Below, in pieces: positions 1 to 64,000 of a stretch of 64,000 nt of DNA (its first letter is position 1; each line of letters starts with the position of its first letter). The position numbers and the translations under genes are program-made. This DNA comes from Pseudomonadales bacterium (GTDB lineage Bacteria > Pseudomonadota > Gammaproteobacteria > Pseudomonadales > Azotimanducaceae). Under the pieces are notes generated by a model that worked only from the letters and a program-made list of their open reading frames with translations, did no database searches and was not told the DNA's origin. The stretch spans positions 496,001-560,000 of the forward strand of contig JANQPF010000005.1 in NCBI GenBank assembly GCA_028285415.1, read 5' to 3'.

Positions 1-150
1 TCCATGTTCTTCTCCCCGTCTTTCAAAACAAAGGCGTTAGTTTACGGCAGGGGCCCTGTAACGAGCGACGGCGAACAGTGAACGGCAACGGATGCAACTT
101 ACAGGCGCCATCGGTAAGATACGCGCCTCATTTTTTCCGGTGCGAGGCCC

Positions 151-3100
151 ATGTCAGAAGCCGCGGACAGCGCGCAATTCTCTTTTGTCGAAATGGAACA
201 CGCCATTCTCGAAGTCTGGGATAAGACGGGCGCGTTTCAGCAGACGCTGGACAATACCAAGGAGAAAAAGCCCTACATTTTTTACGACGGCCCGCCGTTT
301 GCGACCGGTCTGCCGCACCACGGGCACCTCGTTGCCAGCACTATCAAGGACATCGTGCCGCGCTACTGGACGATGAACGGCCGGTATGTGCTGCGCCGTT
401 TCGGCTGGGACTGCCATGGATTGCCTATCGAGCACGAGATCGACAAGCAGCTCAACATGTCGGCGCAGCAGGCGGTCGACGAGCTGGGCGTTGCCGGCTA
501 CAACAACGAATGTCGCGCGATTGTGCAGCGCTATGTGAAAGAGTGGCGCCATACGATCACCCGCCTGGGCCGCTGGATCGATTTCGACAACGACTATAAG
601 ACCATGGATACCGACTACATGGAGTCGGTCTGGTGGGTGTTCAAACAGCTGTGGGATGCGGATCTCATCTATCAGGGCGTCAAAGTCATGCCCATCTCTA
701 CCGCTCTTGCCACTCCGCTTGCGAATTTCGAGGCGACCTCCAATTACGTCGACGTGCAGGATCCCGCCATCACGGTGCTGTTCAAGCTGGCTGAGGAAGA
801 CGCCTATATTGCCGCGTGGACGACCACGCCCTGGACGCTGCCTTCCAATCTGGCGCTCTGCGTCGGCGACGACATCGACTACGTGCTTGCGCATGACGAA
901 ACACTGGGCGCGGACATCTATTTTGCCGAGGAGCGTCTGGCTGACTATGGCGAGCTGAGCGTCAAGGCCAGAGTGAAAGGCAGCGATCTGGTCGGCAAGT
1001 CGTACGAACCGATGTTCCCGTATTTTGCGGAACAGCAGGCCGCAGGCGCATTTGTCGTCGTCAGCGACGAATACGTCACCACAGAAAGCGGCACCGGGAT
1101 TGTGCATCAAGCGCCCGCGTTCGGTGAAGACGACTATCGGGTGCTGCGCGCTCACGACATCGAAGCGTTTGCCTGCCCCGTGACCTTGGAAGGCATTTTC
1201 ACGGACGAGGTGACGGACTTTGCCGGCAGCTACGTCAAAGACGCGGACAAGGACATCATCCGGCATCTCAAAGACGCCGGCGTGCTCTACCGCCAGGACG
1301 TCATCCAGCACAGCTATCCATACTGCTACCGTTCGGATACGCCGCTCATCTACCGCGCCATTCCATCGTGGTACGTGAGCGTCGCGCCCCTGCGGGAAAA
1401 GCTCCTGGCCAACAACCAGGAAGTGCACTGGGTGCCGGGCCACATCAAAGACGGACGCTTCGGGAACTGGCTCGAAGGTGCCATTGATTGGTCGATCTCA
1501 CGCAACCGCGTATGGGGCACGCCGCTGCCCGTCTGGATCAACGACACGACGGATAACGCCGTGTGCATGGGCTCCATCGAGGAGCTGGCGAGCTACACCG
1601 GCGTTACGGTAGACGACCTGCACCGCGAATTCGTCGATCCGCTCGAGTTTTCGATCGACGGCGAGGAAGGCACCTACCGGCGTATCAGCGAGGTGCTCGA
1701 CTGCTGGTTCGAGTCCGGGTCGATGCCCTACGCGCAGCTGCATTATCCATTCGAGAACGCCAACGTCTTCGCCGCGGGCTTTCCCGCGGAGTTCATTGCC
1801 GAAGGTCTCGACCAGACTCGCGGCTGGTTTTACACCCTCATGGTGCTGGCAACGGCCATCTACGACAAACCGGCGTTTCGCAACGTCATCGTCAACGGCA
1901 TGGTGATGGCCGAAGACGGCAAGAAGATGTCGAAGCGGTTGCGCAACTACACGCCGCCGGACGAGCTCATGGAGCGCTACGGCGCCGATGCCCTGCGCCT
2001 TTATCTCATCAACTCGGGCCTGGTACGCGGAGAGGAGCAACGCTTTGCGGACAGCGGCGTGCGCGACATGACCCGGCGTGCGCTCCTGCCCTGGTACAAC
2101 GCGTTTTCTTTTCTGAAGACGTATGCCGAGATTGATCAGTGGTCGCCCGAAAAGGGCTTGCACTTCGGCGACAACATCCTCGATCAGTGGCTGATGTCTC
2201 GCCTGCAGACGCTGAAAGCCAATATCGCTGAAGAAATGGAGGCCTATCGGCTCTATACCGTCGTGCCGCAGCTTTTCGACTTCATCGAGGATCTAACGAA
2301 CTGGTACATCCGTTTGAACCGCTCCCGCTTCTGGGGCGAAGAGGTGACCGCTGACAAGATTTCGGCTTACAGCACGCTGTATACGGCGCTGCTCGAGCTC
2401 TGTCAGGTGATGGCGCCGTTCACACCGTTTCTTTCCGAACATCTCTACCGTGAGTTGGCGGCTCTGTCGGGCGCCGCGCCTTCGCCTGCGTCCGTGCACC
2501 TGTGCGACTATCCCGGGCCGGAAGAAGGGTTCATCAAGCCGGAGCTGGAGACGGCCGTCGAGCGCATGCAGCAGGTGGTCCTGCTTGGCCGGCAGAAGCG
2601 CGAAGACGTCAAAATCGGGATTCGAACCCCATTGTCGGAGCTGACGGTCATCCATCGGGATGCCGCGCTCCTGAACGAAATGCAGGCGCTCGATGGTTAC
2701 ATTCGCGACGAGCTCAACGTGAAAGCGGTGGCGTACGCTACTGACGAAGCCGCCTACATCGAGCTTGTTGCCAAGCCCAACTTTCCGCTGCTGGGCAAAC
2801 GTCTCGGCAAACGCATGAAGTCGTTTCAGCAGGCCATCAACGCGCTCGACGCCGAAGCCATTGCCGCGTTGCAGGCCAACGGCGACATCGAGATTGACGG
2901 AGAAGTGTTCAGCACCGAGGAAATTCAGGTGCTGCAGCAGGCTCGAGAGGGCACTAATACCGTATCCAACTCGCGCATTGCCGTGGACATGGACTGCACG
3001 CTGACGCCGGAGCTGGTCCGTGGCGGCTATGCGCGGGAGATCGTGAACCGCGTGCAGCGCGCGCGCAAGGAGCAGGGCTTTGACGTTTCGGACCGCATTG

Positions 3101-3273
3101 AGATCGTCTACGCTGCGGAAGGTGAGCTGGGCGTCGCGGCGGAGGAGCACAGAGACTACATCATGAGTGAAACGTTGGCTGTGAAATTCGCAGCAGGTCG
3201 GCCCGGTGTGGAAGCGGTCGTTGCTGACATCGACGGTCAGACCTTCGAATTCCGCCTCGTCAAGGCGCGCTGA
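151..3273 (+). CDS. ileS: isoleucyl-tRNA synthetase, eukaryote-like type 2
   Basis: Charges tRNA-Ile with isoleucine in the cytoplasm. The 1040-residue protein carries the class I signatures: the HIGH-type motif reads P-H-H-G-H at residues 55-59 and the KMSKR loop is at 592-596. The editing domain lies between them and an anticodon-binding domain follows (about 690 onwards). Length and the GLPHHGH form fit the eukaryote-like IleRS2 branch rather than the shorter (about 940-residue) bacterial type with a C-terminal zinc site; IleRS2 enzymes are known to resist mupirocin. No lspA or ribF, the usual neighbours of type 1 ileS, is present. The next gene starts on the last base of this one (TGATGG overlap). 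Confidence 0.97.
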   Translation: MSEAADSAQFSFVEMEHAILEVWDKTGAFQQTLDNTKEKKPYIFYDGPPFATGLPHHGHLVASTIKDIVPRYWTMNGRYVLRRFGWDCHGLPIEHEIDKQLNMSAQQAVDELGVAGYNNECRAIVQRYVKEWRHTITRLGRWIDFDNDYKTMDTDYMESVWWVFKQLWDADLIYQGVKVMPISTALATPLANFEATSNYVDVQDPAITVLFKLAEEDAYIAAWTTTPWTLPSNLALCVGDDIDYVLAHDETLGADIYFAEERLADYGELSVKARVKGSDLVGKSYEPMFPYFAEQQAAGAFVVVSDEYVTTESGTGIVHQAPAFGEDDYRVLRAHDIEAFACPVTLEGIFTDEVTDFAGSYVKDADKDIIRHLKDAGVLYRQDVIQHSYPYCYRSDTPLIYRAIPSWYVSVAPLREKLLANNQEVHWVPGHIKDGRFGNWLEGAIDWSISRNRVWGTPLPVWINDTTDNAVCMGSIEELASYTGVTVDDLHREFVDPLEFSIDGEEGTYRRISEVLDCWFESGSMPYAQLHYPFENANVFAAGFPAEFIAEGLDQTRGWFYTLMVLATAIYDKPAFRNVIVNGMVMAEDGKKMSKRLRNYTPPDELMERYGADALRLYLINSGLVRGEEQRFADSGVRDMTRRALLPWYNAFSFLKTYAEIDQWSPEKGLHFGDNILDQWLMSRLQTLKANIAEEMEAYRLYTVVPQLFDFIEDLTNWYIRLNRSRFWGEEVTADKISAYSTLYTALLELCQVMAPFTPFLSEHLYRELAALSGAAPSPASVHLCDYPGPEEGFIKPELETAVERMQQVVLLGRQKREDVKIGIRTPLSELTVIHRDAALLNEMQALDGYIRDELNVKAVAYATDEAAYIELVAKPNFPLLGKRLGKRMKSFQQAINALDAEAIAALQANGDIEIDGEVFSTEEIQVLQQAREGTNTVSNSRIAVDMDCTLTPELVRGGYAREIVNRVQRARKEQGFDVSDRIEIVYAAEGELGVAAEEHRDYIMSETLAVKFAAGRPGVEAVVADIDGQTFEFRLVKAR

Positions 3274-4109
3274 TGGCCGAGATGCCCCTCCAACTCCGCT
3301 ACGAATACGTGCCGCCGTACGACCCATCACGCGTCGATCACATGGGCACCTACAAGCGGGCGCTACCCGTGTCGCTCGAGCGCATGTACGAAAATGCCCT
3401 CGACTGGGAGCATCTACCGCACCTGCATGCGTCGAGCTTTACGGCGATCGAGTGTCTCGACGCTGGCGGCAGGGGCTGGCGTGCGCGGGTGACGGACAAG
3501 AAAGGCCGGGACAGCGTGCTGGAGCTGGCGCTCGATCGAGACTGCCGGCGCTGGATCACCCGCAACCTCGAAGGGCCGAGCCTCGGCGCGGAGATCTGGA
3601 CACACGTGTTCGTGACGGGGCAGGAGACGATGGACCTGGTCATCGACTTCTTTGTCCCGGGGGTGCCGGCAGATGCGCGGCACAAAGTAGGGCTTGCCTA
3701 TGCGCGGGCGTATGAGACGCTCTATGACGAAGACGTGCTGATGATGACCGAGCGGCAGCGTCAGCTCGACCGGCGGCTCGATAGTCTGCAGGATGCCGAA
3801 AGCGTCAGCGTGCCGCGACCCGACGCGGCGTCGTTACCGCTGGCTGTGACCCTGTCCGGGCGTGAGTTTTTTCTCAATCGTCACGCAGACGCCTGGGTGG
3901 TCTACCCGGCCGCCTGCCCGCATCAGCTGGGTCCGCTGGATGGTCCCATCGACAGCTCCGGCCAGATCGAGTGTGCCTGGCATGGCTATCGCTTCGACGT
4001 GGAAACCGGTGCGTGTGTCAGCGGTGCAAGCTGCCGTTTCGGCCGGGTGCCGGAGATTTCCGAGGACGCCGGTGCGGTGACGCTGCGCTGGGCAGCCGAT
4101 CCGGCCTGA
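3273..4109 (+). CDS. Rieske non-haem iron oxygenase-like protein with permuted domain order
   Basis: Predicted oxygenase or electron-transfer protein, 278 residues. The N-terminal half has the mononuclear-iron signature of ring-hydroxylating oxygenase catalytic domains: E40-N41-x2-D44-x2-H47-x4-H52, with an acidic stretch and Q near 150-160 that could supply the third ligand. The C-terminal third is a Rieske [2Fe-2S] domain: C215-x-H217 and C234-x2-H237. In ordinary Rieske oxygenases the Rieske domain comes first, so the order here is reversed. The gene overlaps the ileS stop by one base, so the two are probably co-transcribed. The substrate is unknown. An alternative is a START-like protein fused to a ferredoxin, but the D-x2-H-x4-H motif argues for a catalytic site. 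Confidence 0.8.
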   Translation: MAEMPLQLRYEYVPPYDPSRVDHMGTYKRALPVSLERMYENALDWEHLPHLHASSFTAIECLDAGGRGWRARVTDKKGRDSVLELALDRDCRRWITRNLEGPSLGAEIWTHVFVTGQETMDLVIDFFVPGVPADARHKVGLAYARAYETLYDEDVLMMTERQRQLDRRLDSLQDAESVSVPRPDAASLPLAVTLSGREFFLNRHADAWVVYPAACPHQLGPLDGPIDSSGQIECAWHGYRFDVETGACVSGASCRFGRVPEISEDAGAVTLRWAADPA

Positions 4110-4141
4110 AGTATCTTATAACAATACCTTGAAGCAAAAAT

Positions 4142-4170
4142 TACGCCACTTATGGCACATAAGTGGTGTA
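4142..4170. repeat. 12-bp imperfect inverted repeat
   Basis: TACGCCACTTAT and ATAAGTGGTGTA face each other across a 5-base spacer, 11 of 12 positions pairing. It lies between the permuted Rieske gene and a small coiled-coil gene in an AT-rich patch. TTTT follows on the plus strand, so it could be a weak intrinsic terminator of the ileS operon or an operator for the small gene. Confidence 0.5.
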
Positions 4171-4223
4171 TTTTGCGGATTCCGCGATCATGGGCGCCAA
4201 GCAACACAGCAATGAGGCGAACC

Positions 4224-4466
4224 ATGAAACTGATCAATACCCTGAAAACCCGCATTCTTGCCGAGCAGCAGCAATTGACTGAGCGCCTCGCTCAGCTCGA
4301 GTGGCTCGAGCGGCTCTGGGATGAGCGTGTCACGCGGCTCCTGGCCGACTATCCGGCGCACGCCGGTGACTGTGCCTTTCATCGTGATCTCGCGCGTCAC
4401 CGGGTCCTTGCGGTTCAGGCAGAGTTATCGCGTTACGAGCGGGCGCTGGCGTATCTGCCGGCCTGA
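4224..4466 (+). CDS. small helical hypothetical protein
   Basis: An 80-residue, almost entirely helical, charged protein rich in Leu, Arg, Glu and Gln, with probable coiled coil in residues 1-40 and no membrane segment or recognised motif. The ATG at 4224 is chosen because GAGG lies about 8 bases upstream; an earlier in-frame ATG at 4152 falls inside the inverted repeat. It stands alone, between the Rieske gene and a convergent exported protein. Function unknown. Confidence 0.6.
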   Translation: MKLINTLKTRILAEQQQLTERLAQLEWLERLWDERVTRLLADYPAHAGDCAFHRDLARHRVLAVQAELSRYERALAYLPA

Positions 4467-4482
4467 GGGGTGCGGTGCCGCG

Positions 4483-4836
4483 TTACCGAGTGCGCACTCC
4501 GGTAAACGGCACCTCTCCGCGTGGATTCACGACTTTGCCGCTCATCGTGTCACCGTCGATGGTGCCGGTATAGGAGACGTCAATGTCGCCGATGGGGACG
4601 GTAATCGTAATGTCGAACGAGAACCCTGAGCCATCGGTCGTGACGTTATTGAGCGGGACGGGACCGCGCAGGCTGTGGTACGTCCCGGTATAAAGGCCGT
4701 CTTTCTGCACGACTTCCAACGTCGGATTCTGTTCACCGCGCGGCGTGCTGATCGACAACGTCCAGTGGCCGGCCAGCTCTGCCGCGGCAGAGAGCGGCAT
4801 GGCGAGCATCACGAATGCGATCATCCATCTTCTCAT
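4483..4836 (-). CDS. small exported beta-rich protein, hypothetical
   Basis: A 117-residue protein with a clear Sec signal peptide (M-R-R, hydrophobic core, cleavage near A-A-A-E about residue 19). The mature part alternates short Thr/Gly-rich strands (GHWTLSIST, YTGTY, VSYTGTI), suggesting a small periplasmic beta barrel or lipocalin-like fold. No catalytic motif is visible. It is transcribed alone, convergent with the small helical gene. Function unknown. Confidence 0.7.
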   Translation of the reverse strand: MRRWMIAFVMLAMPLSAAAELAGHWTLSISTPRGEQNPTLEVVQKDGLYTGTYHSLRGPVPLNNVTTDGSGFSFDITITVPIGDIDVSYTGTIDGDTMSGKVVNPRGEVPFTGVRTR

Positions 4837-4939
4837 GGGGGAATCTCCTCAGCTTTGCGCTGCAGTATACCCGTTGTGGGGAAGTCACCATCACACGGAT
4901 GCCGCGGGGTTGCTTAGTGCCGTGGCGTTGCAGAGAATC

Positions 4940-5005
4940 TAGCGCGTTGTTTCTATTTCCGCTGTTCTCTATTTTCGCTTTTTTCTCTCTTTTTACTTCA
5001 TTCTC
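4940..5005 (+). promoter_or_regulatory. pyrimidine-rich leader before the methyltransferase gene
   Basis: About 60 bases immediately upstream of the gene at 5023 are almost free of purines on the plus strand, with T-runs of up to six. AAGGA follows at about 5009-5014 as ribosome-binding site. This contrasts sharply with the GC-rich surroundings. It could form an unstructured 5' leader or a binding site for an RNA-binding protein. Confidence 0.3.
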
Positions 5006-5022
5006 GATACAAGGACTTACCC

Positions 5023-5772
5023 ATGCCCGCACGACTATTTTTACTTCTCGCCACGCTGCTGGTCACCTCCGCTGCGCAGGCTGATCTCAAGGAAAAGCTG
5101 GAAGCCGCCATGGCCAGTGACGCGCGCACCGAGGCCGAGGTGGCGCGGGATGGCAACCGCAAGCCCGTCGAGACGCTCACGTTTTTTCGCCTGACGGAAG
5201 ACATGCACGTCCTCGAGCTCCTGCCGGGCGGCGGCTGGTACACGAAGCTGCTGGCGCCGGTGCTGGCCGACGCGGGCAAGCTGTCTGTAGCCGTGGGCAC
5301 CCAGGGGGTTGCCACGATGGTCGAGCAGGGCGTCCTCAGCGATGTGAACGTCGTTGATGTCGACATGTCGAGCTTCACCCGGGCTGAAGGCGCACGCCGT
5401 TTTGACGTCCCGGGCCTGTCGATCGATGTTGAGGACGTGGATCTGGTGCTGACCTTCAGGAATCTGCACAACCTGACCGCCAGCGGGCGTGAGGTCATGA
5501 ACCGGGAAGTGTTCAAGGTGCTGAAGAGCGGCGGTCTTTACGGCGTGGTGGATCACACCCGCCGGCACATGCAGGGAGACAGCGACGAAAACTGGCGGCG
5601 GATGGACCCGGTGCTGATGATCAAGGAGATCGAAGCGGTGGGCTTCGAGTTCGTGGACTTCAGTGATCTTCACTATCGCTACGACGACGAGCTCGTTTAT
5701 GAAGTCGGTCGACGCTCGGTGTCGGGTAACACGGACCGCTTTACGCTGCTGTTCAGGAAACCCGCCTCGTGA
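5023..5772 (+). CDS. exported SAM-dependent methyltransferase-like protein
   Basis: A 249-residue protein with a signal peptide (residues 1-20, ending A-A-Q-A) followed by a class I methyltransferase fold. The SAM-binding loop reads ELLPGGGWY around residue 66-74, and the later [13 protein letters not shown] segment is typical of the 'predicted methyltransferase' group found outside the cytoplasm. The substrate is unknown, and how SAM would reach the periplasm is an open question for this whole family. The stop overlaps the GTG of creA by two bases, so the two are co-translated. Confidence 0.8.
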
Positions 5773-6281
5773 AGCGGGTCAGCTGCGCGGTACTGGTGCT
5801 CTGCGCCTGTTATGCCGCAAGCGTCTGCGCGGAGGAGATTGGTAGCGTCGATACGGCGTTCAAGCTCATAGGGCCCGATCACAAAATCAAAATTGAAGCG
5901 TTTGACGACGAGAAAGTCAGCGGCGTGGCCTGTCATGTCAGTCGCGCAGTCACGGGTGGGGTCAAAGGCGCGGTTGGCCTCGCCGAGGATACGTCTGATG
6001 CGTCGATTGCCTGCCGGCAGGTAGGTCCGATCCAATTCAAGGAAAAGCTCGAAGCGGGGGAGTCGGTGTTCAGCGAGCGCCGGTCGGTGCTTTTCAAGCG
6101 CCTGCAGGTGGTGCGGTTCTGCGATGAGACCCGCAACACGCTGGTCTATCTGGTGTACAGTGACAAGTTGGTGGACGGGTCGCCGAAAAATGCGTTGTCG
6201 ACCGTGCCGATCAGGCCGTGGCTGCCGGACGAGCCGGTGCCGCGGTGTCAGGACGCGGAATCCGGCTGGTTCGGCGGCTGA
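5769..6281 (+). CDS. creA: CreA family protein
   Basis: A 170-residue exported protein of the CreA family, recognised from the signal peptide followed by [19 protein letters not shown], the VACHVSRA segment and the [15 protein letters not shown] block. The family is widespread in proteobacteria; its biochemical role is not established. It starts with GTG overlapping the stop of the methyltransferase gene, indicating translational coupling. Confidence 0.88.
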
Positions 6282-6312
6282 CTGCTCATATCGGTCGCCT
6301 GCGAGCGGTCAG
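6278..6312. terminator. possible bidirectional terminator hairpin
   Basis: CTGACTGCTC and GAGCGGTCAG can pair over 10 bases (one G-U) around a 15-base loop in the gap between convergent creA and the crotonase gene. The hairpin overlaps both stop regions and has no T-run on either side, so it is only a candidate. Confidence 0.3.
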
Positions 6313-7097
6313 TTCCCGGTAAATTCCGGTGTGGACTTATCGAGATAGGCTTTGATGGCTGCCGCCCGATCTTCGGTGCTGGCGGTAAAGAGGTTCTGAT
6401 CCGCATCCATGTGCATGATGGCGTGATTGAGCGCGTTGGCAATCTGGTTGGTCGAGCGTTTGATCATCTGCGCCGCGATGGGCGGTTTCGCGGCGTAGTG
6501 GGCCGCCATGCGCTCGGCGGCGGGGCGTAATTCTGCTGACGTCACGCACTCATCGAGCACACCCCATGCCAGCAGTGTGTCGCTGTGAATGCGCTCGCCG
6601 CCCGCCACCAGGCGCTTGGCGCGCGCGGGGCCAACCAGATTGACGATAAGCGGCAGGCTCTTCCACATGAGATTCACGCCGATATCAATTTCCGGATACT
6701 GCATGAAGCAGTTTTCCGCGCCGATACGGAAGTCGCAGGCGGTGGCAATGCAGGCGCCTCCCCCCATCGCGCCCCCCTGCCAGGCGGCAATGGTGATCTG
6801 ATCGATGTCGAGGATGGCTTCGATGGCGCGCTCGCCGATGCGCATGCGCCGTCGGCGCTGCACCAGCGACACTTTGTAAGCTTCACCCGCATCGGTGAGG
6901 TCAGCGCCTGAGCAGAAGTGCTTGCCGGCGCCGGCGAAAATGACGGCGCGGATCTCTGCGTGATCGCGCAGGCTCTGGGCCGCATGCTCAATTTCTGCCA
7001 GGTGATCGTAGTGCAGGGCGTTGGCTTTGTCGGGGCGATGGAGTTCGACAGTGGCGATGTGTCCGTCGTGGGTCAGCTTCAGGTGCTCGTAGGTCAT
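6309..7097 (-). CDS. enoyl-CoA hydratase/isomerase family protein
   Basis: A 262-residue crotonase-fold protein acting on an acyl-CoA. Two oxyanion-hole regions are visible: AGAGKHFCSGADL (about 55-67) and WQGGAMGGGACIA (about 105-117), followed by CDFRIGAENC. The first glutamate normally used for hydration is not obvious, so isomerase or another crotonase activity is possible. It is transcribed divergently from the LysR gene at 7372 and is a possible target of that regulator. Confidence 0.88.
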   Translation of the reverse strand: MTYEHLKLTHDGHIATVELHRPDKANALHYDHLAEIEHAAQSLRDHAEIRAVIFAGAGKHFCSGADLTDAGEAYKVSLVQRRRRMRIGERAIEAILDIDQITIAAWQGGAMGGGACIATACDFRIGAENCFMQYPEIDIGVNLMWKSLPLIVNLVGPARAKRLVAGGERIHSDTLLAWGVLDECVTSAELRPAAERMAAHYAAKPPIAAQMIKRSTNQIANALNHAIMHMDADQNLFTASTEDRAAAIKAYLDKSTPEFTGN

Positions 7098-7150
7098 GCC
7101 CGGATGGTAGCGGAAGGAGCGGTGCAGGGGCTATGCGCAGACAAGCGAAC

Positions 7151-7181
7151 GGGCTGAGATCTTTCTAAGGATCTCCAGCCC
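7151..7181. repeat. hairpin-forming inverted repeat
   Basis: GGGCTGAGATC and GATCTCCAGCCC pair with a single bulged base around an 8-base loop, in the gap between the divergent crotonase and LysR genes. It may be part of a 5' leader of either gene. No T-run follows. Confidence 0.4.
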
Positions 7182-7199
7182 GCCAGCTTTGGAATATAG

Positions 7200-7247
7200 G
7201 AGGGATATCCGTGGGAAGGGGAGGGGAGGGGGGTCCGGATATCCCTC
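7200..7247. repeat. 12-bp perfect inverted repeat enclosing a G-quadruplex-capable tract
   Basis: GAGGGATATCCG (7200-7211) and CGGATATCCCTC (7236-7247) are perfect inverted arms. The 24-base spacer holds four G-runs (GGG, GGGG, GGGG, GGGGGG) separated by one or two A. It lies midway in the divergent crotonase/LysR promoter region. As DNA it could be an operator; as RNA it could form a stem topped by a G-quadruplex. Confidence 0.5.
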
Positions 7248-7278
7248 AGGGAAACTGTGTTTTCAGTCGATGTGTGTA

Positions 7279-7295
7279 TGTTACTTTGGGTAACA
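7279..7295. promoter_or_regulatory. LysR-type operator candidate
   Basis: TGTTAC and GTAACA form a perfect 6-bp dyad across 5 bases, containing the T-N11-A core (7281-7293) expected of LysR-type regulators, about 80 bases upstream of the LysR start at 7372. Confidence 0.45.
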
Positions 7296-7324
7296 TTAAT
7301 TGCAACCGTTGGTAACGCAACACG

Positions 7325-7344
7325 ATGTTGCGAATTTGCAACAT
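7325..7344. promoter_or_regulatory. second dyad upstream of the LysR gene
   Basis: ATGTTGC and GCAACAT form a perfect 7-bp dyad across 6 bases, ending 27 bases before the LysR start. Its position suggests an autoregulatory site near the transcription start. Confidence 0.4.
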
Positions 7345-7371
7345 GCAGCGCGTTGCGGCACACTGCCCGCG

Positions 7372-8316
7372 ATGGCTGATTGGGATGACTATCGCTACTT
7401 TGCCGCGGTGGCGCGGCACGGCAGCGTGCGCGGTGCGGCGGAACGTCTCGGCGTCAACGCCTCCACCGTCACGCGCAGGCTCGATGCGCTCGAAGCCCGT
7501 CTTGGTGTGATGCTCTTCACCCGCTCCCAGCGCGGGCTGCAGATCACGCCGGAAGGCGCTCAGGTGATTGGACGTATCGATGTCGTGGGGGATGCGCTGG
7601 ACGACATCGAGGCGGAGCTCAAGGGTCGCGATCAGCGGCTCGAAGGCCGCATTCGCCTTGCCGTGCCGGATGTGCTGGCCGTGCACTTTCTACTCGAGGA
7701 GCTCGCGCCGTTTCTCGAGGCGTATCCCGGGATCGATCTCGAGCTCGTGCCGGGCTATCAGAACCTCGATCTTTCCCGCGCCGATGCGGACATCGCCATC
7801 CGCGCCACGGCGCATCCACCCGAAGACATGGTGGGCAGACCGCTCGGCCGGGTGGCGCTGGCCGCATATGGCAGCAAGCGTTACGTGGCGCAACACCAGG
7901 TGCTTGTGGAGCTGTCGGGTGCAGCCTGGATCGACTGGGCGCAGGGTGGCGAAATCATGCAGCTCTATGCTGAGATGCGGGAGCGTTTTTTCCCGGACGT
8001 GCGCGTGCAGTTGTGCTGCGACCAGGTGATGATGCAGCATGCGGCGCTACGCGCTCACATGGGTCTTGGCATTCTGCCGTGTATGCTGGGCGACAGCGAC
8101 GACACGCTCCTGCGCCTGCCGCACATGCCGGCGCAGGTTGGTCCCGATCTCTGGCTCCTGATGCACCCGGATCTGCGCGGCGTGCGTCGCGTGCAGGTGT
8201 TCAGCGCGTTTGTCGTGGAGATCTTCGAAGGCCGGGCGGCACAGCTCCGCGGCGGTGTGGGTGAGAACGCCGGAGACAACAGTTCCGGAGACAACAGTTC
8301 CGGAGACAGCAAGTAA
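7372..8316 (+). CDS. LysR family transcriptional regulator
   Basis: A 314-residue regulator. The winged helix-turn-helix occupies residues 1-60 (DYRYFAAVARHGSVRGAAERL... TRRLDALEARLG), and a periplasmic-binding-like effector domain follows. The ATG at 7372 is chosen because LysR proteins begin just before this helix; an upstream in-frame TTG would add 24 non-conserved residues. The extreme C-terminus (GDNSSGDNSSGDSK) is encoded by tandem 15-bp repeats and looks like a recent extension. Its TAA overlaps the ATG of the next gene (TAATG), so it is coupled to the hydrolase and nitrile hydratase genes, which it probably regulates with the divergent crotonase. Confidence 0.92.
   Translation: MADWDDYRYFAAVARHGSVRGAAERLGVNASTVTRRLDALEARLGVMLFTRSQRGLQITPEGAQVIGRIDVVGDALDDIEAELKGRDQRLEGRIRLAVPDVLAVHFLLEELAPFLEAYPGIDLELVPGYQNLDLSRADADIAIRATAHPPEDMVGRPLGRVALAAYGSKRYVAQHQVLVELSGAAWIDWAQGGEIMQLYAEMRERFFPDVRVQLCCDQVMMQHAALRAHMGLGILPCMLGDSDDTLLRLPHMPAQVGPDLWLLMHPDLRGVRRVQVFSAFVVEIFEGRAAQLRGGVGENAGDNSSGDNSSGDSK
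8270..8310 (+). repeat. 15-bp tandem repeat at the 3' end of the LysR gene
   Basis: CCGGAGACAACAGTT occurs at 8270-8284 and 8285-8299, followed by a partial third copy (8300-8310). The repeat is in frame (15 = 5 codons) and encodes repeated G-D-N-S-S, so copy-number change would lengthen or shorten the tail without a frameshift. Confidence 0.85.
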
Positions 8317-9191
8317 TGGATGAGTTTGTGAACCGTACCCCCGCCTCCCACGTCTTCTTTTCCCAGCGTCTGCGTCTGCATTTCATCGACTGGGGCAACG
8401 CGGACGCGCCGGGGCTGGTCATGGTGCACGGCATTCACGATCACTGCAGGACCTGGGATCAGCTGGCAGCAGACCTGGTTGACAATTTTCACGTTGTGGC
8501 ACCGGATCTGCGCGGACATGGCGACTCCGAATGGCTGCGCGGCTCGAGCTATCAATACCTCGACTATGTCTACGATCTTCATCAGCTCATCAGCCAGGCG
8601 CGCCTGGCGCCGGTCACTCTGGTCGGCCACAGTATGGGTGGCGCCATTGCCGCGCTCTTTACGGGAATCTACCCGGAACTCGTTCGCCAGCTGGTTGTGA
8701 TCGAAGGGATTGGTATGTGGCAGGAAATGCAGCCACCGGTGGCGCCGGCCGAGCGCGTGCGGGAATGGATCGAGGCGACCCGTGCGCTGGCCGCGCGTCA
8801 GCCGCGCCGCTACCGTGACCTCAGCGAAGCCTACCAGCGCATGCAGCAGGCCAATCCGCAGCTGTCGGCCGACCGGGCGTTGCATCTCACGATCCACGGC
8901 TCGAACCAGAACGAGGACGGCACGTTCAGCTGGAAATACGATAACTATACGCACAACTTTTCGAGCGCAAGCCTCAGCACCGAGGACACCATCGAGCTGT
9001 GGCGGCGCATCGACTGCCCGACGCTCATCATCAATGCAGAAAACGGACTGCCGCATCGGATTGGACAGGATGGCACCGCGGCATACTTCACCCACGGGCA
9101 GACGACGGTCATAGAGGGCGCGGGGCACTGGACCTACCACGACCAGCCGGAGCAGGTGGCCGGACTCCTGCGCGACTTTCTGCAAAGCTGA
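8316..9191 (+). CDS. alpha/beta hydrolase
   Basis: A 291-residue alpha/beta-hydrolase-fold enzyme. Visible elements are the oxyanion region VMVHGIHDHCRTWD, the LRGHGDS turn, the nucleophile elbow GHSMGG (Ser near residue 108) and the C-terminal histidine in GAGHWTYHDQP. A lid of helices rich in Arg and Gln occupies about 150-210. The substrate is unknown. It overlaps the LysR stop and precedes the GH78-like and nitrile hydratase genes, so it may hydrolyse an ester or amide made or used in the same pathway. Confidence 0.9.
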   Translation: MDEFVNRTPASHVFFSQRLRLHFIDWGNADAPGLVMVHGIHDHCRTWDQLAADLVDNFHVVAPDLRGHGDSEWLRGSSYQYLDYVYDLHQLISQARLAPVTLVGHSMGGAIAALFTGIYPELVRQLVVIEGIGMWQEMQPPVAPAERVREWIEATRALAARQPRRYRDLSEAYQRMQQANPQLSADRALHLTIHGSNQNEDGTFSWKYDNYTHNFSSASLSTEDTIELWRRIDCPTLIINAENGLPHRIGQDGTAAYFTHGQTTVIEGAGHWTYHDQPEQVAGLLRDFLQS

Positions 9192-9264
9192 TGGGCGTTC
9201 ACCAGTTAACAATGGCGGCAAAAAGCGTCACACTACGAACACTTCAAAAGGGGCAGCATTTAGG

Positions 9265-11838
9265 ATGCCGAGTGCTCCGCTGAGGCTGCGCTGTGAGTTC
9301 GTCAGCAATCCAATTGGGATAAGCACCGCCCGTCCGCGCTTGAGCTGGTGGGTCAGTGACGCACGCCCTGCTGAAATGCAATCTGCATACGAGGTGGTTG
9401 CCGCCTCCGATCCGGCGTTGCTGGAACGCGACGAAGGAGACCTCTGGCAAAGCGGCATGGTCGAGTCAGATCAGTGCCATCACGTGGAATACGAAGGTGC
9501 GCCTCTGGCGTCCGCGCAGCGCGTCTGGTGGAAGGTACGCACGTTTGACAGCGACGGGTTGTCCAGCCCCTGGAGCGATACCGCTTTTTTTGAAGTGGGT
9601 CTCCTCGATGAAGGCGACTGGTCGGGACACTGGATCGCGACGCCCATGGCGGGCAGCCGCAGTCGCGGCGTGCATGTTGCGGCGCTGCGCAAAGAATTTG
9701 TCCTCGATCAGCCGGTGCGCGAAGCCCGGCTCTACGTCGCCGCGCTCGGGGACTACCGCATAGAGATCAACGGCCAGGCCCTGCCGGAGGCGGATATGAA
9801 CGCCGTCTGGAGCGACTACGACCACGAGATCTATTACCAATGCTACGACGTGACTTCGCTCCTGGTGGCGGAACCCAATGCGTTGGGGGTCTTGTTGAGT
9901 GATGGCTACTATGCGGGTCATCTGCCGGAGGTGGGTCGAGGTAACTACGGTGATCGTCCGTTGCTGCTTTTGCAGCTGAACGTCGCGCTGACCGATGGCA
10001 GCGTGAAAACCATCTGTACCGACCACCAGTGGCACTGGCGCCCGAGTTGGGTGCTGGCGGCTGAGCTGAACGGCGGTGAGCACGTTGATGCGCGCCAGTA
10101 TGTGAGGGGCTGGAGCGAGGCGGGCCTCGATGAGCGTGGTTGGGCGCCGGTGGATGTCGTACCGGCGCCTCCCGGCGTGCTGCGCGCGCAGGTACATGCC
10201 GGCATGTCGATCACCCAGGTGTTGAGACCGCAGGGGATGCCCCAGGCGACACGCCGCGTCGGGCGCAGTGCGCTCGTGTACGACTTCGGCGACCAGATTC
10301 TAGGTCGGATCAGGTTGGAGGTTCTCGCGAGCACCAGCGACGATGTGCGCATCTCGTTCGGCGCAGACCAGACATTCACTGATGCCACTGTCGACACCTA
10401 CACGATGGTCGGCAACCCGGATGGCGAAGTCATCGAAACCCGGTTCGCGCTGCATGCTTTCCGCTACGTCAGAGTCGAGCACACTCACGGTGTGAGCGAG
10501 GTTCGCGATGCGTATGCGCTGCGTACCGCCATCCCGCAGGCAATGAGCGCGCAGTTTCGCTGCGATCATCCGACGCTCAACCAGTTGTTCGAAGTGATCC
10601 AGAACAGTATGCGTGGTGTTGCGCTGTCCGTGCCGATGCGTGGCGTCGCCGTTGATGCCCGTGTACCGGACATCGGCTGTGCGACGACCTGGGCGCCCTA
10701 TTTTGCCCAGCTGGAAAGCAGCCACGCCCTGGTGTCGAAGTGGCTTCGTGATCTGAAGCTGAACTGCCAGCTGGTGGACGACGCCAACGCCTGCGTGCCG
10801 ACGCTCGAGCGAGCCGGTGGCGGGGATGACGTGGCGCGCTTCGAGCTCCTGGCTCGCCTGCTCTGGTCGATGTACCGGTATCACGACGATCGGATCCTGC
10901 TGCAGCAGTGCTACGCGGAGCTGCGCGTCGCCGCGCTCAGCTACCGACATCGGGATGATTCGCTGGTACGCAGTGGCGCGTCCGCGGAGATTTATGGACC
11001 TGGCGTTGCCGGGGACCTGGTTGCCACCTGTGCGCTGTACGGTGCGCTGCGCCTGGCAGGCCGAATTGCCGGCGTGCTCACGCACCTTGGCGACTACGAG
11101 CTGATTGAAGGTCTCGCCGAAGAAGTCCGCCAGGCGTTCCGTCGACGGTTTCTCACGGTTGACGGACACCCGGTTGGAGATTCTCAGTCGGTGTACGTTG
11201 CGGCCCTGCATCACAATCTTCTCGAACCGCAGGAGCAGAACGTTGCGCAGCAGCGCCTGGCTGAGCTCCTGGTCGAAACAAACTACCATACGGACGTCTG
11301 TCCGGCGGCGGTGCACGCGCTCCTGCCTACCCTGACTCAGGCCGGACGATTGGATCTGGCCTACATGGTGCTGCTGCAGACGAGCGCCCCCTCGTGGCTT
11401 GCGAGCGTCAAGGGCGGCAGCCAGCTCGTCAGCAGATCCGGCACCTCGTTCGACATTGCCGACGTGGGGCTTCTCGATTGGTGGATGGAATCTCTGGTCG
11501 GACTTGCGCTGCATGAAGACTACTCAGTGGACCGTAACGGTTTCAGGTCCGTGCGCGTGCGTCCCATGCCGCCGCTGGGCAAAATGTTTCTGGCCGGTTC
11601 GCCCGTACAGTTTGTCGAGGCGAGTCTGGAGACCGCGCAGGGTGTCTATGAGGTCAGCTGGTATATCCGGGAAGACTGTTTCGAGCTCGAGTTGCGCATC
11701 CCGCCGAACTGCAATGCCATTGTCACCATGCCGGATGACATCGAGCAGCGCGTACAGAGCGGGCGGCACCGTTTTGTGATGGACTTCGGCGCAGGCGGCG
11801 ACGGCGTGCCGACGCTGCTCGACATGGCAGGGGGTTAG
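9265..11838 (+). CDS. GH78 alpha-L-rhamnosidase-like protein lacking the catalytic motif
   Basis: An 857-residue protein with the layout of bacterial alpha-L-rhamnosidases: N-terminal Fn3-like domain (RLRCEFVSNPIGI... RPRLSW), carbohydrate-binding beta domain (about 130-300), and an (alpha/alpha)6 domain starting with FRCDHPTLNQLFE. The family's catalytic block P-T-D-C-P-Q-R-D-E-R-x-G-W-T-G-D is replaced at residues 457-472 by PMRGVAVDARVPDIGC, losing the general acid Asp, the Glu and the last Asp. The downstream GATT-x-W-E block is also changed (GTSFDIADVG). There is no signal peptide. It sits 73 bases after the hydrolase and 4 bases before nitrile hydratase beta. I infer a non-glycosidase role, possibly binding or scaffolding. 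Confidence 0.78.
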   Translation: MPSAPLRLRCEFVSNPIGISTARPRLSWWVSDARPAEMQSAYEVVAASDPALLERDEGDLWQSGMVESDQCHHVEYEGAPLASAQRVWWKVRTFDSDGLSSPWSDTAFFEVGLLDEGDWSGHWIATPMAGSRSRGVHVAALRKEFVLDQPVREARLYVAALGDYRIEINGQALPEADMNAVWSDYDHEIYYQCYDVTSLLVAEPNALGVLLSDGYYAGHLPEVGRGNYGDRPLLLLQLNVALTDGSVKTICTDHQWHWRPSWVLAAELNGGEHVDARQYVRGWSEAGLDERGWAPVDVVPAPPGVLRAQVHAGMSITQVLRPQGMPQATRRVGRSALVYDFGDQILGRIRLEVLASTSDDVRISFGADQTFTDATVDTYTMVGNPDGEVIETRFALHAFRYVRVEHTHGVSEVRDAYALRTAIPQAMSAQFRCDHPTLNQLFEVIQNSMRGVALSVPMRGVAVDARVPDIGCATTWAPYFAQLESSHALVSKWLRDLKLNCQLVDDANACVPTLERAGGGDDVARFELLARLLWSMYRYHDDRILLQQCYAELRVAALSYRHRDDSLVRSGASAEIYGPGVAGDLVATCALYGALRLAGRIAGVLTHLGDYELIEGLAEEVRQAFRRRFLTVDGHPVGDSQSVYVAALHHNLLEPQEQNVAQQRLAELLVETNYHTDVCPAAVHALLPTLTQAGRLDLAYMVLLQTSAPSWLASVKGGSQLVSRSGTSFDIADVGLLDWWMESLVGLALHEDYSVDRNGFRSVRVRPMPPLGKMFLAGSPVQFVEASLETAQGVYEVSWYIREDCFELELRIPPNCNAIVTMPDDIEQRVQSGRHRFVMDFGAGGDGVPTLLDMAGG

Positions 11839-11842
11839 GACG

Positions 11843-12529
11843 TTGGACGGTATCCACGATCTGGGTGGCAAGGAAGGCTTCGGCGCCATTGCGCGGGAAA
11901 GCGATCCGCGGCCGTTCCCGACGCGCTGGGAAGGCGCGGTTTTCTCAATAATCCGCACGCTCTACGGCGCAGGCGTGACCCACAACACCGACCAGTTTCG
12001 CCATGCCATTGAACGTATCGATCCCATCAGCTACCTGCAGGATGGCTACTACGGTCGTTGGCTGGGTGCGGCCGAGACGCTCCTCGTAGAAGCCGGTGTC
12101 CTGGAGCAGGCGGAAATTACCGCGCGCGCCGTAAGCTTGGGTGCAGCGCCCGGTGATCGAATAGCGGCGCGTCCGCAGGCGCAGCCGGATGTGTTTGCCG
12201 GAGACTATCCGTCCACGGGCACCACGGCTGCACGCCGCGTCGACAACGCCCCGATTTTCGGCGTGGGTGATCGCGTGCACGCGGCGGCAACGGGCCATAA
12301 CGGACACACCCGCTTGCCCGCCTACGTGCGCGGCAAGGCAGGCACGGTCTTTGCGCATCATGGCGCCTGGGTGTATCCGGACACGAACGCCCACGGCCGC
12401 GGCGAAGCGCCGCAACACCTCTACACGGTGCAGTTCGAGGCCGCGGTCCTCTGGGGGGAAGGGGCAGCCAGCGGAGACGTCGTCTGCATTGACCTTTTTG
12501 AACCCTATCTGGAAAACACATCGTCATGA
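11843..12529 (+). CDS. nthB: nitrile hydratase subunit beta
   Basis: Beta subunit of nitrile hydratase, which hydrates nitriles to amides. The 228-residue protein opens with MDGIHDLGG, the family's near-invariant start, which fixes the TTG at 11843 as start codon; AGGA lies just upstream. The second conserved patch is [16 protein letters not shown], which in characterised enzymes carries an arginine contacting the metal centre. It overlaps the alpha gene by ATGA. The beta-alpha-activator order is that of cobalt-type nitrile hydratases. Confidence 0.95.
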
Positions 12530-13095
12530 GCGAAAACCCGGCGGCATTGCGGGCCGAGGCCCTGGAGAGCCTGCTGATCGAACGCGGCCTCCTTACCACC
12601 GAGGCGGTGGACGAGATCATCGTACGCTACAACGAACGGGTGGGACCCATGAACGGCGCCAACCTGGTAGCCAGAGCCTGGACGGATCCTGAGTTCAAGG
12701 CGCGTCTGCTTTCGGACGCAACCGCCGTCGTCAACGAGCTCGGCTTTGAGGGCGGTCAGGTCGACAAGCTGGTTGTCGTCGAAAATACCGCCGAGGTGCA
12801 CAACGTGGTCGTCTGCACGCTTTGCAGCTGTTACCCCTGGGCTGTGCTCGGGTTGCCGCCCAAGTGGTACAAAGACCCGGCCTACCGCTCTCGGGTGGTG
12901 CGCGAGCCGCGCGCCGTTCTGGCGGAATTCGGCACCGAGGTGCCGGCGGAGAAAGCGGTGCGTGTCTGGGACTCCTCGGCGGAGGTGCGTTACATGGTGC
13001 TGCCGGAAATGCCTCGTGACTGGGCGCTCGAAGACACCGACACCCTGGCCGGAGGCGTGAGTCGTGACAGCATGATCGGCGTTACGGTCCTGTGA
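12526..13095 (+). CDS. nthA: nitrile hydratase subunit alpha, cobalt type
   Basis: Metal-binding catalytic subunit, 189 residues. The metal motif V-C97-T-L-C100-S-C102-Y-P-W is present; Thr between the cysteines and Tyr-Pro-Trp after them are typical of cobalt enzymes (iron enzymes have C-S-L-C-S-C-T-P-W). In family members C100 and C102 equivalents are oxidised to sulfinic and sulfenic acids. It is slightly shorter than usual (about 200-210). It starts with ATG overlapping the beta stop and ends overlapping the activator's GTG. Thiocyanate hydrolase gamma has the same motif, but the beta partner here is a single unsplit chain, which favours nitrile hydratase. Confidence 0.96.
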
Positions 13096-13427
13096 CTGAC
13101 GACCTGACCATCGGCCTCGATGCGGGCCTGCAGCCACCCATGGAAAATGGTGAGGTGGTGTTCGAAGCACCCTGGCAGAGCCGCGTGTTTGCCATGGCGG
13201 TGTCGTTGCACGAGAGCGGGGTGTTTCCGTGGTCGGAGTTCCAGGCCCAGCTGATTGAAGTCATCGCAAGTGCCGATGCTCAACCGGGCGATGGTGAGTA
13301 TGCCTATTTCGATCACTTTGCGGCTGCCTTGCAGGAACTCCTGCTGCATAAAGGTGTACTGGAAAACTCAGCGCTCGATGCCCGAACCGCAGCATTTGCC
13401 GATCGCCCGCACGGGCACGATCACTGA
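13092..13427 (+). CDS. nitrile hydratase accessory/activator protein
   Basis: A 111-residue protein resembling the N-terminal part of the nitrile hydratase beta subunit ([27 protein letters not shown]), the hallmark of the small activator that delivers cobalt by subunit swapping. The C-terminus is HGHDH, a plausible metal-binding tail. It starts with GTG overlapping the alpha stop. No separate cobalt transporter (NhlF type) is in the window. Confidence 0.9.
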
Positions 13428-13521
13428 AACGTTCGCGCGCCTCGCAGACTCGAGGTCTTGGGGATAAATGTGCGCTCGGTCACATATCTCAGCCGTCACA
13501 GTTTCTAGTCTTAGGCGGTGC

Positions 13522-13544
13522 TCCCGCCACATAGACCGTGGCGG
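13522..13544. terminator. GC-rich hairpin after the nitrile hydratase operon
   Basis: CCCGCCAC and GTGGCGGG pair perfectly over 8 bases around a 7-base loop, in the 169-base gap after the activator gene. There is no T-run, so it could be a Rho-assisted terminator or a leader hairpin of the next gene. Confidence 0.35.
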
Positions 13545-13596
13545 GCCTCGTTGTCCGGGGTGACGATCCCGGCGTACGCAATGGAGTGTCGTAACC

Positions 13597-14700
13597 GTGT
13601 CGAGCATGGCAGAACGCCGCCTGTTCCTTTATTTCGTGGCCTTCGTGGTGCCGGTGGTGGCACTCGTCGCGTTGCTGCGTCCGTCCGCCGACCTGGCGGG
13701 ACATATCTCTGGTAAAACAGCTGCGTATCAGCTCGATCCTGACGCGTTCGACATTCTCATGCTCGGCGACAGCCGCACCTACTGTGCGTTTCATCCGCCG
13801 CACCTCGAAGCGCTGCTGGGTCAGCGGATCGCCAATCTGGCATCCTGGGCGCACTGGCTGCCGACCCAGTATGCGCAGATCAGCGATCTCATAGACGATA
13901 TACCCCCGCAGACCACCGTGGTCTGGTCCGTCGGCTACCAGAACTTTCAACTCTGCAAAGGCTGCTCGCCTGCGGCCTATCCCGTCAGCGCACATACGGC
14001 CAGGTTCTATGCCGGCTTGCAGCTGCCGGAGGAAACCTATGCCGACAACCTGCAGCTGACACCGCTACAACCTGCGGCGCGCCGCTTCCGTACCGAACGG
14101 CTGCCGGAAATCTATGAGGCGGGCTTCGACTGGCTCATGCAACCGGTCAGCCGAGGTCCGCCTCCACCCCCTGGGGATCTGTCACCCGAGGCGCGCGTGG
14201 CGCAGCTGCGCGCGCAGCCCGCAGTGGCGGATGCCAAGCTTGTCTACAACGCGGGCAAGCCCACCTCGATAGCGGTGCGCTTCAAAGCCGGCGGCTATGA
14301 GCGGATTGAGCTCGATCCGGCGTTCTTCCGGAACGTGCAGAAAGGCTTCGCCGGTACCCGGCGCGGACTTGCGTTGCAGGCGCCGTATCTTGCGCTCTTT
14401 GAGGCGACCCTGGATCTCTTCGCTGAGCGCAACGTGACGGTCATCGTGAACATCATGGAAGAGTCGCCGCACACGTACGTCAGCCGCGACGTGCAGCTTG
14501 GTCAGCGCGAGCTCATGGACACCGTGGTGCGCGAGGCCGTGGAGGCCCGCGGCTTCGCCTACGTGCGGATCGACTGGGATCGCATCGAATCAGATGCGTA
14601 TTTTGACTACAACCATCTGAACGGCCGCGGCGCACGCAGCTTCATGGCGCTCTTCGCAGCGGCGGTCCAGCCCGAGCTGATGGCGGACGCGGGGCGTTGA
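13597..14700 (+). CDS. SGNH/DltD-AlgX-like protein paired with an O-acyltransferase
   Basis: A 367-residue protein with one N-terminal membrane anchor (about 9-30) and an extracytoplasmic SGNH-hydrolase domain. The nucleophile block reads MLGDSRTYC (about 50-58) and the C-terminal Asp-His block reads DYNHLNGRG (about 330-338). Such proteins accept acyl groups from an MBOAT partner and attach them to exopolysaccharide or a cell-surface polymer. The partner lies 3 bases downstream. GTG at 13597 has GGAG about 10 bases upstream; ATG at 13606 is the alternative start. Confidence 0.82.
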   Translation: MSSMAERRLFLYFVAFVVPVVALVALLRPSADLAGHISGKTAAYQLDPDAFDILMLGDSRTYCAFHPPHLEALLGQRIANLASWAHWLPTQYAQISDLIDDIPPQTTVVWSVGYQNFQLCKGCSPAAYPVSAHTARFYAGLQLPEETYADNLQLTPLQPAARRFRTERLPEIYEAGFDWLMQPVSRGPPPPPGDLSPEARVAQLRAQPAVADAKLVYNAGKPTSIAVRFKAGGYERIELDPAFFRNVQKGFAGTRRGLALQAPYLALFEATLDLFAERNVTVIVNIMEESPHTYVSRDVQLGQRELMDTVVREAVEARGFAYVRIDWDRIESDAYFDYNHLNGRGARSFMALFAAAVQPELMADAGR

Positions 14701-14703
14701 GCG

Positions 14704-16113
14704 GTGCTGTTTAATTCCCTCGAGTACTTTGTGTTTTTTACGGTTGTCCTGACCGGTGTGCTGGCGCTGCGCAAATACGTTGCCGCGCGCGTGGTCCTCC
14801 TGCTGATTGCAAGCTATGTGTTCTATGCCTCCAACAACGGCTGGCTGATTCTGCTCATTCTCGTTTCCACCTGCATCGATTACGCTGCGGGACGGGTCAT
14901 TGCGGGCAGTGAAAACAGCGCGATACGGAAACAAGCGCTCGCTGTCTCGGTTGTCGCCAACCTCTCCATTCTCGGCTATTTCAAATACGCCGACTTCTTC
15001 CGCCAGACCGTGGCTGATATTGCCGGGACCTGGGGTCTCCACCTCGGCTGGGTGGATCTCAACGTTGCGCTGCCGGTTGGCATCTCGTTTTATACCTTCC
15101 AGAGCATGAGCTACACCATTGACGTGTACCGGCGGGTCATTCCCGTGGAGCGCTCGTGGCTGCGTTTTGCGTTGTACGTGTCCTACTTCCCGCAGCTGAT
15201 TGCCGGCCCGATCATGCGGGCGTCGTATTTTCTGCCCCAGGTCACGCGGGTTCGCAAGCTTACGACGGTCGACGTCGAGTGGGGCGTGTTTCTGATCTGC
15301 CGGGGGCTCTTCAAGAAAATTGTGCTGGCGGACTTTCTTGCGGTCTACGCGGACCGGGCTTTTACCCTCGATCCCACGACATCAGCGTTGGATCTCTGGA
15401 TTGGGTTATATGCGTTCACGTTCCAGATCTACTTCGACTTCAGCGGCTATACCGACATTGCCATCGGCAGCTCCAGGCTGATGGGCTACCGTATCCCGGA
15501 AAACTTCCGCCGTCCTTATGCGGCGCTTGGTTTTTCGGACTTCTGGCAGCGCTGGCACATCTCGCTGTCGAGCTGGCTGCGCGACTATCTGTACATCTCT
15601 CTTGGGGGCAACCGGCAGGGCACCTGGCGCACGTATCGCAATCTGATGCTCACGATGTTGCTGGGTGGGCTCTGGCACGGTGCAGGCTGGCAGTTTGTGC
15701 TCTGGGGCTTCCTGCATGGCGCTTACCTCGTGGGCGAACGCCTGCTGGGGCTCAACAAAGTGGAGACATCGGGCGGCACGCTGGCACTCAGCGTGCGGCG
15801 GTTGATCGTCTTCCACTGTATTGCGCTGACCTGGATTCCGTTCCGCTGCGCTGATCTCGATGATGTGTGGACCTATCTGGGCGGCATGTTTGCCTTCAGT
15901 GACAGCGAGGCGCTCACTCGCGGCGGTGCGCTGGCCTTGTGCGTGTGCGCGGGTGCGCTCGTCTTTCAGTGGGCGAGCGACGAGAGACGACCGGCAAGGC
16001 GCTGGTTGACGGGTGCGGTCCCGGTGAAGCTGGCCGCATACGGTGCAATTGCGGTGGCGGTGGTGGTGGCCAACGCCAAAGGTGCCCAGCCGTTTATCTA
16101 CTTCCAGTTCTGA
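14704..16113 (+). CDS. MBOAT family O-acyltransferase (AlgI-like)
   Basis: A 469-residue polytopic membrane protein of the AlgI/DltB group that carries acyl groups across the inner membrane. Diagnostic stretches are the N-terminal LFNSLEYFVFF, VGISFYTFQSMSYTID, the QLIAGPI turn, FWQRWHISLS and the active-site histidine in GGLWHGAGW. About 9-11 membrane segments are visible. It begins with GTG 3 bases after the SGNH gene. The two form a minimal surface-polymer acylation unit; the polymer is not identifiable here. Confidence 0.93.
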   Translation: MLFNSLEYFVFFTVVLTGVLALRKYVAARVVLLLIASYVFYASNNGWLILLILVSTCIDYAAGRVIAGSENSAIRKQALAVSVVANLSILGYFKYADFFRQTVADIAGTWGLHLGWVDLNVALPVGISFYTFQSMSYTIDVYRRVIPVERSWLRFALYVSYFPQLIAGPIMRASYFLPQVTRVRKLTTVDVEWGVFLICRGLFKKIVLADFLAVYADRAFTLDPTTSALDLWIGLYAFTFQIYFDFSGYTDIAIGSSRLMGYRIPENFRRPYAALGFSDFWQRWHISLSSWLRDYLYISLGGNRQGTWRTYRNLMLTMLLGGLWHGAGWQFVLWGFLHGAYLVGERLLGLNKVETSGGTLALSVRRLIVFHCIALTWIPFRCADLDDVWTYLGGMFAFSDSEALTRGGALALCVCAGALVFQWASDERRPARRWLTGAVPVKLAAYGAIAVAVVVANAKGAQPFIYFQF

Positions 16114-16120
16114 GTTTTTC

Positions 16121-16870
16121 TTACCCACCCACTTTCCGGGCGATGTAAAAACCGTAGCCAAAGAAGCTGCTGTGGCGCTCGTAGCGTTCAATCTCGTGCG
16201 TATGGTCGGCAACGACAGCTTGCGCCTCTGGGGAGTTTGCGTGCCGCTCGAGAAAATTTGCGAAACGCGCCTGCAGCGGATCGTAATAGTTCTCGAGCCA
16301 GCAGCGTTCCGGCAGTACGAAATAGCCGACCGGTGAGAAGCCGCAGCGCTCGAGGACGGCAAACTTGGCCGATGCCGTATCGACTTCGGGATACTCGTCT
16401 TCCCAGAAGGTCTGCAGCGCCGCCGGGCGCTGATGGGTCAGCCAGGTCAGCTCGGAAACGGCGAGGATGCCGTCCGGTTTCAAAAAGCGCCGCCAGGCTT
16501 GAACGCCTGCGGCAAAGCCCATGTTGTAGATCGCACCCTCGGACCAGATGGCATCAAGCGACGCTGCGGCGAAAGGCAGCGCGTCCATGGATGCCGCAAG
16601 CGTGGTGATACCGCCGACATCTGCTGCCGCGGTCTCCAATCCAGTCAGGAACTCATCGAAACGGTCGACAGCGGTGATTTGCGCTTCGAGCTCCCGCGCG
16701 AGAACCAGCGTCGACGCACCGGTGCCGCATCCAATGTCCGCAATCTTCAGATCTGATTTGCCCGGCAAACCCGCAAGCGTGAGCGCCAGGGTCGTCTCAT
16801 CGTCTCCACCGGGGCCCTGGCGGGCGCCATCTGCGTGCAGATCGACCACAAGCTGGAGGTCATGGGCCAT
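16121..16870 (-). CDS. class I SAM-dependent methyltransferase
   Basis: A 249-residue cytoplasmic methyltransferase. Motif I reads KIADIGCGTGAST (about 40-52), followed by the acidic ribose-binding loop ITAVDRF and the motif around DAIWSEGAIYNMGF. The Trp/Phe-rich C-terminal half (WEDEYPEVD, CWLENYYDP) may bind a small hydrophobic substrate. It is co-directional with the SnoaL-like gene, which ends 36 bases before this one starts. Substrate unknown. Confidence 0.88.
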   Translation of the reverse strand: MAHDLQLVVDLHADGARQGPGGDDETTLALTLAGLPGKSDLKIADIGCGTGASTLVLARELEAQITAVDRFDEFLTGLETAAADVGGITTLAASMDALPFAAASLDAIWSEGAIYNMGFAAGVQAWRRFLKPDGILAVSELTWLTHQRPAALQTFWEDEYPEVDTASAKFAVLERCGFSPVGYFVLPERCWLENYYDPLQARFANFLERHANSPEAQAVVADHTHEIERYERHSSFFGYGFYIARKVGG

Positions 16871-16906
16871 ATCTGCCCCGGTCTGAACTTGCCAACCTGA
16901 TGTGAG

Positions 16907-17293
16907 TCACTCGTCCAGGACGTTGACCGTGTGAACGGATGGGATGTCCCAGACCTCCTTGATCTGCCCGTCCACGATGCGCCATACAACCACCACGTCA
17001 CTTTCCAGGTGACGGCCCTCCAGCTGGATCTGCTGCTTGCGGTGAACGACAACCAGTTCGTCTCCGCACGCCTGTACTGAGACGACGTTGGGCTTGAATG
17101 CGCCGCCGGTCATCGTCTCGAGCTTCTCGAAGAAGGACTGTATCCCCTTGCGCCCGACGTGATCGCCATCAAGGTCCGGGAGGTGCGGATTGTAGAAATG
17201 AAAGACGGCATCCTCCGCAAACGCGTCGATGCTGAGAGACACATTGGTCGGATCGAAACGCTTCAGCACTTCCAGGTTTGGGTGTTCACTCAT
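16907..17293 (-). CDS. nuclear transport factor 2/SnoaL-like protein
   Basis: A 128-residue cone-shaped NTF2-fold protein (LKRFDPTNVSLSIDAFAEDAVFHFYNPHLPDLDGDHVGRKGIQSFFEKL). Such proteins are ligand-binding domains or small isomerases/hydrolases; the catalytic residues vary and cannot be assigned here. It is upstream of and probably co-transcribed with the methyltransferase. Confidence 0.82.
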   Translation of the reverse strand: MSEHPNLEVLKRFDPTNVSLSIDAFAEDAVFHFYNPHLPDLDGDHVGRKGIQSFFEKLETMTGGAFKPNVVSVQACGDELVVVHRKQQIQLEGRHLESDVVVVWRIVDGQIKEVWDIPSVHTVNVLDE

Positions 17294-17447
17294 ACTCGCA
17301 GCCAGCGACCTGTTACACCGAGTACTCTATGCACATCGCGAACTTCGAGAATAGGTGGAAACCGAAACCCCGGCTGCGGTTTGTGTGCTTCTTGGATCTT
17401 TGAAAAAGCCGGTGCTACGCTCAACGCTGAGGAGAGGAGGGCGCGAT

Positions 17448-17507
17448 ATGAATCCAACCTGGTTCCACCCGGAGCTGCGCGACGGCAGGTTACCGGCTCA
17501 TGAGTGA
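17448..17507 (+). CDS. 19-residue leader peptide overlapping the permease start
   Basis: The short ORF (MNPTWFHPELRDGRLPAHE) follows a very strong ribosome-binding site, GGAGAGGAGGG, 7 bases upstream of its ATG. Its TGA (17505-17507) lies just inside the permease gene, whose ATG at 17500 is in another frame and has only a weak ribosome site of its own. I infer that translation of this leader feeds ribosomes to the permease start, or attenuates it. Confidence 0.5.
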   Translation: MNPTWFHPELRDGRLPAHE

Positions 17508-18957
17508 CGACACGTCCGGTGTTTCCTATCAGCAACCTGAAGACGGATACTTCGAAAAGCGGGGTCTGAAAAAGTACGCCGGCGTCTTCTCGCTCTGGGC
17601 GCTCGGCGTTGGCGCGGTGATTTCCGGTGACTTTTCCGGCTGGAATCTGGGGGTGGGGCAGGCCGGATTCGGCGGTTTCCTGCTGGCCGTGGTCATCATT
17701 ACCGCGATGTATGTGGGCCTCTGTTTTTCGATTGCCGAGATGTCACCGGCGCTGCCGCACACGGGCGGCGCGTACTCGTTCGGACGGACAGCACTCGGCC
17801 CCTGGGGTGGCTACGTGACCGGCCTTGCCGAGAACATGGAGTATGTCATTACCACCGCGGTCGTCTGCTACTTCGCCGCGGCCTATCTGCAGAGTATCTT
17901 TGCAACGCCGGATGCGTTGCAGCCGGCGTGGTGGGCCGGTCTCTATGTCGTCTTTGTCGGATTGAACATTCTGGGGGTGGCCGAGTCGTTCCGCTTTGTC
18001 GTCTTCATCACCATCGTTGCCCTCCTGATCCTCGCGCTCTTTTTTGTCAGCGCCATTCCGCACTTCGCCTGGGAGAATCTCTGGAACATTGCGCCGGATC
18101 CGGGTGAGTCGAAATATCTGCCGAAAGGCTGGAGCGCGGTCGGCGCCGCGCTGCCTTTTGCCATCTGGCTGTACCTGGCGATCGAGCAGCTGCCGCTTGC
18201 CGCGGAAGAGTCCGTCGATATCAAACGGGATATGCCGCGGGGCCTCATCTGGGGGCTGGCCACGCTGGTGTTGACCGGTGTGCTCATTACGTTTCTCAAC
18301 GTCGGCATCGGCGGCGGTGCGGCGTACTTCGGCAGTGAAACGGAGGAGCCGCTGCTCGACGGGCTGCAGATCACGTTGGGAGTCACGAGCGGCAAACTGC
18401 TGGGTCTGGTTGCGGTGGCAGGGCTGGTGGCGAGCTTTCACGCGATCATTTATGCGTACGGTCGCAATATCTATTCACTCAGCCGGGCGGGCTACTTTCC
18501 GCACTGGATGTCCGTCACGCACGGGGTGCGCAAGTCCCCGCACGTGGCGCTCATTGTCGGCGCCGTGGTGGGTTACGGCGTGCTGCTGCTGCTCTTTGTG
18601 CTGGGCGACGGCAGCGCCTTCGGCGGGGTCATTCTCAATATGGCCGTGTTCGGTGCGCTCATCGCCTACGCCATGCAGATGTGGTCATATCTTGTCCTGC
18701 GCCGCCGTCACCCGCACATGGAACGACCGTATCGCAGCCCCCTGGGTAGTCCGGGTGCCATCCTTGCGTTGGTGATATCGCTGCTGGCGCTGGTTCTGCT
18801 CTTTGCCAATCCGGATTTCCGCCCGGGCGTCATTGGCGTTGCGCTCTGGTTCCTTGCCGGGCTTGCTTACTTCGGTTTTTACGCGCGCAAGCGCATGATT
18901 CTCTCACCGGAAGAGGCGTTTGCGATCGATCACGCCCGCGAGACGCAGGCTCAATGA
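17500..18957 (+). CDS. APC-superfamily permease, ethanolamine permease-like
   Basis: A 485-residue transporter with about 12 membrane segments. The N-terminus (LKKYAGVFSLWALGVGAVISGDFSGWNLG) and AEMSPALPHTGGAYSFGR closely resemble the ethanolamine permease (eat) subgroup of amino-acid/polyamine/organocation carriers; amino-acid transport is the alternative. No eutBC lies nearby, so the substrate is a family-based guess. The start overlaps the leader ORF. The gene is convergent with the Rieske oxygenase gene, with 4 bases between the stops. Confidence 0.85.
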   Translation: MSDDTSGVSYQQPEDGYFEKRGLKKYAGVFSLWALGVGAVISGDFSGWNLGVGQAGFGGFLLAVVIITAMYVGLCFSIAEMSPALPHTGGAYSFGRTALGPWGGYVTGLAENMEYVITTAVVCYFAAAYLQSIFATPDALQPAWWAGLYVVFVGLNILGVAESFRFVVFITIVALLILALFFVSAIPHFAWENLWNIAPDPGESKYLPKGWSAVGAALPFAIWLYLAIEQLPLAAEESVDIKRDMPRGLIWGLATLVLTGVLITFLNVGIGGGAAYFGSETEEPLLDGLQITLGVTSGKLLGLVAVAGLVASFHAIIYAYGRNIYSLSRAGYFPHWMSVTHGVRKSPHVALIVGAVVGYGVLLLLFVLGDGSAFGGVILNMAVFGALIAYAMQMWSYLVLRRRHPHMERPYRSPLGSPGAILALVISLLALVLLFANPDFRPGVIGVALWFLAGLAYFGFYARKRMILSPEEAFAIDHARETQAQ

Positions 18958-18961
18958 CGCG

Positions 18962-20245
18962 TCAGGTACGGGCAGCGAACCCTTTGAGGCAGGCCAGGGT
19001 GTCCGGATCCAGCAGCGCGTTGCCGCCCAGCACTTCCACCCGGTAGGACTTGCCCGGCACGGCGCCGACGGGATCCTCGCCCCGCGCAACCTTCTCCGCC
19101 TCCTGGCGGAAGAAACGGCGGGACAGCGCGGTGCCTTTGTCGCCGGCCATCAGATGCTCTTCGCTGTGCAGGCTGATGTCGCCCTGACCTTTCTGCGCCA
19201 CGTAGTCGGTCTGCCAGCGCTGGTGGTCTTCGAGCGACCACTCGACAAAGGGCCTGCCGTGATCCGGCCCCCAGTGGTCCTCCTGCATCGGGATGCGTGA
19301 AGGCTGCGGCGGATGCTTCCTGTCGACGCGCGCGAGGCCAAAAATCGAATAGTTGGTGTCGTCGTGCGCCACCGTCCAGCTCAGGTTCGCGCGGCCGAGG
19401 TCATCGTCGGTTACCCCGGCGGTGCAGTTCATGTTCGGCATGATGACCTGGCTCAGCCGCTGCTGCATGCTGCCGTCGGGCAGCGTGCGTTTCTGTATGG
19501 AGATGACGCCGTCTTCGGTCTCTTCGAAGCGCACGTCCGGAATGATGCCGAGGTTCGGGGAGAACTGCGGGCCGTTGATGGAATAGTGCAGCACGCAGAC
19601 GTGGAACGGGTCCATCCAGTTGTCGTACATCTGGAACCAGTTGTAGTCACCCTGGGCGGCGAGCTTGGGGTCCGGTGGTCCGTTTGGCCCGGTATCCCAG
19701 CGGTACGGCACAATGGCTTCGTCAGGGCCGAGCGCTTCCTCAATCGAAAAAGTCGGGAAGTCGGGCTGCTTTTCCGGCGGCCCCATGTACACCCAGAGCA
19801 ATCCGTGTTTTTCCACGATCGGATACCAGGGCTGACGCACCCGCTGACGTAGCTTGTCGTTACGCTCCGTGGGTATTTCCAGACAGTGGCCTTCCGCGTC
19901 GAATTTCCAGCCGTGATAACAACACCGGATGCCGTCGGCTTCGACTTTGCCGTAAATGAGATCCGTGCCGCGGTGCATGCAACGGGGATACAAGAGCCCG
20001 GGGCGGCCGTTGCCGTCGCGGTACAGGATCAGGCATTCGTCGAAAATTTTGACGTGTTGCGGAAGCTCACCCGCTTCCTCGGTGAAGGCAAAGGGTTGCC
20101 AGTAGCGCCGCAACAGCTCCCCACCCCTGGTGCCCGGGCCCACTCGAACCAGGTCATCGTCACTAGTGGCGATCGGACGGCCGTATGCGCGTCCCGTCTG
20201 ATAGGCGTCGTTATCCGCTGCAGGCGTTTCTCTTGCTTCTGCCAT
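18962..20245 (-). CDS. Rieske aromatic ring-hydroxylating oxygenase, large subunit
   Basis: A 427-residue oxygenase in the usual domain order. The Rieske cluster ligands are C89-x-H91 and C108-x2-H111; the mononuclear-iron site follows as DNWMDPFHVCVLHYSI (D-x2-H-x4-H). It resembles the phthalate 4,5-dioxygenase/vanillate demethylase group that works with a separate reductase; none is encoded nearby. AAGGGGGAA precedes the ATG. It is the last gene of the HxlR-SDR-oxygenase set on this strand. Confidence 0.92.
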   Translation of the reverse strand: MAEARETPAADNDAYQTGRAYGRPIATSDDDLVRVGPGTRGGELLRRYWQPFAFTEEAGELPQHVKIFDECLILYRDGNGRPGLLYPRCMHRGTDLIYGKVEADGIRCCYHGWKFDAEGHCLEIPTERNDKLRQRVRQPWYPIVEKHGLLWVYMGPPEKQPDFPTFSIEEALGPDEAIVPYRWDTGPNGPPDPKLAAQGDYNWFQMYDNWMDPFHVCVLHYSINGPQFSPNLGIIPDVRFEETEDGVISIQKRTLPDGSMQQRLSQVIMPNMNCTAGVTDDDLGRANLSWTVAHDDTNYSIFGLARVDRKHPPQPSRIPMQEDHWGPDHGRPFVEWSLEDHQRWQTDYVAQKGQGDISLHSEEHLMAGDKGTALSRRFFRQEAEKVARGEDPVGAVPGKSYRVEVLGGNALLDPDTLACLKGFAART

Positions 20246-20300
20246 GCTGTTCCCCCTTCAGCTGACGAGGGTTTATCTTCGCAGATTTTGCTCCGCCGTG

Positions 20301-20996
20301 TCAGGCAAATGATGACTGACCGCGAATCTCTGCTGCGAGCTCGAACGTCTCGGCGTCGAAGCAACGCACCATCTCGGTCGCAATGTCAGCCGGCTGTATG
20401 AAAAAAGCCGTGGGTTGGTCGGGGAAGGCGGCGCGCATTTTCGGTTCGTCGATGGCGCCGTTGATCGAGAATACGGAAAACTTCAGGCCGGCGTCGGCGA
20501 GGTTGGCGTGCAGGAGCTCGGCCAGCACACGCTGGGCAACGCGGCTTGGCGCAAGGCCCAGGAAGCGGGCGGGGGGCGTGTATGCGGCGGGCGAGCTCGA
20601 CACCATGATGCGGGTGTCCTGCCGAATGTGGGTCTGGTCTGGAAAGAGCGTCTGCACCAGTTGCAGAAGGCTCACGACATTGACGTCGAAGCTCTTGCTC
20701 AGCTGCTCGAGAGAGAGCTCGTTGTACGCACCCCAGGCGGCGGCTTCAGTATTGACGAGTATCCGTGCCGGAGCGCCGAACCGGCTGCGGATGACGTCGA
20801 GGGCCGCTTGCCATGCCTCACGGTCGGCCACGTCACAGGCCAGCGCGTGGGCATCGGGGAGCTCGTTGGCAAGCTGGGTGATGAGCCCCTCCGATCTGGC
20901 CACCATCACCAGCGTGTAGCGCGCCGCGAGGGCGCGACAGACAGCCTGGCCGGTCGCTGCGCCGACGCCGATGATGAGTGCAACCGCTTTGCCCAT
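20301..20996 (-). CDS. short-chain dehydrogenase-like protein without the catalytic Tyr-Lys pair
   Basis: A 231-residue Rossmann-fold protein. The nucleotide loop G-V-G-A-A-T-G is near the N-terminus and a serine-rich IMVSSSP stretch matches the usual Ser strand. The NNAG block reads NTEAA, and the helix that should hold YxxxK reads GLAPSRVAQRVLAELL, so Tyr and Lys are replaced by Leu and Arg. It may therefore bind NAD(P) without reducing a carbonyl, or use other residues. It lies between HxlR and the Rieske oxygenase gene. Confidence 0.82.
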   Translation of the reverse strand: MGKAVALIIGVGAATGQAVCRALAARYTLVMVARSEGLITQLANELPDAHALACDVADREAWQAALDVIRSRFGAPARILVNTEAAAWGAYNELSLEQLSKSFDVNVVSLLQLVQTLFPDQTHIRQDTRIMVSSSPAAYTPPARFLGLAPSRVAQRVLAELLHANLADAGLKFSVFSINGAIDEPKMRAAFPDQPTAFFIQPADIATEMVRCFDAETFELAAEIRGQSSFA

Positions 20997-21021
20997 GCTC
21001 TCCTCCAGGGTCGTCGTTGGA

Positions 21022-21510
21022 TCAGGCGGAGTTGCGACGCTCGAGCTGCCTGCGCGCGTTGTCGTCGAGGCCTGGACCGGCTGTCGCCTTGATGTCGCGT
21101 GCGGACAGCGCCCGACCGTCCAGGCTGACGGCGCTCATGTTCCGAATGGGTTGCCCCGTGTTGCGCTCGACGAAGACGAGGCGATCACCGGCCGGATTGG
21201 GTTTGTGTTTATCACCCCAGTGCATGAGGGACAACATCACGGGTTGCAGGTCGTAGCCGCGCTCCGTAAGGACATATTCCTGGTGGGCGCCGTCGTTTGC
21301 GTCACGCTTCTCCATGATGCCTTCCGCCACCAGCTGGTTCAGGCGTGTGGTCAAGATGTTTTTGGAGACCCCCAGGTTCTTCTCGAACTGGCTGAATCGT
21401 CTGACGCCAAAAAACGCGTCGCGCAGGATCATCAACGTCCAGCGTTCGCCGATGACCTCCAGCGTCTGTGCCAGAGAGCAGTTCATGAGGGCAAGACTTT
21501 TGTATTGCAT
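21022..21510 (-). CDS. HxlR family winged-helix regulator
   Basis: A 162-residue regulator. The family core NCSLAQTLEVIGERWTLMIL and FSQFEKNLGVSKNILTTRL is at residues 10-55, followed by the wing and a C-terminal extension. The ATG at 21510 is preferred because family members start about 9 residues before NCS; ATGs at 21543-21540 overlap the inverted repeat. It is divergent from the gene at 21593 and heads the set leading to the Rieske oxygenase, so it probably controls both arms, responding to an aromatic or quinone-like effector (inference). Confidence 0.88.
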   Translation of the reverse strand: MQYKSLALMNCSLAQTLEVIGERWTLMILRDAFFGVRRFSQFEKNLGVSKNILTTRLNQLVAEGIMEKRDANDGAHQEYVLTERGYDLQPVMLSLMHWGDKHKPNPAGDRLVFVERNTGQPIRNMSAVSLDGRALSARDIKATAGPGLDDNARRQLERRNSA

Positions 21511-21533
21511 CCACAGATAGTCCGGGAAATTTG

Positions 21534-21569
21534 GTTGCATCATGCCACTAGTTGGTTCTATGATGCAAC
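21534..21569. promoter_or_regulatory. HxlR operator candidate (perfect 10-bp inverted repeat)
   Basis: GTTGCATCAT (21534-21543) and ATGATGCAAC (21560-21569) are perfect arms around 16 bases that themselves contain the palindrome ACTAGT. It sits exactly between the divergent HxlR and isomerase-like genes, where a repressor could block both. Confidence 0.65.
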
Positions 21570-21592
21570 TAATTTGATTGCGGAGCGCATTC

Positions 21593-22201
21593 ATGACCAC
21601 ACCCATCGATTTTCTGTACGACTTCGGTAGTCCCAACGCCTATCTCAGCCATTGCGTGATTCCGCAGATCGAGGCCCGCACGGATGCTGAATTCAACTAT
21701 GTGCCGGTATTGCTGGGTGGCATTTTCAAAGCGACGAACAACGTCTCGCCAGCGGTATCGCTGCAAGGTATCCGCAACAAGCCGGAGTACACGCAGCTCG
21801 AAACGCAGAGATGGCTGAAGCGCTATCCGGTGGAAGCGTACGAGCGCAATCCCCACTTTCCGGTCAACACGTTGATGATGATGCGCGGTGCGGTGTTTGC
21901 GAGCGACAAGGATTACTACGAAGCCTACGTGAATGCGATGTTTGCCTGCATGTGGGCGGTGCCGCGTAAGATGGACGAGATCGAGGTCTTTGCCGCAGCG
22001 CTGGATGAATTCAGCCTGCCGAAAGACGACATTCTTGCCGGTATTCAAATGCCGGAAGTGAAGCAGCAGCTCATCGACAGTACCAACGCCGCCGTGGAGC
22101 GTGGGGCGTTCGGCTCGCCGACCTTCTTTGTCGGGGACGAGATTTACTTCGGTAAAGACACCCTGCGGGACATTGAAGAACTCGTCGGAGGTGGCGCGTG
22201 A
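21593..22201 (+). CDS. DsbA-family 2-hydroxychromene-2-carboxylate isomerase-like protein
   Basis: A 202-residue thioredoxin-fold protein of the glutathione transferase kappa/HCCA isomerase group. FLYDFGSPNAYLSH at the N-terminus carries the Ser used in place of the redox Cys, and GSPTFFVGDEIYFG near the C-terminus supplies the cis-proline. HCCA isomerases act in naphthalene-type degradation with glutathione. ATG at 21593 follows CGGAGCG. The end overlaps the next gene (GTGA). Confidence 0.88.
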   Translation: MTTPIDFLYDFGSPNAYLSHCVIPQIEARTDAEFNYVPVLLGGIFKATNNVSPAVSLQGIRNKPEYTQLETQRWLKRYPVEAYERNPHFPVNTLMMMRGAVFASDKDYYEAYVNAMFACMWAVPRKMDEIEVFAAALDEFSLPKDDILAGIQMPEVKQQLIDSTNAAVERGAFGSPTFFVGDEIYFGKDTLRDIEELVGGGA

Positions 22202-23235
22202 AGGTCCACATCGGTATCGGCGGATACTCGCGCGCGAATACCAGCAATCTGGTCGACTTCGTCCAGGCGGCGGAACGCCTGGGCGTTGATGGCGTCTGGT
22301 CTGCGGAAGCCTGGGGCAACGATGCGATCACTTCGCTGGCGTTTCTTGCCGGCCAGACGGAGCGGATACACCTGGGCACCGGCATCATGCAGATCAGCGC
22401 GCGGGTGCCGGCTATGGCCGCAATGACCGCCATGTCGCTCGACGCGCTCTCGCATGGCCGTTTCCGCCTGGGCCTGGGGGCGAGCGGCCCGCAGGTGGTG
22501 GAGGGTCTCCACGGCGCAAGCTACGCGGCCCCGCTGACGCGTCTCAAGGAAACCGTTGAGATTTGCCGGATGGCATTTGCCGGTGAGAAACTCGCCTATG
22601 AGGGAAAAAAACACGTACTACCCAGACCCGGTGGCGAAGGCAAAGCGATACGCCTGGATCTACCCCCCGTGGAGATTCCTATTTATCTCGCCACTCTGGC
22701 GCCAAAGGCGCTCGAGTTTACCGGCGCGGCCGCGGATGGCTGGCTGGGGACATCGTTTTCGCCGGAACACGCCGAGGCCCATTTCGAGTATCTGCGAAAA
22801 GGCGCTGAAAGCGCCGGCCGCAGCCTGGCCGATCTCGACATCTGTGCCGCGGTCAGCGTTGCCATCGGCGAGAACGTGGACGAGCTCATTGACAGCCGTA
22901 AGGCGGGAGTTGCGTTCAACATGGGCGGCATGGGCTCAGCGCAGACCAATTTTTACAACGACGCGTTCAAACGGGCGGGATACGCTGACGATGCGATAGC
23001 CATTCAGGAGCTGTGGATTCAGGGCAAGCGCGAAGAAGCGGTCAAGCGTGTGCCGGACGCCATGGTGACTGAATTCCAGGCGATCGGTACCCCGGATATG
23101 GTGCGCGAACGGCTGCAGAAATATCGGGACGTGGGGGTGACCTCTTTGAACGTGCGTCTGGATGCGGCCAAATCCAGGGAGGACCGCCTGGATCTTCTGG
23201 AAAGCTGCGTTGAGCTGATCGGTGAATTGGAGTGA
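22198..23235 (+). CDS. LLM-class (luciferase-like) flavin/F420 oxidoreductase
   Basis: A 345-residue TIM-barrel oxidoreductase of the bacterial-luciferase superfamily. Typical pieces are DGVWSAEAWGNDAIT, IHLGTGIMQISARVP and GRFRLGLGASGPQVVEG. These sequences fall in the group usually annotated as F420-dependent, but the flavin (FMN or F420) cannot be told from sequence alone. The GTG start overlaps the isomerase stop, and the stop overlaps the thioesterase GTG, so the three genes form one translation unit. Confidence 0.9.
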   Translation: MKVHIGIGGYSRANTSNLVDFVQAAERLGVDGVWSAEAWGNDAITSLAFLAGQTERIHLGTGIMQISARVPAMAAMTAMSLDALSHGRFRLGLGASGPQVVEGLHGASYAAPLTRLKETVEICRMAFAGEKLAYEGKKHVLPRPGGEGKAIRLDLPPVEIPIYLATLAPKALEFTGAAADGWLGTSFSPEHAEAHFEYLRKGAESAGRSLADLDICAAVSVAIGENVDELIDSRKAGVAFNMGGMGSAQTNFYNDAFKRAGYADDAIAIQELWIQGKREEAVKRVPDAMVTEFQAIGTPDMVRERLQKYRDVGVTSLNVRLDAAKSREDRLDLLESCVELIGELE

Positions 23236-23663
23236 CTGCGCCTGCTTCCATACCAGACGGATTTGAGCCCCATTATCGAAAGTCGAGTTTCACCGATCCC
23301 TGGGAACCGCTCTATTCAGCCGTACATGACAAACAGGTTCAGATAGGCGTGGTGCTCGGCGAAGCACATTGCAACTCGCGTGGACTCGTGCACGGCGCCT
23401 TCCTTGCGGCGATCGCAGACAACGCCGCAGGTCTCAGCTGCGGGCAGGCGTTGCGCGCGACCGGGCGCGAAGTGAGCGGGTTGTTAACGACCAACCTGTC
23501 GATCGACTATGTTGGCATGGCCAGCGTGGGTGAATGGATCGTTACGGAGACGCAGGTCATCAAGACCGGTCGCGTGCTGTGCGTCGCGGATGCGCTGATC
23601 CGGTGTGGTGAACGCATCATTGCCCGCGCGAATGCTACTTTCCAGATTCCGCAATCAACGTAG
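23232..23663 (+). CDS. PaaI-like hotdog thioesterase
   Basis: A 143-residue single hotdog-domain protein. HCNSRGLVHGAFLAAIADNAAG contains the H-G-x2-x-A/D helix used for acyl-CoA hydrolysis, followed by LTTNLSIDYVGMA. It starts with GTG overlapping the LLM stop. In this cluster it could release CoA from an aromatic or acyl intermediate. Confidence 0.88.
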   Translation: MTAPASIPDGFEPHYRKSSFTDPWEPLYSAVHDKQVQIGVVLGEAHCNSRGLVHGAFLAAIADNAAGLSCGQALRATGREVSGLLTTNLSIDYVGMASVGEWIVTETQVIKTGRVLCVADALIRCGERIIARANATFQIPQST

Positions 23664-23675
23664 CACCAGCGCATG

Positions 23676-24734
23676 TCAGGGGGCGTGCTCTTGCAGGTAC
23701 CCTGTCACCGCGGTGCGAGTACCGCGGAACACAACGCGTTCAGTCTTTTGTTTGAGTTGATAGTCGTACATGGGATCGTAGTACTGTCCAAGCAGCATTT
23801 CGATCCATGCTTCGTGTCCGGAACCTGACTCGAACGCGTCAATGACGTGACGCTCGATGGTTGCATGCAGCGCGCCACCCAGGCGCTTGCGAATGCGGCT
23901 GAGCGCGTCCACGTAGCGTTTGGCCAGCGCCGTGCCGGACGTGCGGGAGAGTGCGTCAACGACATACTCCTGGTGAATGTGTGCCACACGTTCCTCGAGG
24001 GTCGCTTCAACCAGCACCAGCGGCGCCTCCTGCATGCGCTGATGCCAGGTGATGGGCACGCCGAGCCTGCCGATGGTCCGGCTCTCGTCCTCGACGATGA
24101 GGTGTCTGCCAGCGTGACTCCGATACGCGCACGCGAGCAGATTTTCGAACGACGCCTGTGCGGGCTGCGGTTCCGGTTGTGCGCCGAAGGCGGAGCCGCG
24201 GTGATTGGCGGCCGCTTCGAGATCAATGGCGTTGGCAAGCTCGCGGATGACCACGGTTTTCCCGGTTCCTGTTCTGCCGGCGACGACCCACCAGCTCGCT
24301 TCCCCAGCAGCGTTCTCCAGCAGGGTCATGCAGGCGCGACGGGTTGCCTTGTAGCCACCGGTGACGCGGCTGACTGAAAATCCCGCATCGGCCAGCCAGT
24401 CCTGAGCAATCTGCGAGCGCTGGCCGCCCCGCCAACAGCTCAGTACAGCCTGCGGGTGAGCGTCGACGTACGCGGTCCACGCTGCAATACGAGCGGACCG
24501 GGTTTTGCCGCTGACGAGCGCGTAGCCGAGCTGCTCGGCGGCATCATGGCCTGCTTCACGATAGCGGGTACCAACGGCGGCGCGTTCGTCGTCGTTGAGG
24601 ATCGGCAGGTTGCGGGCGTTAGGCAGACTACCCTGCTGAAACTCGACCGGAGCGCGCACGTCCAGCACCGGCAGGTCGTCCGCAATGACCTCAGCGGCAC
24701 TGACTTCAGGGTGCTTTTTCGGTAATGGTTCCAC
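23676..24734 (-). CDS. mnmH: tRNA 2-selenouridine synthase
   Basis: Replaces sulfur with selenium at the wobble 2-thiouridine of Lys, Glu and Gln tRNAs, using selenophosphate. The 352-residue protein has an N-terminal rhodanese domain with the catalytic C100 in LSCWRGGQRS, then a P-loop domain with GRTGTGKT. This is the full two-domain layout of MnmH (also SelU/YbbB). The GTG start lies inside the preceding gene (29-base overlap). Its presence means the cell makes selenophosphate, which is relevant to the selenoprotein at 34000-35073. selD is not in the window. Confidence 0.95.
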   Translation of the reverse strand: MEPLPKKHPEVSAAEVIADDLPVLDVRAPVEFQQGSLPNARNLPILNDDERAAVGTRYREAGHDAAEQLGYALVSGKTRSARIAAWTAYVDAHPQAVLSCWRGGQRSQIAQDWLADAGFSVSRVTGGYKATRRACMTLLENAAGEASWWVVAGRTGTGKTVVIRELANAIDLEAAANHRGSAFGAQPEPQPAQASFENLLACAYRSHAGRHLIVEDESRTIGRLGVPITWHQRMQEAPLVLVEATLEERVAHIHQEYVVDALSRTSGTALAKRYVDALSRIRKRLGGALHATIERHVIDAFESGSGHEAWIEMLLGQYYDPMYDYQLKQKTERVVFRGTRTAVTGYLQEHAP

Positions 24735-26337
24735 CGGATTTGAATTGCTCGAGATGGTCTAACAGGATATCCATGACATCGTCACGTTGCTGGCTGGTTG
24801 CCGCGGCAATGGCCTGTTCCTGCAACTCAATGGCCCGTTCAAAGTCGCCGTTGGCAGCGTAGATTGCTGCCCACGTATCCAGATACTCGGGACGTTCGCG
24901 AGCCGGCTCGCTGTTCTCCATCAGGCTGTCCATGATGCGTTTCGCGTAGCGTACCCGCTGCATGCCATCCACGTCGGTCACGGTCAGGGTCCAGGCGACT
25001 TCGTTGACGATGTCTGCATCGTCCGGCGCCTGATTGACGGCCCGCTTGTACCACCTGAACGCGCGGGAGGTGGATGGCCGTGTGCCGACGCCGCGCGCGT
25101 GCAGATTGCCCAGGATGACCATCGCCTCTGCGCTGTCGTCGTCTGCCAGTACTTCGAGGCGCGTGTGCACGGCGCTGTCTGCGAGATTTACCGAGCCATG
25201 ATCTTCGACGGGGAGGCCCACCAGAAAGCGACCCTGGCTCAAGACAGCCAGCGGACTGTCCATGGCTGCGGCGCGCTCGAAGTACAGGCTCGCCTGGGTC
25301 GGGTCGCGTTTCACGTTGTCGCCGGTGTTGTGCAAATGGCCAAGATAGATGAGCGATTCGACGTGATTGAGATCACCCGCCTGGCGCAGCAGCGGTACGC
25401 CAGCCGCGCGATTCTCCTCGCCGTAGATGTCGTTCAGGTAAAGGTTGGCCAGCGTGTACATCGATTCGGTGGAGCCGAGCGCGATGGCGTGCAGGTGGTT
25501 CTCGAGCGAGAGCTCGCGCAGCTCGTCAATCTCTTCTTCTTCCTCGGTTTGTTCCGACAGCGTCCAATAGATGCGCGCGAGCATGGCGTTGGCGAGCACG
25601 TTGTCCGCACGGGCCGCGACCCTCAGCCAGTCGATGGCGTCCTCGTATTTCTGTGTGGATGCCAGATACGCGCCGACGGCGGTCTGGGCGGCGCTGTCCA
25701 TATTGACCGTTGCCAGCACCCGGATGTAGGTCCAGGCGTTGGGTGCCTCGGTGTCACTGTGACCGGGCAGGCTCTGCAACAGGTGGCTCAAATCGAAGAA
25801 AGTTTGTTGCAATGGTGCAGCTGCGGGCCGGGCGACCAGCAGGTAGCCGAAATCTGCGGTGTCGTAACTCTGGTAGATGGCCCCGACTGGAGAGGTGTCC
25901 TGCGTCAGCGCGTAGGTCTGGGCATCGTGCACGGTCATGATCTGGAAAGGCGCAATCCGGGTACCGTCGCCGGACGCGCGCATCTCGTTCTGGATGGCCG
26001 CAAGCTCCGCTTCATGGCGGCTGCGGGCATCCGCGCTTTCCACGTGCTCGTAGAAGCGGCTCATCACGTAGTGACCGGTCTGGCTGCGCGGATAAAGATC
26101 GAGGATTGCCGAACCGATACTGCCGAGCTTGAGCGGCTCGTCGACGGCCAATTGCAGCGCCTGTTTTTCGAGCTCGACGAGACGCGCGTAACGGGTGCTG
26201 AATTCCTCGCCGTCGAGAAACTCGCGCCGCTCCGATGAAGGAGGTTCGGGTTCGTCGGCTGCGGCAGCCGACGTCGCGGCGCTGGTTTGGCAGCCGCCGC
26301 AGGCCAGCACCAGGCAGAGGAAAATCAAGTTACGCAT
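24706..26337 (-). CDS. TPR/Sel1-repeat lipoprotein
   Basis: A 543-residue exported repeat protein. The N-terminus [19 protein letters not shown] is a lipoprotein-type signal with two candidate lipid-bearing cysteines. Repeats of the Sel1/TPR type are visible in the middle and C-terminal parts ([58 protein letters not shown]). It probably scaffolds an envelope protein complex. ATG at 26337 is chosen because it gives a clean signal peptide; ATG at 26343 and TTG at 26358 are possible. It is co-transcribed with mnmH. Confidence 0.82.
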
Positions 26338-26386
26338 TGTCATCGTTATAGCATTCAACTCAGGTTCTATGAAAGTGAGACTTGCG

Positions 26387-26413
26387 TTGTGGTCGCTAAG
26401 TGTCAGACCACAA
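26387..26413. promoter_or_regulatory. inverted repeat between lipoprotein and msrA genes
   Basis: TTGTGGTC and GACCACAA are perfect 8-bp arms across 11 bases in the 144-base divergent promoter region. It is a candidate operator for msrA or the Sel1 lipoprotein gene. Confidence 0.35.
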
Positions 26414-26481
26414 ATCCGGGTGTTCGTTGTGCGATTTCGTTAAACTTTTGCGCCAATCCTACAACCAAGTGGAGACGAGTA

Positions 26482-27135
26482 ATGGGATTCGGCGCAAAAC
26501 TGGCCATGCCAACCCCGGAAGAGGCGCTGCCCGGTCGCGGACAGACCATGCCGGTACCTCCCGAGCACTTTGTGCACGGGCGCACGCTGACGCCGCCGTT
26601 TCCCGACAATTGCCGGCAGCTACAGGTTGGCATGGGGTGTTTCTGGGGTGCTGAGCGACGCTTCTGGGAGATCCCGGGCGTGTTTACCACGGCGGTCGGT
26701 TACGCCGGGGGTTATACCGAAAATCCCACCTACGAAGAGGTTTGCAGTGGCGGTACGGGGCACACCGAGGTGGTACTGGTGGTCTATGACCCGCAGGCAG
26801 TGTCGCTTGCGGAACTGCTCAAGAGCTTCTGGGAAGGGCATGACCCAACCCAGGGTATGCGTCAGGGCAACGATCTCGGCACTCAGTACCGTTCGGCGAT
26901 TTATGTCAACGACGCTGCCGAGCTCAGCGTCGCTGAGGCCAGTCGGGAGCAATACCAGGCTGCGCTCAGTGCCGCCGGTTACGGTGAGATCACCACTGAA
27001 ATCCGTGAAGCGCCGGTGTTCTACTACGCGGAACACTACCATCAGCAATATCTGGCGAAAGTGCCCAATGGCTACTGCGGCCTGGGCGGTACCGGCGTCG
27101 GCTGCGACATCGAACCGCTGGTGACGCTCAGCTGA
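26482..27135 (+). CDS. msrA: peptide-methionine (S)-S-oxide reductase
   Basis: Repairs oxidised methionine. The 217-residue protein has the MsrA active site M-G-C53-F-W-G-A-E, the [24 protein letters not shown] block, and the C-terminal [12 protein letters not shown] with resolving cysteines. The long N-terminus (about 45 residues before the core) is typical of E. coli-type MsrA. ATG at 26482 follows GGAGACGA. It stands alone, divergent from the Sel1 lipoprotein gene. Confidence 0.96.
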
Positions 27136-27136
27136 C

Positions 27137-27331
27137 TTACTGCACGTGATCGCGTCTGGCGCCACAGCGGCTGCAGACCTGCACGCTCACCAGTTTGCCT
27201 GACTTCACGTCGAACTGTTTCTTCTCGTCGAATTGCCATTTGTGGAAGCCGCGGCTGCACAAGGTTTTGCCCTGGGCAGCGCGTTTGCGTTTGGATTTGC
27301 GGAACTTGTCCAGGGAAGTGGGTTTCGACAC
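27137..27331 (-). CDS. small zinc-ribbon-like protein
   Basis: A 64-residue, Lys/Arg-rich protein with LCSRGFHKW near the middle and VCSRCGARRDHV at the end, giving C-x3-H and C-x2-C as a possible zinc site. The GTG at 27331 is chosen because the conserved part begins there (SKPTSLDKFRKSKRKR); upstream sequence lies in the divergent promoter. It is convergent with msrA, one base apart. Likely a nucleic-acid-associated small protein. Confidence 0.6.
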   Translation of the reverse strand: MSKPTSLDKFRKSKRKRAAQGKTLCSRGFHKWQFDEKKQFDVKSGKLVSVQVCSRCGARRDHVQ

Positions 27332-27448
27332 GAGTTGTTTTGCAGGCCGCCGGTGGTGTGCAGTGTAGCGGATGTCGTCACCGCGCGCGTGCACAGTCGC
27401 CGTCAGCCGGTATACACTCGCTGGCCCATTCGCAAATGATGTCGGCTC

Positions 27449-28096
27449 ATGCAACCAGTCTCCGAGCGCAGCACGCTCAAACGCAACGCCCGCCGTGCGG
27501 TGTACGACCCGCAGGAAATAGCCGGCATTCTGGCGGCTGAGCGGCTCTGCCACGTCGCCTACGTGGAAGACGGTGAGCCGCGTCAAATCCCGACCCTGTA
27601 CATCTGTGAGGGTGAGTACCTGTATCTGCACGGCAACCGCCAGGCGGCGCTGCTCAAGCACGTCGCGCAGGGCGGGGAAGTCAGCGTGGCGGTGACGCTG
27701 GTCGACGGCATTGTCGTTGCGCGCAGCGGATTTCACTGTTCGATGAACTACCGCTCGGTGGTCCTCTTCGGGCGCGGTGAGGCGGTCACGGGGGAGGAGC
27801 ACCGCAGGCTCCTCGACCTCTTCGTGGATGCGTTGATACCCGGGCACGCGGCCGCGGTCCGTGAACCCACGGCGCAGGAGCTTGCCGCAACGGCGGTGGT
27901 GCGTATCCCGCTTGCCGAAGCTGCCGCCAAGGTGCGCGGTGGTGATCCGATCGACGATGAGGCGGATCTCGACAGCGACGTCTGGGCAGGTGTCATTCCG
28001 TTGCAGCAGATTGCCGGTGCACCGCAGCCGAGTGCCGATCTCAAGTCGACGGTTGCGCTCCCCGACTACGTCGCAGAATTCAAGACAGGAGGTTGA
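27449..28096 (+). CDS. pyridoxamine 5'-phosphate oxidase-related flavin-binding protein
   Basis: A 215-residue split-barrel protein of the NimA/PPOX-like group (RRAVYDPQEIAGILAAERLC, VAYVEDGEPRQIPTLYI, LHGNRQAALLKH, CSMNYRSVVLFG). Such proteins bind FMN and may reduce nitro or oxidised compounds; the substrate is not predictable. The following CoA transferase starts one base after its stop, so the two form an operon. Confidence 0.88.
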   Translation: MQPVSERSTLKRNARRAVYDPQEIAGILAAERLCHVAYVEDGEPRQIPTLYICEGEYLYLHGNRQAALLKHVAQGGEVSVAVTLVDGIVVARSGFHCSMNYRSVVLFGRGEAVTGEEHRRLLDLFVDALIPGHAAAVREPTAQELAATAVVRIPLAEAAAKVRGGDPIDDEADLDSDVWAGVIPLQQIAGAPQPSADLKSTVALPDYVAEFKTGG

Positions 28097-28097
28097 C

Positions 28098-29261
28098 GTG
28101 GGTTTTCCGCTTACTGGCGTAAAAGTATTGGACATGTCACGGGTGCTGGCCGGCCCGTTTGCAGGCCGCATGCTCGCTGACATGGGTGCGGACGTGGTTA
28201 AGCTGGAACCTCCCGAAGGTGATATCACGCGCATCTGGGGCCGCAAAGTAGGCGGCGTGTCGGGGTATTTCAACCAGCAGAATGCCGGTAAACGCGACGT
28301 GTCGGTGGATCTCAGCGAAGCCAGGGGCACAGAGCTCGTCAAACGTCTCGTGGCTGTCGCTGATGTCCTGATCGAAAACTTCCGCCCCGACGTCATGGGG
28401 CGGCTGGGCCTCGACTACGCGACCCTTGCAGCCATCAACCCACGACTCATCATGCTCTCGATCTCCGGATTCGGCGCTGGCAACGAAGACAGCCGGAGGG
28501 CAGCCTATGCACCGATTGTCCACGCGGAGACCGGCCTGGTGGAGCGCCAGGCGGATCTGAGCTCGGCGTTTCCGGCTGACATTGCCTGTAGCGTAGCCGA
28601 CACCAATGCATCGCTGCACGGACTGGTTGCCCTCTTGTCTGCGCTTTACGCGCGTGAGCAGACCGGCCAGGGAGATCACATCGATCTTGCCATGGTGGAC
28701 GCCACGCTCGTGACCAATGACGGTATGAATTATGCCCTGGACGGTCTGCGGCGGCCGCTGCCCAATGAAGTGCACGAAACCGCCGGGGGGCACATGATGT
28801 TGGCCGGTGAATTCCGCTATATCTGGAAACAGCTGAGCGAAGTCTGCGGCGTCCAGGACGGCCTGGATGATGATGCTACGCTGGAAGAGAAGATTGAAAC
28901 GCGCCGCAACGCTGCCCACCGATTCTTCACGGAAACCTGCGCGGACCGGGCGGCGGTCATTGCCGCGCTCGACAAGATGAACATAGCCTGGGGTGACGTG
29001 CGTACCGCTGCGGACACCACAGGGCTTGCGAGCGTGCAGGCACGGGGGACCATAACCGAAATCGACGATCGCGCGGGCGGCACGCGGCCGATCCCGCAGT
29101 CGCCCTATCGATTCCACAACGCGGACGCACGGGTACAGGGTGGAGCGCCGCTGCTCGGCGAACACAACGCAGAAGTGCTCAGCGACTGGCTCGACATGGA
29201 CGTTGCCGAGATCGATGAGTGGCAGGACGTGCTGATTTCTCGCGCTGCCGACGAGCATTGA
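28098..29261 (+). CDS. CaiB/BaiF family CoA transferase
   Basis: A 387-residue class III CoA transferase that moves CoA between carboxylic acids. It begins GFPLTGVKVLDMSRVLAGPFAGR, followed by DMGADVVKLEPPEGD and the GQGDHIDLAMVDA segment that holds the catalytic Asp. The GTG at 28098 is set by a near-perfect AGGAGGT four bases upstream. It is tightly linked to the genes on both sides. Confidence 0.93.
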   Translation: MGFPLTGVKVLDMSRVLAGPFAGRMLADMGADVVKLEPPEGDITRIWGRKVGGVSGYFNQQNAGKRDVSVDLSEARGTELVKRLVAVADVLIENFRPDVMGRLGLDYATLAAINPRLIMLSISGFGAGNEDSRRAAYAPIVHAETGLVERQADLSSAFPADIACSVADTNASLHGLVALLSALYAREQTGQGDHIDLAMVDATLVTNDGMNYALDGLRRPLPNEVHETAGGHMMLAGEFRYIWKQLSEVCGVQDGLDDDATLEEKIETRRNAAHRFFTETCADRAAVIAALDKMNIAWGDVRTAADTTGLASVQARGTITEIDDRAGGTRPIPQSPYRFHNADARVQGGAPLLGEHNAEVLSDWLDMDVAEIDEWQDVLISRAADEH

Positions 29262-29263
29262 CG

Positions 29264-30655
29264 ATGGCGAAACTCGGTATCGGTATCGACTTCGGCACCA
29301 CCAACTCTGCAGCGGCGGTGTTCGATGGGGAAACCGTGCGCCTCATACAGCTCGAGACCCACGATGCCATCATGCCGTCGGCAACGTACATCGATCGTGC
29401 GTTGCAATCGCTCACCGGCCAGGCGGCCATTGACCGGTACATCGAAGACAATACCGGGCGCACGGTGGAACTGGTGCCGGAGGTGATCGCCGAGGTCAGC
29501 AAGTTCGTCGAACACGGTGAAGGCGGTGAGGCGAACGAGGTCGAGACGTCGACGCAGAAAATTTATGGCGCGCCGGTGACCGACAGCGGATTGCAGGGGC
29601 GTCTCTTCCGCGGCACCAAGCGGCTCCTGGGCGACGAACGCGTCAGGCGTCTGATGGTGTTCGACCACCCGTTTCGACTGGTTGCGCTCATCACGCCAAT
29701 TCTTCTGCGCATGCGCCAGACCATCGAGAAAGCGGTCAATACGGCCTCTTACGCGCACCTTGGCCATCCCGTGAATTTCGAAGGTCGCGAGGCACACCGC
29801 AACAGTCTGGCGCTGAACCGGCTTGGCGAAGCGTACAAGCATGCTGGCGTCACAGGGCAGGTGTTCTATCCCGAGCCCATTGCCGCAGCGGCGAGCTTCC
29901 TGCATGCCAATCCGGGCGTCGCGGGTGAACATCTCCTGACCGTCGACTTCGGTGGCGGCACGCTCGACCTCTGCGTATTGCGCCGTCAGGGAGAGTCGTT
30001 CGATGTCGTTGCAACCCATGGCATTGGCCTCGGCGGCGACCACATCGACCAGCTGCTTTTTCGCGAGCTGCTCTTTCCCATGCTGGGACAGGGTGAAATC
30101 TGGCGCCGTAAGGGGTTTGACCGGGAGCTCATCGAAACGCCATTCCCGTTTGAGGATTTCGCAGATCTCCTGCTCAACTGGGCCGTCACCTATACGCTGA
30201 ATCAGAACAAGTACACCACCCCGGTCATGGAGTGCATCGAGCAGGGTGGCCCGGGCAAACGCAAGTTCGAGCGCCTGCGAGAGGTCATCAAGCACAACCT
30301 GAGTTATCTGCTGTTCGCCTGCATCAAGGACTTCAAGGCGGAGCTGTCTTCTAACGAAATTGCGCACCTGGACATACCAGAGATTGATGTCGATATCCGT
30401 ATGTCGCGAACGGAATTCGAAGCGCTCATTGCGGAGCCCTTGACCCGGGTGGCCGAGGCGGTGGAAGTGACGCTGGGGAAGGCCGAGCTTGCGGACACGG
30501 ACATCGACGTTGTGTTGCGCACCGGCGGTTCGAGCCTCATTCCCGCAGTCAAGCAGATGCTGGATGAACACTTCCCGCACAAAGTCGTGGAGCACGATCC
30601 GTTTACGAGCGTGGCCGCAGGACTTGCCGTCGCAAGCTTTAACGATTGGCGTTGA
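29264..30655 (+). CDS. Hsp70 family protein (YegD-like)
   Basis: A 463-residue actin/Hsp70-fold ATPase. Phosphate-1 GIGIDFGTTNS is at the N-terminus, phosphate-2 VDFGGGTLDLCV at about 225, and the adenosine motif RTGGSSLIPAVKQML near the C-terminus. It lacks the DnaK peptide-binding domain, as do YegD proteins. Its client, if any, is unknown. It starts 2 bases after the CoA transferase stop. Confidence 0.92.
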   Translation: MAKLGIGIDFGTTNSAAAVFDGETVRLIQLETHDAIMPSATYIDRALQSLTGQAAIDRYIEDNTGRTVELVPEVIAEVSKFVEHGEGGEANEVETSTQKIYGAPVTDSGLQGRLFRGTKRLLGDERVRRLMVFDHPFRLVALITPILLRMRQTIEKAVNTASYAHLGHPVNFEGREAHRNSLALNRLGEAYKHAGVTGQVFYPEPIAAAASFLHANPGVAGEHLLTVDFGGGTLDLCVLRRQGESFDVVATHGIGLGGDHIDQLLFRELLFPMLGQGEIWRRKGFDRELIETPFPFEDFADLLLNWAVTYTLNQNKYTTPVMECIEQGGPGKRKFERLREVIKHNLSYLLFACIKDFKAELSSNEIAHLDIPEIDVDIRMSRTEFEALIAEPLTRVAEAVEVTLGKAELADTDIDVVLRTGGSSLIPAVKQMLDEHFPHKVVEHDPFTSVAAGLAVASFNDWR

Positions 30656-30664
30656 GGCCGGTTG

Positions 30665-31270
30665 CTACAGCTCGTCCGGGGGCTGCCAGGCAGGATCGAC
30701 GGTGTAGAAGAAGGTCTTCAGCATGCGGTACGTCAATCCCCACACGAAATGGCGCGACGAGAGCCGGTAGCCGTTGAAGATCGTCGGGTTGCCGTCAAGC
30801 AGCTTCGTTTCCGTATCGTGTAGATCGTTGCGTGCCATGGCGGGGAGCGAAGCCCACACGCACTCGTCGACCTCGTAGTTGGGTGCAAACACCGGGTCGC
30901 TGTCTATTTCGAACACGTGCGGCGCAATCAGCATATCCAGAACCCGTCCGCGCGGTTGTGCCTGCTGATGATCCAGGGCGCCGAGATAGGTGCTCCCTTC
31001 GAGGCTGAATCCGGTTTCTTCCAGCGTTTCGCGGCGCGCGGCGTCTTCGAGAGAAGCGTCGATCGGATCTTTGTGGCCGCCGGGGAAAGCCATGTGTCCG
31101 GACCACGGGTCACCCGGTTTCTCGGCGCGCTTGATGAAGAGCATCTCCGGGCCGACGGCAGATTCGCGCAGAATGATGGCCACGGCTGCCTGGCGCGTGG
31201 TTGCCCCGGGGGTCACCAGTTCGGGCTCGTGAGCGAGAATGGCGCTTCTGACGTCGTCTAAAGTGAACAC
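30665..31270 (-). CDS. Nudix hydrolase, CoA pyrophosphatase-like
   Basis: A 201-residue Nudix enzyme. The Nudix box spans residues 64-88 (GGHKDPIDASL... ARRETLEETGF) and is preceded by the WSGHMAFPGG segment typical of NudL-type CoA diphosphatases. It starts with GTG. It is convergent with the Hsp70-like gene, with 9 bases between them. Confidence 0.92.
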   Translation of the reverse strand: MFTLDDVRSAILAHEPELVTPGATTRQAAVAIILRESAVGPEMLFIKRAEKPGDPWSGHMAFPGGHKDPIDASLEDAARRETLEETGFSLEGSTYLGALDHQQAQPRGRVLDMLIAPHVFEIDSDPVFAPNYEVDECVWASLPAMARNDLHDTETKLLDGNPTIFNGYRLSSRHFVWGLTYRMLKTFFYTVDPAWQPPDEL

Positions 31271-31399
31271 GGATGCTTGTCGTACGAAAAAGATGCATCA
31301 TACCGGACTGGGGATACATGTGGTTACAAGCGCACCCACGAGGGTCGTAGCCACCAGACGGGTTAAACGAACGGATAGCGAAATTTGAGTAGAGATGAC

Positions 31400-31801
31400 A
31401 TGTTGCGCTCCGGTGGCAACAATTGTTTTGTCTGTGGGCCGGGGAATCCCATAGGCCTCAAAGTGACCTTTCGCCTGGACGGAGATGTCTGTCGGGCGGA
31501 GTTTACGCCCGAACCGCAACATACGGGTTACGACAAGGTTACACACGGCGGTATCGTGTTCAGTCTCTTGGACGACGTGATGGCCAACTGGATATGGCTG
31601 CAGGGGCAGCAGTGTTTTACCGCGCGTGCTGACATACGCTACCGCGCAGAGCTGCCCATAGGCACGCCGGTACGCCTCGAAGGCCGCTGCCTGAAACGAA
31701 AGGGACGTCTGGCGATGATGGAGGGTAAGGTCATCCGCGTTGAAGACGACTTTGTCGTCGCCGAAGCGAGCGCCTCATTCATGATTCCGGGGGAGAAGTA
31801 G
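31400..31801 (+). CDS. hotdog-fold thioesterase family protein
   Basis: A 133-residue PaaI-like hotdog protein. NNCFVCGPGNPIGLKV is a signature of this subgroup and THGGIVFSLLDDVMAN contains the catalytic-type helix. ATG at 31400 is favoured over the in-frame TTG at 31385. It precedes the MAPEG gene by 3 bases. The substrate is unknown but probably an acyl-CoA. Confidence 0.87.
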   Translation: MLRSGGNNCFVCGPGNPIGLKVTFRLDGDVCRAEFTPEPQHTGYDKVTHGGIVFSLLDDVMANWIWLQGQQCFTARADIRYRAELPIGTPVRLEGRCLKRKGRLAMMEGKVIRVEDDFVVAEASASFMIPGEK

Positions 31802-31804
31802 GGG

Positions 31805-32212
31805 ATGTCGGTGCAAGCCGAAATGGCATACGTGAGCGTAATTGTCATGCTGGCTTTGCTCGAATATCTGTACTTCGGCGTGGCGGTGGGCCGCGCTCGT
31901 TTGCGCCATGGCGTGGATGCGCCGTCAGTCAGCGGGGACGAACATTTCGAGCGGTTTCACAGAGCACATCAGAATACGCTGGAACAGCTTGTCGTATTCA
32001 TTCCGGCAGTCTATGCCGCAGCTTACTATGCCAGCGCTTTGCTGGCTGTGGGGCTTGGGGTGGTGTGGCTTGTTGCGAGGGCTCACTACTTTCGCAGCTA
32101 TATTGCCGAGCCGACGCGCCGCGGCATCGGCATGATCGCCACCGTGGTGACATCGGTGCTGCTCATCGCGGCTGCGCTCGTCGGCGCGGTGCGCTTGCTC
32201 CTGACCGGCTAA
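31805..32212 (+). CDS. MAPEG family membrane protein
   Basis: A 135-residue protein with four membrane segments, of the family that includes microsomal glutathione transferases. The motif FERFHRAHQNTLEQL after the first loop matches the conserved E-R-x6-N-x2-E signature. It is probably involved in glutathione conjugation or lipid peroxide handling. Its TAA overlaps the stop of the convergent VOC gene. Confidence 0.88.
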   Translation: MSVQAEMAYVSVIVMLALLEYLYFGVAVGRARLRHGVDAPSVSGDEHFERFHRAHQNTLEQLVVFIPAVYAAAYYASALLAVGLGVVWLVARAHYFRSYIAEPTRRGIGMIATVVTSVLLIAAALVGAVRLLLTG

Positions 32213-32685
32213 CGCGCTTGCCACTCCTTGAGACGCGCGGCCGCGTGCTCAGCGTCAAATCCGCTGCTTTCGCCGACAGGGGCGGCAAGCTCCACGACGT
32301 AGCCGTTCGGGTCGCGAAAGTAGATTGAGTGAATGAAACCGTGATCGCTGACGCCGCGCGTGTCGATGCCGGCGTCCTTGCCTTTGGCAAACATACGCTC
32401 CAGCGTTGGATAGTCCACGCTGAGCGCAATGTGCAGATCGAAATCGTGCTGGGTTTTGAACTCGAACGCCTGGCCCGGCGCTTCGAAAAAAGCGATGCAG
32501 CTGCCGTCTGCCATCTGGTAGAAGGTATGCAGCACGTTTGCCCCTCGTCCGGTGGCGGTGGTTGTGATGGGGAACGCTTCTACCAGCGGCAGCTCCAGAA
32601 AATCTTCGTAGAAAGCGCGCGTCTCTTCGCTGTCGCGGCAGCGGTAGGCGGCGTGGTGCAGCCCCTTGATGTCTGGTGTCTTCAT
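32209..32685 (-). CDS. VOC family (glyoxalase/extradiol dioxygenase-like) protein
   Basis: A 158-residue single-module vicinal oxygen chelate protein. GLHHAAYRCRDSEETRAFYEDFL supplies the first metal-type His, DFDLHIALSV the second, and IYFRDPNGYVVELA the terminal Glu. The activity is not predictable. ATG at 32685 overlaps the stop of the epoxide-hydrolase-like gene (ATGA), so both belong to one operon. Confidence 0.9.
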   Translation of the reverse strand: MKTPDIKGLHHAAYRCRDSEETRAFYEDFLELPLVEAFPITTTATGRGANVLHTFYQMADGSCIAFFEAPGQAFEFKTQHDFDLHIALSVDYPTLERMFAKGKDAGIDTRGVSDHGFIHSIYFRDPNGYVVELAAPVGESSGFDAEHAAARLKEWQAR

Positions 32686-33614
32686 GCCGGGTAGTTCTCT
32701 CTGGTCCAGTTGAGTATGGCTTCGCTGGTAGCGTCCGGTTCCTCCTGCTGGATCCAGTGCCCGCACGGTAACGTGACCGTCGTCAGATCGGCGACGTGAT
32801 CCGCAAGAGTTGCCGACTGGGGAACGCTGTCGTACTGCCCATAAATCATCAGCGTCGGCTGCTCGATGCGCTGCTCGTACGCGGCCAGGGTGTGCCAGTT
32901 GCGCGTGAAGTTGCGGTACCAGTTGATACCGCCGGTGAAGCCCGCGTGCTGGAAAGCGTCGACAAACACCTGCAGCTCAGCGTCGCTCATGAGCGGCTTG
33001 CCCGGCATTTCGGTCCTTTCCGCGATGGCCAGGAACGGCATGCCGGCCGGCGGCTCGGGCGCCGGTTCCAGCCATTGCCCGGTGCGGTAGATGTTGCGCA
33101 GGAACTGCTCGCAGTTCGCGTCGAAACAGGCATCCGCCACACCCGGCTGGCGGTTGAAGTGCACGATGTAGAAATCACCGCTCAGCGCAGACTCCCAGAA
33201 TTCGACCCACTCCCGCTCGCCGCGCGCCATGAACGGCACGCTCAGATTGACGACGCCGCTCACGCGGTTGGGATGCATCATTGCCATGTTCCACACGACA
33301 ATCGCCCCCCAGTCGTGGCCGACAAAGAGCGCCTGTTCGTAACCGAAGTGATCGAGGAGGCCGGCGAGGTCAGCCGTCAGATGTTCGATGGCGTAGGCCG
33401 GGACATCGTCAGGACGCGTGGAGCGACCGTAGCCGCGTTGATTGGGTACGATGACGTGATAGCCGGCTTGCACGAGCGGTTCAACCTGGTAACGCCATGA
33501 GTAGGCGTGTTCCGGCCAGCCGTGACAGAGCACAATCGGACGGCCGCTGCCGGCACTGAATACCTCGAGTTCAATGTCGTTGGCAGCAATGATTTCCGGT
33601 TCCGGAAAGTTCAT
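32682..33614 (-). CDS. alpha/beta hydrolase, epoxide hydrolase-like
   Basis: A 310-residue enzyme. LCHGWPEHAYSWRYQ gives the oxyanion H-G-W-P, GHDWGAIVVWN carries the Asp nucleophile characteristic of epoxide hydrolases and haloalkane dehalogenases, and GHWIQQEEP holds the catalytic His. H-G-x-P favours epoxide hydrolase. ATG at 33614 has AGAGGT at a good distance. It is upstream of the VOC gene. Confidence 0.9.
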   Translation of the reverse strand: MNFPEPEIIAANDIELEVFSAGSGRPIVLCHGWPEHAYSWRYQVEPLVQAGYHVIVPNQRGYGRSTRPDDVPAYAIEHLTADLAGLLDHFGYEQALFVGHDWGAIVVWNMAMMHPNRVSGVVNLSVPFMARGEREWVEFWESALSGDFYIVHFNRQPGVADACFDANCEQFLRNIYRTGQWLEPAPEPPAGMPFLAIAERTEMPGKPLMSDAELQVFVDAFQHAGFTGGINWYRNFTRNWHTLAAYEQRIEQPTLMIYGQYDSVPQSATLADHVADLTTVTLPCGHWIQQEEPDATSEAILNWTRENYPA

Positions 33615-33792
33615 GACGCACCTCTTGCCACATCCAGGGAAGAGGCACAGTAGCGGGAAACGTCTGCGTGATCTAGCGGCGCTGTCGGACACGCAGGAGC
33701 GCTACAGGCGCACGCCAATCCTGCCGGTTGCCCCCTGCCGGTCACGTCACCGCAGACTACGCTTTGGAATCGTTTCTGATCTGGAGAACCGC

Positions 33793-33993
33793 ATGTCCGA
33801 AAGCTCGATAGAAAAGACCCCGATTGCGCTGCTGACGCTCGATTCGGAAAGCCTCACCGCGGTAGCCGGTGGCAGCGGGACCGAGCAGGTGGAACTCAAT
33901 CCACCGAGTTCGTCCGATGCCTGGGCGCCGCCCAACCTGGCTGAGGTCAGCGGTCCACCCAATCGCCTCGACTGGGCGACGTACGTCTATTGA
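33793..33993 (+). CDS. small peptide with double-glycine-type leader, possible RiPP or bacteriocin precursor
   Basis: A 66-residue peptide with GGAG 6 bases upstream of its ATG. Residues 14-28 (LLTLDSESLTAVAGG) match the double-glycine leader pattern L-x4-L-x2-V-x-G-G that C39-peptidase exporters cleave. The predicted core is about 38 residues, acidic, rich in Ser, Pro and Asn, has no Cys, and ends DWATYVY. It ends 6 bases before the convergent selenoprotein gene. No modification enzyme or peptidase-containing transporter is seen in the window, so the role is inferred from the leader only. Confidence 0.6.
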   Translation: MSESSIEKTPIALLTLDSESLTAVAGGSGTEQVELNPPSSSDAWAPPNLAEVSGPPNRLDWATYVY

Positions 33994-33999
33994 CGATCC

Positions 34000-35073
34000 T
34001 CACGCCGACTCATCGTAGCGCGCCGATTTCGCGGCGTAGGCGAAATCGTCTATGCCAGTCTCGGCGCGCATGCTGACGGTCGTCGCCGCGGTGTTGTCGT
34101 CGAGTGGTACCCCCGTTGCGTCTGCAACGCGGGTAATGCCGTTGAACGCCGCCGCGACGACCAGCGCATCCACGGCGCAGCGTTCGCCCATGGCGGCCTC
34201 GGCACGCCGTCTGATTGGGCCCAGGTTGAGCCAGTCACCGCGTATTGTCGCTTCGGTCAACGCCCGCAAGTGCTCACCGTGGGCGACGCCCGGATCGGTG
34301 TGTGCGTCGGTGACGCTCTGCAGGTCGTAATCTTTCTGATCGAGCTGGCTGCTCGCACGAAGCAGCATCGTGTGTGAGGTGGTTCAGTAAAAACACTCGT
34401 TGATTGCCGATACCCGGGATGCCACAAACTCCGCCTGAGCCTGGCTGATCGACAGCGGGATGTCTTTCAAGGCGTAGTGCGGCCGGAACGTGCCGAAAAA
34501 TAGCGCCGTTGCGCTCGGCACGAGACCCAGGCTTCTGGCAATGTTGGGCACCGTGGGAAGTCCGGTGTCCGCCATGTCCTGGGAGGCATCCAGCATGGGC
34601 ACCCAGCCGCCGGCGTCGACGGCGTCCTGATTGTAGTGACGCCCCGGCCTGCCGGGCTCAGGGGGTGCCATGGCCGGCACGCCAAGGCCCAGCGCGTTGT
34701 GTAACGTATCGACGATGACGCTGCTCGCGACCACGCTGACAATTTCGACGTATTCCTGCGCGGACAGGTACCGGCGTACCTGATCGAACCATGCGCGGGT
34801 CAAGCGCCCCGGGTCGGTGCGAACGCGATGCACAACGTCGACGATGACCTCATCGAGTTCCGTGCTGTCCTCGTGCTTACCGGCGAGCGCATTCGGGCTC
34901 AGTGCTGCCTTGCTCTGCTCGCAATGATGACAGGTGAGTGCCTCGCGGGCGGCGCGCACCATCCTCTGGCGTTGATCGCCTGTAAAAAAGTCTCCGGGCT
35001 GCGCGATGAGCTGCCAGGTCTCGGCGTGCGCTGATGTGAGGCGGTCTGACAGGGGTAGCGTGGCGGGATACAT
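34000..35073 (-). CDS. AhpD-like selenoprotein with C-x-x-Sec active site (in-frame TGA at 34384-34386)
   Basis: Predicted thiol/selenol peroxidase-type redox protein, 357 residues if the TGA at codon 230 is read as selenocysteine. The redox centre is E226-C227-F-Y-U230-T-T-S-H234, matching the alkylhydroperoxidase AhpD/carboxymuconolactone decarboxylase motif C-x2-C-x3-H with Sec for the second Cys. The frame stays open for 123 codons after the TGA with similar composition; the next ATG (codon 236) has no ribosome site. A second C48-H-H-C51 pair lies near the N-terminus. ATG at 35073 follows GAGGAGA. A bSECIS-like hairpin follows the TGA. AhpD-like CxxU selenoproteins have been predicted in surveys of marine bacteria. 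The alternative is a nonsense mutation. Confidence 0.85.
34348..34386 (-). promoter_or_regulatory. UGA codon with bacterial SECIS-like hairpin
   Basis: Read on the minus strand, the UGA is followed after 17 nt by GCUGCUU, loop CGUGC, GAGCAGC: seven pairs (the last a U-G) with G at the second loop position. The apical loop starts about 25 nt after the UGA. Bacterial SECIS elements are described as a hairpin inside the coding region with a G among the first two loop bases, 16-37 nt from the UGA; this fits. Confidence 0.65.
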
Positions 35074-35104
35074 GGGTTCTCCTCGATAGCGCTCGCGTGA
35101 GTGT

Positions 35105-35135
35105 ACGGTCCGGCGTAGAGAGCGTCTACGGCCGT
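35105..35135. repeat. hairpin in the selenoprotein/metY divergent region
   Basis: CGTAGA and TCTACG pair perfectly around GAGCG, extended by ACGG and CCGT across an internal loop. It lies 32 bases upstream of the selenoprotein start and 120 bases upstream of metY. No known methionine riboswitch architecture is recognised. Confidence 0.4.
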
Positions 35136-35169
35136 GCTTGATTCCAACCGCCAAACCCGCCACCCTCTT

Positions 35170-35188
35170 TGCGGTTCATGCGACCGCA
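35170..35188. repeat. second hairpin upstream of metY
   Basis: TGCGGT and ACCGCA pair perfectly around a 7-base loop, 67 bases before the metY start. It may be part of the metY leader or an operator. Confidence 0.3.
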
Positions 35189-35254
35189 GGCGCTGTCCCG
35201 GTGCGCAAGACGAGAACTGTCACTAACAAGATTTGTAACGGAATGACTTAGAGC

Positions 35255-36580
35255 GTGAGCGACGAAGCACACAAGGGTCCGAAACCTGTCGGATTCGACA
35301 CACTGACCTTGCATGCAGGGCAATCGCCGGATCCGACGACGGGCGCGCGGGCGACGCCGATTTATCAGAGCGCATCGTTTGTGTTCCCGGATTCTGATTT
35401 TGCAGCCGGGCTTTTCAATATCGAGCGGGCAGGGCACGTTTACTCCCGCCTCTCGAACCCGACCAACGCTGTGCTCGAAGAGCGCATGGCGGCGCTGGAT
35501 CACGGCGTTGGGGCAATTGTCACTGCAAGCGGCCAGGCAGCCATGCATCTTGCGGTGGTGACCCTCATGGGAGCGGGGGATCATATCGTAGCGTCTCGCT
35601 CGCTCTATGGTGGCACTCATAACCTGCTCGAATACACGCTCACGAGGTTCGGGATTACGACAACCTTCGTGGATCCGCGCGATCTGGATGCGTTTGCTGC
35701 CGCCATCCAGCCCAACACCAAGCTGGTGTTCGGCGAGGTGCTCGGCAACCCGGGGCTCGAAGTGCTCGATATCCCACGCCTCGCTGAACTCGCCCATGCG
35801 CACGGGCTGCCGCTGCTGGTGGATGCCACGTTTTCCACGCCGTATCTATGCCGACCGATTGAACTCGGCGCCGATCTCGTCATGCATTCGGCGACCAAGT
35901 TTCTCAGCGGCCACGGCGTGGTCATCGGCGGCGTGCTGGTGGACGGCGGCACGTTCGACTGGGAGGCGAGCGGCAGATTTGCGACGCTGACCGAGCCTTA
36001 TGCGGGATTCCACAATCTCGTCTTTGCCGAAGAGTTTGGTCCCCAGGCGTTCATCACCCGGGCACGCAAAGAAGGTATTCGTGATTTCGGCGCCTGCATG
36101 GCGCCAATGACGGCGTTTCAGATCCTCCAGGGGCTCGAGACGCTGCCGCTGCGCATGGAGAAGCACGTTGCCAACACCGAGAAGGTGATCGAGTTTCTGG
36201 CTGGACAGCCGCAGGTCGAAGCCCTCGTCTATCCGGGTCTCGAATCTCACCCCGATCACGAGCTTGCGCAGACGCTGCTGCCCAGGGGAGCGGGCGCGGT
36301 GTTCACCTTCACGGTCAGCGGTGGTCGCGAGGGCGGACGCGTGCTGATAGAGAACCTGGAGATCTTTTCCCACCTGGCCAACATTGGTGACGCCAAGTCA
36401 TTGATCATCCATCCTGCGAGCACAACCCACCATCGGATGGATACAGCCAGCCTCGAAGCGGCGGGCATCTCCGCGGGAATGGTGCGAGTGTCGGTTGGTC
36501 TGGAAGATCCCGACGATCTGATTGCCGATCTGCGCGCCGCGCTGAAGGTTGTGGCAAAAACGGTGGTAACCGGTACATGA
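35255..36580 (+). CDS. metY: O-acetylhomoserine sulfhydrylase-type PLP enzyme
   Basis: A 441-residue PLP enzyme of the Cys/Met metabolism family, forming homocysteine from O-acetylhomoserine and sulfide. FDTLTLHAGQSPDP, TPIYQSASFVF, YSRLSNPTNAVLEERMA and the PLP lysine K215 in MHSATKFLSGHG are all present. Length and the N-terminus fit MetY rather than the shorter MetB/MetC. It starts with GTG and overlaps the next gene by ATGA. Family members can also use methanethiol, or selenide in place of sulfide. Confidence 0.93.
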   Translation: MSDEAHKGPKPVGFDTLTLHAGQSPDPTTGARATPIYQSASFVFPDSDFAAGLFNIERAGHVYSRLSNPTNAVLEERMAALDHGVGAIVTASGQAAMHLAVVTLMGAGDHIVASRSLYGGTHNLLEYTLTRFGITTTFVDPRDLDAFAAAIQPNTKLVFGEVLGNPGLEVLDIPRLAELAHAHGLPLLVDATFSTPYLCRPIELGADLVMHSATKFLSGHGVVIGGVLVDGGTFDWEASGRFATLTEPYAGFHNLVFAEEFGPQAFITRARKEGIRDFGACMAPMTAFQILQGLETLPLRMEKHVANTEKVIEFLAGQPQVEALVYPGLESHPDHELAQTLLPRGAGAVFTFTVSGGREGGRVLIENLEIFSHLANIGDAKSLIIHPASTTHHRMDTASLEAAGISAGMVRVSVGLEDPDDLIADLRAALKVVAKTVVTGT

Positions 36581-37374
36581 GGACGGAGATTGACGGGCAC
36601 GCGGTGTTCTACGGTACCGGCAGTGGTCGTCCCGCCGCGGATGCCGAACCGATCGTCTTTGTGCATGGCGCCGGATTCGACCACAGCGTATGGGTCATGC
36701 CGGCGCGCTACTTCGCGCGCCACGGCTTCCAGGTCGTCGCGCCCGATTTACCGGCTCACGGGCGCTCGGCGGGCCCGCCGCTCACGAGCATTCCCGCCAT
36801 GGCGGACTGGATCGCTTCGCTCATCGATACGGTCTGTGACCGTCCAGCCGTGGTCATCGGTCACAGTATGGGATCGCTCGTGACGCTCGCGCTTGCCCAC
36901 GCGCACAGAGAACGAGTTGCCCGAATTGTCCTTCTCGGCACGTCGCTGCCGATGCCGGTTGGACCGCCGCTCTTGAAAGCAGCCGGGGACAACCATCACG
37001 CGGCTATTGAAATGGCCAATACCTGGAGCCACAGTGCCCGTGGAGCGCTCGGTTCCGCCCAGAATCCCGGGTTGTCGAATCTCGTCAGCGGGGAGCGATG
37101 GCTGGAACGGATGGCGGACGGTGTCTATCACGCCGACCTTGCCGCGTGTAACGCTTATGTCGATCAGACAGTCGTGGATGACGTGGAAGCCCTTGTCATC
37201 GCGGGCGCGGCTGACCGGATGACCCCGCTGCGTGCCGGACAGGCGGTTGCAAAGCTGCTGTCGCGGTCGACGACTGTTGTGCTCGAAGATTGCGGTCACT
37301 CGATGCTGTCGGAGCGGCCGAATGAAGTGCTCGATGCGCTGGCATCGTTTGTTATGAGTGGGAGTGGAGAATGA
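36577..37374 (+). CDS. alpha/beta hydrolase
   Basis: A 265-residue serine hydrolase. FVHGAGFDHSVWVM is the oxyanion region, LPAHGRS the following turn, GHSMGSLV the nucleophile elbow and EDCGHSMLSERP the catalytic His. It is translationally coupled to metY (ATGA) and to the NnrU gene (ATGA). The homoserine link is inference only; the substrate is unknown. Confidence 0.9.
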   Translation: MRTEIDGHAVFYGTGSGRPAADAEPIVFVHGAGFDHSVWVMPARYFARHGFQVVAPDLPAHGRSAGPPLTSIPAMADWIASLIDTVCDRPAVVIGHSMGSLVTLALAHAHRERVARIVLLGTSLPMPVGPPLLKAAGDNHHAAIEMANTWSHSARGALGSAQNPGLSNLVSGERWLERMADGVYHADLAACNAYVDQTVVDDVEALVIAGAADRMTPLRAGQAVAKLLSRSTTVVLEDCGHSMLSERPNEVLDALASFVMSGSGE

Positions 37375-38054
37375 CGGAGATGTGGTTTGCGGCTTTGTTC
37401 TGGGTGTTCAGTCACCTGGGAATCTCGAGCACACCCCTGCGTGGCACCATCGTCGGGCTGGTCGGCGAGCGTGGTTATCTCGGCGTTTACTCGCTGATAG
37501 CGGCGGCGGCGCTGGCCAACGTCATCTGGGTGTATTCCGACGTGCCGCGTTTCGACTACGTCTGGTTACCGGATCCCGATCTCTATTGGGTGGCGAAGAT
37601 CACCATGCCGATTGCGCTCTTCCTTGCGCTGGGTGGTTTCATGGTGAAAAACCCGACCAACGTCGGTATGTCGATTGACGATCCGGCCCAGGCCGCAGAC
37701 ATGGCAACCGGCGTCACCCGCATTACCCGCCATCCGTTTCAGTGGGGCGTCGTGCTCTGGGCGGCTGGTCACATTGTTGCCAACGGCGACTGGGTGTCCG
37801 TGATCTTCTTCAGCTCGTTCCTGCTGCTGAGCCTTATGGGCTCATTCCTGATGGACTACAAAAAGGCGCGGACCATGGGCGAAGGCTGGTCCCGGTATGC
37901 AGCCGTAACCTCCAACGTACCGTTTGCCGCCATCATCTCGGGACGCAATACGCTCAAGCTGAGCGAGCTGTGGTTGCCGGGTGCGGTTGCTCTGGTGGCT
38001 TACGTGGCGCTCTACTACTTCCACGAGGCCTTGTTTGGCGTGGTGGTCATCTGA
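37371..38054 (+). CDS. NnrU family membrane protein
   Basis: A 227-residue inner-membrane protein with about 6 hydrophobic segments. The ITRHPFQWGVVLWAAGH stretch and SFLMDYKKARTMGEGWSRY resemble the NnrU/isoprenylcysteine-methyltransferase-like superfamily. NnrU was first noted beside denitrification genes, but the family is widespread and its reaction unknown. Third gene of the metY operon. Confidence 0.88.
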   Translation: MTEMWFAALFWVFSHLGISSTPLRGTIVGLVGERGYLGVYSLIAAAALANVIWVYSDVPRFDYVWLPDPDLYWVAKITMPIALFLALGGFMVKNPTNVGMSIDDPAQAADMATGVTRITRHPFQWGVVLWAAGHIVANGDWVSVIFFSSFLLLSLMGSFLMDYKKARTMGEGWSRYAAVTSNVPFAAIISGRNTLKLSELWLPGAVALVAYVALYYFHEALFGVVVI

Positions 38055-38069
38055 TCGACCGTCAGCACG

Positions 38070-38657
38070 CTACCCTGTCGCAGCATCGACAATAAGGTTG
38101 CCCAGATCATCGTGATGACCGCCGAAGAAATGGTCTGCGCCCGCCACGACGTGCGTCTCCACACCGGCCCAGGCCGCAAACGCTGCTTGATCGACGAAGC
38201 TGTCCTGATCGCCTGCCAGCGCGATGACTTTCCCGGACAGCGTCGTGTGCTCGGCGAAGGGCATCATCCCAACCGGCGGTGCGATGAGGATCGTCAGCGC
38301 CGGGTTGCAGCGCGCCAGCGCCCGCCAGGACACGGCGGCACCAAATGAATAGCCGACAAGCCATAGCGCGTCGCCGGGATGCTCGCTCGCGAGCCAGTCC
38401 ACGACGGCGATGAGGTCGTCCGTTTCGCCTTCCCCCTGGTCAAAACGCCCGTCGCTTGCGCCGACGCCGCGGAAGTTGAAGCGCAGGCAGCTCACACCGG
38501 CACCAAGTAGCGCTTGCGCGGCGGTGTTGAGCACCGCATCGTGCATGGAACCGCCGTACTGCGGGTGCGGATGGCACAAAACGGCAGTGATGGCACGCCC
38601 GGCTGAAGCGCGATCGTGCTGCGCCTCGATGGCGCCCACCGGTCCTGAAATAGGCAT
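38070..38657 (-). CDS. alpha/beta hydrolase (dienelactone-hydrolase-like, COG2945 type)
   Basis: A 195-residue compact hydrolase without a lid. LCHPHPQYGGSMHD is the distinctive N-terminal oxyanion block, LRFNFRGVGASDG follows, the nucleophile elbow is VGYSFGA and the terminal His lies in GADHFFGGH. The real substrate is unknown. It is convergent with the NnrU gene and divergent from the ABC transporter genes. Confidence 0.88.
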   Translation of the reverse strand: MPISGPVGAIEAQHDRASAGRAITAVLCHPHPQYGGSMHDAVLNTAAQALLGAGVSCLRFNFRGVGASDGRFDQGEGETDDLIAVVDWLASEHPGDALWLVGYSFGAAVSWRALARCNPALTILIAPPVGMMPFAEHTTLSGKVIALAGDQDSFVDQAAFAAWAGVETHVVAGADHFFGGHHDDLGNLIVDAATG

Positions 38658-38785
38658 GGATTTTCGAGCCTTTTCTGAAGGTAAATTCTGCAACTTCGCC
38701 GATCTTAGCAACTGTGTGTGCAAGAGAGTCTTGAAATTTTTTTCCAGATAAATATTTTTGCCAACCTGACGGACCTGGAGCAGGC

Positions 38786-39712
38786 ATGATTGAAGTCAAA
38801 AACCTCGTGCGGCGTTACGGCGATTTTGCGGCCGTGGACGACGTCTCATTCGATATCGGCACCGGTGAGGTAGTGGGTCTCCTCGGTCACAACGGCGCGG
38901 GCAAAACCACGATCATGAAAATGATGACCGGTTTTCTCGAGCCTTCGGCAGGCACCATCAAAATCAACGGCCGGGACGTGCAGGCGGATCGCCTCGCCGT
39001 GCAAAGCCAGATGGGTTACCTGCCGGAGAACCTGCCGCTGTACCCGGAACTGACCGTGTGTGAGTACCTGAGCTATGCCGCAGAGCTCAGGGGATTGGAC
39101 GAACGTCGGGCGGTGCCGGAGGCGGTTGCTGCGACACAGCTCGAGTCCAAGGCGCTCGACCCGATACAGACGCTGAGCCGCGGCTACAAGCAGCGGGTTG
39201 GGGTGGCGCAGGCGATTCTGCACAGACCGGCGTTTTTGATCCTGGACGAACCTTCCAACGGCCTGGACCCCAATCAGATTCAGCACATGCGCGCGCTCAT
39301 CAAGTCGCTGGCCGCAAACGCGACGGTGATCCTGTCGACGCACATCATGCAGGAGGTCAACGCGGTTTGTGATCGCGCGCTGATCCTGCGCGCGGGGAAG
39401 CTCGTCGTCGACGAGCGCCTGGATGACCTGCAGCGCTCTGATGCGGCGTTGCTGACGACCTCGGTCGATGCGGACGTGACCGCCGCGCTGGACGGTTTGA
39501 GCGACGTGGGCGCGGTCAGCCGCATCGCGGACGGCAGCTGGCGTATCGAGCTGACGGAGCCGGTCCAGGCGGCCGATGAGCGGATCGCACACCTTGCCGA
39601 CAAGCTCGTGAGCGCCGGGGTGCCCATCTTTTCGCTCACGCCACAGGTCCGGGATCTGGAGAACGTCTTTCGCGACGTCAACGACGCGGAGGAGATGACC
39701 GATGCAGCTTAA
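38786..39712 (+). CDS. ABC transporter ATP-binding protein (GldA type)
   Basis: A 308-residue ATPase. Walker A GHNGAGKTT is at about 35-43, the signature reads LSRGYKQRVGVAQAI, Walker B FLILDEPSNGLDP, and H-loop STHIMQE. It resembles the ATPases of the Gld-type/ABC-2 exporters. It overlaps the permease gene by 11 bases. The operon goes on with a fused permease/GldG protein and a DUF4340 protein. Confidence 0.94.
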   Translation: MIEVKNLVRRYGDFAAVDDVSFDIGTGEVVGLLGHNGAGKTTIMKMMTGFLEPSAGTIKINGRDVQADRLAVQSQMGYLPENLPLYPELTVCEYLSYAAELRGLDERRAVPEAVAATQLESKALDPIQTLSRGYKQRVGVAQAILHRPAFLILDEPSNGLDPNQIQHMRALIKSLAANATVILSTHIMQEVNAVCDRALILRAGKLVVDERLDDLQRSDAALLTTSVDADVTAALDGLSDVGAVSRIADGSWRIELTEPVQAADERIAHLADKLVSAGVPIFSLTPQVRDLENVFRDVNDAEEMTDAA

Positions 39713-42599
39713 CGCCATCACCCAGATTCAGCGCAAAGAGCTGGTGCTGTTTTTTGCCTCGCCGATCGGCTATCTGTTCCTGGCCGCGTATCTGGCGGCA
39801 ACGCTGTTCGTCTTCTTCTGGGGCGAGTCTTTCTTTGCACGCAACATCGCGGACGTGCGGCCCATGTTCGAGTGGCTGCCGATCCTGCTGATCTTTCTGA
39901 GCGCAGCGATCACCATGCGGATGTGGAGCGAAGAGCGCCGCACGGGCACGTTGGAGTTTGTCGCGACCGTGCCCGTCAGCACATGGCACTTCGTGCTGGG
40001 CAAGTTTCTCGCCTGCTGGGTGCTGCTCTCTATCGCCCTCGTGTTGACGCTGCCGCTGCCATTTTCGATCGCTTTCATTGCGGATCTCGACTGGGGGCCG
40101 GTGCTCGCCGGCTACCTCGCTGCACTCTTGCTCGGCGGTGCGTATCTCTCGATAGGTCTGTTCGTGAGCGCCCGGACCGACAGTCAGATAGTAAGTCTGC
40201 TTGTCACAAGCCTCCTCTGTGGCGTGTTTTATCTGCTGGGCAGCGCCACCATTGCGGGGCTTTTCGGCGCAGCGACGCAGGAGGTGCTGAATGCCTTAGC
40301 CAGCGGTGCCCGATTTGAATCGATCACGCGCGGTATCATCGATTTCCGCGATCTCTACTTCTACGTCTCGGTGGCGTTGGTCTTTCTTGCCCTCAACGTC
40401 TACGCCCTCGAGCGGGAACGCTGGGCGGCTGACGGCGACCAGGCTCACCATCAGGCCTGGCAGCTGGGCACGGGGCTCCTTGTTGCCAATCTTCTGCTTG
40501 CCAACGTATGGCTGCACAACGTGAGCTCGCTGCGGGCGGACATGACCGAAGGCAACTTCTATTCGATCTCCGATGCGACGGAAGGCTATCTCGAGCAGCT
40601 GCGTGAACCACTGCTGATTCGCGGCTATTTCAGCGCCAAGACCCATCCGTTGCTCGCACCGCTGGTACCGCGCATGAAAGACCTGCTGCGCGAATACGAA
40701 GTTGCCGGCGGCGGCCGGGTGCGGGTGGAGATTGTCGATCCTGCGGACGATCCGGAAATCGAAAACGAAGCAAACACGAAATACGGTATTCAGGCGGTGC
40801 CTTTTCAGGTTGCCGACCGTTATCAGGCAAGCCTCGTCAATTCGTACTTCAACGTGCTCGTCAGCTATGGCGACGAGTACGAGGTGTTGAGCTTCAGCGA
40901 TCTGATTGAGGTCAAGGTGGAAGGCGAAACGGAGCTCGACGTGCAGCTTAGAAATCCAGAGTTCGACGTCACCAGCAGCATCAAGAAAGTGCTTTATGGT
41001 TTTCAAGGCGGCGCCTCGATCTTCGACAACGTCTCGAATCCGGTGGAATTTGTCGGTTATGTCTCCGCGGACGGCGTGCTGCCGGAGGAATTGCTCGAAT
41101 TCAAGGGAACGCTCGACGGCGTCCTGTCGGTCCTGACCGAAGAGTCGGGCGGCAAGTTCTCGGCGCGGTTTGTCGATCCGGATGCCGGGGATGGCAGCGT
41201 TGCGCTCGAGATTGCAGACGCGTACGGATTTCAGCCGATGGCGCTTGGGGTTTTCGACGACAGCCGTTTTTACTTCTATCTCACGCTGACGGATGGTGAA
41301 GCGCTGGTACAGGTACCCGTGCCGCAGGCGCTATCGCCGGAAGCGGTCCGGGGCAGCGTCGAGGAAGGCCTGAAACGGTTTGCGACGGGACTCCTGAAGA
41401 CAGTGGTCCTGAGCGCGCCCGCCGCGCCACCGCCCTTCATGCAGCAGCAGGGCATGCCGCCCGGGAATCAGTTCACGCAGCTGGAGAGTTTCCTCACTGC
41501 GGACTTCAACGTGGTTCGTGACGATCTGACGGCAGGTACGGTGCCCCCGGAAGCGGAAATGGTGGTTGTCGTCGATCCGCAGAATTTCACGGACAAGCAG
41601 GTGTTTGCGCTCGATCAGTTCCTCATGAAAGGCGGCACCGTGGCCGTTGCGAGCGGCGCCTACGGTGCCGAGGCGAGCGCCACTGCCCTGAGCGCGGTGC
41701 CGCGCGCGAGCGGTCTCGAGGCGTGGCTCGAGCACCACGGCGTCTCGGTTGGTGCTGCGCTGGTCATGGATCCGCAGAACTCGGCGTTTCCGGTGCCGGT
41801 TACCCGTCAAGCTGGCGGATTTACCTTCCAGGATCTGGCCATGCTCGACTACCCGTACTTTGTCGATGTGCGTGGCCAGGGTCTCAAGGAAGATGCGCCA
41901 ATCAACGTGGGGTTGCCGCAGGTAACGCTCTCCTGGGTGTCGCCGCTGACCGTAAACGCGGCGGAAACCGTGGCCGCCACAACGCTGCTCGAAAGCAGCC
42001 CGGAAGCCTGGCTGTCGACGGACACGAACGTGATGCCGCGCTTCGACGAGCAGGGTATGTCCGGATTCGAGCCCGAGGGAGAGCAGCGTTCGCATGTGCT
42101 GGGGGTAGCGCTCGAAGGTCGTTTCGCGAGCTACTTTGCAGGCCAGGACTCGCCGCTGCTGACGAACGAAGAAAGCGCAGCGGATGAGGCGGAGCCGGCA
42201 ACTGAGGAAACGGAGGAAACCTTGACGGTAAGCGGCGTCATCGATCGATCTTCGGAGGCGGCGCGCCTCCTCGTGTTTGGATCCAACGACTTTCTGGCCG
42301 ATCAGACGTTGCGCATGGTGGGATCCGCGGACGGCATGATCTCGGGTAATGCGGTGCAGCTCATGGTCAACGCCGTCGATTGGGCGCTGGAAGATCAGAA
42401 TCTCATTGGCATTCGCGCACGCGGCAATTTCAACCGCACGCTACCGGGGCTGACATCAACCGAGCAGAGTGTCATCGAGTACGGTAACTACCTCCTCGCG
42501 TTGCTAGGCATTGGCATTGTGCTCTTCATCTTCCGGCGCCGCGCCAGTCGTCAGGCGGCGGTCTATCGGGACTGGCTGCAGGCGGGAGAAGCGGCATGA
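39702..42599 (+). CDS. ABC-2 permease fused to a GldG-like extracytoplasmic domain
   Basis: A 965-residue fusion. The first about 245 residues form a six-segment ABC-2 permease (QRKELVLFFASPIGYLFLAAYL). A further membrane segment leads into a long extracytoplasmic region beginning ISDATEGYLEQLREPLLIRGYFSAKTHP, the GldG/IFT52-like domain, and the protein ends with a membrane anchor and short basic tail. In Bacteroidetes these two parts are separate (GldF and GldG); fused forms occur in proteobacteria. The cargo is unknown. Confidence 0.9.
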   Translation: MQLNAITQIQRKELVLFFASPIGYLFLAAYLAATLFVFFWGESFFARNIADVRPMFEWLPILLIFLSAAITMRMWSEERRTGTLEFVATVPVSTWHFVLGKFLACWVLLSIALVLTLPLPFSIAFIADLDWGPVLAGYLAALLLGGAYLSIGLFVSARTDSQIVSLLVTSLLCGVFYLLGSATIAGLFGAATQEVLNALASGARFESITRGIIDFRDLYFYVSVALVFLALNVYALERERWAADGDQAHHQAWQLGTGLLVANLLLANVWLHNVSSLRADMTEGNFYSISDATEGYLEQLREPLLIRGYFSAKTHPLLAPLVPRMKDLLREYEVAGGGRVRVEIVDPADDPEIENEANTKYGIQAVPFQVADRYQASLVNSYFNVLVSYGDEYEVLSFSDLIEVKVEGETELDVQLRNPEFDVTSSIKKVLYGFQGGASIFDNVSNPVEFVGYVSADGVLPEELLEFKGTLDGVLSVLTEESGGKFSARFVDPDAGDGSVALEIADAYGFQPMALGVFDDSRFYFYLTLTDGEALVQVPVPQALSPEAVRGSVEEGLKRFATGLLKTVVLSAPAAPPPFMQQQGMPPGNQFTQLESFLTADFNVVRDDLTAGTVPPEAEMVVVVDPQNFTDKQVFALDQFLMKGGTVAVASGAYGAEASATALSAVPRASGLEAWLEHHGVSVGAALVMDPQNSAFPVPVTRQAGGFTFQDLAMLDYPYFVDVRGQGLKEDAPINVGLPQVTLSWVSPLTVNAAETVAATTLLESSPEAWLSTDTNVMPRFDEQGMSGFEPEGEQRSHVLGVALEGRFASYFAGQDSPLLTNEESAADEAEPATEETEETLTVSGVIDRSSEAARLLVFGSNDFLADQTLRMVGSADGMISGNAVQLMVNAVDWALEDQNLIGIRARGNFNRTLPGLTSTEQSVIEYGNYLLALLGIGIVLFIFRRRASRQAAVYRDWLQAGEAA

Positions 42600-43519
42600 A
42601 CAACAGGATAGGTTTACTCGCGGGCCTGGCGGCCCTGCAGCTGGTGGTCATTGGCATCTTCTGGTTCGGCGGCGGTGAAAATGCGGCGGAGCGCACCGTG
42701 TTTCTCGAGTTCAGCCCAGGCGAAGTGAGCAGTCTCACCATCTCTGATGGCGACGATGAGGTGATCCTCAGTCGGTCGGATTCCGGGTGGGACATGGGTG
42801 ATCTGCCGGCCGACGCTGCCAAAGTGGATGATCTGCTCGACAAGATGGCGGCGCTCAGAGCACCCTGGCCCGTCGCCAGCAGCGCTGCGTCCGCTGAACG
42901 CTTTGAGGTGGAGGCGGATAACTTCCAGCGCCACGTTGTGCTGCGGGCAGACGACACGACCGTGGGCGAGCTCTATCTCGGCACGTCTCCGGGATACCAG
43001 CGGGTGCATGCGCGCCGTGCGGACAGCGATGAGGTCTTCAGCGTCGGACTTTCCAACTTCGAGATCAGCGTGGGGACGGACGCCTGGCTCGATAAAAGCC
43101 TGCTGGCCCTTTCGGAAGCGCCCAGTCGAATTGCACTGGCGTTCGCTGCCGACGACGCTCCGGAGCAGGTGCTCGAGCGCACGGACTCCGGCTGGCGCCA
43201 CAACGGTGACCCTGCCAACGAGACGGCTGCGACGACGTATGCGAATCGCTTCGTCAGTCTACAGGTGCTTGGCCAGGCGGACGCCGCGGCTGAAGCGGCT
43301 CCTCTTGCGACGGTGCAGCTGATCCACGCCGACGGCGAGCAGACACTGAATATCTCCAGAGTGGGTGACGACGGCGACTATTTCGTGGAAGATGCGGCCC
43401 GCGCCGGCGCGTTTCGTGTCGCCGCGTACATCGCGGAACAGCTGCTCATGACGGACGTCGATTTTTCCGTTGAAGCGGCGGCTGACGTCGAAACAACCCA
43501 GGACGTGACTGGAGAATAA
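42596..43519 (+). CDS. DUF4340 domain-containing protein
   Basis: A 307-residue protein with one N-terminal membrane anchor (GLLAGLAALQLVVIGIFWF) and a beta-rich extracytoplasmic region with repeated VSSLTISDGDDEV and TTVGELYLGTSPGYQRVHARR segments typical of DUF4340. This family consistently follows GldG-like permeases and is probably a subunit of the exporter. It overlaps the permease gene by ATGA. Confidence 0.88.
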   Translation: MNNRIGLLAGLAALQLVVIGIFWFGGGENAAERTVFLEFSPGEVSSLTISDGDDEVILSRSDSGWDMGDLPADAAKVDDLLDKMAALRAPWPVASSAASAERFEVEADNFQRHVVLRADDTTVGELYLGTSPGYQRVHARRADSDEVFSVGLSNFEISVGTDAWLDKSLLALSEAPSRIALAFAADDAPEQVLERTDSGWRHNGDPANETAATTYANRFVSLQVLGQADAAAEAAPLATVQLIHADGEQTLNISRVGDDGDYFVEDAARAGAFRVAAYIAEQLLMTDVDFSVEAAADVETTQDVTGE

Positions 43520-43521
43520 GA

Positions 43522-44280
43522 ATGAAAATAGTCGTAGCCGCGCTGGCGCTCCTTATGCTCGGCGGCTGTGTCGGGCAGGGCAACTGGGGCGCGGGCGTGG
43601 GGCTGCCCGGTGCCGAGCGGATGGCAACCGCAGCGAGGAATGCCGCCACCGATCCACAAACCTGGGTACCACTGGCAGCGGCGGGCCTCCTGATTGCCAC
43701 GGATGTAGACCAGGACTGGTCGGAGGACCTGGCGGAAAACCAGGATATCTTCGGTAGCGATGCTGAGGACATCAGCGACGATTTGCGAGACGTCGCCACG
43801 GCCGCTTATCTCGTGACGGCGCTGGCTGCGCCCAGCGACAATGTCGGCGACAAGGTCAAAGGTTTGAGCGTTGGTGCGGCCACCATGATCGCTGATGGCG
43901 TGCTTTCCCGTGGCCTCAAAGATCTCACCGGTCGCGAACGACCGGACGGTTCCAACGACAACAGCATGCCGTCGGGGCACGCATCAAAGGCGGCATCGCG
44001 AACCGCCATGGCCATTCGTAATCTCGAGTATCTGGACATCCACGATTGGACCCGCGACGTGCTCACCTGGTCCCTATACGGCGTTGCCGCCGGAACGGGC
44101 CTGGCCCGGGTCGAAGCGGAAAAACACCATCTGTCGGACGTGTTCGTCGGGTATGCAGTGGGCCAGTTTGTTGCGCGGTTCATGCACGAGGCGTTTTTTA
44201 CCGACGAAGAGGACATTTCTCTGTCCTTCGCGCCGGTGGCGGACGGTGGCGCTTTGACGCTGACCGTGCGTCTACGCTGA
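43522..44280 (+). CDS. PAP2 family phosphatase-like lipoprotein
   Basis: A 252-residue protein with a lipoprotein signal (LLMLGGC16) and all three PAP2 motifs: K133-x6-R140-P141, P150-S-G-H153 and R-x5-H-x3-D in ARVEAEKHHLSDVF. These form the vanadate-type acid phosphatase site that cleaves lipid phosphates or pyrophosphates. Unlike most PAP2 enzymes it appears lipid-anchored rather than spanning the membrane many times. It begins 2 bases after the DUF4340 gene. Confidence 0.85.
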   Translation: MKIVVAALALLMLGGCVGQGNWGAGVGLPGAERMATAARNAATDPQTWVPLAAAGLLIATDVDQDWSEDLAENQDIFGSDAEDISDDLRDVATAAYLVTALAAPSDNVGDKVKGLSVGAATMIADGVLSRGLKDLTGRERPDGSNDNSMPSGHASKAASRTAMAIRNLEYLDIHDWTRDVLTWSLYGVAAGTGLARVEAEKHHLSDVFVGYAVGQFVARFMHEAFFTDEEDISLSFAPVADGGALTLTVRLR

Positions 44281-44286
44281 GGTCAG

Positions 44287-44327
44287 CTGCCTCGCCGGAT
44301 TGTCTGCTGCAGAAAGCGGCGAGACAG
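44287..44327. terminator. possible bidirectional terminator hairpin
   Basis: CTCGCCG and CGGCGAG pair perfectly, extended by CTG and CAG past one mismatch, between the convergent PAP2 and diguanylate cyclase genes. The loop is 19 bases. There is no T-run. Confidence 0.35.
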
Positions 44328-44332
44328 GTGCA

Positions 44333-45883
44333 TCAAGACAGATCTTCCTCGACGCAAACCCGGTCGCGGCCGCTCGCTTTGGCCTTGTAGAGCGCGCGGT
44401 CGGCCACCTTCAGCAGGCTTTCGGGCGGTTTGGCGCCGGCGCTGACCGTTGCGACACCCACGCTGGCTGTCACCTTCAGTTTGTCTTCGGCGTAGACCTG
44501 GTAGGGATAGTCGCGAATGCTCCGGCGCAGCCGCTGGGCCAGATGGATGGCTCCCGGACGGGCAGTTTCCGGCAGCAGCAGGGCAAATTCTTCGCCGCCG
44601 AGACGGCAGGCGATATCGGTGACCCGTTTCACCTGGTTCACCGCTGCAGAAACGCCAACCAATACCGCATCGCCCGCGTCGTGGCCATAGTTGTCGTTGA
44701 TCTGCTTGAAATGATCGAGGTCGAAAATGAGGACGGAAAGCACGCTGCCATGCCTGCGCACGCGTTCGTATTCTTCCCCCAGCCGCTGCATGAAGAAACG
44801 ACGGTTGAACATATTGGTCAGCGCATCCGTATGCGCCATGCGTTCCAACTCTTCTTTGGCCTCTTTCAACGCATACTCTGCTGCCCGCCGTTCGCTGACG
44901 TCGCGAAACACCAGCGCCACGTTGCTTTGCGCGTTTGTGGGGTCGAGTTCGGTCGAAGCAATTTCGTAGGCGCGTCCGTTGATCGTCACCTCGGAGTTCT
45001 TGCGTGAGCTCAGTAGCGACGTTGTGGGAACGGAGCTGATGAATTGGTCGACGCGTGTGTTGCGCATGCTTTGACGGCCGCCCCAGGCGGCGAGCGCCGA
45101 CTGGTTGGCGTCGATGATCTGACCGGAGTGATCAATCACGAGAACAGGGTCTTTCAGCTGCTCAACGACCGCGTCGCGCACGACCGGTATGCTGTTGAGG
45201 AGACCTTCCCGCATTACCCCCATGTCGAGGATGACGACACCCAGCACGAATCCCATGGGCGTGAAGTCGAGCCACGGGTAAGGATTCATGGGCGAGAGAT
45301 AAAGCAGGTTGGCCACAACCGCAATCAATGGCGCGAAAATCACCGCCAGCAGTGTCTGGTAATGCTGTTTGAACTGAGTAAGGGCGAATCCGAGTATGGC
45401 GGTGGCGGTCAGGATCAGAACGTACGAGTAGACCGCGTGAACGAAGAACCAGAATCCGTGCTCGGTCTTGAAGCCGATGAAACCTCCTGTGCCCGTGATC
45501 TCCCAGTGTTTCCAGATCAAACCGTGCCATGGGTTGGTCAGCGCAAGCGTCAGCGTAATCATCGGAATGATGGACACGGTGTTGAGCGCGTGGCGGGAGA
45601 TTTTCAGCACCCGCTGAGAGTAGGTCAGCGCAAAGAGAAACCAGGCAACCGGCGTCAGCGCAATCCCAACGTAGGCGAACTGCGAGGCCAGCATGATCGC
45701 AGCAGGGCTCGTCACGAGGGTGGCTACGCCCTGCGCGGCGGACCAGAAAAAGAGCATCAGGAACAGAAAGCGCAGCGCCGTGCCGCCGGGGGCGTTGGTG
45801 CGTTTGCGGGCGCGCAGAAACGCCGCCATTGCGATGGCAGCGGCTACGATGGGCGGGGCGGACCAGATGGTCAGTTGGAACAA
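44333..45883 (-). CDS. membrane diguanylate cyclase (7TM-PAS-GGDEF)
   Basis: Makes cyclic di-GMP. The 516-residue protein has a seven-helix N-terminal sensor of the histidine-kinase 7TM type (about 1-215), a PAS domain (VVRDAVVEQLKDPVLVIDHSG onwards, about 220-330) and a GGDEF domain. The active site reads RLGGEEFALLLPE, and the inhibitory I-site RxxD (R-V-T-D) lies exactly five residues before it, so product inhibition is expected. The start is TTG. It is divergent from the XRE-like regulator at 46062. Confidence 0.94.
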   Translation of the reverse strand: MFQLTIWSAPPIVAAAIAMAAFLRARKRTNAPGGTALRFLFLMLFFWSAAQGVATLVTSPAAIMLASQFAYVGIALTPVAWFLFALTYSQRVLKISRHALNTVSIIPMITLTLALTNPWHGLIWKHWEITGTGGFIGFKTEHGFWFFVHAVYSYVLILTATAILGFALTQFKQHYQTLLAVIFAPLIAVVANLLYLSPMNPYPWLDFTPMGFVLGVVILDMGVMREGLLNSIPVVRDAVVEQLKDPVLVIDHSGQIIDANQSALAAWGGRQSMRNTRVDQFISSVPTTSLLSSRKNSEVTINGRAYEIASTELDPTNAQSNVALVFRDVSERRAAEYALKEAKEELERMAHTDALTNMFNRRFFMQRLGEEYERVRRHGSVLSVLIFDLDHFKQINDNYGHDAGDAVLVGVSAAVNQVKRVTDIACRLGGEEFALLLPETARPGAIHLAQRLRRSIRDYPYQVYAEDKLKVTASVGVATVSAGAKPPESLLKVADRALYKAKASGRDRVCVEEDLS

Positions 45884-45996
45884 CAGCTTGTCCTATGTCT
45901 GTTTCTGTCTGCGTCGAGGCCGGGAAAACAGCGTCAGATGTACGTGGACAAGGATCTCAGGAACGCCCCATGCAGGTCTTGCCGGGCCACGACGAC

Positions 45997-46035
45997 TGTG
46001 AATTGCGTCACAGGGTATTGCTGGCACAATTCACA
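45997..46035. promoter_or_regulatory. long-spaced inverted repeat before the XRE-like regulator
   Basis: TGTGAATTG (45997-46005) and CAATTCACA (46027-46035) are perfect 9-bp arms, 30 bases centre to centre (about three helical turns), ending 26 bases before the regulator's ATG. It is a candidate autoregulatory operator that could also affect the divergent cyclase. Confidence 0.45.
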
Positions 46036-46061
46036 TTTTGCGGATAAGGAGATGCGCCTCC

Positions 46062-46808
46062 ATGTCGCGTACCAGCGATCTCACAGACGCTTTGAAACGG
46101 GTGCTCAAGCAGGCCGGCCTGACCTACGCGGATGCGGCCCGGCATCTCGATTTGTCAGAGGCGAGTGTCAAAAGGCTCTTCAAAGAGCAGTCTTTCAGCG
46201 TCGAGCGCATGGAATCGCTCTGCGAGCTGGCGGGCGCGGATCTTCTCGAACTGGTGCGGTCTGTGGATGACGAGAAAGAGCGGACGCTGGAGCTTCCGGA
46301 AGAAGCGGAGCGTGAGCTCGCGGACAACCTGCCGCTTTTCATTGCTGCCATTTGTGTCCTCAATCGGTATCGGTTCGAAGACGTCCTGGCCAGTTACAAA
46401 ATCGACAGGCTCGAATTGCAGCGGATCTTCGCCCGTCTCGATCGTCTGGGAATCATCGAGCTTCTGCCGGAGAACCGGTATCGGTTGCGCGTGTCCCGCG
46501 GCTTCCGCTGGCGCCGGAACGGACCGATCGAGCGGTTTTTCATCCAGAGCGTCTTGTCGAGCTTTCTGGATCGGAAGCTCGTGCGCACGGAAGATAGTTT
46601 TCGTTTTGCCTGGGGTACGGTCTCGACCACCACGGCACAGCGCACGCTCGACAGGCTGAGGCGTCTATACGACGACTTCAACGAGGCGGCGGACGCGGAC
46701 GCTCAGCTACCTCTGAGTCAGCGAACGGGGGCTGGCTTGTTGCTCGCCTTTCGCAATGAGTGGGAACCGGAAGACATGCGCGCGCTCAAGGAGCGGGACG
46801 CGCAGTGA
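46062..46808 (+). CDS. XRE-like helix-turn-helix regulator
   Basis: A 248-residue protein. Residues 8-60 form a Cro/C1-type helix-turn-helix (ALKRVLKQAGLTYADAARHL... SVKRLFKEQSFS). The C-terminal 190 residues contain a second probable winged-helix-like part (DVLASYKIDRLELQRIFARL) and a helical, Arg-rich region. AAGGAGA precedes the ATG. It is coupled to the HAD hydrolase gene. Its targets are unknown. Confidence 0.85.
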   Translation: MSRTSDLTDALKRVLKQAGLTYADAARHLDLSEASVKRLFKEQSFSVERMESLCELAGADLLELVRSVDDEKERTLELPEEAERELADNLPLFIAAICVLNRYRFEDVLASYKIDRLELQRIFARLDRLGIIELLPENRYRLRVSRGFRWRRNGPIERFFIQSVLSSFLDRKLVRTEDSFRFAWGTVSTTTAQRTLDRLRRLYDDFNEAADADAQLPLSQRTGAGLLLAFRNEWEPEDMRALKERDAQ

Positions 46809-47545
46809 CGATGAGAGCGGCAACCGCGCAATATCTGGAATCCCTCTCTGACGCGGCCCCGGGATCTGCAGGGCAACCCGTTGTTGCTTTTTTTGATCTC
46901 GATCGAACGCTGATCGACGGATATTCCCTCACGGCGCTTGCCTGGCAGGAGCTTTTCAACGGCGATATGGGCCCGCTGCGTTTCCTTTCGTTGGGGGTCA
47001 TGTTTTTGAAATACGGCCTCGGACGCCTGCAATACGAGGACATGCTGCAGGCGACGGTGGATGACATTACCGGGATCACGGAGGAAGAGCTGGCCGCGCT
47101 CGGCAGGCAGGCGTACGAACGACGTCTGGCGCGGTGGATGTATGGCGAGGGCCTGGCGCTGGTCGAAGCGCATAAGAAAATTGGCCATGAGGTGGTCATG
47201 GTCACGTCGGCTACCTCGTATCAGGCGCAGCCGGTTGCGGAACGCCTGGGGATCGATCGCATCTGCTGCACGGAGCTCGAGATCGTTGATGGCCGTGTCG
47301 CGGGCGGTGTGGAAACCTGTTATGGCGCTGGCAAAGTCACCGCGGCCAAAGCGTATGTTGAAGAGATCGGCGCGGAACTTGCCGACGCGTACTTTTACAG
47401 CGACTCCCTGGAAGACCTGCCGCTATTGGAAACTGTAGGCAACCCTGTCGTGGTCAATGGCAAACCCCGCCTGGTCGAGTTGGGTACCGCTCGCGGCTGG
47501 CCCCTGCTCGAATTTGAAGACAAAGGCAGTCTGGCTGAAGCTTGA
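46805..47545 (+). CDS. HAD family phosphatase (SerB-like, HAD-IB)
   Basis: A 246-residue phosphatase. VAFFDLDRTLIDG is HAD motif I with both Asp, MVTSATSYQ motif II, and YFYSDSLEDLPLLE motif IV; the cap lies between motifs I and II, as in phosphoserine phosphatase and related HAD-IB enzymes. The substrate could be phosphoserine or a lipid phosphate. GTG at 46805 overlaps the regulator's stop; ATG at 46811 is the alternative start. Confidence 0.9.
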   Translation: MTMRAATAQYLESLSDAAPGSAGQPVVAFFDLDRTLIDGYSLTALAWQELFNGDMGPLRFLSLGVMFLKYGLGRLQYEDMLQATVDDITGITEEELAALGRQAYERRLARWMYGEGLALVEAHKKIGHEVVMVTSATSYQAQPVAERLGIDRICCTELEIVDGRVAGGVETCYGAGKVTAAKAYVEEIGAELADAYFYSDSLEDLPLLETVGNPVVVNGKPRLVELGTARGWPLLEFEDKGSLAEA

Positions 47546-47551
47546 TGGAGC

Positions 47552-47606
47552 AAAAGGGGATGAAAGGGGGATGAAAAGGGGATGAAAAGGGGTTAAAAGG
47601 GGGATG
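47552..47606 (+). repeat. five tandem 11-bp repeats forming the ribosome-binding region of the GST gene
   Basis: Copies of AAAAGGGGATG or AAAGGGGGATG lie head to tail at 47552, 47563, 47574, 47585 (ending TTA) and 47596. Each carries a Shine-Dalgarno-like AGGGG and most an ATG. The last copy is 5 bases before the gene's ATG at 47612. Confidence 0.9.
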
Positions 47607-47611
47607 AAAGA

Positions 47612-48235
47612 ATGATAGATCTCTATACGTGGCCGACGCCGAACGGCCGCAAAGTCTCCATCGCTCTGGAGGAGTTCGGGTTGGAATACACGGCGCACCC
47701 CGTCCACATTGGCAAGGACGAGCAGTTTGCGCCGGAATTTCTTGCGATCAGCCCGAACAACAAGATCCCGGCCATCGTCGACCGCAGCACCGGACGCAGC
47801 GTGATGGAATCGGGCGCAATCCTCGTGTATCTCGCCGATGCGCACGAACAATTCCGGGGGGATGACTGGTACGTGACGCTCGAGTGGCTGATGCTGCAGA
47901 TGGGCGGCGTGGGCCCGATGCTTGGACAGGCCCACCATTTTCTGAAGTTCAACCCGGGCGCTGCGCCGTATGCAGAGGAGCGCTACCGCAACGAAGCGCG
48001 CAGACTCTATCGCGTTCTCGACACAAGGCTGCAAGACCGGGAATATCTGGCGGGCAGCTATTCCATTGCCGATATGGCCACCTGGCCCTGGATATCACGT
48101 TACGAATGGCAGGAGGTCGACTTCGACGAGTACCCGGATCTCAAGCGCTGGTATCTGGAGATTGCCGATCGATCCGCCGTGCAGAGGGGTTATGACGTGC
48201 CGATGCACGTCAACGACATTCCCCGTCCCGACTAG
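47612..48235 (+). CDS. glutathione S-transferase family, disulfide-bond oxidoreductase-like (YfcG/YghU group)
   Basis: A 207-residue GST. MIDLYTWPTPNGRKVSIALEE has the T-P-N-G-R-K motif of YfcG/YghU-type enzymes, which use Thr/Asn rather than Tyr or Cys and act as glutathione-dependent disulfide reductases. NNKIPAIVDR and MESGAILVYLAD complete the glutathione site; SYSIADMATWPWI is the C-terminal domain signature. The tandem-repeat leader is described separately. The gene is convergent with the HIT gene. Confidence 0.92.
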   Translation: MIDLYTWPTPNGRKVSIALEEFGLEYTAHPVHIGKDEQFAPEFLAISPNNKIPAIVDRSTGRSVMESGAILVYLADAHEQFRGDDWYVTLEWLMLQMGGVGPMLGQAHHFLKFNPGAAPYAEERYRNEARRLYRVLDTRLQDREYLAGSYSIADMATWPWISRYEWQEVDFDEYPDLKRWYLEIADRSAVQRGYDVPMHVNDIPRPD

Positions 48236-48639
48236 CCCAGCGCTTCGCTCAAACTGGTTGCCAGCGCCTGACGTGCCGCGTCGCCGTAAGGTTCAGCCGC
48301 ACCGGATCCCCAGACGGGTTGGGGCCAGGCTGCATCGTCGGTATTGCGGGCTATGACGTGGATGTGCAGCTGTGGGACCTGATTGCCCAGCGCCGCGACG
48401 TTGATTTTGTGCGCTCCGGTGGCGTCTTGCAGCGCACGGCTCGCCGCGGCAATTTCGTCGAAGAGCGGTTTGCGCTGCTCTTCAGATACCTCGTGCAACT
48501 CACGCAGATCGGCAATTCGAGGCACCAGAATCAACCATGGAAAGCGGCTGTCCTCCATGAGGAGGCAGCGGCAGATGTCCAGATCGCGGACGAGTGACGT
48601 GTCCGCCTCGAGCTGGCTGTGCAGGGCGAAGCCGCTCAC
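48232..48639 (-). CDS. HIT-like family protein
   Basis: A 135-residue histidine-triad-superfamily protein. The active strand reads VPQLHIHVIAR, a shortened triad (H-x-H then R) seen in a subgroup of HIT-like proteins. It may hydrolyse a nucleotide conjugate or have lost activity. Its ATG overlaps the stop of the DUF3604 gene, so it is co-translated with it. Confidence 0.85.
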   Translation of the reverse strand: MSGFALHSQLEADTSLVRDLDICRCLLMEDSRFPWLILVPRIADLRELHEVSEEQRKPLFDEIAAASRALQDATGAHKINVAALGNQVPQLHIHVIARNTDDAAWPQPVWGSGAAEPYGDAARQALATSLSEALG

Positions 48640-51203
48640 CGGCTCGAATGACCGCCGATCCAGACCGGGGAGGACCAGGCGATGGCGTCGTTTGCCTGCA
48701 CTACGCGGACGAAGTAGTAGTCACCCTGCCTTGCGCTCGTGTCCTCGAGATCAAACGCTACTACCTTAGGTCCGTCCGTGATGACGCGGCGCAGGGTTGT
48801 CGTGTCCGTATAGCCCTGGAAGGGCTGTGTGTGGCTGATCCTGCCGTCTGCCAGATCGCGCAGCGCCAGGGAAAAGCTGTCCGCCGGTACGCGCTGGGGA
48901 GGGCGATAGATGGGCGGCGCGCCGCCGGTTTCCCCGCTTTCGACAAGATCGAACTGGAGGCGGGTCGTGCGCTGCACGTTGTTCAGCCGCAGCAGGTAAG
49001 AGCTCTTATCCCCGCGGGTTTTCGTAGCAAAGGTCACGCGGTTGGCGTCTTCGGACACGGTCACTTCCTGCAGGGGAAAACCGGAGTCCATGGGCTCGAT
49101 ACTGACGAGATCGGCGTTGAAGACTTCCAGCGTGCCCTCCCAGGCGCGCCAGCCGCGTGGGTTGTCGCCGCGGTGGAACGGGTCCGATGCTGACGAAAAG
49201 GTGAGCATGAACACTTCGCTTTTGTTCAGGCGGTCGCCACCTGCGTCGAGGTAAGACCGCTGCCAGATTTCTTCGTCGTTTTTGACGACGGTAATGGTGT
49301 CAATGGGCGCGGTGCCGATAACCCTGCCTTTGATACTCCGGGTCTCTGCAAAGGGGCCACGCTGTCCCATGCCGGTATCGTTGACGTCGAAATCGAGAAT
49401 GATGCGATCGCCGGTGGTGGCATAAGCGCGTAGCGCCTTCATACCGTCGAAAATACCGCCGACGGTGCGCTCTTCAGCCAGGACCGCCCCTAACCCTCCG
49501 CGCTGGGAAAGTGAGCCGCCCAGCGGCGCGGAATAACCGGGCTGGCTCAAGTGATTGTCGGATGCCGCGGTGAAGCCGACCCGGTGGCCGTGATTCAGGT
49601 ACATGCGTCCGAACCATTCGAAACTGCCGTGCTGGGACATGATCTCAACGAGGGGTTCCAGCTCAGGATCGTTCATCCGATAGTCACCCGCCTGATGGGC
49701 GTGGGGGATGACAACCACGTCGTCGGTATCTGCGTTGGCCCGCAAGCCCTGGTAAAGGCGCGAGAGCGTCGGGTAGAACTGGGCCCCGATGCGGTTACGG
49801 TTTTCAGGGGTGCGGAAAAGCACGTTGTGATGCCCGCCGCGGGTCGTGTTGACGCTCCATTCGTAGCCAAGATACGCGATGAAACGCCCTTCCTCCGTGA
49901 AGCGGGAAACGTTGTCGCGCAGCACTTCCCATTCCGCGTCGTCCAGCCAGATGTCGTGCTCAGAGTGCGTGACGTAGTCCAGACGGGCGTCGTCGCGGGC
50001 CCATTCCATGAACCGCTCGGGCGTGCCGATGCCTTCGGCAAATCCCGAGTGCCCATGGGTGTCGCCCCAGAATATTTGCGGGCGCGGGCGGTCCGAGACG
50101 AGAATGGGATTCACCTCACCGCGCACGCTCCCGTCCGCGCTTTCTATCGACAGGTGGTGGGGTCCGGGTTCGGACAGTGACACGGAGCTCAACGTGATGG
50201 CACCCGTAGCGGGAATTTCGCCGATGAGCTTGCCATCGCGCATGATCCGCCAGTCCGGAATATCGCCGACTGCGCGGTTGTAGTAAGCGTCCTGGGCGCG
50301 AATGCTGAGCTCGAATGATTCGCCGGATCGCACGACCGACGGGGCAAAACCCGCAACCCCTCCGATAGTAGCGCCGCTGACGCGAACCGGCTGAATGGGC
50401 AGGCTGAAGAAATGTCCGTTGTCGCGGAAGGCAAGATACAGCGGGAGCGGCATTCTGTCGGAGGAAAAGGTTGGCATGGTCATGCCCGGGGAGCCACCTC
50501 GGGTGTCACCGTAGTGAACGGTGATCTGATCACCTTCCGCGAGCGTGCCGCTGGCAACCTTGAACACGAGGGTGGGGCGGGAGCCACGGAAGCCGCCGTG
50601 CATGCCCCGCATGGCCATGCTGCTGACGACAAAGCTCACTCTGGCGTTGCTGCTGCTGATCGAGATGTAGTTGGGCGCTGCGGGATCGGATGTCTGCCAG
50701 GCGCCAAAACCGGCCATGAAATGGCGTGCCACCATGATTGCACCGCCGGTTTGAATGGGCCGCTTGCCTACTGTGTAGGTCTGCGTGATTGTGCCGACGC
50801 TACCTGCCTGAAAGGGTCCCGTATCGGCAACCAGCGTTCCCAGCGCTTCGGGGTTGTCGTCGAGAAACGCAAGCTCGTGGATGGTCTCATCCAGAGCGCG
50901 CACGAGTGCAAGCTGAGGGGCGAGGGGCTCGCCGTCGCTGCCGAGTATCGCCGCGATGATCTGAGTTGCGTTCACCGGCACGTAGCCACCGTTCATCGCG
51001 TAGGCGTTCAGCCACTCCCAGGTGAGGACAGCGCGGCTTTCGAGGTTGGCAGCACGCGTGGGGATGCTCGTACGGTCGACCTTGAGCTGTTCGACGCGGC
51101 TGCGGAGATCCGGCGGGAGATAATCGTCGCTGGCAGCGCTGGCCTCCAGGGCAAGCGTCACGACAAGAGCGGCGCACGCGAGCGTGCTGAGGCGATGCTT
51201 CAT
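48636..51203 (-). CDS. DUF3604 family exported protein (PHP-like metallohydrolase)
   Basis: An 855-residue protein with a Sec signal peptide (residues 1-23, ending A-S-A-A). The central domain carries histidine/aspartate clusters resembling a PHP phosphoesterase: FWGDTHGHSGF, DYVTHSEHDIW, VVVIPHAHQAG and FTAASDNH. These probably bind two or three metals. Beta-sandwich regions flank it. DUF3604 proteins are common in marine bacteria, with unproven activity. It is translationally coupled to the HIT gene downstream. Confidence 0.9.
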   Translation of the reverse strand: MKHRLSTLACAALVVTLALEASAASDDYLPPDLRSRVEQLKVDRTSIPTRAANLESRAVLTWEWLNAYAMNGGYVPVNATQIIAAILGSDGEPLAPQLALVRALDETIHELAFLDDNPEALGTLVADTGPFQAGSVGTITQTYTVGKRPIQTGGAIMVARHFMAGFGAWQTSDPAAPNYISISSSNARVSFVVSSMAMRGMHGGFRGSRPTLVFKVASGTLAEGDQITVHYGDTRGGSPGMTMPTFSSDRMPLPLYLAFRDNGHFFSLPIQPVRVSGATIGGVAGFAPSVVRSGESFELSIRAQDAYYNRAVGDIPDWRIMRDGKLIGEIPATGAITLSSVSLSEPGPHHLSIESADGSVRGEVNPILVSDRPRPQIFWGDTHGHSGFAEGIGTPERFMEWARDDARLDYVTHSEHDIWLDDAEWEVLRDNVSRFTEEGRFIAYLGYEWSVNTTRGGHHNVLFRTPENRNRIGAQFYPTLSRLYQGLRANADTDDVVVIPHAHQAGDYRMNDPELEPLVEIMSQHGSFEWFGRMYLNHGHRVGFTAASDNHLSQPGYSAPLGGSLSQRGGLGAVLAEERTVGGIFDGMKALRAYATTGDRIILDFDVNDTGMGQRGPFAETRSIKGRVIGTAPIDTITVVKNDEEIWQRSYLDAGGDRLNKSEVFMLTFSSASDPFHRGDNPRGWRAWEGTLEVFNADLVSIEPMDSGFPLQEVTVSEDANRVTFATKTRGDKSSYLLRLNNVQRTTRLQFDLVESGETGGAPPIYRPPQRVPADSFSLALRDLADGRISHTQPFQGYTDTTTLRRVITDGPKVVAFDLEDTSARQGDYYFVRVVQANDAIAWSSPVWIGGHSSR

Positions 51204-51329
51204 AACTGCTTCAGGTTGATTGTTTGATGTCGGGAACTCAGAAAGTGCTTTGACTGTTGCACATTTCGCGGGTGAAATCGAGTTGACCTGCCGGGAACCG
51301 GTCAGTCTCGGCGCGGCCGGTTGGGATTC

Positions 51330-52199
51330 TCAAACGGGTACGTCCCCGGCGATGATGCAACGGTGCATGACGCGGCGATGACCATCGTATCCACCGCGGG
51401 CGCAGTGTTGTACACAACGATTGTCCCACATTGTCAACATGTCGGCGGACCATTTGTGTGTGTAGATATGTTGCGGCTGGAGAGCGTGGTCGATCAGGCG
51501 CTTGAGAATAGCCTCGGACTCCGTATGAGACATGTTCTCGATGGCAATCGTATAGACCGGATTGATCCACAACGCCTGTCGTCCGGTTTCCGGGTGCTTG
51601 CGCACGATCGGATGCGAGCGGGTCGTCCAGGCGTTGTCTGCCGGCACGATGTTCATACTGCGTAAATTGCCGCCCGATCGGGCATAACCCTCGTGACTGT
51701 ACGGACGCCGCGCGCTGTGCAGGGCGCGCATGTGGACGACGTCGTTTTTCAGTGCAGGGTCGAGGGTCTCGAATGCGCGGTAGCCGTCGGCGAAAAGCGT
51801 TTCACCGCCAACAGGAGGCACAATCTTGGCATGCAGCACGGTAGCGCTCGGTGGGGTGTCTTGAAACGACCAGTCGGAATGCCAGCTGGCGCCGAACGGA
51901 GACACCGCCTCGTCGGGCTCCCGGCGCACCTCCAGGATGTGCGGCTGCCCGTCCACGGGTTCCACGAAAGGATCGTCACCGAAGGGCCCAAACCGGCCTG
52001 CAAACTGCACCAGCCCATCGTGGGTCATCGGCTGGTCCGGGAAATAGAGCACCTGATGTTCGAGCCACAGAGCGCGCAGGCTCGCGACAACGTCGGCAGA
52101 CAAAGTCTCGCTCAGATTTACGCCCACAACGCGAGCGCCGAAGCCGTTCGGTTCAGGGTATGCGGTCAGCGCGGTCTGCAGCTCTGTCGTGGCGCTCAC
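51330..52199 (-). CDS. TauD/TfdA family Fe(II)/2-oxoglutarate dioxygenase
   Basis: A 289-residue dioxygenase. The iron triad is visible as WHSDWSFQ (H-x-D) and the distal His in DNRCVQHCARGGYDGHRRVMHR, whose Arg binds 2-oxoglutarate. The substrate may be a sulfonate, aryloxyacetate or similar acid. GTG at 52199 overlaps the stop of the small membrane protein gene (GTGA), which fixes the start. Confidence 0.92.
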   Translation of the reverse strand: MSATTELQTALTAYPEPNGFGARVVGVNLSETLSADVVASLRALWLEHQVLYFPDQPMTHDGLVQFAGRFGPFGDDPFVEPVDGQPHILEVRREPDEAVSPFGASWHSDWSFQDTPPSATVLHAKIVPPVGGETLFADGYRAFETLDPALKNDVVHMRALHSARRPYSHEGYARSGGNLRSMNIVPADNAWTTRSHPIVRKHPETGRQALWINPVYTIAIENMSHTESEAILKRLIDHALQPQHIYTHKWSADMLTMWDNRCVQHCARGGYDGHRRVMHRCIIAGDVPV

Positions 52200-52390
52200 G
52201 CGCCGTTCCAATTGACCTGCAGCACAAACAGCGTTGCTACGGCAATCACAGCACCTATGACGAGAATGGTAATGAACATACCCGCGCCGTCACCTTCTTC
52301 TGCGTTCGGTTGACGCTTACGCTGGGTGACCGCGTATATCACGCCGAGGAAGATCAGCGCTGGAATTGCAAACTGTATCAGGTAGCGCAC
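52196..52390 (-). CDS. small two-helix membrane protein
   Basis: A 64-residue protein with two hydrophobic segments (YLIQFAIPALIFLGVIYAV and FITILVIGAVIAVATLFVL) separated by a charged loop. GTG at 52390 follows AAGGATAA. It is coupled to the TauD-like gene by a GTGA overlap. Function unknown. Confidence 0.65.
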   Translation of the reverse strand: MRYLIQFAIPALIFLGVIYAVTQRKRQPNAEEGDGAGMFITILVIGAVIAVATLFVLQVNWNGA

Positions 52391-52539
52391 CAGGCGGTTA
52401 TCCTTACGGACAGTCGCTAATAAGCATAACGAGAGTCGCGGTAAATACAAATGCGTAGATATACCGGGAGGTGCGGTCCTCGCTCGGCCCGGGGGCAGGT
52501 TTTTGATGCGAGGGCAGCTACCTGGCAGGCGCGCATCTC

Positions 52540-53979
52540 GTGAGCTGGTTGCTCGAACACTGGGTGGCCGCCGTGCTGCTTGCGGCGTATACCGCAATGC
52601 TTCTGACCAATGCCTGGCTCGGAAGCCGTGCGAGCCGGGGGCTGGACGGTTACTACGTCGGTGGCCGCAATATGGGCGGCATTGCCATTGGCATCTCTTT
52701 CTTTGCCACCTTTGCGTCCACCAACAGTTACATCGGTCACGCGGGCAAGGGCTACGCGTACGGTCTTCCCTGGCTCCTGATGGCGTTGACCTTGGTGGTT
52801 TTTACCTATCTGTCATGGCGCTGGGTGGGGCCGAAACTGAGGCGCTTTGCCAGTGAATGGGATGCGTTGACCATCCCCGATTATCTCGGCAGCCGCTTTG
52901 CGCAGGACGATCACCCGCGACACGTGCTGCGAATTGCCGCCGCCGTTGTCATCGTGTTTTCGAGTCTCCTGTATCTGATTGCCATCTTCAAAGGTGCAGG
53001 ACACCTGTTCCAACAGTTTCTCGGCATCCCCTACGAGGGTGCTGTTGCGGTGACGCTGGTCATAGTCATGCTCTATACGTCGATTGGTGGCTTCGTCTCG
53101 GTGGTGCGCACCGATGTCGTGCAGGGTCTGTTGATGGTGCTGGGTTCGATGACCATCTTCTACTTCGTCACGAGCGCGGCCGGCGGTGTGGGCGCGATCG
53201 GCCAGCTTGCCGAGCGGCCTGATACCGAGTTTCTCTTTGAGCTCAACGGCGGCATTCCCTTCCTGGTTTTGATGGGCATATCCCTCTCCGGTTCGCTGAA
53301 ACTCCTCTGCGATCCTCGACAGCTCTCGCGCTACTACGCGCTCAAGGACGATTCCGAAGTGCGGCGCGGCATCTGGATTGCCGTGATTGGCCTGAGCCTC
53401 GTACAGTTCTGTATCTTTCCCGTGGGCGTTTATGCTCACCTGCTGATGGAGGGGGTGACGGATACGGACCTCATCGTCCCGACGCTGGTCAACGATCCGG
53501 CGGTCTTTCCGCTATGGGCGGCGGATTTTCTCATTGTGGCGATCGTGGCCGCCGCCATGTCGAGCATGGACAGCGTGCTGCTGGTGGCGGCGTCAACGCT
53601 CTACAAGAACATCGTTGCGCCGTTTCGCGCAACATCTCGTCAACTGCAATGGACCCGTTTGGCTGTCGTCGGCTTCGCCGTTGTCGCCGCGGGGCTTGCG
53701 CTCAATCCACCCGGAGACATTGTGGAGATTACGATCTTCTCGGGCAGCCTCTATGCCGTGTGCTTTTTCCCGGCCGTCGTCCTCGGCCTGCACTGGCGTC
53801 GGGGCTCAGCGGCAGCTGTCGTGGCATCCATGGTTGCCGGAGTGAGCGTATTGCTGCTGTGGATTGCAAGCGGGCTGCGCGGCAGCCTGCACGAGGTGTT
53901 TCCCGCGCTGGCTGCGTCGCTCCTGGTGTACGTGATCGTGGCGCTCCGCACGCCGGAGGCGCAGCCGGTCAGTCCGTGA
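52540..53979 (+). CDS. sodium/solute symporter family transporter
   Basis: A 479-residue SSS-family carrier with about 13 membrane segments. GYYVGGRNMGGIAIGISFFATFASTNSYIGHAGKGYAYG is the sodium-binding-type N-terminal signature, and AAAMSSMDSVLLVAASTLYKNI the conserved region of helix 8-9. The substrate is not predictable. It begins with GTG and overlaps the end of the convergent serine hydrolase by 11 bases. Confidence 0.92.
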   Translation: MSWLLEHWVAAVLLAAYTAMLLTNAWLGSRASRGLDGYYVGGRNMGGIAIGISFFATFASTNSYIGHAGKGYAYGLPWLLMALTLVVFTYLSWRWVGPKLRRFASEWDALTIPDYLGSRFAQDDHPRHVLRIAAAVVIVFSSLLYLIAIFKGAGHLFQQFLGIPYEGAVAVTLVIVMLYTSIGGFVSVVRTDVVQGLLMVLGSMTIFYFVTSAAGGVGAIGQLAERPDTEFLFELNGGIPFLVLMGISLSGSLKLLCDPRQLSRYYALKDDSEVRRGIWIAVIGLSLVQFCIFPVGVYAHLLMEGVTDTDLIVPTLVNDPAVFPLWAADFLIVAIVAAAMSSMDSVLLVAASTLYKNIVAPFRATSRQLQWTRLAVVGFAVVAAGLALNPPGDIVEITIFSGSLYAVCFFPAVVLGLHWRRGSAAAVVASMVAGVSVLLLWIASGLRGSLHEVFPALAASLLVYVIVALRTPEAQPVSP

Positions 53980-55243
53980 TTGCCTGGTACGTCAACACCT
54001 GGAAATCCTGGCGGATGTTGATGTGTGTGTAGGGCCGAACCTGGGTCATGAGCACCGCAACCAGCTCCTGTTCGGGGTCCACCCACGACAGGGTGCAGTA
54101 AGCACCGCCCCAGTAGCCGGCGCCTTCCGACAGCGGGGTTGCGGCGGCGCCGCGGTCGACGACAACGCCATAGCCGAGTCCAAACCCCATGCCTGGCCCC
54201 GCCAGCCATAGCGGCAGGTCGCCGGTGTGGTTGTCGAGGATCAGCTCCACCGTCGACGACGCCAGTATGCGTACGCCATCGAGCCCCCCGCCGTTCAGCA
54301 TCATCTGTTGGAAACGCAGGTAGTCGCGAACCGTGGAGACGAGTCCGCCGGCACCGCGATAGAGACCCCTGGGTCCGCTGACCCAGCGACTGGCCGTCCC
54401 GGCGGGATCCTGCAGGGTGATCTTGTTCTCGTCGCCCGGAGTGTACTGAGCGGTAAGCCGCTCGGCTCTGTCTTCGTCCAGGTAGAAATGTGTGTCGGGC
54501 ATGTCCAGCGGGGAGAAGAGACGCTCTTTGAAGAATGCGTCCAGACTCTGACCGCTCATGATCTCTACCAGATGACCGACCACGTCCGTGGCGGCGGAGT
54601 ACTGCCATTCGGTACCGGGCTGATAGTTGAGCGGCAGACTGGCCAGGCGCGCGACGAGCTCGGCGTTGTCAGCCGGGCGCGTGGCGCTCATGACTTGCCG
54701 GTAAGCGTCGGCGTTGCCCAGGTAGTTGTTGGCAAGACCCGCGGTGTGCGTAAGCATGTCGCGGATTTGAATTGGCCTCTCGAGATCAACGAGCTCACCG
54801 GAGGCGCCGCTGGCATCGGCCGTGGTGCTGACTTTGACGTCCGTGAACGCGGGAATGAACTTCGACACCGGATCGCGGAGCTGAAAGTGACCTTCTTCCC
54901 AGAGCATCATGAGTGCAACGGAGGTGATGGGCTTGGTCATGCTCGCGATGCGAAAAATGGCGTCTTCGCGCATGGCGGCACCGGCTTCGACGTCCATGTC
55001 ACCCTGCACCTCGAAGTGGACGAGTTTGCCGCGCCGTACGATGGCGGTGATGACGCCGGGTGTGAGACCGTCGTCGATGTACTTCTGCATGGCAGGGGCA
55101 ATGCGCTCGAGACGATCGCTCGACATGCCGGCAGCTTCCGGACTGCTTCGGGGCAGCTCGCGCGCCAGGGTTGAGCCTGCCAGCAGGACGGTGAGCACGC
55201 CGAAGAGCGCCGCGGCGCGACGGCGTCCGCGCACCATTCTCAT
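53969..55243 (-). CDS. serine hydrolase, beta-lactamase/esterase family VIII-like
   Basis: A 424-residue exported protein with a signal peptide (about 1-27, AALFGVLTVLLAGSTLA). The nucleophile motif S-x2-K is in FRIASMTKPITS and the tyrosine motif is in WQYSAATDVVGHLVE (Y-S-A). This layout fits penicillin-binding-protein-like esterases rather than true beta-lactamases. ATG at 55243 overlaps the GST stop (ATGA). Confidence 0.9.
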   Translation of the reverse strand: MRMVRGRRRAAALFGVLTVLLAGSTLARELPRSSPEAAGMSSDRLERIAPAMQKYIDDGLTPGVITAIVRRGKLVHFEVQGDMDVEAGAAMREDAIFRIASMTKPITSVALMMLWEEGHFQLRDPVSKFIPAFTDVKVSTTADASGASGELVDLERPIQIRDMLTHTAGLANNYLGNADAYRQVMSATRPADNAELVARLASLPLNYQPGTEWQYSAATDVVGHLVEIMSGQSLDAFFKERLFSPLDMPDTHFYLDEDRAERLTAQYTPGDENKITLQDPAGTASRWVSGPRGLYRGAGGLVSTVRDYLRFQQMMLNGGGLDGVRILASSTVELILDNHTGDLPLWLAGPGMGFGLGYGVVVDRGAAATPLSEGAGYWGGAYCTLSWVDPEQELVAVLMTQVRPYTHINIRQDFQVLTYQAITD

Positions 55244-55860
55244 GCTGCTTTGTCCGCTTCGACCCGGGCGATGCTCGGATGCTCGGCAAGGCGTGCCATC
55301 AACGCCTGGATGTCGTCGTGGCCGGCGAGAATGTCCAATTCGAACATCTTCTGGGAGATCGCGTTTGCGAGGCCGAAACAATAGAACGCGTAAAAGTCCG
55401 CGAGCGTCAGCTCCGAGCCCGCAGCGTAAGGATCGCAGACGATGATGCGGCGCACGGCAGCCATGCCTTTCTTGAGGTCCTTTTCGGTGGTTTCTTTGGT
55501 CTCGTCCGTCACGGTCTGTCCGAACATGGCCTCTGGCAGGCAGCGCCGGGCAACGAGCTCCACGTCGAGTTTGATGTGACAGATGAGCTCCACGACCTTA
55601 CCGGCTTCGAATGGGTCCGCCGGCAGCAGTGCAGGCTCCGGCTGCAGGCGGTCGAGATAGGCGGCAATTGCCAGGCTCTCTGACATGAATCTGCCGTCGA
55701 CGCCGATCGAAGGCATTTTCCCCATGGGCGTGCGTGCGAGATTGTCCTCTTCCTGGGTGGGCGGCGCTTTCACCTCTTCGAACTCGAGCCCCTTTTCGAT
55801 GAGCAGTGCCTTGGTGAGGCTGTAGTAGTTGCTCAGGCGCAGGCCGTATAACTGAATCAT
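55240..55860 (-). CDS. glutathione S-transferase family protein
   Basis: A 206-residue GST. LYGLRLSNYYSLTKALLIEKGLEF is the N-terminal thioredoxin-like strand and helix, GKMPSIGVDGRFMSESLAIAAYL the glutathione-binding part, and ELTLADFYAFYC the C-terminal domain. The partner residue for glutathione (Ser/Tyr near 10-14) cannot be fixed by eye. It sits 32 bases after the alpha-E gene and overlaps the serine hydrolase gene. Confidence 0.9.
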   Translation of the reverse strand: MIQLYGLRLSNYYSLTKALLIEKGLEFEEVKAPPTQEEDNLARTPMGKMPSIGVDGRFMSESLAIAAYLDRLQPEPALLPADPFEAGKVVELICHIKLDVELVARRCLPEAMFGQTVTDETKETTEKDLKKGMAAVRRIIVCDPYAAGSELTLADFYAFYCFGLANAISQKMFELDILAGHDDIQALMARLAEHPSIARVEADKAA

Positions 55861-55892
55861 GATCCCCCTCTCTGCCCGTGCCCGGGCCTTTG

Positions 55893-56849
55893 TCAGCGTT
55901 GCGGAAAGTAATGGTTGGTGATTTTCTGGTGCAATGTAAACAGCTGTTTCTGCCGCACATCGACAAAGCGGTGCAATTTTGCATCTTCCAGTCGGCGGAC
56001 GCTGGCGCGCTGCAGCTGGCGGCGCATGTTGTTGATGAGTTCCAGCGGTTCGTCGTTGTTGGGCAACGCGCGCAGGCAGTTACGGATCGTCGTCAGGCAG
56101 CGCAGCAGTGAGCGCGGCAGGTCGGGATTCTGCAGCAGGAACTCCAGCACGTCCTCCTGATTGATGGGATTCTGCACCGTTGCCGTATACCCCTGCATGG
56201 CGTCGAGCGAGTTCAATACGCTGCGCCATTGAATGTCGGCGAAAGGCGCAAGCTCGGTGTCGTGGCCCAGGAGGTCGATGGAACGCAAATCGATGATGCG
56301 TGTGGTCATGTCGGCCCGCTCGATGAAGTTACCGAGACGGAAAAACTGCCAGCTAGCGTTGTGCAGCATGGTAGAGGACAGGAAACCGTTGATCTGGTCC
56401 AGGTGAGCGATGATGTCCTTGAGCCCGCGGTTGCGGCGCGTCCGGCTGAGGGGCTCCTGCAGCACTTCGCGGGCGTACAGGTGGATCTCGTTGATGTGCT
56501 CGAATGCGGCTCTCGGTAAGGTGCCGCGCAGCGTGCGTGCGTTCTCACGGGCAAAGCCGAGCGCGTTCAAGAGCGAACCCGGATTGCGCGCGTCGCTCAG
56601 TAGAAATCGCGCGACCAGCTTCTCGTTGCTGTCGGGGCTTGCGACGGTGTCACCGTACAAGTCGGTGAAGGCATCTTCCTGGGCGAGAATGTCTACCAGC
56701 GGCATCCAGCCGAGCGGCAGACGCATCGGCAGATCCATCATCAGATTGGCGTTGACCTGAACCAGCCGCGCGGTGCTCCCGGCTCGCTCGAGATAGCGTC
56801 CCAGCCAGTAGGTGCGAAACGCGGTGCTGGAAAGGGTGTGCGTGGTCAC
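55893..56849 (-). CDS. alpha-E domain protein (DUF403)
   Basis: A 318-residue helical protein. FRTYWLGRYLERAGSTARLVQVNANLMMD is the conserved start of the alpha-E family, and WQFFRLGNFIERADMTTRIID repeats the same E-R-A pattern. It always accompanies the circularly permuted ATP-grasp protein, in sets thought to make or modify a peptide; the product is unknown. It overlaps the ATP-grasp gene by ATGA. Confidence 0.93.
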   Translation of the reverse strand: MTTHTLSSTAFRTYWLGRYLERAGSTARLVQVNANLMMDLPMRLPLGWMPLVDILAQEDAFTDLYGDTVASPDSNEKLVARFLLSDARNPGSLLNALGFARENARTLRGTLPRAAFEHINEIHLYAREVLQEPLSRTRRNRGLKDIIAHLDQINGFLSSTMLHNASWQFFRLGNFIERADMTTRIIDLRSIDLLGHDTELAPFADIQWRSVLNSLDAMQGYTATVQNPINQEDVLEFLLQNPDLPRSLLRCLTTIRNCLRALPNNDEPLELINNMRRQLQRASVRRLEDAKLHRFVDVRQKQLFTLHQKITNHYFPQR

Positions 56850-58297
56850 TGGTCGTCCACCACCCAGGTGTCTTTGCTGCCGCCGCCTTGTGACGAATTC
56901 ACCACGATTGATCCCTTGCGCATCGCCACCCGCGTCAGTCCCCCGGTTGTCACGTAGTTGTCAGCACCGCTCAGGATGAACGGTCTGAGGTCCAGGTGTC
57001 GGGGCTCCGCGTGGGTGTCGATCAGGGTGGGCGAGGTCGAGAGGTTGAGCATCGGCTGCGCCATGTAGTTGCGCGGATTGGCGCGGATCTGGCGGGCGAA
57101 TTGATTGCGCTCTTTTTTGCTGGCTTTGGGGCCAATCATCATCCCGTAGCCGCCGGATTCGTTGGCCGGTTTGACGACCAGCTGATCCAGGTTGTCGAGC
57201 ACGTAATCACGGTGTTCCTTCTCCACGCAGCGGTAGGAAGGTACGTTGGGAAGCAGCGGCTCCTCGCTGAGATAATAGCGAATGATGTCCGGCACATAGG
57301 TGTAGATGACCTTGTCGTCGGCGACGCCGCATCCCGGCGCGTTGGCAAGCGCCACTTTGCCGGCCCGCCAGGCGCGCATTAAACCAGGCACCCCGAGGAC
57401 AGAGTCCTGGTTGAACACTTCCGGATCGATGAACGTGTCGTCGATACGACGGTACAGCACGTCGACTCTGACGAGGCCCTCTATGGTGCGCATGTACAGG
57501 TAATCGTCCTTGCCGACGACCAGGTCCCGGCCTTCCACGAGCTCCGCCGCCATCGCGTTGGCGAGGTAGGCATGCTCAAAATACGCGGAGTTGTAGATCC
57601 CGGGCGTAAGCACGGCGAGCTGCGCCGTGCGGTTGGCGTTGGGATTGAGCGAGCGCAGCGTATTGGCAAGCTGGGTCGGGTAGTCGTCAACCGGATGGAT
57701 GACGTAGTCGGTAAAGAGCTCCGGGAACACCCGCTTCATGACTTCGCGGTTCTCGAGCATGTATGAGACGCCCGAGGGCACGCGCAGATTGTCTTCGAGC
57801 ACATAGACGGTGCCGTCGCCGCCGCGCACGAGATCGCTGCCGCAGACGTGTGACCAGACGCGATGAGGTGGGCTCACGCCCATGCATTCCGGACGGAAAT
57901 CTCTGGACTTGTCGATGTAGATCCGCGGCAGCACATTGTCCTTGAGAATCTGCTGCTTGTGGTAGATGTCGTCGATGAATTGATTCAACGCGTTGACGCG
58001 CTGGATCAGGCCGCGGGAGATCGCGTCCCACTCGGACTTCAGGATGAGGCGTGGGATGATGTCGAACGGCCATTCGCGATCGATCGCGCCGCTTTCTTCA
58101 CCTGAGTAGACGGTGAACGTGATACCCATGGAGCGGATGGCCAGCTCAGCGGCATAGCGGCGCTCCTGCAGTTCATTGTCGTCGAGCTTTGCCAGCGCCT
58201 TTTTCAACGCCGCGGCACCTCTCCGCGCGCGTCCGCCTGGCGCAATCAGTTCGTCCCATACGTCGCGGGCGGGATAGTTCTTCCATTCGATGGTCAT
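56846..58297 (-). CDS. circularly permuted ATP-grasp protein (DUF404/DUF407 type)
   Basis: A 483-residue ligase-like protein. RIYIDKSRDFRPECMGVSPP, VYVLEDNLRVPSGVSYMLENR, TPGIYNSAYFEHAYLA and VVKPANESGGYGMMIG are hallmarks of the type 2 circularly permuted ATP-grasp group, expected to form a peptide-like bond with ATP. ATG at 58297 is chosen; the first residues (MTIEWKNYP) are compatible with family starts. No transglutaminase-like gene, the usual third member, is adjacent. Confidence 0.93.
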   Translation of the reverse strand: MTIEWKNYPARDVWDELIAPGGRARRGAAALKKALAKLDDNELQERRYAAELAIRSMGITFTVYSGEESGAIDREWPFDIIPRLILKSEWDAISRGLIQRVNALNQFIDDIYHKQQILKDNVLPRIYIDKSRDFRPECMGVSPPHRVWSHVCGSDLVRGGDGTVYVLEDNLRVPSGVSYMLENREVMKRVFPELFTDYVIHPVDDYPTQLANTLRSLNPNANRTAQLAVLTPGIYNSAYFEHAYLANAMAAELVEGRDLVVGKDDYLYMRTIEGLVRVDVLYRRIDDTFIDPEVFNQDSVLGVPGLMRAWRAGKVALANAPGCGVADDKVIYTYVPDIIRYYLSEEPLLPNVPSYRCVEKEHRDYVLDNLDQLVVKPANESGGYGMMIGPKASKKERNQFARQIRANPRNYMAQPMLNLSTSPTLIDTHAEPRHLDLRPFILSGADNYVTTGGLTRVAMRKGSIVVNSSQGGGSKDTWVVDDQ

Positions 58298-58377
58298 GCC
58301 GCTATTGTACACGCTCCCATGCGGGACAGAATTCCCGCTGCGTTGACTCGGTTGTGGTGCCGCGTCTTCAGAACTGG

Positions 58378-59208
58378 ATGGTGAAAGTGAATCTGCAGCA
58401 ACTGGTCGATTTCCTGGCCCACCATGAGAGCGTGTTGGTCCTCAGCGGGGCGGGCATCAGCACGGCGAGCGGTATCGGTGACTATCGCGATGTCGACGGT
58501 GCGTGGAAACGGCCACAGCCGGTGCAGCATCAGGACTTCATGCAGCGCGAGGACTGGCGGCGGCGATACTGGGCGCGGAGCATGGTCGGTTATCCGGAAT
58601 TTTTGCGGGCGGCGCCCAACGTGGCCCACGAAACGCTGGCAGCGTGGGAAAGACGCGGGAAGATTTCCGGCGTCATCACGCAGAACGTCGATCGTCTGCA
58701 CCAACGCGCGGGACACGAACGGGTCATCGATCTGCATGGCCGTCTTGATCAGGTGGTGTGCATGGCCTGCGGACAGTTGACGTCGCGCGGCGAGCTGCAA
58801 ACCTGGCTTGAACGGCACAACCCAGCCATGGTCGGTACGGCGTTCAGTGCCGCGCCCGATGGAGATGCCGATCTCGAACGCAACGAGTTTGCCGACGTGC
58901 GCGTGCCAGCCTGCGCCGAGTGCGGCGGTATTCTCAAGCCGAACGTCGTCTTCTACGGTGACAGCGTCCCACGTGAGATTGTCGATCAGGCTTACGATTG
59001 GGTTGATCAGGCAGACGCGTTGCTCGTCCTCGGCAGCTCGCTCATGGTGTTTTCCAGTTTCCGCTTTGTGCGTCACGCCCATGCGGGAAACGTGCCTGTA
59101 GCGGCCATCAATCGGGGTGTCATGCGCGGGGAAGCACTGTTTGCGGGCAAATTCGCAGAAGACGTGGGCACAACGCTGCGCCGGCTCGACGATCTGCTCG
59201 ATTGGTAG
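58378..59208 (+). CDS. Sir2 family NAD-dependent protein deacylase
   Basis: A 276-residue sirtuin. VLSGAGISTASGIGDYRD (about 22-39) binds NAD, TQNVDRLHQRAGH and DLHG contain the catalytic histidine, and four cysteines (CMAC and CAEC) form the zinc ribbon. NVVFYGDSVP and LLVLGSSLMVFS complete the fold. The zinc loop is longer than average. The gene is divergent from the ATP-grasp operon, with 80 bases between. Confidence 0.94.
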   Translation: MVKVNLQQLVDFLAHHESVLVLSGAGISTASGIGDYRDVDGAWKRPQPVQHQDFMQREDWRRRYWARSMVGYPEFLRAAPNVAHETLAAWERRGKISGVITQNVDRLHQRAGHERVIDLHGRLDQVVCMACGQLTSRGELQTWLERHNPAMVGTAFSAAPDGDADLERNEFADVRVPACAECGGILKPNVVFYGDSVPREIVDQAYDWVDQADALLVLGSSLMVFSSFRFVRHAHAGNVPVAAINRGVMRGEALFAGKFAEDVGTTLRRLDDLLDW

Positions 59209-59291
59209 GGCTCAATAGTCAGACAACCCGGTATGTACATGCCCGTTGCGGTGTAGGACACTCGAATGAGGCTGCAAAGGAGGAAACAGCT

Positions 59292-59702
59292 ATGCCGCGT
59301 ACGACAATCCCCGCCCTGTGGCTGGCAGTAGTCGCCGCGATCGGGCTGAGCCCGCTATCCGCTCTGGCCGAGGCTGAGGCGGCGGCGAAGGCCCAGGAGG
59401 CAGACAACTGCGTTTATGCGCGCGAAGTTGAACAGTTTGAAATTCTCGACAACGAAACGCTGCTTTTATACGGCAAGCTCGACAAGATCTGGCTGAACCG
59501 TCTCGGCAACCGCTGCGCCGGGCTGCGGGACAACATGGCGGTTTATCTCGAGCGATACGGCTCACAGATCTGCGCCAACGACCGCTTCAGCGCGCGACGT
59601 CACGGTGACAGCGGACCGGCAGCACGCTGTCGTCTGGGCGCGTTCGAACCCATCAGCAAAGAACAGATCCCGGCGCTCAAGCAGGCCCTGGCGGAATCAT
59701 GA
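59292..59702 (+). CDS. exported DUF6491-like protein, copy 1
   Basis: A 136-residue protein with a signal peptide (about 1-26, ending SALAEA). After CVYAREVEQFEILDNETLLLY come LNRLGNRCAGLR, QICANDRFS and CRLGAFEPISKEQI: four spaced cysteines probably forming disulfides. This is the pattern of DUF6491 proteins. AAAGGAGG precedes the ATG. The next gene overlaps it (ATGA) and encodes a paralog. Confidence 0.8.
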   Translation: MPRTTIPALWLAVVAAIGLSPLSALAEAEAAAKAQEADNCVYAREVEQFEILDNETLLLYGKLDKIWLNRLGNRCAGLRDNMAVYLERYGSQICANDRFSARRHGDSGPAARCRLGAFEPISKEQIPALKQALAES

Positions 59703-60190
59703 TCCGCGCGCTTCTGTTCGCGGCGCTCTTCTGCAGCGTCGGTCTTGCTGCGGCTGAGGAAAGTGAGGCCGCAGGGGATGCGCAGGCTGAGGATTCGGCG
59801 GCGCAGTCGGTCGAAGAGATTCTTGCACGCGATCCGGACAGCGAAGACTACATTGATGAGACGCGGTGCATTCGTGCCAATCTGATCCGCACCGTCGACG
59901 TCATCGACGAGAATCACGTGTCCTTCCGCGTTGGCCGCAACGACTACTACCTGGTGCAGTTTGAACACCGCTGCCCGGGTCTGCGCCGCGGTAAGCCCGT
60001 CATGTACGAGCCGACCGCGGGGCGCCTGTGCAAGCTCGATGGCATACGGACGCTCTATGAGACGGGCCTGGGCGGATACCGCCCCGGCATGCGCTGCGCC
60101 ATTCCCGAGTTTCGCAGCGTCACGAAGGAGCAGCTCGTGCTTCTGAAGGATGCACTGAAAGCGGAGAAGCGGAAAAAGCGCCAGTCCTGA
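59699..60190 (+). CDS. exported DUF6491-like protein, copy 2
   Basis: A 163-residue protein with a signal peptide (1-19), an acidic linker, and the same cysteine pattern as its neighbour: RCIRANLIRTVDVIDENHV, VQFEHRCPGLRR, LCKLDGIR and MRCAIPEFRSVTKEQL. It ends in a basic tail. Tandem duplication followed by divergence is likely. Function unknown for the family. Confidence 0.8.
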   Translation: MIRALLFAALFCSVGLAAAEESEAAGDAQAEDSAAQSVEEILARDPDSEDYIDETRCIRANLIRTVDVIDENHVSFRVGRNDYYLVQFEHRCPGLRRGKPVMYEPTAGRLCKLDGIRTLYETGLGGYRPGMRCAIPEFRSVTKEQLVLLKDALKAEKRKKRQS

Positions 60191-60192
60191 GG

Positions 60193-61215
60193 TCAGCGGT
60201 CGAGCACGAGCTCCGCGAGGGTTTGTAGCTCCGCGGTGCTGCGCGCCGAGACGGTCAGCGACGTCACCGGCGTTTCATCCCAGGCCTTGAGACGATCGCG
60301 GATTTTGTCCACGGGCCCGACCAGGGAGATTTCATCCGCAAGCGCGTCGGGGATTGCCTGGGCCGCCTCGTTCTTCTTGCCTGCCATGTAGAGATCCTGC
60401 ACAACCTGAGCTTCCGCCTCGAATCCCATCCGGCTGACCAGCTCTTTATGGAAGTTGCGGTCTTTGGCACCCATGCCGCCAACGTACAGTGCCAGCATGT
60501 GTTTCACGGGTTGCAGGCCGGCTTCGACGTCATCGGTAATGTTCACGACCACACCCTGGGTGATCTCGAATTCCGGCTTGGCGTTCGACAGCGAAGGCGC
60601 GTACACCTCCTGTCGAAAAGGGCTGTAGTAAAGCGGCAGCCAGCCGTCGGCAATTTCCGCTGCGAGCGCCACGTTTTTCGGGCCTTCAGCGCCCATGAAG
60701 ATGGGGATCTCCTGGCGCAGCGGATGCACAATCGATTTCAAAGGTTTGCCCAGACCCCAGGCACCCTCGCCGGTATAAGGCAACGGATAGTGAGGCCCGT
60801 CGTTTGTCACCGGCTCTTCCCGCGCGATGACCTTGCGCATGATGCCGATGTACTCGCGGGTTCGGGCCAGGGGCTTGGCGAACGGTCCGCCGTACCAGCC
60901 TTCGACAACCTGCGGCCCGGAGACGCCGAGACCAATGATCATGCGGCCCCCGGAAAGGTGGTCCATTGTCATGGCGGCCATTGCGGTTGCGGTGGGCGTG
61001 CGTGCGGACAGCTGGATGACGCCGGTGCCCAATCTGATTTTTTCGGTATTGGCGCCAATCCATGCCAGCGGTGACAGGGCATCGGAGCCGTACGCCTCGG
61101 CGGTCCACACCGAATCGTAGCCCAGCTTCTCCGCTTCCTGTGCAAGCTGGATGTGATCGGTCGGCGGATGCGAACCCCAGTAGCCCAGCATCAGTCCAAG
61201 ATTGAGATCAGCCAT
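60193..61215 (-). CDS. LLM-class (luciferase-like) flavin/F420 oxidoreductase
   Basis: A 340-residue TIM-barrel oxidoreductase, related to the protein encoded at 22198 (both have GTG-x-Q-x-SARTP/V and LG-x-SGPQVVEG). DSVWTAEAYGSDALSP and KIRLGTGVIQLSART are characteristic. ATG at 61215 follows AGAGGGCG. The cofactor, F420 or FMN, is undetermined. Convergent with DUF6491 copy 2. Confidence 0.92.
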   Translation of the reverse strand: MADLNLGLMLGYWGSHPPTDHIQLAQEAEKLGYDSVWTAEAYGSDALSPLAWIGANTEKIRLGTGVIQLSARTPTATAMAAMTMDHLSGGRMIIGLGVSGPQVVEGWYGGPFAKPLARTREYIGIMRKVIAREEPVTNDGPHYPLPYTGEGAWGLGKPLKSIVHPLRQEIPIFMGAEGPKNVALAAEIADGWLPLYYSPFRQEVYAPSLSNAKPEFEITQGVVVNITDDVEAGLQPVKHMLALYVGGMGAKDRNFHKELVSRMGFEAEAQVVQDLYMAGKKNEAAQAIPDALADEISLVGPVDKIRDRLKAWDETPVTSLTVSARSTAELQTLAELVLDR

Positions 61216-61284
61216 TTGCGCCCTCTGTTCGTGTGCCCCGGGATGATAGGTCATGCCCGCTTCGACAGAAAGAGAGCCACTGTC

Positions 61285-61326
61285 GTTGTCGAACCGGCGG
61301 CTGGCGTTGTCGAACCGGCGGCAGGC
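61285..61326. repeat. two 21-bp tandem repeats
   Basis: GTTGTCGAACCGGCGGC is repeated at 61285 and 61306 with a 21-base period (spacers tggc and aggc), in the divergent region between the LLM and Nudix genes. It may be a duplicated regulator site or a simple slippage product. Confidence 0.8.
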
Positions 61327-61385
61327 CTAGGTGCCCTCGAGGTCGAAGTGGTACAGTCGCCGCTGGCATCGAGGTTATACCGGCA

Positions 61386-62009
61386 ATGGAAGATCTGTGG
61401 CTCGCGTGGGCCAAACAGCTGCAGGCAATCAGCTCGACGGGCCTGCACTTTGGTGGCCACGAATATGACAAGGAGCGCTACGCGCAGGTAGCGGAGATTG
61501 CAAACGACATGCTCGCTCACCTGGCGGGTGTCCCCGTGGCGCGTATTGCGGAGCTCGTACCGGACTTTGCTGAGGGTTACGCGACGCCCAAAATTGACGT
61601 GCGCGGCGCCGTCTTTGACGGCGCTGATGTGTTGCTGGTGCGCGAACGCACTGACGGCTTGTGGACCCTTCCCGGCGGTTATGCCGACGTTGGTCTCTCG
61701 GCAGCTGAAAACGTGGAGAAAGAGATCCTCGAAGAAGCCGGGCTGACCGTCAAGGCTCGCCAGCTCTATACGGTGCGTCACAAGGCGAAACATGCTTACA
61801 AGCCCGATACGCGTGACTTTTACAAGTTCTACTTCATCTGTGAGCGCACGACTGAGGCGTCGCCCGTAGCGGGCAGTGAAGTCATGGATGCGGCCTATTT
61901 CAGTATGGATGCGCTGCCGGAACTATCCCGCGGACGGGTCATCGAAGAAGACATCATCGCCGCCTACGAGTATCGCGACGATCCCCTGAAACTGACTGCA
62001 TTCGACTGA
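61386..62009 (+). CDS. Nudix hydrolase with N-terminal helical domain
   Basis: A 207-residue protein. Residues 1-65 form the helical N-terminal domain of this Nudix subgroup (WLAWAKQLQAISSTGLHF). The Nudix box is GGYADVGLSAAENVEKEILEEAGL, with Lys replacing the usual Arg of R-E. Substrate unknown, probably a nucleotide derivative. ATG at 61386 is chosen by the start of the domain. Confidence 0.9.
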   Translation: MEDLWLAWAKQLQAISSTGLHFGGHEYDKERYAQVAEIANDMLAHLAGVPVARIAELVPDFAEGYATPKIDVRGAVFDGADVLLVRERTDGLWTLPGGYADVGLSAAENVEKEILEEAGLTVKARQLYTVRHKAKHAYKPDTRDFYKFYFICERTTEASPVAGSEVMDAAYFSMDALPELSRGRVIEEDIIAAYEYRDDPLKLTAFD

Positions 62010-62012
62010 CCC

Positions 62013-62459
62013 ATGAAAATCCCGCACTTCCTCTTTCGCATCATCAATCTTGTCATGATCACCACTCTACGCTCGCCGCTGCATGGTTTGTTCAGCGGCA
62101 GCATCCTTGCGATGCGCTATACAGGGGTCAAGTCGGGAAGTCGATTGACGGTACCCGCGCGTTTCCACCGCGCCGGCGACAGTCTGCAGGTGGTCACCTC
62201 CAAGGACACACGCTGGTGGCCGAACTTCGTCGAGCCGCGCGCGGCTGAAGCTCTGGTTGGCGGCAGCTGGCAGAACGTGCAGATCACCGCAATCCCGGAC
62301 AATCCCAATTTAACCGGCCCCGTCATGAGGGCAATGTGGGCAGCGCATCCCAGCGACGCGGCTTACATGGACGTGAAGCTGCGCGACGGCGAACCTGATC
62401 CCGATGACTTCGCGCGGGCGCTGGATACGGCTGTACTGGTCAGAATCGAGCCCGTTTGA
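62013..62459 (+). CDS. deazaflavin-type nitroreductase-like split-barrel protein
   Basis: A 148-residue protein. YTGVKSGSRLTVPARFHRAGDSLQVVTSKD...WWPNF resembles the Ddn/deazaflavin-dependent nitroreductase family, which binds F420 or a flavin. It may reduce small electrophiles. It follows the Nudix gene by 3 bases. Cofactor assignment is tentative. Confidence 0.75.
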   Translation: MKIPHFLFRIINLVMITTLRSPLHGLFSGSILAMRYTGVKSGSRLTVPARFHRAGDSLQVVTSKDTRWWPNFVEPRAAEALVGGSWQNVQITAIPDNPNLTGPVMRAMWAAHPSDAAYMDVKLRDGEPDPDDFARALDTAVLVRIEPV

Positions 62460-62473
62460 ATGCAGGTTCGCAA

Positions 62474-63442
62474 ATGAAAGTCTGGTTGCTGTGGGGTGTG
62501 CCCGATCACAGCCGCGGCCGTCTTGTCGTTGCGCTGGTGACGTTTGCGATCTTGTTCTGCGTGTTCTGGTCAGCCGGCGTCTTTGCGGAACATCTGGACC
62601 GTGGCGGATGGCCGGCGGCGCTTTTCTTCTGTGTGATCGTTGCTTACATCCTGCCGATATTTCAGTTCATCACCCGCCGCACTGAAGAGGCATTCGACGA
62701 ACTCGTGCCCCTGCTTGGATTCGATCACGATCACGCGGCAAGACTCCGCCACCGGATTGCCCACCGCTCCCCGGGTTGGGTGGTCCTGAATCTCGCGATT
62801 GGCATCACCGCGTGGCTTGCACAGAGCTTTCTGCTGGCGGGCGGTACGACAAGAATGACGAATTACCTGTTGGCTGATCCGTACAGCTTCGTCATGTCGA
62901 CGGCGCCGCTGCTGGTATGGCTGACGGTGTCCTGCGCGGTGCACGCGCTGGTCGACAACGCGCGCCTCTTTCGACAGCTTGCGCACGAGGTTGATGTGGA
63001 CGTGCTCGACAGTGCGAGTCTGAATCCGTTCGGGCGCATGGCCGTCAGCTCTACCCTCGTGCTCGTTGGCGCTCAGGCGTCGTTTGCCATCATGTGGCTG
63101 GGGCCGCAGACGAATCCCTGGACGACGATTCCCGGCGTGATCGCGACAACCATCCCCATGCTGTTTCTGCTGGTTGCGCCGGTGTGGCCGCTGCACCGCG
63201 CGCTGAGTGACGCGAAGCGCCGCTACGTTGAACAGCTGCAGGCAGAGATAAATGCCGTGGGTGACGGCGACTACGAGAGACTTGCGCCGTTGCTTGCGGT
63301 GCGTCGGGAGGTTGCCTCAACGTCTGAATGGCCGGTTGATCTTGGTATCGTCACCCGCCTCGGCCTTTATCTTTTCATTGTACCGCTCACCTGGATTGGA
63401 GCGGCGCTGATCGAGATGCTGGTTGAGGTCTCCGTCGGCTGA
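62474..63442 (+). CDS. multi-pass membrane protein, hypothetical
   Basis: A 322-residue protein with about six to seven membrane segments (VALVTFAILFCVFWSAGVF, AALFFCVIVAYILPIFQFI, MSTAPLLVWLTVSCAVHAL, VSSTLVLVGAQASFAIMWL, TIPMLFLLVAPVWPL, LGLYLFIVPLTWIGAALI) and a cytoplasmic helix rich in Glu and Arg (about 245-285). ATG at 62474 is chosen; a TTG at 62456 overlaps the preceding stop. No family recognised. Confidence 0.75.
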   Translation: MKVWLLWGVPDHSRGRLVVALVTFAILFCVFWSAGVFAEHLDRGGWPAALFFCVIVAYILPIFQFITRRTEEAFDELVPLLGFDHDHAARLRHRIAHRSPGWVVLNLAIGITAWLAQSFLLAGGTTRMTNYLLADPYSFVMSTAPLLVWLTVSCAVHALVDNARLFRQLAHEVDVDVLDSASLNPFGRMAVSSTLVLVGAQASFAIMWLGPQTNPWTTIPGVIATTIPMLFLLVAPVWPLHRALSDAKRRYVEQLQAEINAVGDGDYERLAPLLAVRREVASTSEWPVDLGIVTRLGLYLFIVPLTWIGAALIEMLVEVSVG

Positions 63443-63463
63443 GGCGGCGACGAAACCGGTGCG

Positions 63464-64000
63464 CTAGGCCAGCAGTTCAGCCAGCAGCGACAGGCTTCGC
63501 GGCAGTTCGGGATCGTCGCTGAGGATACCCTGCAGCGGATCCTCCCGCAGTCGGCGCATGCGCGCGATGGCGTTGCCGATGTGATAGCGCTCGTTCTTGA
63601 GACCAGCGTTGACCTCCGTCCAACGCAGCGGCATGGATACCGAAGCGGCAGGTTCTGCCCGGACGGAAAACGGCGCGACAATCAGCCGGCCGTGGCCGTT
63701 CTGGCCGAAGTCGACGTACACCTTGTTGCCGCGCGCCCGCAACGAGCGCGCCACGGTGGCAATGTCGGGATGGCGCCGCACCACCAGCTCCGCGATGAGC
63801 TCCGCCAGGGTCCGCGATTGATCGTGGTTCAGCTGCCCGCTCAGCGGCAGCAGCACGTGCAGGCCGCTGGCGCCACTGGTTTTCGGGTAGGCAGGCAGAT
63901 CTATGGCGTCCGCAATCTCGCCGATGGTTTTTGCCAGCGTGATCACGTCACTGAACGGTGCCTGCTTCGGATCGAGATCGAGCACGCACCAGTCCGGGCG
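63464..64000 (-). CDS. ligD: LigD-type DNA polymerase/primase domain protein, 5' part beyond the window
   Basis: Polymerase domain of the bacterial non-homologous end-joining enzyme, or a stand-alone relative. The visible 178 residues include LDLDPKQAPF, YPKTSGASGLHVLLPL, KVYVDFGQNGHG and APFSVRAEPAASVSMPLRW, the core LigD polymerase blocks. The frame is open through 64000, so the N-terminal part lies outside. Ending after the polymerase domain means it is either the C-terminal domain of LigD or a single-domain protein. Convergent with the membrane protein gene. Confidence 0.85.
   Translation of the reverse strand, partial: RPDWCVLDLDPKQAPFSDVITLAKTIGEIADAIDLPAYPKTSGASGLHVLLPLSGQLNHDQSRTLAELIAELVVRRHPDIATVARSLRARGNKVYVDFGQNGHGRLIVAPFSVRAEPAASVSMPLRWTEVNAGLKNERYHIGNAIARMRRLREDPLQGILSDDPELPRSLSLLAELLA

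Follow-up and report, generated by a model that had tools for sequence, protein, structure and literature searches.

A probable Sec-containing AhpD-related protein of family NF041238 with a predicted two-domain, Sestrin2-like arrangement in a Pseudomonadales bacterium

We report that a gene within the window, the 64,000-nucleotide stretch of DNA analysed here, very probably encodes a selenoprotein of NCBIfam family NF041238. The in-frame UGA at codon 230 would be read as selenocysteine (Sec) by means of a SECIS hairpin and the organism's own Sec machinery. The product is predicted to be an AhpD pseudo-dimer. The case shows that a true recoded gene can be found from raw sequence. The features are listed in Table 1.

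Table 1. Features of the selenoprotein locus and its neighbours (window coordinates).
Feature	Position	Strand	Basis
Selenoprotein CDS, 357 aa, UGA 230 read as Sec	34000..35073	-	translation, NF041238 match, homolog readout
Stop codon of selenoprotein CDS (TGA, codon 358)	34002..34000	-	
UGA codon for Sec230, in frame, at the last residue of C-x-x-U	34384..34386	-	codon 230; homologs
Shine-Dalgarno-like GAGGAG, 5 bases upstream of the start codon (ATG, 35073)	35079..35084	-	direct reading
SECIS hairpin GCUGCUUCGUGCGAGCAGC with a stem of 7 bp and the apical loop CGUGC (34359..34355)	34348..34366	-	shuffle, position and pairing tests
N-terminal domain (predicted AhpD fold), approximately residues 1-132	34678..35073	-	predicted model
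C48	34932..34930	-	within N-terminal domain
C51	34923..34921	-	within N-terminal domain
C-terminal AhpD-fold domain, residues about 153-336 (E215, C227, Y229, U230, H234)	34066..34617	-	NF041238 match, model
O-acetylhomoserine aminocarboxypropyltransferase (MetY type), divergent neighbour	35255..36580	+	
Alpha/beta hydrolase, downstream of and syntenic with the MetY gene	36577..37374	+	
Small convergent ORF of 67 aa; AVAGG follows its N-terminal third	33790..33993	+	

Translation of the minus strand from 35073 to 34000 gives 357 codons with only one in-frame TGA, at codon 230. The frame contains C227-F-Y-U230-T-T-S-H234 and, near the N-terminus, C48-H-H-C51. Without recoding, ordinary ORF calling divides the locus into two ORFs (35163..34384 and 34368..34000). 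On direct reading, nothing resembling a Shine-Dalgarno sequence precedes the ATG at 34368 that would start the second ORF. The initial annotation had claimed this frame with its single TGA, both cysteine motifs, a split by standard gene callers and a missing ribosome site for the downstream half; all are borne out. The frame and the TGA are retained in eight relatives with 59-68% identity to the window gene. In comparisons with these eight, pN was 0.22-0.31 upstream of the TGA versus 0.24-0.32 downstream, and pS was 0.57-0.80; roughly one in two dS values was saturated. Retention of the frame and the TGA, together with comparable protein constraint on its two sides, exceeds what chance would give.

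The window protein matches NF041238 (AhpD_rel_CFYUT, 'alkylhydroperoxidase-related (seleno)protein') with an E-value of 2.1e-118 and a score of 395.6 bits, where the cut-off is 175, over model 3-356 of 357. The C-F-Y-U-T motif required for this family is present. The match is full-length, with the same CFYU motif and Sec, and nothing sets the protein outside the family; it differs from other members in having S54 where R stands in 56 of 61. For PF02627 (CMD) the window protein alone scored 17 bits, below the threshold of 23, and for TIGR00778 the cut-off of 27.8 bits was barely reached (27.9). When E-values up to 10 were admitted, the CMD model matched 61/61 members of set A2, the window protein included (best 2.3e-8). 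The redox centre E-x11-C-x-Y-C-x3-H is present, and the predicted model has the AhpD fold. Set A1 comprised 25 of 32 loci and A2 comprised 61 of 78 (the window gene plus 77 loci, 17 being omitted to shorten the list; L156, L163 and L170 are absent). Sets A3 and A4 were 47 and 25 of the 61 sequences in A2.

The family is not new; NCBIfam already has it, and it has been reported since 2005. The 2005 Sargasso Sea paper describes four 'hypothetical protein 1' sequences with CXXU, which also appear among its predicted SECIS elements (PMC1088965). A 2026 review (PMC13188914) tabulates NF041238 under the name 'hypothetical protein 1, Sargasso Sea metagenome' and gives its motif as CxxU. That review is the one paper in which the accession was met, in a literature search that lay mostly outside subscription papers.

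Matches to the family above cut-off were found in 30 of 58 genomes, the window's own included. Among the 47 matches, three of which are own-genome copies (the window gene included), 45 have a TGA (one with a TAA as well). Of the other two, one covers only the N-terminal part of a broken copy, and one runs the full length uninterrupted by any stop. This last gene (L092, G030:C41:9762-10808) has NECFYCSASH and is thus a Cys form; its genome also has Sec forms. TGA occurred at C-F-Y-U in all 32 loci read out (31 loci plus the window gene, there numbered L033). Among the best 80 of 265 GTDB stretches with a relative, 79 have C-x-x-U-x3-H; the displayed search patterns were written with Cys. Record titles of these relatives are mostly from Gammaproteobacteria/Pseudomonadales, with some from Myxococcota, Deltaproteobacteria and Alphaproteobacteria. 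Cys forms may be commoner among relatives more distant than the best 80 of 265. Among the homologs examined, the residue corresponding to position 230 is U in nearly all and Cys in one.

The own genome (G000) has three full-length NF041238 paralogs, at C2:402024-403082, at C26:314785-315846 and at 34000-35073 of the window, each with one in-frame TGA. Elsewhere, L093 (G030:C346:19209-20268) is in two pieces and L031 (G023:C95) has an additional internal TAA. Decay or assembly errors are possible in these cases.

The genome encodes selA, selB, selC and selD, which the initial annotation had named as the genes to look for. On contig C4 selA and selB are adjacent, with tRNA-Sec directly after, and selD is on C21; all scored over their cut-offs. 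For the 33 genomes that are at least 95% complete, 12 had both the family and selB, one had the family only, five had selB only and 15 had neither (p 0.0002, kinship ignored). Thus, the family co-occurs with selB. In eight of the 30 family-bearing genomes selB was undetected; five of these are at most 73% complete, and three are at least 90% complete but in 390-520 contigs. We also considered Sec formate dehydrogenase as a reason for the machinery. There were 13 own-genome matches for the alpha subunit, none over cut-off and none with an internal stop. Hence, proteins like those of NF041238 may be what the machinery is retained for. A separate observation concerns the tRNA-Sec gene (C4:3571-3659). 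Directly downstream lies a phage-type integrase (PF22022, PF13356, PF00589; L098:2232-3488, minus strand, G000:C4). Its place suggests that selC is an integration site in this genome. In other bacteria selC serves as such a site.

A SECIS-like hairpin had been proposed to follow the TGA, and position and pairing tests agree with this. The tests used 80 genes (79 loci and the window gene; L163, with three TGA in its frame, was left out). The loop of the best hairpin lies 24-25 nt after the UGA in 76/80 genes, compared with 23.4% of synonymous shuffles. Mean hairpin energy was -9.65 kcal/mol versus -6.20 kcal/mol for the shuffles, and a G is found in the apical loop of 79/80 genes. Across 77 distinct sequences, standard pairs filled 90.1% of cells at eight stem positions, compared with 26-62% when one side was slid. 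Two-sided changes in the stem were not in excess (three of eight pairs, versus 0 to 4 in the slid versions). The case for a SECIS therefore lies in fixed position and pairing rather than covariation. Part of the pairing also reflects protein constraint, because the stem overlaps conserved codons. Energy alone is a weak discriminator: in a first shuffle test, 11/37 hairpins were matched by at most 5 of 100 synonymous shuffles, and in single-sequence folding the window hairpin was not the minimum-energy fold of its 76-nt segment (z -1.44).

Ordinary ORF calling does split the locus, but there is next to no chance that the UGA is a true stop, with the first 229 codons as product and the remainder decaying or a separate gene, given that the downstream half is under similar constraint, nearly all relatives in both surveys have the TGA, the stop would fall inside the active site, and the genome has full Sec machinery with the hairpin at a fixed place. 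Taken together, the homologs with U or Cys, the sel genes and the SECIS-type hairpin support the original proposal of Sec at the second Cys of a C-x-x-C centre.

Structure prediction gives the window protein two AhpD-fold domains joined in a single chain, as a covalent pseudo-dimer. In the C-terminal one, the AhpD redox centre is complete (E215, C227, Y229, U230 and H234), with Sec for the second Cys. The N-terminal domain has C-x-x-C but neither the Tyr nor the His of this centre. This extra C48-x-x-C51, already noted in the initial annotation, is conserved in most relatives and sits within this additional predicted AhpD-fold domain. It is absent from 5/32 and 3/78 sequences in which CFYU is kept; the two sets overlap in part, and the 78 loci leave aside L163 and L156, a C-terminal fragment. 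CFYU is kept, with one or both of the N-terminal cysteines gone, in L025, L027, L029-L031, L134, L153 and L161. Because whole lineages without it keep CFYU, the N-terminal C-x-x-C is not indispensable.

The internal duplication is visible in the predicted structure only, where the N-terminal half shows similarity of middling Z. Profile comparison of the N- and C-terminal halves gave no match, and Pfam returned nothing relevant for the N-terminal half. The profile of this half matched solved chains only weakly (Bmp8 at E 0.49). Foldseek alone, at E 0.001, gave no match for the whole model or for the N-terminal-half model. In its ranking for the whole model, single AhpD chains came first and 9lwf_Y, a chain from GATOR2 in its sensor-bound form, was at rank 7. 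Only when the 381 chains from Foldseek itself were aligned a second time to the whole predicted model did Sestrin2 come first. For the N-terminal-half model no sestrin chain was among the matches listed.

Human Sestrin2 has two AhpD-fold domains in one chain, as in our predicted model, with 8% identity. It is described as a duplicated AhpD-like protein, in which the N-terminal domain keeps one Cys, the active Cys125, and the C-terminal site is lost and replaced by a DDYDY hinge. Conversely, the window protein has its complete centre in the C-terminal domain, with Sec, and the intact CFYU lies between two predicted helices. Neither the Pfam matches of the 61 members nor the profile search included a sestrin, after filters that dropped weak matches. 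With no DDYDY hinge, and no sequence similarity to sestrins emerging from these filtered searches, the family is sestrin-like in predicted architecture rather than a sestrin. Binding of GATOR2 and leucine, as in sestrins, would not be expected of a bacterial protein.

A 2024 review treats fused bacterial AhpD proteins, namely YciW and proteins of Corynebacterium, Comamonas and Rokubacteria, as sestrin analogues, and the origin of sestrins from such fusions as open (PMC11429811). Compared by published description, all of these have two AhpD-like domains, as predicted here. The Corynebacterium and Comamonas proteins also share two cysteines in the C-terminal domain; their N-terminal domain is said to have no cysteines (PMC11429811), whereas most NF041238 members have C-x-x-C there and Sec C-terminally. 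Single-domain AhpD-like peroxidases (YP_296737.1/2prr, 6k40 and 2oyo) have Cys and one domain, whereas the window protein has Sec for the second Cys and a second, predicted AhpD-fold domain fused to it. In the literature searched, mostly outside subscription papers, we found no report tying NF041238 to sestrin architecture. The predicted likeness to Sestrin2 is thus the part for which we did not find an earlier report; the family itself is known. The sources consulted describe the family only as 'AhpD-related'. The structural idea added here is that two domains are fused in a Sestrin2-like arrangement, with two redox centres that are both largely conserved and of which one has Sec. NF041238 also offers abundant bacterial material for the question of sestrin origin.

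'Thiol peroxidase', the term of the initial annotation, is a reading of fold and active-site residues. Most likely, Sec230, beside His234 and with Cys227 as partner, would attack an organic hydroperoxide or a disulfide, the hydroperoxide being suggested by analogy only. A selenenyl-sulfide would then form between Sec230 and Cys227, and a thiol system would reduce it. At the N-terminal end, C48/C51 could be an electron-relay or resolving site. Lacking the Tyr and His of the other centre, this pair is less likely to be a second peroxidase than to serve for resolution, electron entry or structure. For the window protein, the reaction with its substrate and reductant is inferred, as is what C48/C51 do. 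It is rather doubtful that NF041238 proteins are Sec-dependent bacterial counterparts of sestrins, relaying electrons from C48-x-x-C51 to C227/Sec230, and that they still represent the kind of fused ancestor of which sestrins lost one site. To our knowledge, no two-site relay is known in sestrins or in single-domain AhpD proteins.

It is quite possible, if short of an even chance, that the selenoprotein is a thiol-disulfide reductase or adaptor, perhaps fed by glutathione, and not a direct peroxidase. C-x-x-U is a dithiol-type centre, and AhpD is an adaptor for its partner. In one clade, a GST lies on the same strand within 2 kb upstream of the family gene (10/81 loci; L145, L147-L151, L153, L155, L157 and L173). 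The best NCBIfam model for this GST, taken from one member, is a GSH-dependent disulfide bond oxidoreductase (218.6 bits, against a cut-off of 332). However, no such GST is near the window gene.

Beside the window gene is the divergent MetY-type gene, and such a gene adjoins the family gene at 24/81 loci. This would fit a role for the family in sulfur-amino-acid metabolism together with MetY, a reading that we consider improbable. The alpha/beta hydrolase (23/81) and an Hsp70-like gene (20/81) are kept almost as often, so the adjacency appears to reflect general synteny within one clade. Moreover, MetY is found in 12 of 40 stretches and is absent from the stretches with the other two paralogs in this genome (L067 and L074). 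An operon or regulatory link to the divergent MetY gene was likewise rejected, as general synteny explains the arrangement equally well.

The convergent small ORF, the look of which we take to be leader-like, had no family match in Pfam or NCBIfam searches. At E 0.01 it was found in the own genome only among 58, and a second own-genome match had E 0.47. Having no family match and being confined to its own genome, it was set aside as a candidate peptide substrate, and it is probably unrelated to the selenoprotein gene.
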